From: an uncultured Methanobrevibacter sp.
GTDB taxonomy: Archaea; Methanobacteriota; Methanobacteria; Methanobacteriales; Methanobacteriaceae
Length of the DNA: 32,497 bases
Reading direction: 5' to 3'
NCBI GenBank assembly: GCA_902764015.1
Contig: CACWUH010000022.1
Span: forward strand, 1 to 32,497
Position 1 is the first letter of the stretch. Each line of letters opens with the position of its first letter. The notes beneath the pieces are model-generated. The model worked only from the letters and a program-made list of their open reading frames with translations. It was not told the DNA's origin and did not search any database. Position numbers and translations under genes: made by a program. This document shows positions 1 to 32,497 of this stretch, one piece after another.

Positions 1-61
1 TGACGAGTTCGGCATGGCCCTCTTGACGAGTTGTAGGGGATATAACTACTCTATCTTTCAA
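1..61 (-). CDS. frhA: F420-reducing hydrogenase alpha subunit, N-terminal fragment
   Basis: Only the first 20 codons are in the window; the gene continues past position 1. The readable peptide contains ISPTTRQEGHAELV, which matches the N-terminus of FrhA, the large [NiFe] subunit of the F420-reducing hydrogenase. That enzyme couples H2 oxidation to F420 reduction in methanogenesis. The start is taken as TTG at 61-59, because GAGGTGA at 76-70 pairs well with the archaeal 16S 3' end and sits 5 bases upstream. A GTG at 70-68 would overlap this ribosome-binding site. The gene is divergent from the surface protein at 220. The metal-binding CxxC motifs lie outside the window, so the assignment rests on a short but distinctive stretch; a related hydrogenase large subunit is less likely. 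Confidence 0.75.
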   Translation of the reverse strand, partial: MKDRVVISPTTRQEGHAELV

Positions 62-75
62 ATATGTCACCTCAA

Positions 76-213
76 TTATAAATTAGAAACTAACATTAAG
101 TATATATATCTATTATTATTAATAAGTTTCTTCAATAATCATAAATCGAAATATATATAAAAGAGAAAAATCTAACTTTACTTATTATAATTAATAATAC
201 GAACGTAGGAGGG
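76..213. promoter_or_regulatory. Divergent promoter region for frhA and the Ser-rich surface protein
   Basis: This AT-rich spacer lies between two divergent starts. A TATA-like stretch at about 100-110, read on the minus strand, is placed to drive frhA. The stretch ATATATATAA at 151-160 is a good plus-strand TATA box for the gene at 220, and AGGAGGG at 207-213 is its ribosome-binding site. Transcription start sites are inferred from spacing only. Confidence 0.5.
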
Positions 214-219
214 AAAAAA

Positions 220-741
220 TTGGATAAATCAAATATAATCATTTCAATAATTATTGTATTATGTATCGCAGCAGCGGTTACTGCATACGGCATAACCAAT
301 ACTGACAACCCAATATTCTCTAATTTATCCAGTATGGGTGCAAATAATGCTGGACATGGAATTGGAAACAATACCACTTTAGGAAACCATTCTGCTTCTG
401 TAGCAACTACAGCCGGAAGTTCAAACTCAGGCACAGGTTCCGGATCATCATCCGGCAGTGACAGTGGAAGTTCAAGCAGTTCATCAAGCAGCGACAGCAG
501 CAGCTCATCAAGCAGCGACAGCAGTGACAGCAGCAGCTCATCAAGCAGCGACAGCAGCAGTTCAGGCATCTCTTATTCAGATGCAGAAGCCATAGCTTCT
601 GGTTCAGTATTAGAAGAAGGATGCTACATTGGTGAAGGTTACTATTCCGATGGAATGTGGATTTTCAATGTTTATGATTCAAATGGAACCATAGTCGACA
701 GCATTGGTGTTGACGCTAGCGGTTCAACCAGTGAAGCATAA
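220..741 (+). CDS. Small Ser-rich surface-anchored protein with PepSY-like C-terminus
   Basis: 173 residues, no named family recognised. The start is TTG at 220, chosen because AGGAGGG lies 6 bases upstream. Residues 5-24 form one hydrophobic helix after MDKSN, so the protein is probably held in the membrane by its N-terminus or exported. Residues about 65-115 are a Ser/Gly/Asp low-complexity linker encoded by a repeat of 24-bp units. Residues about 117-170 form a compact globular segment (YSDAEAIASGSVLEE ... MWIFNVYDSNGTIVDSIGVDA). Its pattern of an initial helix, two strands and a final VDA resembles a PepSY domain; that is inference. It stands alone between frhA and tRNA genes, with its own promoter and terminator. 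A role at the cell surface is likely; the ligand is unknown. Confidence 0.6.
   Translation: MDKSNIIISIIIVLCIAAAVTAYGITNTDNPIFSNLSSMGANNAGHGIGNNTTLGNHSASVATTAGSSNSGTGSGSSSGSDSGSSSSSSSSDSSSSSSSDSSDSSSSSSSDSSSSGISYSDAEAIASGSVLEEGCYIGEGYYSDGMWIFNVYDSNGTIVDSIGVDASGSTSEA
475..555 (+). repeat. 24-bp tandem repeat encoding the Ser/Asp linker
   Basis: Three near-identical 24-bp units lie at 475-498, 499-522 and 532-555, each coding for six serines, Asp, Ser. A 9-bp partial unit separates the second and third. Partial units flank the array. Units are a multiple of 3, so gain or loss would change linker length and keep the frame. Confidence 0.85.
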
Positions 742-775
742 GGATTGATTTTTAATCCTTTCTTTTTTTATTTTT
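741..775 (+). terminator. Hairpin and T-tract terminator
   Basis: AGGATT (741-746) pairs with AATCCT (754-759), followed by T-rich sequence to 775. It begins at the last base of the surface-protein stop codon. Confidence 0.65.
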
Positions 776-833
776 AATGAAATAGATAACTATATATAAT
801 AAAAAAAATATAATTATTATTGTTACATTTGAA

Positions 834-907
834 GGGCCCGTAGCCTAGCTGGATAGGGCGTCGGACTTCTAATCCGAAGATCCCGGGTTCAAATCCCGGC
901 GGGTCCG
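834..907 (+). tRNA. tRNA-Arg(UCU)
   Basis: A 74-nt cloverleaf. Acceptor GGGCCCG (834-840) pairs with CGGGTCC (900-906), with discriminator G907. The anticodon stem TCGGA/TCCGA encloses loop CTTCTAA with anticodon TCT at 868-870, reading AGA. The T arm has stem CCGGG/CCCGG around TTCAAAT. CCA is not encoded. No intron is seen. TATA-like sequences at 791-800 and 809-815 lie upstream. Confidence 0.95.
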
Positions 908-910
908 TCC

Positions 911-931
911 TTACAAATTCTTTTTTTGTAA
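911..931 (+). terminator. Terminator after tRNA-Arg(UCU)
   Basis: TTACAAA (911-917) can pair with TTTGTAA (925-931), and a run of seven T (921-927) follows the tRNA by 13 bases. Oligo-T is the usual archaeal termination signal. AATTTAAATGG (937-947) then supplies a TATA box for the next tRNA. Confidence 0.5.
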
Positions 932-961
932 AAATCAATTTAAATGGCTTGATAATATTTT

Positions 962-1035
962 GGGCTTGTAGCCTAGTCTGGAAGGGCGTAAGACTCCTAA
1001 TCTTAAGATCGAGGGTTCAAATCCCTCCAAGTCCG
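962..1035 (+). tRNA. tRNA-Arg(CCU)
   Basis: A 74-nt cloverleaf. Acceptor GGGCTTG (962-968) pairs with CAAGTCC (1028-1034), with discriminator G1035. The anticodon stem TAAGA/TCTTA encloses loop CTCCTAA. With U33 at 995 the anticodon is CCT at 996-998, reading AGG; it is not Gly(UCC). The T arm is GAGGG/CCCTC around TTCAAAT. CCA is not encoded. The 3' end is only 6 bases from the stop of the convergent endonuclease Q gene. Confidence 0.94.
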
Positions 1036-1041
1036 CTTATA

Positions 1042-2220
1042 TTAAAAATTGTCTAAGGTTACGACTTTAGGCTTTTTTTCTTCTTTTTTAAACAATATCT
1101 GCCCATATTGGCCTCCACCACCTGGAATGACCTCAATTGAATTATCTCTAAACGAGGAAATGGCCAACGCAACATTTTCATCAATCTTTTTGATTTCATT
1201 CAACGGCGCATCTATCAACACATTGATTTCAGTTGCAAAAACATCAACCAGTTTCTGCCAGATTCCCTGTACGAATTTTGTGGTGACACCCTTGCCATGA
1301 ACTGAAGAGATGATCTCAGCCAACGGCATCAGATGAACATATTTTGGCCTGAAATCGGGATGGGATGGCTCATCCAAATCCGCTATTTCAGATATTCTGA
1401 AATCCACTCCCTTTTTGATTGTGCCTCCGCAGGAACATTTCATCCCGTTTTCACGGGCAACCATAGGATCGACCAATTTATAACACTTCGTGCAGGCAGT
1501 CATGTGATATTTTCCCAGGTTAGGCACCAGACCGTAATTGGCCTTAATGTCTCTCTTTTTAAAGGCCTTTTTGATTGAAGAATATGAAATGTCATCCAGT
1601 TCCACCTGATTGAATTCCCTACCCAATCTGTGAGGCCATGGTGAGTGTGCATCGGAATTTGTCAAAAACACAAAATCCTTAAGCTCCGAAACAGTATCCG
1701 CCATTAATGTATCAGCCGACAGACCCAACTCCACAAAATCAGGAGCCTTATCATAACAGTCGTAAATGCTGTCATGGGACTTGTACATCCCGGTCCAAGG
1801 CGTGAATGCATGTGCTGGACCAATCAGGCAGTCATAGTCATGGGCAAAGTCCAGCATCTCCGCTCCCCCGAGCCTTGTTTTTGGCCTTCCGTCAACATTC
1901 TTGTTTTTTGAAGGCAGCTTTTCCGACATCTCGCGGGCAATGTCCAAGTCAGGGATAATGATTAGATGGTGGATTCTGCTTTTTGCCTCAACTTCCGTCG
2001 TCAATACAAAATCCATATCATCCGCAGTGTAGATTCCATCTCCAGAACAGGTCGTGCTTTCACGGATTATGTCTAGCCACTTCAAATGGAGCGCATCCCC
2101 GGTTCCCAAAAGCTGCAACCCCTTCAGTTTAGATTTGGGGGCCATGTTGCTAATCAGCATGTCCTTTGATGAGGCCATCGAAAAGCAGCTGTGAATGTGA
2201 AAATCGGCATTTACTAACAT
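1042..2220 (-). CDS. Endonuclease Q (PHP-domain DNA repair nuclease)
   Basis: 392 residues, close to the usual EndoQ length of about 400-420. The PHP domain spans residues 1 to about 230: the metal-binding HIH at 8-10, TTEVEAKSRIHHL near 73-85, PAHAFTPW and NSDAHSPW further on. A zinc-binding segment follows, CTKC then CSCG about 20 residues later, and then a helical C-terminal domain. In Thermococcales, EndoQ nicks DNA 5' of deaminated bases (uracil, hypoxanthine) and abasic sites, and is stimulated by PCNA. The start ATG has no clear ribosome-binding site; the gene begins 9 bases after the DUF2112-like gene and probably shares its transcript. PCNA lies in the same gene neighbourhood. An older label for this family is TIGR00375 phosphotransferase-like protein. 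Confidence 0.82.
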   Translation of the reverse strand: MLVNADFHIHSCFSMASSKDMLISNMAPKSKLKGLQLLGTGDALHLKWLDIIRESTTCSGDGIYTADDMDFVLTTEVEAKSRIHHLIIIPDLDIAREMSEKLPSKNKNVDGRPKTRLGGAEMLDFAHDYDCLIGPAHAFTPWTGMYKSHDSIYDCYDKAPDFVELGLSADTLMADTVSELKDFVFLTNSDAHSPWPHRLGREFNQVELDDISYSSIKKAFKKRDIKANYGLVPNLGKYHMTACTKCYKLVDPMVARENGMKCSCGGTIKKGVDFRISEIADLDEPSHPDFRPKYVHLMPLAEIISSVHGKGVTTKFVQGIWQKLVDVFATEINVLIDAPLNEIKKIDENVALAISSFRDNSIEVIPGGGGQYGQILFKKEEKKPKVVTLDNF

Positions 2221-2229
2221 GATTTAATG

Positions 2230-2775
2230 TTATGGATTCACATTATTTAATATTTTTTTAAGATTGGAAACCGAATATTGCTTCCTTTTTGGCCTCAAAT
2301 CAACGCCGATTTCATCTATGGAATCCAGATTTCTTAAAAAATAGTTTGTTTTATCAATTAGGCTAATTATTTCGGCCTGTGTTGTCGGAAAGGCTAGCTT
2401 CAATGTCGGAATATCCCGGTCGTTGACTATCTTGACAAAAAGGCTATGCGCATTGTTGCATGCATTTCCCCCAAACAATATCAAATCGTTCAATGGACTG
2501 TAGAGCTTTTTATAGTTATTCGGGCGCTTACCTATAATGATTGCGGCATCTGCCTCATCAATAACTTTTGAAAATAGAAATAATCTTGATTTGACGCCTG
2601 ATGGAATTTCACTTGATGAATATTTGGTAATCAAGTTATCAAAAGTCAGATTCCCTTCACAAATGTCCATATTGTCGTGGCGGGAAAAATTGCTTGGCGA
2701 GAGATATGTATGCCCATTTTTCTCAATCAGGGGAATTACAATCATCGAAGCGTCGGGAATAACAATAATGTTCAT
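2230..2775 (-). CDS. DUF2112-like protein (possible methanogenesis marker 5 relative)
   Basis: 181 residues from ATG 2775. An in-frame TTG at 2811 would add 12 hydrophobic residues that overlap the end of the PAC2 gene and a hairpin, so the shorter form is preferred; neither start has a clear ribosome-binding site. The pattern looks Rossmann-like: an N-terminal strand IIVIPDASMIVIPLIEKNGH, then PSGVKSR, then EADAAIIIGKRP, then IPTLKLAFPTTQAEI, then a C-terminal helix. From memory, this order (PSGV, EADAAII, IPxL, PT) matches the methanogenesis marker 5 / DUF2112 family, found only in methanogens and of unknown function. A conserved Cys is present in NACNNAHS. It lies between the PAC2 and endonuclease Q genes. 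The family call is tentative. Confidence 0.5.
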   Translation of the reverse strand: MNIIVIPDASMIVIPLIEKNGHTYLSPSNFSRHDNMDICEGNLTFDNLITKYSSSEIPSGVKSRLFLFSKVIDEADAAIIIGKRPNNYKKLYSPLNDLILFGGNACNNAHSLFVKIVNDRDIPTLKLAFPTTQAEIISLIDKTNYFLRNLDSIDEIGVDLRPKRKQYSVSNLKKILNNVNP

Positions 2776-2815
2776 GAAAAAAAGTAAAAAGATATTGGAC
2801 GAATCATCCAATATA
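2776..2815 (-). terminator. Hairpin and T-rich tract at the end of the PAC2 gene
   Basis: On the minus strand ATATTGGA (2815-2808) pairs with TCCAATAT (2799-2792) across an 8-base loop. A T-rich run (2790-2776) follows, right before ATG 2775. The hairpin contains the PAC2 stop codon. It may terminate or attenuate the ribosomal operon before the DUF2112-like gene. Confidence 0.45.
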
Positions 2816-3577
2816 TCTTAAATCGTCTGCATTTCCTGCATTTGCCTTATTTATTAAATCCTGTTCCATTTGTTGGGCTTTAGCAATCATCTGTCTGGTT
2901 TCTTCAGCCCTTTCATCCAATTTCTCAGTATTTATTTCAAAGTTAAGCAAATGGGACAATTTCAAAAGCAAAGCTTCAGCGGCTTCCGCATCAATGAAAT
3001 ATCCTGGAGTCTCACCCATAAGACAGGATCCTTCGATTCCTTGACGAAGACCTAATCCCAGGAACAGTCCAGAGGCTCCAACGATTCCTCCATCATTGGA
3101 TCTTATTTCAACTTCAGCCTCTCTCAAGAGTTCAACATTGGCTTCGCAGGTGGCCGCTCCGAATACCTTTGGATTTTCAACAGGCTGTGGAGAAGTGACC
3201 ATTCCACCTAATGTGAAGATTCTGTCAATGCCAAAATCGCTTACGAATTCCAAAATCTCTTTGCAGACAAGGTATTGCCCTTCGGGAGACAAGGCTTGGG
3301 TATTGCCCACAAGAATAATCAAATCCAGATTATCCTCACCGACATCCTTCAAGTAATACAGCTCATTGAACATGTTCTCGATAATGCCCTCTTCCTTTAC
3401 AAGAACTTGAGGAGGGAAAGTTGGAGAATGGATTTCAGCAAACTTGGTGGCTCCCAGTTCATCAATCATATGGTCTGCGGCCAGTTTACCGACATGTCCA
3501 AGACCCGGTAACGCTTCTATAAAAATAGGATTGTTCAATTCAACTTCTTCTAAAACAGTAATTTCTGTAGTATTCAT
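2804..3577 (-). CDS. PAC2-family proteasome assembly chaperone
   Basis: 257 residues, the usual length for archaeal PAC2/PbaB-like proteins (about 240-260). Residues about 18-60 carry the signature [21 protein letters not shown] followed by [11 protein letters not shown]. Further typical segments are [27 protein letters not shown], and [20 protein letters not shown]. The C-terminal 50 residues are a charged helix, possibly coiled coil. Members of this family help 20S proteasome assembly or act as ATP-independent chaperones. ATG 3577 has AAGGAGTAA just upstream, so the start is firm; this site also contains the Nop10 stop codon. It is the promoter-distal gene of the L44e-S27e-aIF2alpha-Nop10 operon. 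The exact client is not shown by the sequence. Confidence 0.8.
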
Positions 3578-3581
3578 AGTA

Positions 3582-3746
3582 TTACTCCTTATTCATTACC
3601 TCTTTTTTTAATATACGCCTATATTTACCATATTTATCCTCAACAGAAAATTTTGGAGGATAAATTACTTTAAGCGAACCTCCACAATTAGGGCAAGCAT
3701 CTTTTAAGGTATAAATTCCGCATTCCGGACATTTATTCATTTTCAT
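3582..3746 (-). CDS. nop10: Nop10, H/ACA RNP protein
   Basis: A 54-residue protein that is easily missed because of its size. The N-terminal half is a zinc ribbon, CPEC then CPNC spaced 12 residues apart. The C-terminal half has the Nop10 signature [17 protein letters not shown]. In archaea Nop10 bridges Cbf5 and L7Ae in H/ACA particles that pseudouridylate rRNA. The start is ambiguous: in-frame ATGs lie at 3752, 3746 and 3740. 3746 (giving MKMNKCPEC) is chosen because homologues usually have a few residues before the first Cys. There is no clear ribosome-binding site, so translational coupling to aIF2alpha, whose stop is at 3759, is likely. The stop overlaps the PAC2 ribosome-binding site. 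Confidence 0.9.
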
Positions 3747-3758
3747 ATTCATGTAAAT

Positions 3759-4556
3759 CTAATTGTCTAACTCTCTTAAGAATGAACCGTTACCACCGGA
3801 TTCTTCAACAACTGCAATGCATCTTTCAGCGGCAGCCTTGAGAGTTTTTTCTGCCAAAATGTAATCAGTGGATTTTACTGTAATCCTGTATCTTGGTGCG
3901 CCTACGCACTGGACCTTGATTTCCTCTTCCTCATCGCCGTTGTCTTCAGCGGCCTTAAGGGCAGAAATGATTACCTCTACACCATCAGGCACAAAAGTTT
4001 CGATATCAACATATCCATTGATGTGAACTTCAGGAGGAGTGATATTCTTCTTGGCCACTTCGGTAATTGCATCAGCCCAATCCTGAGGGATTCCCTCTTC
4101 AGTCAGGGATTCTGCACCTTCATCGGAAGCGGCTTCAAAAGCGCCATAGACATCGCCAAAAATGTCCATCAGCTCATAGCCCACTTCATCATAAGCTTCA
4201 TCCAGAGTCTTATCCAAAGACTTGGCAGACAATTCCAAGAATTTTTCAGCTTTTTGTTCAATTTTCCAATGTTGGATCTTTTTAGTTCTTTGGTCTTCGC
4301 GGATTCTCTTCAGGGAAGCATCAACATGCCCCTTTTTAGGGTTAACTCTTAAAACACGACAGACAATCTTTTGGTTTTCCCTTACGTGGTCTCTGATATT
4401 CTTAACCCAACCGGAAGATACTTCAGAAATATGAATAAAAGCTTCTTTGCCCTGATATTCTTCTAATTTAGCAAAAGCCCCATAATTAAGAACCTTATAA
4501 ACTGTACCTACAATAAGTTCTCCTTCATCAGGCCATTCTTGACTTTTTCTAACCAT
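3759..4556 (-). CDS. Translation initiation factor aIF2 subunit alpha
   Basis: 265 residues, full length for archaeal IF2 alpha. Residues about 10-85 form an S1/OB domain ([21 protein letters not shown] ... [10 protein letters not shown] ... DASLKRI). A helical middle domain follows (residues about 90-175). The C-terminal alpha/beta domain (about 176-265) binds the gamma subunit. The heterotrimer brings initiator tRNA to the small ribosomal subunit. ATG 4556 is preceded by GGTGA with 4 bases of spacing. It sits between S27e and Nop10 in the classic archaeal order. An acidic insert DNGDEEEEI lies in the C-terminal domain. Confidence 0.95.
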
Positions 4557-4619
4557 ATTCTCACCAACATCAATAAAAATTATAAAAAATAGTAAAAAAA
4601 TAAGTTTAAAACTAGAAAT

Positions 4620-4753
4620 CTAGTTTAAAACTTTTTCAATGTGTGCGGTGATTTTAGCTTTAGCACCGCGGCAGCACGGTCGAATATAACCTGTTCGTTG
4701 TCACAATCTAAACATTTGACTTTTAAAAAGTTTCCTCTACCTTTACTAACCAT
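4620..4753 (-). pseudogene. rps27e: Ribosomal protein S27e with frameshifting internal deletion
   Basis: From ATG 4753 the frame reads a perfect S27e N-terminus ([17 protein letters not shown] ... VIFDRAAA) and then leaves the family, ending at TAA 4627-4625 after 42 residues. In the next frame the DNA continues with the usual S27e C-terminus, [14 protein letters not shown], stopping at TAG 4622-4620. Between these, the expected second zinc knuckle (VxCxxCGxTLxEPxGG) is missing. Compared with a normal length of about 59-60 residues, about 46-49 bp are lost, not a multiple of three. The first C-x2-C (14, 17) remains. S27e is a small-subunit zinc-ribbon protein found across archaea. L44e's stop is 10 bases upstream and GGTGG supplies the ribosome-binding site. 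The break could be real or an assembly error at this hairpin-prone spot. Confidence 0.85.
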
Positions 4754-4763
4754 GTTAACCACC

Positions 4764-5042
4764 TTATTTAGCTACGAATTCAGGTTTACCTGTTCTGAAA
4801 GATTGTTTGATGTGGGATTTACCACATTCTTTGCATTTAAGTCTTAAGTCTAATTTCTTAACTGGCTTGTTTCCAGCAGGTAAAGGCCTTGGGTAACCCC
4901 TATAACCAGCAGTCACACGTCTGAATTGTCTTTGTCCCCATGTTAACTCACTAGCTTTTCTCCTTTTTGCAGTATGAACTTCATGAACTGTGTGTTTTCT
5001 GCAGTGAGGACAGTATGTTCTTTTTTCTTTTGGTATTTTCAT
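4764..5042 (-). CDS. rpl44e: Ribosomal protein L44e
   Basis: 92 residues, normal length. It begins [22 protein letters not shown] and ends with a second Cys pair, [13 protein letters not shown], so the two C-x2-C pairs form the zinc site. The body is Arg/Lys-rich ([20 protein letters not shown]). L44e binds near the ribosomal E site of the large subunit. ATG 5042 follows GGTGA with a short spacer. It is the first gene of the L44e-S27e-aIF2alpha-Nop10-PAC2 operon, behind a 218-bp leader/promoter region. Confidence 0.96.
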
Positions 5043-5260
5043 TATTTCACCGTAAATTAATAAATCACTGTAAATCCATCTATGAATTTATCTACTCAAT
5101 CTATTTAACAAAAAAACGTAGAGATAAGAACTGCATTGTAACGCATCAAGTCTACAGACAGCAAAAATCCAAATTATAAAAAATATAATTTTTTATTATC
5201 ACAAATAGATACGATTAGTATATCTATTTATCAAGCTATTTAAAGGTAATGGAAAAATTG
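5043..5260 (-). promoter_or_regulatory. Promoter and structured leader of the L44e operon
   Basis: This spacer between GINS and L44e holds several minus-strand signals. CCTTTAAATAG (about 5246-5236) is a good BRE/TATA box just after the GINS stop. A 9-bp inverted repeat (5203-5211 with 5221-5229) lies where transcription from it would start. A second TATA-like stretch is at about 5188-5173. Further on, GTAGA (5154-5150) and TCTAC (5123-5119) can close a hairpin around an inner TGC/GCA pair, followed by seven T (5117-5111 or nearby). This could be a leader attenuator, the end of a small RNA, or chance. No protein or tRNA is seen. Confidence 0.45.
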
Positions 5261-6085
5261 TTAAATTTTGACCTGACGGCCTTTTCGATTTTTGAAAAAT
5301 ATTTTTGCATTGACCAGCGGCAATGTCACTATATCCTGCGGCCTGAAAGGCCCATAGGTTTTCTCGTCAACGCCGACAATGGCCCCCACATCGTCAAAGA
5401 CGAGCATTGTAACGAGTTCCGCATCCTTAGCTGCCTTTTTTGATTCGAAATCATAGAATTCATCATTAGCATCAAAGGCATTTGGATTGTCTTCAATGCT
5501 TTCAGCCGGCTTTGGCTTGACTTGCGGTTTTGCAGGAGGCTTTTTAATCTCTTCGGATGGCTTAGGCTCCAGCTTTTCCTTAATGACCGGTTCCGGTTCG
5601 GCCTTTTCAACGTCGACATCAGGAGTCAAAGTGGTCTTTTGAGTCACTTTTGGTTTGATGATCGGCTTTTTAGGAGTTTCATCATCATCAGACAATTTTT
5701 CAAGGGAAATGTTGCTTCTATGATTCTTTAAAGTGTCGATTAAAGAATAATAGAACTTCTCCTCTTCAGGAGTCAAGTTCAGGGGAGTGGTATCCACCAA
5801 ATCGAACTGGGGCTTTCCCGTGAACAAATGGTAAGACCTGTGAATGTTTATGACTGCCGCTTCAGAAATCTTCTTTTCACGCCTTTCGCAGATTTCAGTT
5901 GCAATGATTTGGGACTGCTTTAGCAATGACACTGCCTTTGAAAAGGGATCGCTCATCGCTTCCTGCTTCAGCGCGTCCATATATCCCTGAAGTTTTGTGT
6001 AGAAATCCTCATCTACACGAGCCAATGTACCGTTATTCCGTTCTTTTTTCTGAATCTGACGCAGGTCCTGATAGAATTTATCCAC
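5261..6085 (-). CDS. GINS complex subunit Gins51
   Basis: 274 residues. The helical A domain comes first (residues about 1-125: FYQDLRQIQKKERN ... LFTGKP ... LTPEEEKFYYSLIDTL) and the small beta-rich B domain last (about 220-274: VTMLVFDDVGAIVGVDEKTYGPFRPQDIVTLP). This A-B order marks the Gins51 (Psf1/Sld5-like) type. Between them is a long Pro/Lys/Glu linker of about 85 residues. GINS joins MCM and GAN/RecJ-like protein in the archaeal replicative helicase. The start is GTG 6085, preceded by GATGG; the next in-frame Met is too far in. The gene follows PCNA by 57 bp and probably shares its transcript, though a T-rich run lies between them. Confidence 0.85.
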   Translation of the reverse strand: MDKFYQDLRQIQKKERNNGTLARVDEDFYTKLQGYMDALKQEAMSDPFSKAVSLLKQSQIIATEICERREKKISEAAVINIHRSYHLFTGKPQFDLVDTTPLNLTPEEEKFYYSLIDTLKNHRSNISLEKLSDDDETPKKPIIKPKVTQKTTLTPDVDVEKAEPEPVIKEKLEPKPSEEIKKPPAKPQVKPKPAESIEDNPNAFDANDEFYDFESKKAAKDAELVTMLVFDDVGAIVGVDEKTYGPFRPQDIVTLPLVNAKIFFKNRKGRQVKI

Positions 6086-6142
6086 TTGATACCATCTCTA
6101 AAAATTAGCTTTTAAAAATAAAAAAAAGATGAACCGATGAAA

Positions 6143-6877
6143 TTAATCATCTTGTTCTAATCTAGGAGCAAGCAAGAAACTGAGCTTGCCGTCACCAGTA
6201 ACCATATTAAGGGTCAGGCTTAACGGCATGTCTGTACCTAAGCTGATTTCCGCTTCCTCTGAAAATTTATCTGCCTTAAGCATTTCTCTAATCTTGTCTA
6301 AAGAGAATAAAGATTTTGCATGTTCCTGAATATTTTCTCCGTGAAGATACTTGATGCTTGCATCACCGAATTCGCCATCAGCGGATGCTATAAAGTAGTC
6401 TTCATCGACCTGCAATGCGATCTTATCGGAAAAGATGTCAATATCGTTGATACAGTCCTTCAGGATGGAGAAACGTACCTTGAATGTTGTAGGATGTGAA
6501 ATTTGAGGTGGAGTAGGGTTGTCGTATTCAATATCAATCAATCTGATTTTGAATGTTCTTGTTGCATCCCCTTCAAAGGTGATGATGAAGTTACCTTCAT
6601 CCACAGACATCAAGACCCTGTCTTGAGATTTGGCACGCTTGAGCACTCTCATGAATTCGTCAGTATCAATATTAATCTTTTCAGGCACATCACAAATGTA
6701 TTCATCGAACAGGCTAGCCTTAAGCTCCAAATGTACGAAAGTTATGTGACTGCGGTCTAAGGCATCTAATCTCATGCCTTCACTGTCAGTTTGTATTTGC
6801 ACTTCATCAACGATTGATGAAATAGCATCAAAACTGGTTTTTAATATACTAGAATCACTTAATTCTGCTTTAAACAT
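6143..6877 (-). CDS. pcn: DNA sliding clamp PCNA
   Basis: 244 residues, standard for archaeal PCNA. The start is ATG 6877, giving MFKAELSDS; an upstream in-frame TTG at 6895 overlaps the ribosome-binding site AAGAGGA and is rejected. Two tandem clamp folds are recognisable: the first with [16 protein letters not shown] and the acidic-rich centre, the second from about residue 120, ending with [26 protein letters not shown]. The interdomain loop and C-terminal PRLE tail, which bind PIP boxes, are present. It is a homotrimeric ring tethering polymerase, FEN1, ligase and, in some archaea, endonuclease Q. It has its own promoter after trpA and leads the replication/translation cluster. Confidence 0.95.
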
Positions 6878-6916
6878 AAATAATCCTCTTATCAATAATG
6901 TAATTATATATGTTTT

Positions 6917-6925
6917 TTATATATT
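6917..6925 (-). promoter_or_regulatory. Putative TATA box of pcn
   Basis: ATATATAAA on the minus strand lies about 40-48 bases upstream of the pcn ATG, in the 62-bp spacer after trpA. Initiation about 25 bases downstream leaves room for the AAGAGGA ribosome-binding site. A second ATATATAAT nearby is an alternative. Confidence 0.45.
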
Positions 6926-6939
6926 ATAAGTTTATCTTT

Positions 6940-7722
6940 TTAGAAATTATATTCATTAGATGCCTTTTTCATGGCTGAAACATATTCCCTTAACGGTTCG
7001 GCCGCATCTTCGCCATATTGTTCAATTATTTTGACAATAGCACTTCCCACAATCACCCCCTCGGCAATCTTTCCAATATTTGATGCCTGTTCAGGAGTAT
7101 TGATTCCAAATCCAACCGCCAAAGGCAAATCCGTGACTTCACGAATGTCGGACAAGATTGCATTCAAATCCGTTTTGATTTCTGAACGCATTCCGGTCAC
7201 TCCCAATGACGAGACGACATAAATGAAACCGGTTGCATCACTTGCAATCTTTTGGATTCTCTGCTTGGATGTCGGCGCAATCAATGAAATCACATCCACA
7301 CCATTAGAAAGGGCAATGTCTGCAATTTCGCCCTTTTCCTCATACGGCAAATCTGGAGATATTATGCCATCGATGCCCAACTCAGCGCATCTTTCAAAGA
7401 ACTTTTCATAGCCATAAAAGAAAACTGGGTTGATATAAGTCAGAAAGACCAATGGAATGTCTGTTTTTTCCCGTACCCTTCGAACGATGTCGAACACATC
7501 ATCGGTTGTGGTATTGTGCTTTAGTGCCCTTACGTTTGCATCCTGAATAACAACGCCTTCAGCCATCGGGTCTGAAAATGGAATTCCTATTTCAATCAAA
7601 TCACATCCTGCCTCTTCCATGGCAAGAATATATTCAACAGTTTTGTCGACTGTCGGGTCTCCTGCAGTCAAGAATCCGATGAATGCAGTTCCATTCTTGA
7701 ACGCATCAGGTATTTTACTCAT
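6940..7722 (-). CDS. trpA: Tryptophan synthase alpha subunit
   Basis: 260 residues, normal length. The TIM-barrel hallmark [15 protein letters not shown] (about residues 39-53) carries the catalytic Glu and Asp. [26 protein letters not shown] and the phosphate-binding end [13 protein letters not shown] with VIVGSAIVK are in order. It cleaves indole-3-glycerol phosphate to indole, which is tunnelled to TrpB. ATG 7722 overlaps the trpB stop by 8 bases, so translation is coupled. Last gene of the trp operon. Confidence 0.97.
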
Positions 7723-8899
7723 TCAAATCAACTCCTCTGTACTCTGCAATTGATCTGACATCCTTGTCCCCCCTGCCGGACAGGCAAATCATAATTATTT
7801 CATCCCTATCCATTTCAGGAGCTATCTTCATGGCATGTGCAACAGCGTGTGCACTTTCAATGGCCGGAATTATTCCTTCCATTCTTGAGAGGTACTCGAA
7901 TGCCTCGACCGCTTCCTCATCGGTTATCGGGACGTATTGTGCCCTTCCGGTGTCCCTCAAGTATGCATGTTCTGGACCCACACCGGGATAGTCCAGACCA
8001 GCTGACACCGAGTATACCGGCGCAATCTGGCCATAGTCGCCCTGATTGAAAATTGACTTCATTCCATGGAATATTCCAATCTTTCCGTTTGTAAGGGCTG
8101 CGGCATTGTATGGGGTGTCTATTCCTTTTCCTCCAGCTTCACAGCCAATCAATTTAACATCCTCATCTTCTATGAAATTATAGAATGCTCCCATTGCATT
8201 GCTTCCGCCACCGACGCAGGCGATGACTGCATCCGGAAGCTTTCCCTCTTTTTCAAGGAATTGTTCACGGGCTTCAGCGCTGATTACAGCCTGGAAATCA
8301 CGGACAATCATCGGAAACGGATGAGGTCCCATTGTGGAGCCTATTACATAGTTAGTATCATGAACCCTTGCAATCCAATCCCTGAACGCATCGTTCACAG
8401 CATCCTTCAATGTCTGTGTTCCTGATTTGACCGAATGAACCTTTGCGCCCAACAGTTCCATCCTATAGACATTCAAAGCCTGCCTTTTTGTATCTACTTC
8501 TCCCATGAACACTTCACATTCCATGTCCAGAAGTGCAGCGGCAGTTGCCGTTGCAACACCGTGCTGGCCAGCTCCGGTTTCTGCAATCACCCTTGTTTTG
8601 CCCATCTTTTTGGCAAGCAAAACCTGACCCAATACATTGTTTATCTTGTGGGCACCAGTATGGTTTAAATCCTCACGCTTCAAATAGATTTTAGCCCCAC
8701 CAAGGTTTTCTGTCATCCTTTTAGCATAATATAACAGGGACGGCCTTCCGGCATATTCCTTAAGCAATGCATTGAGCTCTTCGACAAAATCAGGGTCGTT
8801 CATATAATGATTGTACTGCTCCTCAAGGTATAGCAATTCGTTCATTAACGTTTCAGATATGTATTGACCTCCATATTCACCATATCTTCCTTTACTCAA
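7715..8899 (-). CDS. trpB: Tryptophan synthase beta subunit (TrpB1 type)
   Basis: 394 residues, typical of the TrpB1 class that pairs with Trp[16 protein letters not shown] contains the PLP-binding Lys (about residue 83). [12 protein letters not shown], the phosphate cradle GGGSNAMG and the final CLSGRGDKD motif are intact. It joins indole and serine. The start is TTG 8899, which overlaps the trpF stop in TTGA and has GGAGGTT 6 bases upstream; no closer ATG keeps the conserved [10 protein letters not shown] start. Followed by trpA. Confidence 0.97.
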
Positions 8900-9495
8900 T
8901 TTATAACCTCCATTATCTCCTTTATCTTAATTTCATCTTTAAATCCGTCAGTTTCAAGGCTTGAACTTAAATCGACAGCATAAGGATCAAACTCATCAAC
9001 GGCCAGAGTTACATTTTCGCTATCCAATCCTCCAGCCAGGAAAAACTCCTTTTTCAAGTCCTTTCGAATCAGACCCCAATCAAATGTCTTTCCGCTGCCT
9101 TTTCCACTGTCAAGCAACAAATAATCTGCAATGGAATCATTGTACTGCAATAAATCCACTTCATCATTCATTTCAATTGCATTGATGATTATCAATTCAC
9201 CATTGGTTTTGTCTTTTAAATCTGATATATATTCTTCGCTTTCGTGGCCATGAAGCTGAGCAACTTCAATTATTCCATCGCCGAAGAGTTCCAATATCTC
9301 ATTTTCGGGAGCATCCACGAAAACCCCAACTGAAATTATATCCGAATCCAAATTGTCCTTTAGCTTTCTAGCCAAATCATGTGAGACCTTTCTTTTTGAA
9401 TATGCAAATACAAATCCGATATAATCCGGCTTGTACCTGTTTACTATTTCAATATCCTCCAATCTTTTGATTCCGCAGATTTTGATTTTAACCAT
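8896..9495 (-). CDS. trpF: Phosphoribosylanthranilate isomerase
   Basis: 199 residues, normal length. [11 protein letters not shown] holds the catalytic Cys (residue 7). [52 protein letters not shown] (catalytic Asp) and [12 protein letters not shown] follow as in the family, and the end has [14 protein letters not shown]. It catalyses the Amadori rearrangement before TrpC. ATG 9495 overlaps trpC by 8 bases; its own stop overlaps trpB. Confidence 0.96.
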
Positions 9496-10264
9496 TTTTC
9501 AGCTCCGCAATCATGGCCTTTTTATCATCGCATTTCATTAAAGTTTCGCCTATTAAAACAGCATCAACATCATTTTCCTTCAATCTCCTTACATCTTCAG
9601 CTGTTTTAATGCCACTTTCTGAAATAAATATGACATCTCCACTAACACATCTACGTAGGTTGATACTATTTTCAATATCTACAGTGAAATCCTGCAGGTT
9701 CCTGTTGTTGACGCCGATGATTTCAGCGCCGACAGTCATTGCCCTCATGATTTCATCACCGTCATGAGTCTCGACAATTGCCGACAGGCCCAAATCATGA
9801 GCCAGATCCAAATATTTTTTGAGCTGAACGACGTCGAGAATGGAAACAATCAGCAGAACGGCTGAAGCACCCAAAAGCTTTGCTTCCCAAATCATGTATT
9901 CGTCAACCACAAAATCCTTCCTTAAAACAGGGATGCTAACTTCCTTGACAATCTCTTCCAAATACTCATCAGACCCCTGGAAAAAATAAGGTTCCGTCAG
10001 TACAGATATTGCAGAAGCTCCCGCAGCCTCATATTCCTTTGCAATTGCAAGATAATCAAAATCCTCCGCAATCAATCCCTTTGAAGGGGAAGCTTTCTTG
10101 ACTTCAGCAATGATGGAGATATCATCGCCACCCAATGCCTCCTTAAAAGGAAATTCGTCTGAGATTTCCAACAGGGAAACCTGCTTTTTAAGGTCTTCCA
10201 ATGGCATTATTTCTTTGGCCATTTCCACTCTCTGTTTGGTTTTTTCAACAATTTCATCCAACAT
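9488..10264 (-). CDS. trpC: Indole-3-glycerol phosphate synthase
   Basis: 258 residues from ATG 10264 (MLDEIVEKTKQRVE), one base after the trpD stop. ATG 10276 and an upstream codon at 10300 are in frame but lie inside trpD and are less family-like. The TIM-barrel motifs are intact: IIAEVKKASPSKGLI (catalytic Lys), VLRKDFVVDEYMIWEAKLLGASAVLLI, GVNNRNLQDF, FISESGI, and VLIGETLMK. It closes the indole ring from CdRP. No clear ribosome-binding site, so coupling to trpD is likely. Confidence 0.96.
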   Translation of the reverse strand: MLDEIVEKTKQRVEMAKEIMPLEDLKKQVSLLEISDEFPFKEALGGDDISIIAEVKKASPSKGLIAEDFDYLAIAKEYEAAGASAISVLTEPYFFQGSDEYLEEIVKEVSIPVLRKDFVVDEYMIWEAKLLGASAVLLIVSILDVVQLKKYLDLAHDLGLSAIVETHDGDEIMRAMTVGAEIIGVNNRNLQDFTVDIENSINLRRCVSGDVIFISESGIKTAEDVRRLKENDVDAVLIGETLMKCDDKKAMIAELKNG

Positions 10265-10265
10265 A

Positions 10266-11276
10266 TTAATCAGCATTTGTAAATTCGATAAAGTCTTCAA
10301 GTTGTTTCAATGCCCTTCCGGAATCGATTATTTCAGCTGCAAGCTCGACACCTTCCCTTAAGGATTCGACCTTTCCTGCAACATACATTCCTGCAGCGGA
10401 ATTCAAAAGAACGGCATTTCTTTTCGGTCCCTTTTCACCTTTCAATATTGACAGTGTGATTTGGGCGTTTTCCTTGGCATCGCCACCGACAAGATCCTCC
10501 TTGGAACACACTTCCATTCCGAAGTATTCTGGCGAAATTTCATAGGACATTGTTTTACCATCTTTAAGTTCACATACAAAAGTTTTGTCACTGACTGAAA
10601 TTTCATCCATGCCGTCCATTCCATAAACGGACAATGCGGAATCGACGCCGAGATTTTTAAGCACTTCCATTAGCGGTTCTACAAGTTCCTTTTCATATAC
10701 TCCCAAAACCTGCATCGAAGCACCGGCAGGGTTTGTCAGCGGCCCCAATATATTGAAGATTGTCCTGATTGAAAGCTCGCGCCTTACCGGAGCCACATAC
10801 TTCATTGACAGGTGGTAATTCTGGGCAAACAAAAAGCATATGTTGTTTTCCTTCAGGCATCTCAAGCTTCTGCTTGGGCTTATGTTGATGTTGACGCCCA
10901 ACTCCTCCAGCACATCGGCAGCTCCGCATTTGCTTGAGGCTGACCTGTTTCCATGCTTTGCAACCGGAATTCCGGCAGCAGAAATCACAATCGATGATGT
11001 CGTTGAAATGTTGAAGGTGTTTGAACCGTCGCCTCCGGTCCCCACTATTTCCAATACCTTCTCATCATTGAGAAGCCTCAAACAGTGCGCCCTCATCGCT
11101 TCAGCTGATGCGGTGATTTCCTCAATTGTTTCGCCTTTCATTGCCATGGCGGTGAGATATGCGCTCATCTGGACTTCGCTTGCATCGCCACTCATGATTT
11201 CATCCATTGTCTTGTAAGCCTCATCATAAGTCAAATCTTCATGTTTGTATACCTTTAAAATAGCCTCTTTAATCAT
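10266..11276 (-). CDS. trpD: Anthranilate phosphoribosyltransferase
   Basis: 336 residues, normal length. The PRPP-binding loop [14 protein letters not shown] (about residues 82-95), [22 protein letters not shown], and the interior LGPLTNPA are typical. It joins anthranilate to PRPP. ATG 11276 overlaps the trpG stop as ATGA. It is third in the operon, between trpG and trpC, not at the end as in Methanothermobacter. The extended C-terminus ends [14 protein letters not shown]. Confidence 0.97.
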
Positions 11277-11857
11277 AAAATACCTCTTTCAACTTTCTCC
11301 ATGAAATTTTCAATAATCGTCAATCCATCAGGCGTCAATATTGACTCCGGATGGAACTGCAGCCCATAAACATTATAATCTTTGTGCTTTACGGCCATGA
11401 CTTCTCTATCGTCACGGGCCTTTGAGATGATTTCCAGACAATCCGGAAGTGTGTCCTCAACAAGGCTCAGGGAATGATACCTTCCGACTGTAATTTCTCC
11501 CGGAAGGCCCTTGAAGATGAAGTCATAGTCAAGGGAGATCTTTGATGACTTTCCATGCATCAGCCTTTTTGCATGGGACACCTTGCCTCCAAGTGCAGCG
11601 CATATCGCCTGATGGCCCAGGCAAACCCCCAGAATAGGTATGCTGTCATGGAATTCCCTTACAAGATCCATGCAGATTCCGGCATTTTCCGGCTTTCCAG
11701 GCCCCGGAGACAAAATGATTGCATCGGGACCTAACTCCTTAATCTCATCAATCGTGATTTTATCGTTTCTTGAAACCTGAATGTCTGAGTTGACCTGACC
11801 TACCAGCTGGTACAGGTTATATGAAAAACTGTCATAGTTGTCTATTAAAAGAATCAT
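11273..11857 (-). CDS. trpG: Anthranilate synthase component II (glutamine amidotransferase)
   Basis: 194 residues, a stand-alone class I glutamine amidotransferase. [14 protein letters not shown] at the N-terminus, [13 protein letters not shown], the nucleophile Cys in GVCLGHQAI (about residue 79), and HPESILT carrying the catalytic His/Glu are all present. It supplies ammonia to TrpE. ATG 11857 overlaps the trpE stop as ATGA. PabA activity is also possible in organisms with one such protein, but the location argues for TrpG. Confidence 0.96.
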
Positions 11858-13350
11858 TGCAATCCCCCATCAGCTGTTTTTAAAGCATCAATCACTGCCG
11901 CCGCCTTATTCAAGGATTCCTCAAATTCCTTTTCGGGAACGCTGTCAGCCACAATGCCCGCACCTGAGCGTATGAACACCTTGTTGTTTCTTGCAAAGGC
12001 TATCCTGATTGAAATGCAGGTGTCGATGTTTCCGCTCAAATCGACATATCCAATGGCTCCACCATAGATTCCTCGCTTGTTGTCTTCAAGCTCGTTTATT
12101 ATTTCACATGCCCTTATCTTTGGGGCGCCTGACAATGTTCCGGCAGGCAAAATCGAATCGATGGCCGCAAGTGAGTCCAAATCGCTTCTCAAATCGCCGG
12201 TGACGGTGGATCCGATGTGCATCACATGTGAAAACCTCTCGACTGAGAGGTACTTGTCCACCTTGACGGAACCGATTTTGGAAATCCTTCCGATGTCGTT
12301 TCTTCCAAGGTCGACCAGCATGTTGTGCTCTGCAAGCTCCTTTTCATCAGCGAGCAGGTCATGCTCAAGCTCATGGTCCTCCTCATCCGTCTTTCCGCGA
12401 GGCCTTGTTCCTGCAAGAGGGAATGTGTAAAGCTTGTTGTCGTTGAGCTTGACCAGCGTTTCAGGAGAAGCGCCCGCAATCTCTATGTCATCGCTTGAAA
12501 AGTAGAACATGTAGGGAGATGGATTTGTGGTCCTAAGCACCCTGTATGTGTCAAGCAGGCTTCCTGAAATGTCAGCCTCTATCCTGTTTGAAAGAACTAC
12601 CTGGAAAATGTCACCTTCATAAATGTAGTTTTTTGCCTTTTCAACCATTTCACAGTACTTTTCACGTGAGAAAGCCGGCTTGAAATCTGACTTTAACTTA
12701 AGTGGAACGATTTCTGATTTTTTGCCGTTCTTCAATAAGTCTGCCATCTCAAGAAGCTCATCGCATGCCCTTTCGTAATTGCCCTGCAGGTCATCGGTTT
12801 TGATATTGACTATCAGGATTATCTTCTGCCTGAAGTTGTCGAATGCGATGACCTTGTCGAAAAGCATCAGGTCAATGTCCTTGAAGCAGTCCTGATTTTC
12901 GGCATCAAGATTCAGGCTAGGCTCGGCATATTTGATGTAGTCATATGCAAAATATCCCACAAATCCGCCTGTGAAAGGAGGCAGGCCCTCCAGTTTTGGG
13001 GATCTGTTCTTTTCAATCAGGTCATTGATTATCTCTCGGGGATTGTCCGTTTCTATAATCACTTCATCATCGTTCAGTTCATTGAAGTCCTTGTCGCCCT
13101 TGATGTGGACAACCCCATCCTGGCAGGTGAACTCCAAAAGCGGATTGAAGCCTAAAAATGTGTATCTTCCCCATTTCTTTGAATCTTCTACACTTTCCAG
13201 CATGTATGCATGTTTGCTTATGCCCTTTAAAATTCTTAAAACCTCTATCGGTGTCGCTATATCCGAAAACAATTCATAGGATATGGGAATCCTCTTATAT
13301 TCTTCATTCTTGCTTATCTCTTTTACTTCTTCAAAACTTGGGGAAAACAT
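11854..13350 (-). CDS. trpE: Anthranilate synthase component I
   Basis: 498 residues, full length. The N-terminal domain has AYMLESVEDSKKWGRYTFLG; its LES stretch is the usual feedback tryptophan-binding site. The chorismate-binding domain (about residues 230-490) shows PSPYMFYF, FPLAGTRPRGKT, DLGRNDIGRISKIGSV, HIGSTVTG, PAGTLSGAPKIRACEII and RSGAGIVADSVPEKE. It turns chorismate into anthranilate with TrpG. ATG 13350 follows GTGAT with 3 bases of spacing. First gene of trpEGDCFBA, just downstream of a promoter with TGTAC inverted repeats. Confidence 0.97.
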   Translation of the reverse strand: MFSPSFEEVKEISKNEEYKRIPISYELFSDIATPIEVLRILKGISKHAYMLESVEDSKKWGRYTFLGFNPLLEFTCQDGVVHIKGDKDFNELNDDEVIIETDNPREIINDLIEKNRSPKLEGLPPFTGGFVGYFAYDYIKYAEPSLNLDAENQDCFKDIDLMLFDKVIAFDNFRQKIILIVNIKTDDLQGNYERACDELLEMADLLKNGKKSEIVPLKLKSDFKPAFSREKYCEMVEKAKNYIYEGDIFQVVLSNRIEADISGSLLDTYRVLRTTNPSPYMFYFSSDDIEIAGASPETLVKLNDNKLYTFPLAGTRPRGKTDEEDHELEHDLLADEKELAEHNMLVDLGRNDIGRISKIGSVKVDKYLSVERFSHVMHIGSTVTGDLRSDLDSLAAIDSILPAGTLSGAPKIRACEIINELEDNKRGIYGGAIGYVDLSGNIDTCISIRIAFARNNKVFIRSGAGIVADSVPEKEFEESLNKAAAVIDALKTADGGLQ

Positions 13351-13369
13351 TTTATCACTAATTATTAAT

Positions 13370-13413
13370 TAGTACGATGTACTATTTAAAGCCTTGTTGT
13401 ACTAAAAAGTACA
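13370..13413 (-). promoter_or_regulatory. trp promoter with two TRP-box-like operators
   Basis: Two perfect inverted repeats flank a TATA box. TAGTAC/GTACTA lies at 13370-13384 with a 3-base spacer, and TGTACT/AGTACA at 13398-13413 with a 4-base spacer. Between them TTTAAATA (13390-13383, minus strand) is the likely TATA box, so transcription would start near 13360, about 10 bases before trpE. In Methanothermobacter thermautotrophicus, TrpY represses trp genes through TRP boxes of consensus TGTACA. These sites look alike; binding here is inference. No trpY gene is in the window. Confidence 0.7.
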
Positions 13414-13435
13414 TTGAAATATATTTGAAAAAAAA

Positions 13436-13837
13436 TTATTGCATTTTGTCCTGTTCCTTGCTGAATGCAATAACAATCTTTTTGATTTCCCTGCTTTCAA
13501 GATAAGGAAGGTTTTCCGTGATTTCACGTTCCAAATCCCTATTCAGCTGCAATCTTTTTTTGGCGTATTCCTCACCTTCAAATTCGGTTCTATACTGTTT
13601 GTTTAGATTGGAATATTTGGTAATCAAAGGCTGGAGAACGGTTCCTATATCCTCATCCAGACGGTCATTGATGATTTTTCTTTTCCTGATTTCAGTTAGG
13701 AATCCGACAATAGTGATGAAAAATCCCACCATGGTCACGGTCAAGGCCGGGACAAAAATCTTCTGATTGTCAATGAACACCACGGTGACGACAATGCCAA
13801 CAAGAATTACAACAATCCCAATTTTTCTTAAATCCAT
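13436..13837 (-). CDS. Hypothetical two-helix membrane protein
   Basis: 133 residues, family not recognised. Two hydrophobic helices lie at about residues 6-22 and 30-48. A charged, mostly helical cytoplasmic tail follows (RKRKIINDRLDEDIG ... EEYAKKRLQLNRDLEREITENLP) and may form a coiled coil. No enzyme motif is seen. It starts 10 bases after the CPBP protease stop, without a strong ribosome-binding site, so the two are probably co-transcribed. It ends 22 bases before the trp operator region. Confidence 0.6.
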   Translation of the reverse strand: MDLRKIGIVVILVGIVVTVVFIDNQKIFVPALTVTMVGFFITIVGFLTEIRKRKIINDRLDEDIGTVLQPLITKYSNLNKQYRTEFEGEEYAKKRLQLNRDLEREITENLPYLESREIKKIVIAFSKEQDKMQ

Positions 13838-13847
13838 GATAAGAGAT

Positions 13848-14597
13848 TTATGACTTATTATTATTTAAAATTTTCAATTTCCGAATAATGAAAACCAAAA
13901 GAATGACAAATGAAACTATGGCCAAAACGGACATTACTGAAACGGCCATGCCATCAGTGAATAAAACCTTATCTGAATCGAAGAATACGATTATTTCGGC
14001 AATTAGGTTGTTAAAAAAGTGAGCGAAAATCGCAACGAAAATATTGTCGGTTTTTAGGTATAATATTGCAATGCAAATTCCAAAAATGAATGCCGAGAAT
14101 ATGGATCCGAAGCTGTGAAGGGTTGCAAACAAAAGAGACGATATCAACACCGCAAAAACAACGGGAAGGGCCAATTGTAGCCTGTTTAGGAAAACTCCCC
14201 TAAAAATCAGCTCTTCAGAAATCGGGGAAATGAAGATAGTGGCCATCAGGCTGCCCGTCAAAAATGAATTGAACAGATTGAATGACGGAACAATCCCTAA
14301 AATGAAATCTGAAAGATATAGCATCCCATATGAAAAAAATATATTTAAGATTACCACAAAAAGGATATCCTTTAAAATATCCGGCGAAAAGACTTCCAGG
14401 ATGTCAACCTTAATTGACAAAACTTCATCCCTCAGTTTAAAAATAAAGTAAATAATTATAAAAATATAAATCCAGTAAACATCAATGTGAACAATGTTTA
14501 AAGTATTAATAGAATATTGAATTACAAACAAAATAATGATTAAAGACAATATCTCTTTTAAAGTAATTTTCTTGAGTTTTTCATTGATTGAAGACAT
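13848..14597 (-). CDS. CPBP-family intramembrane metalloprotease
   Basis: 249 residues with about seven or eight hydrophobic segments. The CPBP (CAAX protease / Abi) motifs are in order: SEELIFRG (EExxxR) near residue 129, FATLHSFG near 160, and FAHFFNNLIAE near 205. These carry the Glu, His and Asn residues of the active site. Relatives cleave prenylated CAAX proteins or self-protect against bacteriocins; in archaea the substrate is not known. There is no ribosome-binding site, and CATAAATTTTA (about 14622-14612, minus) is at a distance fitting a leaderless transcript. The small HTH gene lies upstream and the two-helix protein downstream. Confidence 0.85.
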   Translation of the reverse strand: MSSINEKLKKITLKEILSLIIILFVIQYSINTLNIVHIDVYWIYIFIIIYFIFKLRDEVLSIKVDILEVFSPDILKDILFVVILNIFFSYGMLYLSDFILGIVPSFNLFNSFLTGSLMATIFISPISEELIFRGVFLNRLQLALPVVFAVLISSLLFATLHSFGSIFSAFIFGICIAILYLKTDNIFVAIFAHFFNNLIAEIIVFFDSDKVLFTDGMAVSVMSVLAIVSFVILLVFIIRKLKILNNNKS

Positions 14598-14697
14598 CTT
14601 ATCAGAAATAAAATTTATGAATAAAATAAAAAATACCCCTAACTAAAAAAACAATCCGGCATATTTACTAATCTCTAAATAATAACTTTTTCTGCAT

Positions 14698-14901
14698 CTA
14701 ATCAACGTCATTGAGCACAAAGACATCTTCAATTGCGTTTTTACCCAATATTTTAGTAATTTTATATGCCAATATTAGAGAAGGGTTATAGCGTGCATTT
14801 TCTAAAGCGTTTATTGTCTGACGTGTAACACCAGCTAAATCGGCCAATTCCTGTTGAGTTATGCCTTTTTCCTGGCGGAATTTTCGTATTTTTGTTTCCA
14901 T
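14698..14901 (-). CDS. Small XRE/Cro-type HTH transcriptional regulator
   Basis: 67 residues from ATG 14901, set by GGTGAT 3 bases upstream; the longer frame to 14958 crosses the palindrome and is rejected. It is almost entirely one HTH domain: [39 protein letters not shown] (residues about 4-43), with helix 2 and recognition helix 3 clear. Such proteins are close to Bacillus YozG-like regulators, often next to membrane proteins. A perfect palindrome covers its predicted transcription start, suggesting autoregulation. It may also control the CPBP protease and two-helix gene downstream, or divergent purB. Confidence 0.88.
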
Positions 14902-14909
14902 GTTATCAC

Positions 14910-14932
14910 CTATTATAAATGATTTATAATAG
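14910..14932. promoter_or_regulatory. Perfect 23-bp palindrome, likely operator of the HTH regulator
   Basis: Arms CTATTATAAAT (14910-14920) and ATTTATAATAG (14922-14932) mirror each other around G14921 with no mismatch. The palindrome touches the GGTGAT ribosome-binding site. A TATA-like ATATAAAG (14951-14944, minus) places the start of transcription inside it. The same AT-rich box can serve divergent purB. Confidence 0.65.
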
Positions 14933-15038
14933 TAATAATTAATCTTTATATGAAACAATATAAATGTTTGCTAAAATTTAATAGTTTGAACAACAAAAAT
15001 AATATTGTATTAATAATTATTAGGTGAGATGATAAAAA

Positions 15039-16388
15039 ATGGCTATACACCCAATTGAATTTAGGTATGGTACTCCTGAAATGAAAAATATTTGGGAAGA
15101 AGAGAACAAACTGCAAAGAATGCTCGATGTGGAAGCAGCATTGGCTTTGGCTGAAGGAAAACTAGGAATAATACCGCAGGAAGTTGCAGACGAAATTGCG
15201 GCAAAGGCAAATACAAAATACGTAAAACTGGAAAGAATGAAAGAAATCGAAGCTGAAACCAACCACGACATCGCTGCATTGTCAAAATCAATTACCGAAG
15301 TATGCGAAAACGGTGCCGGAGAATATGTTCACTTCGGAGCTACATCCAACGATATCGTGGACAGCTCAAATTCCCTGCTGATTCGTGACTCCATTGACGT
15401 TCTTGAAGAAAAGCTGGAAAGACTGACAAAAATCATGCTCAAACTGGCAGAAGAAAACAAGATGAAGGTATGCATCGGACGTACACACGGACAACATGCA
15501 CTTCCAACCACCTACGGAATGAAATTCGGAATCTGGGCGGACGAACTCCACAGACAATATGTGAGATTGGAAAACGCAAGAGCAAATGTCTGTGTTGGAA
15601 TGATGGATGGTGCTGTCGGAACCACTGCCGCTCTTGGCGAACAGGGCTGGGAAATCCATAAGACCGTTGCGGAAATCCTAGGATTGCCTCCAGCAAGAAT
15701 CACAAATCAGGTCGTTCAAAGGGACAATCACGTCGAGTTCATAAGTGTTCTGGCAAACATAGCAAGTACCCTCGATAAGATTGGACTTGAAATCAGAAGC
15801 CTGCAGAGAACTGAAATCATGGAAGTCGGCGAATACTTCGATCCTGAAAAGCAGGTTGGAAGCAGCACAATGCCACATAAGATGAACCCAATCACAGCCG
15901 AAAGGATTTGTGGAGTTGCAAGAATCGTCAAATCATTCATCAATGCCGCTTTAGATAACAATCCTCTCTGGCACGAAAGGGACCTGACCAACTCCTCATG
16001 TGAAAGGATAATGTTTCCGGAAAGCTGCATTCTAACCGATTACATCCTGAACTTGACAATTAAACTGATGAACAACCTTGTATTCTATGACGAAAACATC
16101 GAAAGGAACTTGAACCTGACCAACGGCTTAATCATGGCCGAAAGGCTTATGGCAGAGCTGACCCGTGCTGGAATGGGAAAGCAAACCGCTTACGGAATTG
16201 TTAGAAAAAACGCAATCAAGGCAAACAAGGAAAAACTATTGCTCGGCGAACTGATTCTGGAAGATGAAGAGGTTCAAAAATACCTGACCGAAGAGGATGT
16301 CGAAAAGATAATGGATCCTCACACTTACATCGGCTCAATACCAACAATCATCGACGAGCTGCTTGAAGAATCAGAAAGCTGGTTTTAA
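15039..16388 (+). CDS. purB: Adenylosuccinate lyase
   Basis: 449 residues, normal length. The fumarase/ASL superfamily signature GSSTMPHKMNPITAE lies near residue 271. GRTHGQHALPTTYGMKFG (catalytic His, about residue 147) and TSNDIVDSSNSLLIRD are also intact. It acts twice in purine synthesis, on SAICAR and on adenylosuccinate. AGGTGAG lies about a dozen bases before ATG 15039, a slightly long spacing. The gene is divergent from the HTH regulator and converges with copA at a shared terminator. Confidence 0.97.
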   Translation: MAIHPIEFRYGTPEMKNIWEEENKLQRMLDVEAALALAEGKLGIIPQEVADEIAAKANTKYVKLERMKEIEAETNHDIAALSKSITEVCENGAGEYVHFGATSNDIVDSSNSLLIRDSIDVLEEKLERLTKIMLKLAEENKMKVCIGRTHGQHALPTTYGMKFGIWADELHRQYVRLENARANVCVGMMDGAVGTTAALGEQGWEIHKTVAEILGLPPARITNQVVQRDNHVEFISVLANIASTLDKIGLEIRSLQRTEIMEVGEYFDPEKQVGSSTMPHKMNPITAERICGVARIVKSFINAALDNNPLWHERDLTNSSCERIMFPESCILTDYILNLTIKLMNNLVFYDENIERNLNLTNGLIMAERLMAELTRAGMGKQTAYGIVRKNAIKANKEKLLLGELILEDEEVQKYLTEEDVEKIMDPHTYIGSIPTIIDELLEESESWF

Positions 16389-16400
16389 ATCAAAAAATAG

Positions 16401-16425
16401 AATTAATTGGTAAACCCAATTAATT
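16401..16425. terminator. Bidirectional terminator between purB and copA
   Basis: AATTAATTGG (16401-16410) pairs perfectly with CCAATTAATT (16416-16425) around a 5-base loop. T-rich sequence follows on both strands. The copA stop codon is inside the 3' arm. Confidence 0.75.
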
Positions 16426-18909
16426 TTTACTTCTTTTTATTTCAGGGACATATCTCTTGAGCATCAACGAAAGGGTTATGACCGTCACAGAACTCATTGC
16501 CATGGCAAGGCCTGCAAGAGCCGGCTCGAATGTGATTCCGAATGTAGGGTACAAAACTCCTGCGGCAACCGGAATCAGAATTGAATTGTATGCAAATGCC
16601 CAGAAAATGTTTTCCTTGATTCTGCGCATTACCTTTTTGGAAAACTGCACGGCTGCAACAACATTTTCCAGATCGCCTTCCATAACAACAATATCTCCGC
16701 TCTCCATTGCAATATCGGTACCGTTACCCATTGCAACACCGATATCAGCCTGCGTCAATGCCGGAGCATCGTTTATGCCGTCACCGACAAATAGGACCTT
16801 TCGCGTGTGGTTTGCCTGAGTGGACTTGACTATGTCCAGCTTGTTTTCAGGAAGGACTCCTGCTTCGACATTGTCGATTCCGACTTCACGGGCAACATTC
16901 ATTGCAGTGGATTCATTGTCTCCAGTCAGTATATATGTTTCGACACCCATCTTGTGCAATTCATCGATTGCCCTTTTGGAATTTCCCTTGATTTTATCGG
17001 ACAGGCTCAGAATGCCCTTTACTGACTTGTCCTTGGCCAAGAATATTATGGTTTTGCTTAAGGCCTCAAGCTCATGATACCTGTCGACAAGCTCGCTTTC
17101 CACATTGACATCATAAGTTTCCATCAAAGCCAGATTGCCCGCAAGAACCTCGCTTCCGTTCAGTTCGGCTTTTAAACCCTTGCCCGTCACGTTTTCGAAA
17201 CTGCTTGTGGAATCCAATTCAAGATTCAGCTCCTTAGCCCTGTTGACAATGGCCTTGGCAATAGGGTGAGTTGAATTCTGCTCGACGCTTGCAGCCAATT
17301 TAATCAATTCATCATCAGAAATGCCATAGGCAATGACATCATCGACTTCAGGCTTTCCTTCAGTTATCGTACCGGTCTTGTCAAAGGCTGCCACATCAAT
17401 CTGGCCTGCATTCTCCAGAGTATCTCCGTTTTTGATTAAAATTCCATACTCAGCAGCCCTTCCAACACCGACCGTTACGGCAGTTGGAGTGGCCAAACCC
17501 AGAGCGCACGGACATGCAACCACCAGAATGGAAATCAGACATGTCAATGAGAAAAGCAATGTCTCTCCAAGCACAAAGTACCATATCAGGAATACAACAA
17601 TGGCTATTGTCAGGATGACTGGAATGAAGTAGGATACGATTGTATTGGCGAACTTCTGAACCGGAGGCCTTGATGACTGTGCCTTTTCAACCAGACGGAT
17701 GATGTTTGAAAGGACAGTCTCCTTTCCAATCTTTTTGGCCTTAATCTGGAGAACACCGTCCTGATTGATTGTTCCTGCAAAGACTTCCTCACCATCCTTT
17801 TTGACCTTAGGAATAGGCTCACCGTTAATCATGGATTCATCAACATAGGACTCGCCACCGACGACATCCCCATCGACAGGAATCTTTTCGCCAGGCTTTA
17901 CCAGAAGCAAATCGTCCACGACAATGTCTGCAATGGAAACCTCCTTTTGCGAGATGATTTCACCATTATCATCAACCTCTATGGCAGTTGCAACGGTAGG
18001 CTGAAGGCCAATTAACTCTTTAATAGAATCAGATGTTCGCTTTTTGGCTCTTGCCTCAAGGTATCTTCCAATCATCAGGAATGCCGGAAGCATAACCGCA
18101 GAGTCATAGAACATGAAAGAGTGATCCAAGACAATATGGAAAGTTCCCAAAATACTTGAAACATACGCAACAAGAATTCCCATTGAATACATTACATCCA
18201 TATTCAGGTTCTTATGCATCAGACCATTGATACCGGCTTTTAGAATCGGCAAAGACACATATAAAAATGGTATGATACTAACAAGCAATGACAAAAGACC
18301 CACAGAAGATATATCCAAGCCGGTAGCCTGATTCAGACCCCCAACAATGGAATTCAACGGGTCCCACATTGTAAACATCAGAATCATCAAAACGGCAGAC
18401 GCAATCAAACCAACAATGATTCTATTCCTCTTTTCCTTCAAATCCTGTTGATAGATTGCCTCCTCATCGATTTCAGTCTGGCCCTCAACTCCCAAAAGCT
18501 CAAAACCCAAGGATGTGATTACCTCATCGATTTCATCCAAGGTCACCTTTGATGAATCGTACCTTATCCTTGCGGACTGTGAGGTCAAATCCGCCTTTAC
18601 ATCAAAAATGCCGTCCAGCCTTATCAGGAAATTCTCTACATTCATTGTGCAGGATGCGCAGTGCATGCCCTGAATCCTAATGGTCATCTCATCAGTGTGA
18701 AGCTCAAAACCGAGGTTTCTGACCAGCCTTTCCATCTCCTCATATGAAATCTTTTTGGTATCGACAGTAATGTGTAGCTTGTTTGCTGCAAGGTCCGCAT
18801 CCACTTCCTCCACGCCTTCAATCTTTCCAAAAGTCTTATTAACACTTAAAACACAGGAAGCGCAATGCATTCCCTCAATCGGTAAATCCATATGCTTATG
18901 CTTTACCAC
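16420..18909 (-). CDS. copA: Copper-transporting P1B-type ATPase
   Basis: 829 residues. Two heavy-metal-binding domains at the N-terminus carry GMHCASC, Cys 16/19 and 84/87. Eight membrane helices are expected; the sixth has the copper-type CPC (VVACPCALGLATPTAV, about residue 467). The phosphorylation site DKTGTITEGKP (about 508), the HP motif in NSTHPIAKAI, TGDN and GDGINDAPAL, and a late MSSVTVITLSL helix with Met/Ser all fit Cu(I) export. The start is GTG 18909, three bases after GTGAT; ATG 18891 is an alternative that would still keep both metal domains. A single-gene unit, with no copper chaperone nearby. Confidence 0.93.
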   Translation of the reverse strand: MVKHKHMDLPIEGMHCASCVLSVNKTFGKIEGVEEVDADLAANKLHITVDTKKISYEEMERLVRNLGFELHTDEMTIRIQGMHCASCTMNVENFLIRLDGIFDVKADLTSQSARIRYDSSKVTLDEIDEVITSLGFELLGVEGQTEIDEEAIYQQDLKEKRNRIIVGLIASAVLMILMFTMWDPLNSIVGGLNQATGLDISSVGLLSLLVSIIPFLYVSLPILKAGINGLMHKNLNMDVMYSMGILVAYVSSILGTFHIVLDHSFMFYDSAVMLPAFLMIGRYLEARAKKRTSDSIKELIGLQPTVATAIEVDDNGEIISQKEVSIADIVVDDLLLVKPGEKIPVDGDVVGGESYVDESMINGEPIPKVKKDGEEVFAGTINQDGVLQIKAKKIGKETVLSNIIRLVEKAQSSRPPVQKFANTIVSYFIPVILTIAIVVFLIWYFVLGETLLFSLTCLISILVVACPCALGLATPTAVTVGVGRAAEYGILIKNGDTLENAGQIDVAAFDKTGTITEGKPEVDDVIAYGISDDELIKLAASVEQNSTHPIAKAIVNRAKELNLELDSTSSFENVTGKGLKAELNGSEVLAGNLALMETYDVNVESELVDRYHELEALSKTIIFLAKDKSVKGILSLSDKIKGNSKRAIDELHKMGVETYILTGDNESTAMNVAREVGIDNVEAGVLPENKLDIVKSTQANHTRKVLFVGDGINDAPALTQADIGVAMGNGTDIAMESGDIVVMEGDLENVVAAVQFSKKVMRRIKENIFWAFAYNSILIPVAAGVLYPTFGITFEPALAGLAMAMSSVTVITLSLMLKRYVPEIKRSKN

Positions 18910-18973
18910 ATTATCACAACCGTTATTTAATTAAGAATAGTCTATTTTTTATTAATAATAAAGTTTAGGTTAA

Positions 18974-19771
18974 CTAAAAATAAGAAACTTTAATATCACT
19001 GTGAGGTATTGTTCTTCTGAATTTGACCTTTGGATATCCTATAACAAAAGCAGAATACATATGTTTATCCTCATCAATTTCCGGGAAGAATTTCATCAGC
19101 TTTTCATGGTTAATCTCCTCAGCTTTCAAAATAAACAGTGAATAAAATCCTCCAAGGCCTAAAGAGTAGGCAAGCAATTCCAGACGAGTGTTAGCTATGA
19201 CTGCACTTGTTTTATCGGTTGAAAATGTTAAAATCAGTTGTTTTCCACTCCAAAGCAAAGGATGAAATTCTTTTGTCGAGCTGTCCCTTAAATAATCACC
19301 AAATTCCTTGATTCTGAAAAACTCATCTTCTTCGACCTTGATTATATCATAGACCAAATCCATGAACTCATCAAGTCTTTCATCAAAAACGACAAATTCA
19401 ACGTCCTGAGCATTTTGTGCTGATGGAGAGTAATAGGCTCCCTCAAATAGCTTAGAAAAAGTTTTCTTGTCAACTTTCTTATCTTTAAAGAATCGGACTG
19501 AACGTCTCCTTTTGAGAAATTCAAGCAAATCATCATATTCCAGAACGCTTTCACGAGGATTGTAATCGACAATTCTGTCCTCTTTGCACTCAAAGGACTT
19601 CAATGTAATGGCATTTTGCCTGCAAATGGCCATACAATGGCCGCATTCAAAGCAGTTATTATCCAGTTCAATTGCATGGTCTTCGACAATGATATTGTCA
19701 CGAATGCAAACCTGTTGGCACAATTTACATGCCGTACATAGCTCAACATCAATTTTTAACTTCAATACCAT
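18974..19771 (-). CDS. Nitroreductase-family protein with N-terminal 2[4Fe-4S] ferredoxin
   Basis: 265 residues. Residues 1-55 form a bacterial-type ferredoxin with two C-x2-C-x2-C-x3-C clusters (Cys 12/15/18/22 and 40/43/46/50). Residues about 75-265 are a nitroreductase-like flavin domain: FLKRRRSVRFFKDKKVD and YYSPSAQNAQDVEFVV, the usual FMN-binding start, then AYSLGLGGFYSLFI and VIGYPKVKFRR. Such fusions are common in anaerobic archaea; the electron acceptor is unknown. ATG 19771 overlaps the amidohydrolase stop by 23 bases. Last gene of its operon. Confidence 0.88.
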   Translation of the reverse strand: MVLKLKIDVELCTACKLCQQVCIRDNIIVEDHAIELDNNCFECGHCMAICRQNAITLKSFECKEDRIVDYNPRESVLEYDDLLEFLKRRRSVRFFKDKKVDKKTFSKLFEGAYYSPSAQNAQDVEFVVFDERLDEFMDLVYDIIKVEEDEFFRIKEFGDYLRDSSTKEFHPLLWSGKQLILTFSTDKTSAVIANTRLELLAYSLGLGGFYSLFILKAEEINHEKLMKFFPEIDEDKHMYSAFVIGYPKVKFRRTIPHSDIKVSYF

Positions 19772-20957
19772 TTTGAATAACCCTTAAGACATTGTCGTTA
19801 TCGCTTAAAACGCCTACATTATCCAGAGGATTTGAATTAATCAGAATCAGATCTGCAACATAATTTTCCTTAACCAAACCCAAATTGTCAAATCCTAAAA
19901 ATTCTGCCGCTTTAGAAGTTCCTGCCGCTATCGCCTCATCGGCAGACATTCCTATGTCGGTCAAATGAACCAGTTCCTCAAGGTTGTGCCCGTGTGGAAT
20001 TACACCGCTGTCTGTTCCCATCAATATGTTTACACCTTCCTCATAGGCGACAGATATGTTTTCCTTGTGGACCTTGACGACTTCCTTCAACTTTTCGGTC
20101 TTCTCATCCGCATAGCTGTCCCATGCAGGAAAACCGTTCTTATATAGGAATTGATGGACCAGAAGCGTTGGAACCAAGTTGACATTTTCCTCAACCATTT
20201 TCCTGGAAGTTTTCCTGTCGATGAATGTTCCATGCTCAATTGAGCTGAATCCTGCCTTGATGCAGTTGTTCATACCTTTCAGGCTATGGCAATGAGCCGA
20301 AACCTTCATGTCATTTGCTTTTGCCTCACAAACAATGGTTTTCAGTTCCTTTTTATTGAACTGTGCAAATTCCGGTGAGGTGTTTGTTGTCAAAACCCCT
20401 CCGCTTGCCATTACCTTAATAAAATCGGCGCCTGCCCTTTTTACTTCACGGGTCTTTTTCAGGACCTCTTCAACGCCGTCACACCTTCCTTTAGGAAAGC
20501 CAGGATAGATTATCTCCATATCCCATCCAGAAGGCAGCAATAAGTCAAAATGGCCACCTGTCATGACCAGCGGCGTGATTGATAAAAATACTTTAGGGGC
20601 AGTGAACAGCCTTCTCTGCTGAGCCATCTTAAAGCTCAAGTCTGCAGATCCGCAATCCCTAATTGTCGTGACCCCCGCATTGATTGTCTGCATTGAGTGA
20701 GGTACCGCATTGTAGAAGTGAATGCCCAGCGGATTTGCCATGTTTTCCTCCTTGTGAAATCCTTTTGCAAAGATATGGGTATGGCAGTCAATGAATCCAG
20801 ACATCAGATAGTTGTCCTCACCGTCAATGACATTACCCGAGGTGATTTTTGATGAAGAGATTTCTTTGATGATGCCGTCTTCAATCAAGACATTTTGATG
20901 TGTTGAAATTTCCTCAAACGGATTTACAATGTTTACGTTTTCAATCAGGGTTTGCAT
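19749..20957 (-). CDS. Amidohydrolase-family metal-dependent hydrolase
   Basis: 402 residues, like the imidazolonepropionase/Xaa-Pro dipeptidase branch. GFIDCHTHIF gives the metal-binding His 59 and 61. KVMASGGVLT has the bridging Lys (about 178). VSAHCHSLKG and SIEHGTFID supply two further His, and MGTDSGVIPHGHN the catalytic Asp. The ends (MQTLIENVNIV, VADLILINSNPLDN) form the small beta-sandwich domain. The substrate, probably a cyclic amide or peptide-like compound, cannot be read from the sequence. ATG 20957 follows GTGAT by 3 bases. It lies between the phosphomevalonate dehydratase small subunit and the nitroreductase. Confidence 0.85.
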   Translation of the reverse strand: MQTLIENVNIVNPFEEISTHQNVLIEDGIIKEISSSKITSGNVIDGEDNYLMSGFIDCHTHIFAKGFHKEENMANPLGIHFYNAVPHSMQTINAGVTTIRDCGSADLSFKMAQQRRLFTAPKVFLSITPLVMTGGHFDLLLPSGWDMEIIYPGFPKGRCDGVEEVLKKTREVKRAGADFIKVMASGGVLTTNTSPEFAQFNKKELKTIVCEAKANDMKVSAHCHSLKGMNNCIKAGFSSIEHGTFIDRKTSRKMVEENVNLVPTLLVHQFLYKNGFPAWDSYADEKTEKLKEVVKVHKENISVAYEEGVNILMGTDSGVIPHGHNLEELVHLTDIGMSADEAIAAGTSKAAEFLGFDNLGLVKENYVADLILINSNPLDNVGVLSDNDNVLRVIQNGIEVKN

Positions 20958-20967
20958 ATTATCACGC

Positions 20968-21357
20968 CTATAATATTTCTATTGTTCCGTTATCCCCATC
21001 GACTTCAACCATTGTTCCGGTAGTCAAATCCTTGACTTCCTCAGGTGAGTCGACCATCGGAATATCAGACATTATGGCACCGGTCGCAATGATAGGCTCT
21101 GCATTCAGGCAGATGATGGCCTTTGGAGCGGTATCGTTTTTCATCATCTGAAAAATCACATAAGACCCAACAGTGGAGCCTTTTCCTCCAGGGATGAACA
21201 GAACCTTATCCTTAATGATTTCGCCTTTTAATTCATGGTTGGGGTCGATTATTTCGCCGTTTTCGGGATTCACTCCCCCTAAAAAACTAATCGGTTCGGA
21301 TGAAACAATCAATTCCCCTTTTCCTTTTCCTTTTGCAATGTTTCTACATTTAATCAT
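20968..21357 (-). CDS. Aconitase-X swivel subunit (DUF126), phosphomevalonate dehydratase small subunit
   Basis: 129 residues from ATG 21357 ([19 protein letters not shown]), set by GTGAT three bases upstream. A longer frame to 21396 would enter the zinc-ribbon gene. The swivel-domain hallmarks are [30 protein letters not shown] (conserved Ser), and a C-terminal [12 protein letters not shown]. In archaea this small subunit and a DUF521 large subunit form phosphomevalonate 5-phosphate dehydratase of the modified mevalonate pathway, which makes lipid precursors. The large subunit is not in the window. Confidence 0.85.
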
Positions 21358-21364
21358 AAAATCA

Positions 21365-22129
21365 CTATAAAATTTTATCTTGAACTTCGTCTCCACGATT
21401 CAGCGCATTTGTTGATACAATTGTATCAATCAATGCCCAAATCCATATTACGAAACATAATAAGAATCCGATAAGAATTAGAATCAGAATTGCTGATATG
21501 ACATAAGCTATCAAAAAGATTGCTCCCTTATGGTCAAGGCCCAAATAAATCTGACCAAGTCCCGGCAGCAATACGCTTAAAATAATAGCCAAAAGAATGT
21601 TCTTTTCGCCCGAGGATGTTGCAACCTGAGATTTAGTGGCGTCATCGCTTAAATCCTGTCCGCATTCAGGGCAGAACTTAAAATCGCCGATTAGCTTGTT
21701 GCCGCAATTGAAGCAGAATTTGATTTTTCTAGGAGCATCGGAATCGTTTACCAAATCATTTGGCTGTGAAGAAATCTCAATATCACTCGGCTTGACAGGA
21801 ACAGGGACATTACTGCTTTTCAGGTTATCAGACTCCAATGAAACCTCATCATCAGCCTCCTGAACAGGAACCGAATCATTTACTTCAACATCACTGGAAT
21901 CATCCAAAACTTCACTTTCCACAACAGGCTCGGTCCCTTCATCATCTGAAATGGATACCCCGCACTCTGGGCAGAACTTATTTCCTTTTTCAACTTCACC
22001 GCCGCAATTAGTGCAGAATGCTAAATCCTCACTTTCCGCAACCGACCTGACATCCTTAATGTATGCTCCGCAATTCTTGCAGAATTTTGATTCAGGAACA
22101 TCCTTCCCACAATCTGGACAAACTACCAT
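21365..22129 (-). CDS. Three-zinc-ribbon membrane protein with TM2-like C-terminus
   Basis: 254 residues. Three zinc ribbons come first: CPDCG/CKNCG (residues about 4-21), CTNCG/CPECG (38-56), and CFNCG/CPECG (137-156), the last two separated by an acidic Ser/Glu/Val-rich linker. Two hydrophobic segments (about 172-190 and 195-230) follow, with the turn [15 protein letters not shown] typical of TM2 domains. The final residues are charged. The function of this family is unknown. ATG 22129 directly follows the truD stop (TAG then ATG), with GTGAT upstream, so the two are translationally coupled. Confidence 0.8.
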
Positions 22130-23386
22130 CTATATCACATCAACCTTCATTATTTCCCTTAAAACCGCAGTGGCATATGACCCCTTGTTTATTGAAAATT
22201 CACACAGCACCCCTTCATCGGTAGGCTTTGCTGATGCATCCCAGACCTGGAATCTCATTGAACGCCTCAGGCCATGGCTTCCCAAACGGGGCATTTTCGG
22301 AACTTCAAAATCTGCCTTTGTAAGATTGTAACCCTTCAAAACGTTCTCTTCCATCTCGCCAACGGCGCCGCCGGCATACGGGACCTTGGTGCCGTACAAT
22401 GGGCATGTCGGATTTGCCTCGAAACTGTCCATCAGTTCTTGGTACTCTTCGGGGGTTTTGTCATAGACTATATGCTCTTCGGGGTCTATCATGATGTCGC
22501 CTTCAATGTAGGTATCGATTCCCATGGCAACGCGATTGCTTACGGCCTCGTTGAATAAGTATGACTGATAAGCATGGACAAACATTCTCTGAAGCGGCTT
22601 TGGAAGGGCATACAATGCATTCTTATATGATTTGTCCGTCAACTCGCCCTTTTTGGAATCCTTGATTAGCTGGCGAATCATCATCTTCTCATATCTCATG
22701 CCCTTGCCCATCAGTTCAAGGGATTCCTCAAGGTTTCCGTCATCATAGGCCTGCCTTGCCATCTGGTTTTCCTCATGCTCCTCTTCGGACGGTCCGCCTA
22801 TATACCTGTCGACAGCCTTCTTCAAGTCGTTTTCAATGAGAGCCTCGCCAACCAGATGGGTGTTTGTTCTTGGCTTTCCGAATCTCTGCCAGCCGAAGTA
22901 GTTGGGAACTCCTTTAAGCTGAAGCTCATTTAAGACTTCATTTGCAATTTCTGCAGATTCTTCAATATCATCCAAATCCTTAACCAATATTCTAAACTTG
23001 TTTCCCTTAAGCTGGCCCATCCTCAGCTTTTTGCGGCCCCTTACAACCTTTAAAAAATCAGTCTTGTAGATATCCAGGTCCATGACCTGCTGCATCTGCT
23101 CTTCGGAATCCATATTTGCAATGCAGATCCACTGGCGGGTCAAGGCCTTCTTGTCCTTCATTCCGGCAAAGCCCATCCTCTTTCTTGAGATGTGCAAATC
23201 CCTTGAAATATCCAAAACGACATCCAAGGTGGTTCTTCCAAGCTTTTCAATCCAGACATAGATGTTTGGACCCTCGCCGGTAGGAAGGACTTCTGGAATT
23301 TCCTCAACGTAAAAATCTTCATACCGGTTTCTGATTGTTCCCCCAATTCCTTTTTGGGAAGTAACATAAGTATTAGCATTCAACAT
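22130..23386 (-). CDS. truD: tRNA pseudouridine(13) synthase TruD
   Basis: 418 residues from ATG 23386, supported by GTGAT 4 bases upstream. The open frame to 23500 runs through a tRNA gene and is rejected. The TruD signature GFAGMKDKKALTRQ contains the catalytic Asp78. The N-terminal YEDFYVEEIPEVLPTGEG, NYFGWQRFGKPRTNTH, and the large TruD insertion domain are present, as is the closing GLRRSMRF segment. The enzyme isomerises U13 in tRNA; archaeal homologues resemble Pus7 and may also act elsewhere. It lies just downstream of tRNA-Arg(GCG) and upstream of the zinc-ribbon gene. Confidence 0.95.
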   Translation of the reverse strand: MLNANTYVTSQKGIGGTIRNRYEDFYVEEIPEVLPTGEGPNIYVWIEKLGRTTLDVVLDISRDLHISRKRMGFAGMKDKKALTRQWICIANMDSEEQMQQVMDLDIYKTDFLKVVRGRKKLRMGQLKGNKFRILVKDLDDIEESAEIANEVLNELQLKGVPNYFGWQRFGKPRTNTHLVGEALIENDLKKAVDRYIGGPSEEEHEENQMARQAYDDGNLEESLELMGKGMRYEKMMIRQLIKDSKKGELTDKSYKNALYALPKPLQRMFVHAYQSYLFNEAVSNRVAMGIDTYIEGDIMIDPEEHIVYDKTPEEYQELMDSFEANPTCPLYGTKVPYAGGAVGEMEENVLKGYNLTKADFEVPKMPRLGSHGLRRSMRFQVWDASAKPTDEGVLCEFSINKGSYATAVLREIMKVDVI

Positions 23387-23400
23387 AATAATCACGGAAA

Positions 23401-23901
23401 TTAAAATGCCCTGGCCGGGATTTGAACCCGGGGAATGGGATCCGCAGTCCCATGTGTTATCCAAACTACACCACCAGGGCCGGACAAAATAAGATAACAT
23501 ATAATTATATAATTTTTATCATATTTAATAATTACCATATTGATAATTGATGCCAATACCTTGCCCTTCAATACATTGCTTTCGCTAAACTGATAATTTT
23601 TGATATTATAGGAATCCAGCTTCTCTTTTGAAATCTCTGAAACTTCCTGTATTGATTCCTTTGAATTTTCGCCATCCTCCAAAATAGTTGAGATCTTTTC
23701 GATGAATGTCCTATCGCCGAAATCTATCTTTCCGCTCAGCAGTTCCATTACATCCTGTGCAGTTCTGATGTCCCTGCTTTCATATGAATAATCGGCTGAC
23801 GGCATGGATATTGCTGCATTAACAACCAAAAATACGATTAAAAGCAGAAATATTGCAAGAACTGCATCCATTATATAAAGTGAACCCTTATTGTCTAACA
23901 T
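23401..23901 (-). CDS. Pilin-like secreted protein, C-terminus degraded or running into a tRNA
   Basis: The open frame is 166 codons, but only the first 120 or so look like protein. MLDNKGSLYIMDAVLAIFLLLIVFLVVNAAI is an archaeal pilin-like (class III) N-terminus: a short charged leader with Lys-Gly before a hydrophobic helix. A helical, charged region follows (SRDIRTAQDVMELLSGKIDF ... VSEISKEKLDSY), ending ESNVLKGKVLAS. Beyond that the frame reads AT-rich promoter sequence and the tRNA-Arg gene, stopping at 23401. In the neighbouring frame YGNY and a TAA occur right after the conserved part, so a small frameshift may have removed the true end. ATG 23901 has no ribosome-binding site; TTTTTATAAATC (about 23932-23921) suggests a leaderless mRNA. 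The leader-peptidase call is inference. Confidence 0.55.
   Translation of the reverse strand: MLDNKGSLYIMDAVLAIFLLLIVFLVVNAAISMPSADYSYESRDIRTAQDVMELLSGKIDFGDRTFIEKISTILEDGENSKESIQEVSEISKEKLDSYNIKNYQFSESNVLKGKVLASIINMVIIKYDKNYIIICYLILSGPGGVVWITHGTADPIPRVQIPARAF
23407..23480 (-). tRNA. tRNA-Arg(GCG)
   Basis: A 74-nt cloverleaf on the minus strand. Acceptor GCCCTGG (23480-23474) pairs perfectly with CCAGGGC (23414-23408), discriminator A23407. The anticodon stem TGGGA/TCCCA encloses CTGCGGA, so with U33 the anticodon is GCG (23445-23443), reading CGC and CGU. The T arm is CCGGG/CCCGG around TTCAAAT. CCA is not encoded. TTATATAA at about 23510-23503 is a well-placed TATA box. It lies 20 bases before truD and inside a longer reading frame. 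Confidence 0.94.
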
Positions 23902-23975
23902 ATCATATGATTGGATGTTGAGATTTATAAAAAGTTTTGAAGTGTGAAAGTGTGCTTTTGTGCAAAATCACAATT

Positions 23976-23986
23976 AAAAAAAAAAA
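23976..23986 (-). terminator. Oligo-T terminator after the PurM/HypE-like gene
   Basis: Eleven consecutive T on the minus strand, with a further T-rich run just before (23997-23988), lie 15-25 bases past the gene's stop codon. Long oligo-T without a hairpin is the standard archaeal signal. Confidence 0.65.
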
Positions 23987-24001
23987 TAGAAAAAAGGAAA
24001 G

Positions 24002-25366
24002 TTAATTTCCTCTCACATAATCAATAACCTTATCTTTTTTGGCTATTGCTGCATCTGAAGCCTTTTGAACCTTTTCCTTCATTTCCTCAAAGTCTTCAGG
24101 AGTCGTATCGCCGACAAGTTTTTTGATTTTTGTGTATGCCGCTTCCCTGAATAATGGAACCAGCTTTTCATTGGAACCGTCTTCCTTGATTAAAATCGGC
24201 TCACCTGAATTGTTGACCTCACCTATTTCAGATATTGCAACGTCATACTTGCCGACAGCCTTCTTGATGTCACCGGCAATCTCAGGAGGTACAATCAGCA
24301 TCAATGAATCTGTTGAAACGCCCAAAGGGTCGATATTCAATGTTTCAAGCATGTTCAAGACATTCGGAGCCACCATGTCCCTGATTTCCTTTTCATAAAA
24401 CTCAAGACCCACACCAGTGGTGTTTGATATCTCATGGGCATCACCCCTGAGACCCCCGTTTGTCACGTCAGTCATTGCATGGACATCCTTGACAAGATCT
24501 GATTCAAAAAGGGCATGTGAAGCCTGAACAAAGTTCACATTCATCGTATCCCATACCACATCGAAAAATCCGTTATACAATGCGGTGGTGGTAATTGTTC
24601 CTCCGCCTGATCCTTCAGTCAAAAGGATTATGTCACCTTCGGTTGCACCCTTTCTTGCTGTTGGAGGATATGGTGAAACACCCACACTTCCAACGGCTGA
24701 AACGAACCTGTCGCCCAATACCATGTCACCGCCGACACGCAATGTGCTTCCAGCAACAATCGGAACATCAACAAGCTCTGAGACTGCCGCAACACCTGCG
24801 GTAAAGTCGAATATCTTGGCAACATCCCCGTCGTCTGCCAGGTGAACGTCGCTTAGGATTGCAACCGGATCAGCTCCCATCACACAGACATCCCTTAGGG
24901 TTGCCCTTGTAACATGAAATCCACCTAAAAACGGATATTCGCTCAATCTTGAGTGTATTCCATCAACTGCTGTTGTAATGTAGACCTCATCGTTTTTAAC
25001 AAGTGCCTTCACCACTCCGCCATCGTCCTGCTCTGACGGATTGACAAGTGAAGCGGTGTCTGTTGACGCCACGATTTCTGCAATCTTTCTGTGGACGAAA
25101 AAGTCTCCGGCTCCACGGGAACCCACTCCCATCTCGCCCATCAATACATCGGCCTTGTTGACATCGACAATTTCCTTTAGAAACTCGTCATCGCTTTCCT
25201 GCAGCTTCAAAGTTGTGGAAACCTCGTCGATTACCGCCTTTGCCATCTCTACTGAATTTTCCTCTGAAATCCTTTTGTATTCACGTATCCTTACGGCTAA
25301 AATGTCCGCTAAATCATCATATGAGTAATCATCAATCCTAGCCCTTACAAAACCTTCAATATCCAT
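24002..25366 (-). CDS. PurM/HypE-like (AIR synthase-related) protein
   Basis: 454 residues. The AIR-synthase fold is clear: a helical N-terminal extension of about 85 residues, then GAGDFFVHRKIAEIV, VNPSEQDDGGVV, TTAVDGIHSRLSEYPFLGG, RATLRDVCVMGADPVAILSDVHLADDGD, GSTLRVGGDMVLGDR, and LLTEGSGGGT; the second half has MTDVTNGGLRGDAHEI and STDSLMLIV. It resembles the long archaeal group annotated as predicted hydrogenase maturation factor (COG1973), without the C-terminal Cys of true HypE. The substrate is unknown. ATG 25366 lies directly after the hisH stop, with GGAGATT as ribosome-binding site. Third gene of cfbD-hisH-PurM-like; terminated by a T11 run. Confidence 0.75.
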   Translation of the reverse strand: MDIEGFVRARIDDYSYDDLADILAVRIREYKRISEENSVEMAKAVIDEVSTTLKLQESDDEFLKEIVDVNKADVLMGEMGVGSRGAGDFFVHRKIAEIVASTDTASLVNPSEQDDGGVVKALVKNDEVYITTAVDGIHSRLSEYPFLGGFHVTRATLRDVCVMGADPVAILSDVHLADDGDVAKIFDFTAGVAAVSELVDVPIVAGSTLRVGGDMVLGDRFVSAVGSVGVSPYPPTARKGATEGDIILLTEGSGGGTITTTALYNGFFDVVWDTMNVNFVQASHALFESDLVKDVHAMTDVTNGGLRGDAHEISNTTGVGLEFYEKEIRDMVAPNVLNMLETLNIDPLGVSTDSLMLIVPPEIAGDIKKAVGKYDVAISEIGEVNNSGEPILIKEDGSNEKLVPLFREAAYTKIKKLVGDTTPEDFEEMKEKVQKASDAAIAKKDKVIDYVRGN

Positions 25367-25368
25367 AA

Positions 25369-25965
25369 TTAAATCTCCAAATTAGTGAAATTCTTTAAAA
25401 TCTTTAATCCTGCAACACCGCTTTTTTCCGGGTGAAACTGTGTTGAAAAGAGATTGTTGTCGCTCAAGCTGGCCACAACATCCCCGCCATATTCGCAAAC
25501 CCCCGCAATGATTTCATCATCATCAGGAATTACATGATATGAATGAACAAAATAAAAGTATTCACCGTCAATGCCTTCAAGGATTTTGGAATCATTCGTC
25601 ACCTTCAACTTATTCCATCCCATGTGAGGTATCTTGACGCCTTCAGGCAGCTTTTCCACATGTCCCCTGAACAGATTCAGGCCTTCGATGCCCGGAGACT
25701 CCTCGCTTGAACCCATCAATACCTGCTGGCCAAGACAGATTCCCAAAAACGGCCTGTCATCTGCGACATGCTCGTTAATGACATCTTCAAAAGGCTTGAG
25801 ATTCTCCATTGCACTTCCGAATGCTCCAACGCCCGGCAACACCAGATAATCGCTGTCTGCAATAATTTCCTTATCATCAGTGATTTGATAATCAACACCA
25901 ATCTTTTTAAAACCGTTGGAAATGCTTTTCAGATTTCCGCTCTTATAATCAATAATCGTAATCAT
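25369..25965 (-). CDS. hisH: Imidazole glycerol phosphate synthase subunit HisH
   Basis: 198 residues from ATG 25965, which overlaps the cfbD stop as ATGA and has GGTGG 7 bases upstream; GTG 25977 is the less likely longer form. It is a class I glutamine amidotransferase of the HisH type: [32 protein letters not shown], nucleophile Cys in [10 protein letters not shown] (about residue 77), [16 protein letters not shown], and [14 protein letters not shown] with the catalytic His/Glu. It feeds ammonia to HisF. No other his gene is in the window. Confidence 0.95.
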
Positions 25966-27047
25966 TCGTTCAACCACCCGATAGCTGACCTTATCATTTC
26001 CCCAAAATCGGAAAATACTATTTCATCTGTTCCGAGAGTCTTTGAGTGTGCATCAAGCTCTGCAACGACATGAGTGTATCCCAATTCCCTTAAAGGCTGA
26101 ACCAGCCTAGGGCCGTCTGTCACTGCAACCGATTCCACGTCAAAGTCCTCAATCGGAAATGCATGGGGAACTCCAAATACAACAATCCAGTCCAAATCCT
26201 TACCTTTCAGGTATTCCGTCGCAGCATTAGCGGTTATCGGATATTCATCAAGACCCCCTGAGATGAAATCAGGTTCTATATCCAGCTGACTTTTAATGTT
26301 TACTGCATGCTGCCTGATTCTTGGCAATCCGATATTCTCATCAAGATTGGCCACAAAAATAGGCCTGTTGTCGGGATTAATCTCTTTATAGTCAAAGTTT
26401 ATAATGTCTGCAAAGAGATATGACGTTTCCTTTTTGACATTCAGCACAAAGGCAACCTTTTTATCGTCCTTCAGTGCCTTGACGACAGTTTTTGCAACAG
26501 ATTCCTTTGAATCACCAAAATTAGGCCTGATATATTTGCCCTGTGCCATTCCACGGGTTTTTTCGACTTCCGTTGCCTTTTCAAGCATTTCAATCTGCCT
26601 GTCAGCTTCTTCTCTTGGTATAACGCCGCAATCGACAGCCGCATCAAGCACCATGATGGCTCCAACGGTGTTGTCGCCTTCACCTGACCCTCCATGGGAT
26701 TCGACAGGAATGACTGTACACGGCAAATCTGCAGTTGCAATAGCCTCCTTTAAATCCTCACCGATAATCATGCTTGCGCAGGTGCCTGCAATTCCCATCA
26801 GTTTGGGCTTGAATGTATCATAAGCCTCGGTCAATGTGTCAACTAACTTTTCACCGGCGCCCAATATGAAATCATTTTCAGACATTCCTGTGGTAACGAC
26901 ACGCACTCCATCGCTTTCCAGAAGCCTTGCTGTTCTAAAGCAGCACCCTGTAGGCCCGTGCATGACAATAACCTCAACATTCATGTCCCTCAACGTATAA
27001 AGGGTCGCCGCAATCGGACTTGGTCTTGGATGTATAATTTTTATCAC
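25962..27047 (-). CDS. cfbD: Ni-sirohydrochlorin a,c-diamide reductive cyclase subunit CfbD
   Basis: 361 residues, a nitrogenase component-1-like protein. [38 protein letters not shown] (cluster Cys), [34 protein letters not shown], and [18 protein letters not shown] match CfbD. With the Fe protein CfbC it reduces and cyclises Ni-sirohydrochlorin a,c-diamide during coenzyme F430 synthesis, so it is needed for methyl-coenzyme M reductase. The start is unclear: GTG 27047 is inside AGGTGAT, which looks like a ribosome-binding site; ATT at 27038 would be correctly spaced from it. A TATA box at about 27075-27062 fits a leaderless GTG. First gene of its operon, overlapping hisH. Confidence 0.93.
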
Positions 27048-27123
27048 CTAAACGATTTAACAAATAATTATTTAAAATTCGTGATTAATATAATTAATTA
27101 ACAAATTCATTGGAGATTGCATT
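27048..27123. promoter_or_regulatory. Divergent promoter between cfbD and the C_GCAxxG_C_C gene
   Basis: A 76-bp AT-rich spacer. TTTTAAATAATT (about 27076-27065, minus) lies some 20-25 bases from the cfbD GTG. TTAATATAATTAATTAA (27085-27101) can serve the plus-strand gene, whose GGAGATT (27112-27118) is a clear ribosome-binding site. No operator-like repeat stands out. Confidence 0.45.
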
Positions 27124-27522
27124 ATGAAACTTGACAAAGAAATTTTAGAAGAGAAAATCAGAGAATACAGAACTTTCCTAAGCTGTTCCGAATCAACATT
27201 GATGGGGCTTTGCGAGACTGCAGACTATCCGATAAGCAAAGAGGACATGCGCAAATTGGCTTCAGGCTTTGCAGGCGGAATGGGCGGAACATTTGATGAA
27301 GGAACCTGCGGAGCAGTGACCGGTGCGCTGATGGCGAACGGCTTGCTCAATGACGACATACCAACAATCAAAGACAATGCAAAGGAAATCTTCAACACAT
27401 TCAAGGAAGAGTACGGCACCGTCAGATGCGACAAGATAACCAATCACGGCGAGGACAAATCTCCCTGCGTCGACTGCTGTGTCTTCATTGCAAACAAGGT
27501 TGCGGATTTGCTTGACGAATAA
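27124..27522 (+). CDS. C_GCAxxG_C_C family protein
   Basis: 132 residues. CSESTLMGL near residue 21, then GFAGGMGGTFDEGTCGAVTGALMANGL (about 48-75), then RCDKI and SPCVDCC toward the end carry the spaced cysteines that define this family (TIGR01909-like). Its members are small, probably redox-active or metal-binding helical proteins of unknown function, widespread in anaerobes. ATG 27124 follows GGAGATT. It is divergent from cfbD and 17 bases upstream of a membrane protein gene, probably in one transcript. There is no export signal. Confidence 0.85.
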   Translation: MKLDKEILEEKIREYRTFLSCSESTLMGLCETADYPISKEDMRKLASGFAGGMGGTFDEGTCGAVTGALMANGLLNDDIPTIKDNAKEIFNTFKEEYGTVRCDKITNHGEDKSPCVDCCVFIANKVADLLDE

Positions 27523-27539
27523 TCCAAACAAAGAAACAT

Positions 27540-28490
27540 ATGATTACCAAAGAGCAATTTGATGAAGAGAGAAAGGAATGTGAAGAGCTAAGCCACATTG
27601 AAAAGGACATAACCAACCCCACCCTTGCCGAAATCGACAGACTATACGGGGCAGCGGATGTCTTGAGCATGAAGCATGCCCTAGTGCATCATGAAAGGCT
27701 TTTGAACATATCCCTCATTGCGCCTTTTATAGTGTTCTACTTCATCCTTTATGAAGTCACCGAACATCACTGGCTCATTATCGTGGTTACTGCACTGATT
27801 CTATTGCTGTATTATGTCTACAGCCGACCCGAGGATGAGGAGTCCCATGAAAGGTATTTGGAATACCGGGTGCTTGCAGAATCGCTTCGCGTCCAGTATT
27901 TCATTTCAAAGGCAGGAATCAACAAAAATGTGGCCGATATTCTGCCATGGTTTACCGAAATTCGCGTCCCTCTGGTGAAAAATGTCCTGAACGGATTGAC
28001 TTCAATTGAGACAGACAAAAAGGAATCGATTATGGAATGCTGGGTTATAGACCAGATGAAATACCATGACAGGGCCCATAAGAAATCCCTTAAACTGGAA
28101 GAGAAACATGAGCTTTATGAGAAAATCTCACTGTATGCAACCATCCTCATCTATGCCCTTGCATTTGTCTTTGAGATTTTGATGATGGCGCACGTTCCCA
28201 TTGATTTCGTTGATGCACATTTCATTCGCGCATTTTTCAAAATCGGCATCGGAACCACCACCGCAATTACAATATTCCTTAAAAACTACTTCGGCAAGCT
28301 GTCCCTGTCAAGCAAGATCGAAGAGCACAAAAGGATGCACTGGCTGTATGAGAATGTTGAACACAAAATGAAAACGACAAGAGAGGAAAGCGAGGAGCAG
28401 ATACTGTATCTGGCAGAACAGTGCCTGATTGAAAATACAATATGGTATTCTCATCAAAAGAACAACGACCCGGATTTTGCCGTTGAATGA
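27540..28490 (+). CDS. Four-helix membrane protein, possibly SLATT-like
   Basis: 316 residues, no firm family. Two helical hairpins are separated by a 100-residue cytoplasmic region: hydrophobic segments at about 56-73, 78-95, 198-218 and 228-246. Conserved-looking pieces are ERYLEYRVLAESLRVQYF, WVIDQMKYHDRAHKKSLKLEEKH, GTTTAITIFLKNYFGKLSLSSKIEEHKRMHWLYENVE, and a C-terminal ENTIWYSHQKNND. This layout resembles DUF4231/SLATT-type pore-forming membrane modules of bacterial conflict systems, but no nucleotide or TIR sensor domain is fused. The resemblance is from memory and weak. ATG 27540 has no good ribosome-binding site. It is co-directional with the C_GCAxxG_C_C gene. Confidence 0.6.
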   Translation: MITKEQFDEERKECEELSHIEKDITNPTLAEIDRLYGAADVLSMKHALVHHERLLNISLIAPFIVFYFILYEVTEHHWLIIVVTALILLLYYVYSRPEDEESHERYLEYRVLAESLRVQYFISKAGINKNVADILPWFTEIRVPLVKNVLNGLTSIETDKKESIMECWVIDQMKYHDRAHKKSLKLEEKHELYEKISLYATILIYALAFVFEILMMAHVPIDFVDAHFIRAFFKIGIGTTTAITIFLKNYFGKLSLSSKIEEHKRMHWLYENVEHKMKTTREESEEQILYLAEQCLIENTIWYSHQKNNDPDFAVE

Positions 28491-28516
28491 AAAAACAGTC
28501 AAAAAAAGAAAATTTA

Positions 28517-28537
28517 AAGGAGAATATCATTCTCCTT
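28517..28537. terminator. Bidirectional hairpin terminator
   Basis: AAGGAGAAT (28517-28525) pairs with ATTCTCCTT (28529-28537) around ATC, a 9-bp stem. On the minus strand, T-rich sequence (28514-28492) follows; the plus side has a shorter T run. The adhesin stop codon overlaps the stem. Confidence 0.75.
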
Positions 28538-31500
28538 ATTTTACAATAACTTTTACTTTTCCGCTTATACCTTTGTAGTATTTGTCACCTTTGAACTTGA
28601 GTTTACCGGTGAATTTACCTTTGGATAATTTTTTAACCTTAAAGGTTGCAACACCTTTTTTGTTTGTTTTTGCCTTGTAGGTTTTTCCTTTGATTTTCAA
28701 AGTGATTTGTTTACCCTTAACGGCTTTTTTGTTGTGTTTTAAGGTGATTTTAATCTTTTTGGTTTTTGTTTTGGCTTTGACCTTGACCTTTTTGGTTGTG
28801 AATTTAGGCTTGGCCTTGTTGACAACAATCTTTTTGACAGTCAGGCTGGAAGCCTTGTAGGTGCCGTCTCCGGCAAACTTGACTGTTGCGGCATAGGTCT
28901 TAGGAACCAACTTGGAAATATCTACAACGATTTGACCTTTTTTGTTGGTGGTTAAAGTCTTGGAAATGGATCCGACTTTGATGGAGACCTTTTTACCTAC
29001 CAAAATATTATTGTTTGCGTCCCTCAAGGTTATCACCAGGTTCTTGGCGACATCGTAAGTGGCCTTGACTGCGGAACCTGAAAGCTTGGTGGCTGTTTTT
29101 TGGACATTTACAGTGAACAGGCCTGTGAAGAAGTCATGGTTCATGTATTGCTCCCATTCATCATAGACATATACGACAAATAGCTTGTGAGTGCCTGCTG
29201 ATAAACTGCGTTTTAAACTAACCTTATGGGTTTTGCCGTCCAATAATTCTTCCAGGTCTTCCCCACGGAACTCAAGCATGTTTTCATGATCCCAGTTAAA
29301 CCATCCATCATCCTCCAGGAAAGGATCAATGTAGATAATCAATGCAAGAGGGCCTTTGTCCCTGATGTCCGGCATGTTAGCAGAAAATGAGATATATGCA
29401 TCATCAATTGTTAAGAAAGTGCCAGGGACACTGACTGTGACAGTTCCGTTTTTATCCCAGACTTTGAATGAACCAGTGTAATTCTGAATGGATTGTCCAT
29501 TGGACACCAATTCAATTATTGCTTCATATGAACCTGCTTTCAAATTATTGAATTCATCGGTGAAGCTTTTATCCAGATTCCTGAATTCGAATTCATGAGA
29601 GTATATTGTGGTCCTGCCTGCCTCTTTGCCGTTGAGATATAGGACAAATTCAGAATCCTTTGGAATCGGAGAAGTGAGATTTGCTATAACGAACCCACCT
29701 TCAGCATATCCGTAGATTATATCTTTAAAGTCAAAGGTGTTTTCGCCAACTACCAATTCAATAGGGAGAGTTACAGTTCTGTTGCCTTTGGTACTGTTGA
29801 CTTCCAGAATTATTTCATATTTGCCTGATTGGGTGATGTTGAGATAGTTTAGAGGAATGTTGTAGCCGCCCATACGGTTCCAATCACTGAAGCCGATTTC
29901 GGCCAAGGTTCCGTCGAATACCTTTGTGCGGTTGACATAGATGGCCACTGTACCGGAATCTTTCTTTTCAAGAAGTATTCTGAATACGGGGTCGTTAATC
30001 TGCTTCACATTGCTGCGTGCATCAATAACATAATCAACAACTGAAATTGTGGAATTGAATTGGACCTTTTCGTCACTGCCCTTGATTGTGAATTCCATCA
30101 CAATGCCATAATCTCCATTTTGAGTGATGTTCAAATCCGTTAATTCCATCCAATAGCCTGTTTCACCCTCTTCGTCTTCATGGGCATACTTATCATATAT
30201 TTCAGTTAAATCGATTGTCAAATTGTATATGACCACACCGTTTTTAGTGACATTGACAATGAACTCATCATTAAAGGTGTTGTGTAACTCTTCAATATCC
30301 TTGAAATAGATGACTGATCCCCATTCTGCATCTTTAGTTATTTCTCCGTGATGCATTTCAGGGTTTTTGTATACTTTAGGGTTTTCGTTGAATTCATCAG
30401 CCTCTTCACCACCTCTGGTGAATCTGACAAATACCTCATAGTCAACATCACTCATATCCCACATCCATTCTGCATAATTGAAATCGGAACACTTGAAGAC
30501 ATAAATGCCTTCCTCATTTCTGGTAAGTTCACTGATTTTGAAGTTATAGGTGGATTCATCTCCCCATTTGTCAACAACTATTTTGAATTCGTCATCCACA
30601 TTTTCAGGGAAATCGCAGATTTCGATTATGACTCCATCCATTAGCAGGTTAGCGTCTTTAAAGTTAACCATAGTAAACTTATCATGTTCCTCAGGTTCTT
30701 CATCCTCATCACCTTCATCTACAACATGGATGTAGAAAAATGATTTTGTGATATTGTTTGAATTATTTTCACTGTCAGCGAAAACTGCTGTTAAGATATC
30801 GCCACTACTTAAGTCCCCGAGCTCTGATTTTAAATCTTCGTATAAAATACAGTATTTGTAATATCTTCCTTCATCATTAAATTCCAATTCCCAAACATTC
30901 AAAGGATCGGTAATCAAAACTCCACTGTTGGAAGTGATGTTAAAAATACCTTCACTGATTAATGACTTTTCAGGAATATATAACTCGATAACCCAATTGT
31001 CACCACTTTCTTCCGCAAAGTTGTCATTATTTATTGATAAAGTGAGTTCATTTATTTCAGGTGATTCCTCATAATACTCATCATACCAAACACCGAAACT
31101 GCCAGAATCAAATATTTCATCACCGGTGCTGTTGGCGACTGTGACCTTGAGATCATAATCTTCTTCCACCATCATTCCCAAATCGTTAAAGGTGAAGTTA
31201 ATCAAAGTGTCATAGTCTTCAGATGAGACGTCATAAGTTTTAGCAAGATTGAAAGGAATTTCATCATCCCCATCGTCTTTAAGGAATACTGAAATTTTTG
31301 CACCTTCACTACCATCAGGACAGTAAACACTTACTTTACTGTTAGCTTTACTTACATATACTCTGAAAGCATCATTGTTGAAAACAGTGACATTTAACTG
31401 ATCTTGAGCAATAACACTTGCTGAATCCTTATCTTTTCCGTTTTTGACGGTTATAGGATAAATTCCTGGACCGGCAATGTTAAATGAGCTTAATACCCAC

Positions 31501-32213
31501 TCATGCCAAGCCCATCCATTTTCATCATAGTTAGGAACGTATTTATATTCAATTCCGTTAGCGGATATGAAATAAATGCCGTTAGGTCCATCCTCATTAA
31601 CATCAATTGAAAATACCCCATCTTGAGAATCAACATAAAGAGGCTGGTTATTATCCCAGAAATTTAAATGTAAATTGTCATCGACATCTTGTAATTTGAA
31701 ACCTTCGGCTTCAAAATTAATAACAAATAATCTTGAGTTTATTATATTATCATCAACGACAAATTTGAAAGCCACTAAATCATTGGTTTCAAGCCCACTA
31801 AAGAAATCTACATCTTTAGGACAAATAGTATATCTGGAAATATTATTTTCATCTGTCCAACTATTTGTATCATTGAAATCTTTCAATTCCTTGTTAAAGT
31901 CTTGCCCATTACTGGAAATGATGATTGTGCCGTTAGCATAACTTGGAGCTTCAACAGTGAAGTGATTTTCTTCATCCTGATTATTCTCATCAAGGGAATA
32001 CTGATAATCTGGATCAACATTAATCTGTATATTGTCCCGAGTAATCTCCTGTTCTCCATCATTCGCTACAACGTCTGCATGAGCTTCATCAATAGACAAC
32101 TCCCCCGCATCTTCTACAGCCAAATCATCCGCACTTTCGGATGCGCTGACTGCACCGATTGTTAAAACAGCTAGCAGCAAAAAAGCTACTAGAAATATCT
32201 TTTTTGTCTTCAT
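28536..32213 (-). CDS. Large secreted adhesin-like protein with Ig-like C-terminus
   Basis: 1225 residues. MKTKKIFLVAFLLLAVLTIG then AVSASES is a clear signal peptide with cleavage near residue 24. Residues 25 to about 1035 are acidic (Asp/Glu/Asn-rich) and beta-rich; several stretches of about 100-120 residues share a pattern ending in phrases like GxYxIxVE, as in repeated Ig-like modules. Residues about 1037-1135 are an Ig-like domain (VGKKVSIKVGSISKTLTTNKKGQ). The last 90 residues are very Lys-rich and similar in plan (KAVKGKQITLKIKGKTYK, TNKKGVATFKV). Methanobrevibacter genomes encode many such adhesin-like proteins, thought to attach to the pseudomurein wall and mediate cell contact. No sortase-like or membrane anchor is seen; the basic end may bind the wall. 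ATG 32213 has only a weak AAGGTTG ribosome site. Confidence 0.85.
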   Translation of the reverse strand: MKTKKIFLVAFLLLAVLTIGAVSASESADDLAVEDAGELSIDEAHADVVANDGEQEITRDNIQINVDPDYQYSLDENNQDEENHFTVEAPSYANGTIIISSNGQDFNKELKDFNDTNSWTDENNISRYTICPKDVDFFSGLETNDLVAFKFVVDDNIINSRLFVINFEAEGFKLQDVDDNLHLNFWDNNQPLYVDSQDGVFSIDVNEDGPNGIYFISANGIEYKYVPNYDENGWAWHEWVLSSFNIAGPGIYPITVKNGKDKDSASVIAQDQLNVTVFNNDAFRVYVSKANSKVSVYCPDGSEGAKISVFLKDDGDDEIPFNLAKTYDVSSEDYDTLINFTFNDLGMMVEEDYDLKVTVANSTGDEIFDSGSFGVWYDEYYEESPEINELTLSINNDNFAEESGDNWVIELYIPEKSLISEGIFNITSNSGVLITDPLNVWELEFNDEGRYYKYCILYEDLKSELGDLSSGDILTAVFADSENNSNNITKSFFYIHVVDEGDEDEEPEEHDKFTMVNFKDANLLMDGVIIEICDFPENVDDEFKIVVDKWGDESTYNFKISELTRNEEGIYVFKCSDFNYAEWMWDMSDVDYEVFVRFTRGGEEADEFNENPKVYKNPEMHHGEITKDAEWGSVIYFKDIEELHNTFNDEFIVNVTKNGVVIYNLTIDLTEIYDKYAHEDEEGETGYWMELTDLNITQNGDYGIVMEFTIKGSDEKVQFNSTISVVDYVIDARSNVKQINDPVFRILLEKKDSGTVAIYVNRTKVFDGTLAEIGFSDWNRMGGYNIPLNYLNITQSGKYEIILEVNSTKGNRTVTLPIELVVGENTFDFKDIIYGYAEGGFVIANLTSPIPKDSEFVLYLNGKEAGRTTIYSHEFEFRNLDKSFTDEFNNLKAGSYEAIIELVSNGQSIQNYTGSFKVWDKNGTVTVSVPGTFLTIDDAYISFSANMPDIRDKGPLALIIYIDPFLEDDGWFNWDHENMLEFRGEDLEELLDGKTHKVSLKRSLSAGTHKLFVVYVYDEWEQYMNHDFFTGLFTVNVQKTATKLSGSAVKATYDVAKNLVITLRDANNNILVGKKVSIKVGSISKTLTTNKKGQIVVDISKLVPKTYAATVKFAGDGTYKASSLTVKKIVVNKAKPKFTTKKVKVKAKTKTKKIKITLKHNKKAVKGKQITLKIKGKTYKAKTNKKGVATFKVKKLSKGKFTGKLKFKGDKYYKGISGKVKVIVK

Positions 32214-32261
32214 AATTTTACAACCTTATACTAATCTTAAAAAAATCATCTTTGAACAAAC

Positions 32262-32294
32262 AAATATTATTCATTAAATTAATGAACAATATTT
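32262..32294. promoter_or_regulatory. 33-bp near-perfect palindrome in the adhesin leader
   Basis: Sixteen-base arms centred on A32278 match except for one pair (A32269 against C32287). The inner arms are TTCATTAA and TTAATGAA. It lies between the likely TATA boxes (32350-32343 and about 32335-32325, minus) and the start codon, so it would be in or near the 5' end of the mRNA. It could be an operator or an RNA hairpin. Confidence 0.55.
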
Positions 32295-32324
32295 ACCAAA
32301 AAATTGTTTTTATCAAAAGATACT

Positions 32325-32350
32325 TATATATGTAAGAAGTGGTATATAAA
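32325..32350 (-). promoter_or_regulatory. Putative TATA boxes of the adhesin gene
   Basis: TTTATATA (32350-32343) and ATATATAAG (about 32333-32325) on the minus strand lie about 110-140 bases before the adhesin ATG. The first is only about 10 bases outside the likely end of the insertion element. Confidence 0.45.
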
Positions 32351-32358
32351 TTAGATAA

Positions 32359-32418
32359 TTGAACCACCCCATCCTATAGAGGATGGGGATTCCTGAATTT
32401 TTTTTCACTTAATAATGG
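32359..32418 (-). mobile_element. Right end of an IS200/IS605-type element, possible omega-RNA scaffold
   Basis: Downstream of the tnpB stop, on the minus strand, CCCCATCC (32388-32381) pairs with GGATGGGG (32374-32367) around a 6-base loop. GGTTCAA follows, ending at 32359. TCAA is the right-end cleavage site of IS608 in this superfamily, so the boundary is set there by analogy. In this family the 3' end of tnpB and the right end form the TnpB guide RNA, whose guide is the next host sequence. The left end of the element is outside the window. Confidence 0.65.
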
Positions 32419-32497
32419 TTAATTTAAGTATTTTTTCAGGCTATCCCCGTTGAACCAGCGGTTTAGAATATTAATTGCTGCGTTTGTGTCCCTATCA
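32419..32497 (-). CDS. tnpB: TnpB (IS200/IS605 OrfB) C-terminal fragment
   Basis: Only the last 25 codons and the stop are in the window. They read DRDTNAAINILNRWF followed by a short tail ending KKYLN. DRDxNAAxNI is the third RuvC motif of TnpB, the RNA-guided nuclease of IS200/IS605 elements and ancestor of Cas12; its Asp is intact. The CxxC zinc pairs and the rest of the protein lie beyond position 32497. Whether a TnpA transposase accompanies it cannot be seen. Truncation is only by the window edge. Confidence 0.9.
   Translation of the reverse strand, partial: DRDTNAAINILNRWFNGDSLKKYLN

Follow-up and report, generated by a model that had tools for sequence, protein, structure and literature searches.

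The window, a stretch of 32,497 nucleotides from an uncultured Methanobrevibacter sp., contains the cluster L44e–S27e–aIF2alpha–Nop10. Within it, the gene for ribosomal protein S27e (PF01667) matches Methanobrevibacter S27e at both of its ends and in its position between L44e and aIF2-alpha, but differs from the known family in an internal loss of 46 bp that removes the second C-x2-C and breaks the frame (Table 1). Starting from the ATG (4753–4751, minus strand), the S27e frame runs for 28 protein letters to 4671; from 4670 to 4623 the sequence reads as S27e in a different frame, for 15 protein letters, and closes with the normal stop TAG (4622–4620). The frame opened by the ATG reads on past the junction and then stops. 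In place of a single open frame of about 59 codons there is a break at 4670/4671, and of a zinc ribbon made from two C-x2-C pairs the first pair alone is left. Only the first half of the 55 positions of the Pfam Ribosomal_S27e profile is matched. The preliminary description of this DNA, which had the gene starting and ending as a perfect S27e in different frames with the second C-x2-C as the missing middle, is borne out; its figure of 46–49 bp for the loss is corrected by alignment with the intact gene of the relative RUG13973 (L038), which fixes the size at exactly 46 bp, the aligned part being 98% identical.

Table 1 Features of the S27e locus in the window, and gaps in other genes of the same draft genome
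Feature	Position	Strand	Remarks
S27e, 5′ part	4671–4753	−	First C-x2-C intact; ATG at 4753; Pfam PF01667 positions 2–28
S27e, junction	4670–4671	−	46 bp of relatives' sequence absent; blunt, no direct repeat at ends
S27e, 3′ part	4620–4670	−	Different frame; own stop TAG
Truncated 42-aa reading frame	4625–4753	−	One C-x2-C kept, the other absent
L44e	4764–5042	−	Intact
aIF2-alpha	3759–4556	−	Intact
Nop10	3582–3752	−	Intact
Region of top interspecies DNA identity in Methanobrevibacter	4400–5230		Relatives' contig ends cluster here
HdrA	L121:1215-1217, contig C1		83 bp gap
Ferredoxin-like subunit			74 bp gap
IlvB			62 bp gap
GTP cyclohydrolase IIa/Dus fusion	L182:17939-19387, contig C23		53 bp gap
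tRNA methyltransferase			52 bp gap
Cbf5	L188:16375-16408, contig C29		28 bp gap (DNA alignment), frame-breaking
MoxR-type ATPase			28 bp gap
TctA-family protein			22 bp gap
P-type ATPase			20 bp gap

The surrounding operon is intact, as first described: L44e, aIF2-alpha, Nop10, PCNA and the GINS gene are all open. The junction itself does not fit the recombination between two GCGGT-like copies that had been proposed to explain it. In intact S27e, 25 bp separate the two GCGGT copies, and the lost segment starts upstream of the first of them. Recombination between the copies would delete 25 bp and produce a different junction, so it cannot account for the one seen here, which is blunt, with a direct repeat of 0 bp at its ends. 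A fault at the hairpin GCGGTG...CACCGC had also been suggested. The hairpin is present together with an intact S27e in the relatives L035, L036, L038, L044, L046 and L048, and is rejected as the sole cause; an assembly fault is supported by what follows, but the hairpin is not the reason for it.

Nearly all other Methanobacteriaceae loci that contain S27e have it at full length, as do nearly all genomes of the genus with a match; the lesion in the window is therefore neither chance nor misreading. The exceptions among close relatives are instructive. The nearest relative, RUG593 (L032), is 87% identical over 6.3 kb of the locus and carries a different lesion in the same gene, a blunt 73-bp deletion (L032:3290-3393) with a stop at codon 14; the rest of its genome gives no S27e match. 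In the next relative, RUG13973, S27e is intact, and a 53-bp frame-breaking gap lies in PCNA (L038:1644-1645), the only PCNA of that genome, along with a 56-bp segment duplicated exactly and in tandem at the L44e start (L038:3001-3126). Another draft, G063, has six NN joints in 3 kb (L114:168-2672), several of them inside S27e, L44e, PCNA and GINS, and its PCNA and GINS frames break at NN. The genome at L049 has one contig that ends 39 bp past L44e, inside S27e, and another that ends at the S27e start. No conspecific genome with the same deletion was found, the nearest relative being the one at 87% identity over the locus. A search of plasmids gave no match.

Some genomes of the genus give no S27e match. 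Besides G074, G077, G078 and G083, these include six that were checked for L44e. Five of the six also lack L44e, and the sixth has the first part of L44e followed by a contig end. Because L44e is missing or cut by a contig end in each, absence of S27e from these six reflects a region that was not recovered, and we reject them as cases of real loss.

Lesions of the same type are found elsewhere in the window's own draft, at loci unrelated to S27e. To search for gaps, we set about 1.05 Mb of the draft, a sampled half, against G028, a complete relative represented by about 1.57 Mb; 595 genes matched. Besides S27e, this gave 9 gaps of 20–83 bp with an end repeat of 0–2 bp; none is a multiple of 3, in a search that favours out-of-frame events. 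The reciprocal control found no loss of at least 20 bp in G028; the two large joints that it did show there correspond to the draft's own losses in GTP cyclohydrolase and tRNA methyltransferase, viewed from the opposite side. The first of these losses, of 53 bp, creates a false reading frame of 482 aa in which GTP cyclohydrolase IIa is fused to a dihydrouridine-synthase-like gene. The loss in HdrA is out of frame, and the gene is also divided between contigs C1 and C31. For both HdrA and Cbf5, the broken copy is the only one found in the draft, which holds no intact HdrA. HdrA is a central methanogenesis enzyme and Cbf5 a core RNA-modifying enzyme, so a living cell without both is not credible. 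With PCNA in RUG13973, indispensable single-copy genes are thus affected in more than one draft.

Features of the locus could explain why assembly would break at S27e. The gene lies in the region of highest interspecies DNA identity in Methanobrevibacter, where its identity to the two nearest relatives is 98–100%, compared with about 76–97% over most of the locus, and exact runs of up to 99 bp in this region are common to another species. Among the relatives' nearby contig ends, 12 of 30 fall 500 bp or less from L44e where 6 are expected (p about 0.01, for a window picked post hoc). The identity peak and the clustering of contig ends fit an assembly-graph tangle at S27e. Several other lesions of the draft have flanks only 76–80% identical to G028 and no identity peak, so interspecies tangling is an incomplete account of the breaks; at lesions away from identity peaks, strain variation within the population may be the cause.

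Given similar clean, frame-breaking gaps in other indispensable genes, both in this draft and in those of its nearest relatives, the 46-bp gap in S27e is almost certainly a local assembly error, in what we take to be a short-read metagenome-assembled Methanobrevibacter genome. An assembler would have reached a tangle at S27e, where DNA is near-identical among co-occurring strains or species; the contig would have been broken there and its two arms joined without the intervening 46 bp. We infer that the organism most likely has an ordinary, intact S27e. Local assembly errors, at which no perfect read exists, have been described as a fault of short-read metagenome assemblers and are suspected to be prominent in IDBA-UD assemblies; scaffold joins can also insert Ns although the flanks overlap, and uncorrected errors carry incomplete or incorrect protein-coding genes into public databases (Chen et al. 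2020, PMC7111523). The lesions seen here resemble those errors in the bases lost or duplicated at unmarked joins, in the incomplete protein-coding genes that result and in the NN joints of a related draft. The diagnostic of Chen et al. (PMC7111523) is the lack of a perfectly matching read, whereas the present case is made from assembled sequences alone. For the RUG catalogues, single samples were assembled with idba_ud, and co-assembly was done with MEGAHIT (PMC5830445, PMC6785717); these may not be the assemblers of the window's draft.

Other explanations accept the lesion as biological. That the archaeon really has a broken S27e, tolerated or offset by a second copy, had been raised from the start, and the deposited sequence does show the loss; as the draft is 84% complete, a second copy could lie outside it. 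Yet none was found in its 156 contigs. The junction is blunt, the neighbouring species has a different lesion in the same gene, the only HdrA and the only Cbf5 of the draft carry the same lesion type, and S27e is intact in nearly all genomes of the genus that contain the region. A real mutation of S27e is therefore very unlikely. We attach the same very slight probability to a broader version, in which a rumen-type Methanobrevibacter lineage and, separately, a sister species really lost functional S27e and rely on a truncated one-pair zinc ribbon or on a copy that has moved to a part of the genome that was not recovered. The literature on S27e in archaea yielded nothing useful.

Slightly less probable again is a real variant of a minority strain, in a few cells or in dead DNA, that the assembler took as consensus. 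Metagenome bins are consensus sequences from mixed populations, which leaves room for such a variant, but on this proposal many rare deletions would have had to arise independently in essential genes and every one be chosen as consensus, and the ends lack microhomology. Programmed recoding, by frameshift or bypass, would draw on the fact that both halves of S27e are still codon-perfect. Relatives encode S27e in one frame, however, and a change of frame cannot bring back 46 missing bases with the second C-x2-C; since the sequence itself is missing, recoding is already contradicted, and we regard it as by far the least probable of these explanations, with a negligible chance of being correct.

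The lesion is thus real in the deposited sequence and almost certainly does not exist in the organism itself. If true, the loss would be strikingly exceptional in a ribosomal protein that is universal among archaea. As an assembly error, it has the value of a warning and no more: unmarked losses of 20–83 bp occur in core genes of this genus's draft metagenome genomes, and claims of gene loss or of pseudogenes drawn from such drafts therefore need checks at the level of reads.

Two further observations concern other parts of the window. At 220–393, only the first 58 residues of a relative's 165-aa protein find a match. The GINS (Gins51) gene, at 5261–6085 between PCNA and L44e, differs in length among species, and its alignments contain several gaps of 6–26 residues each.
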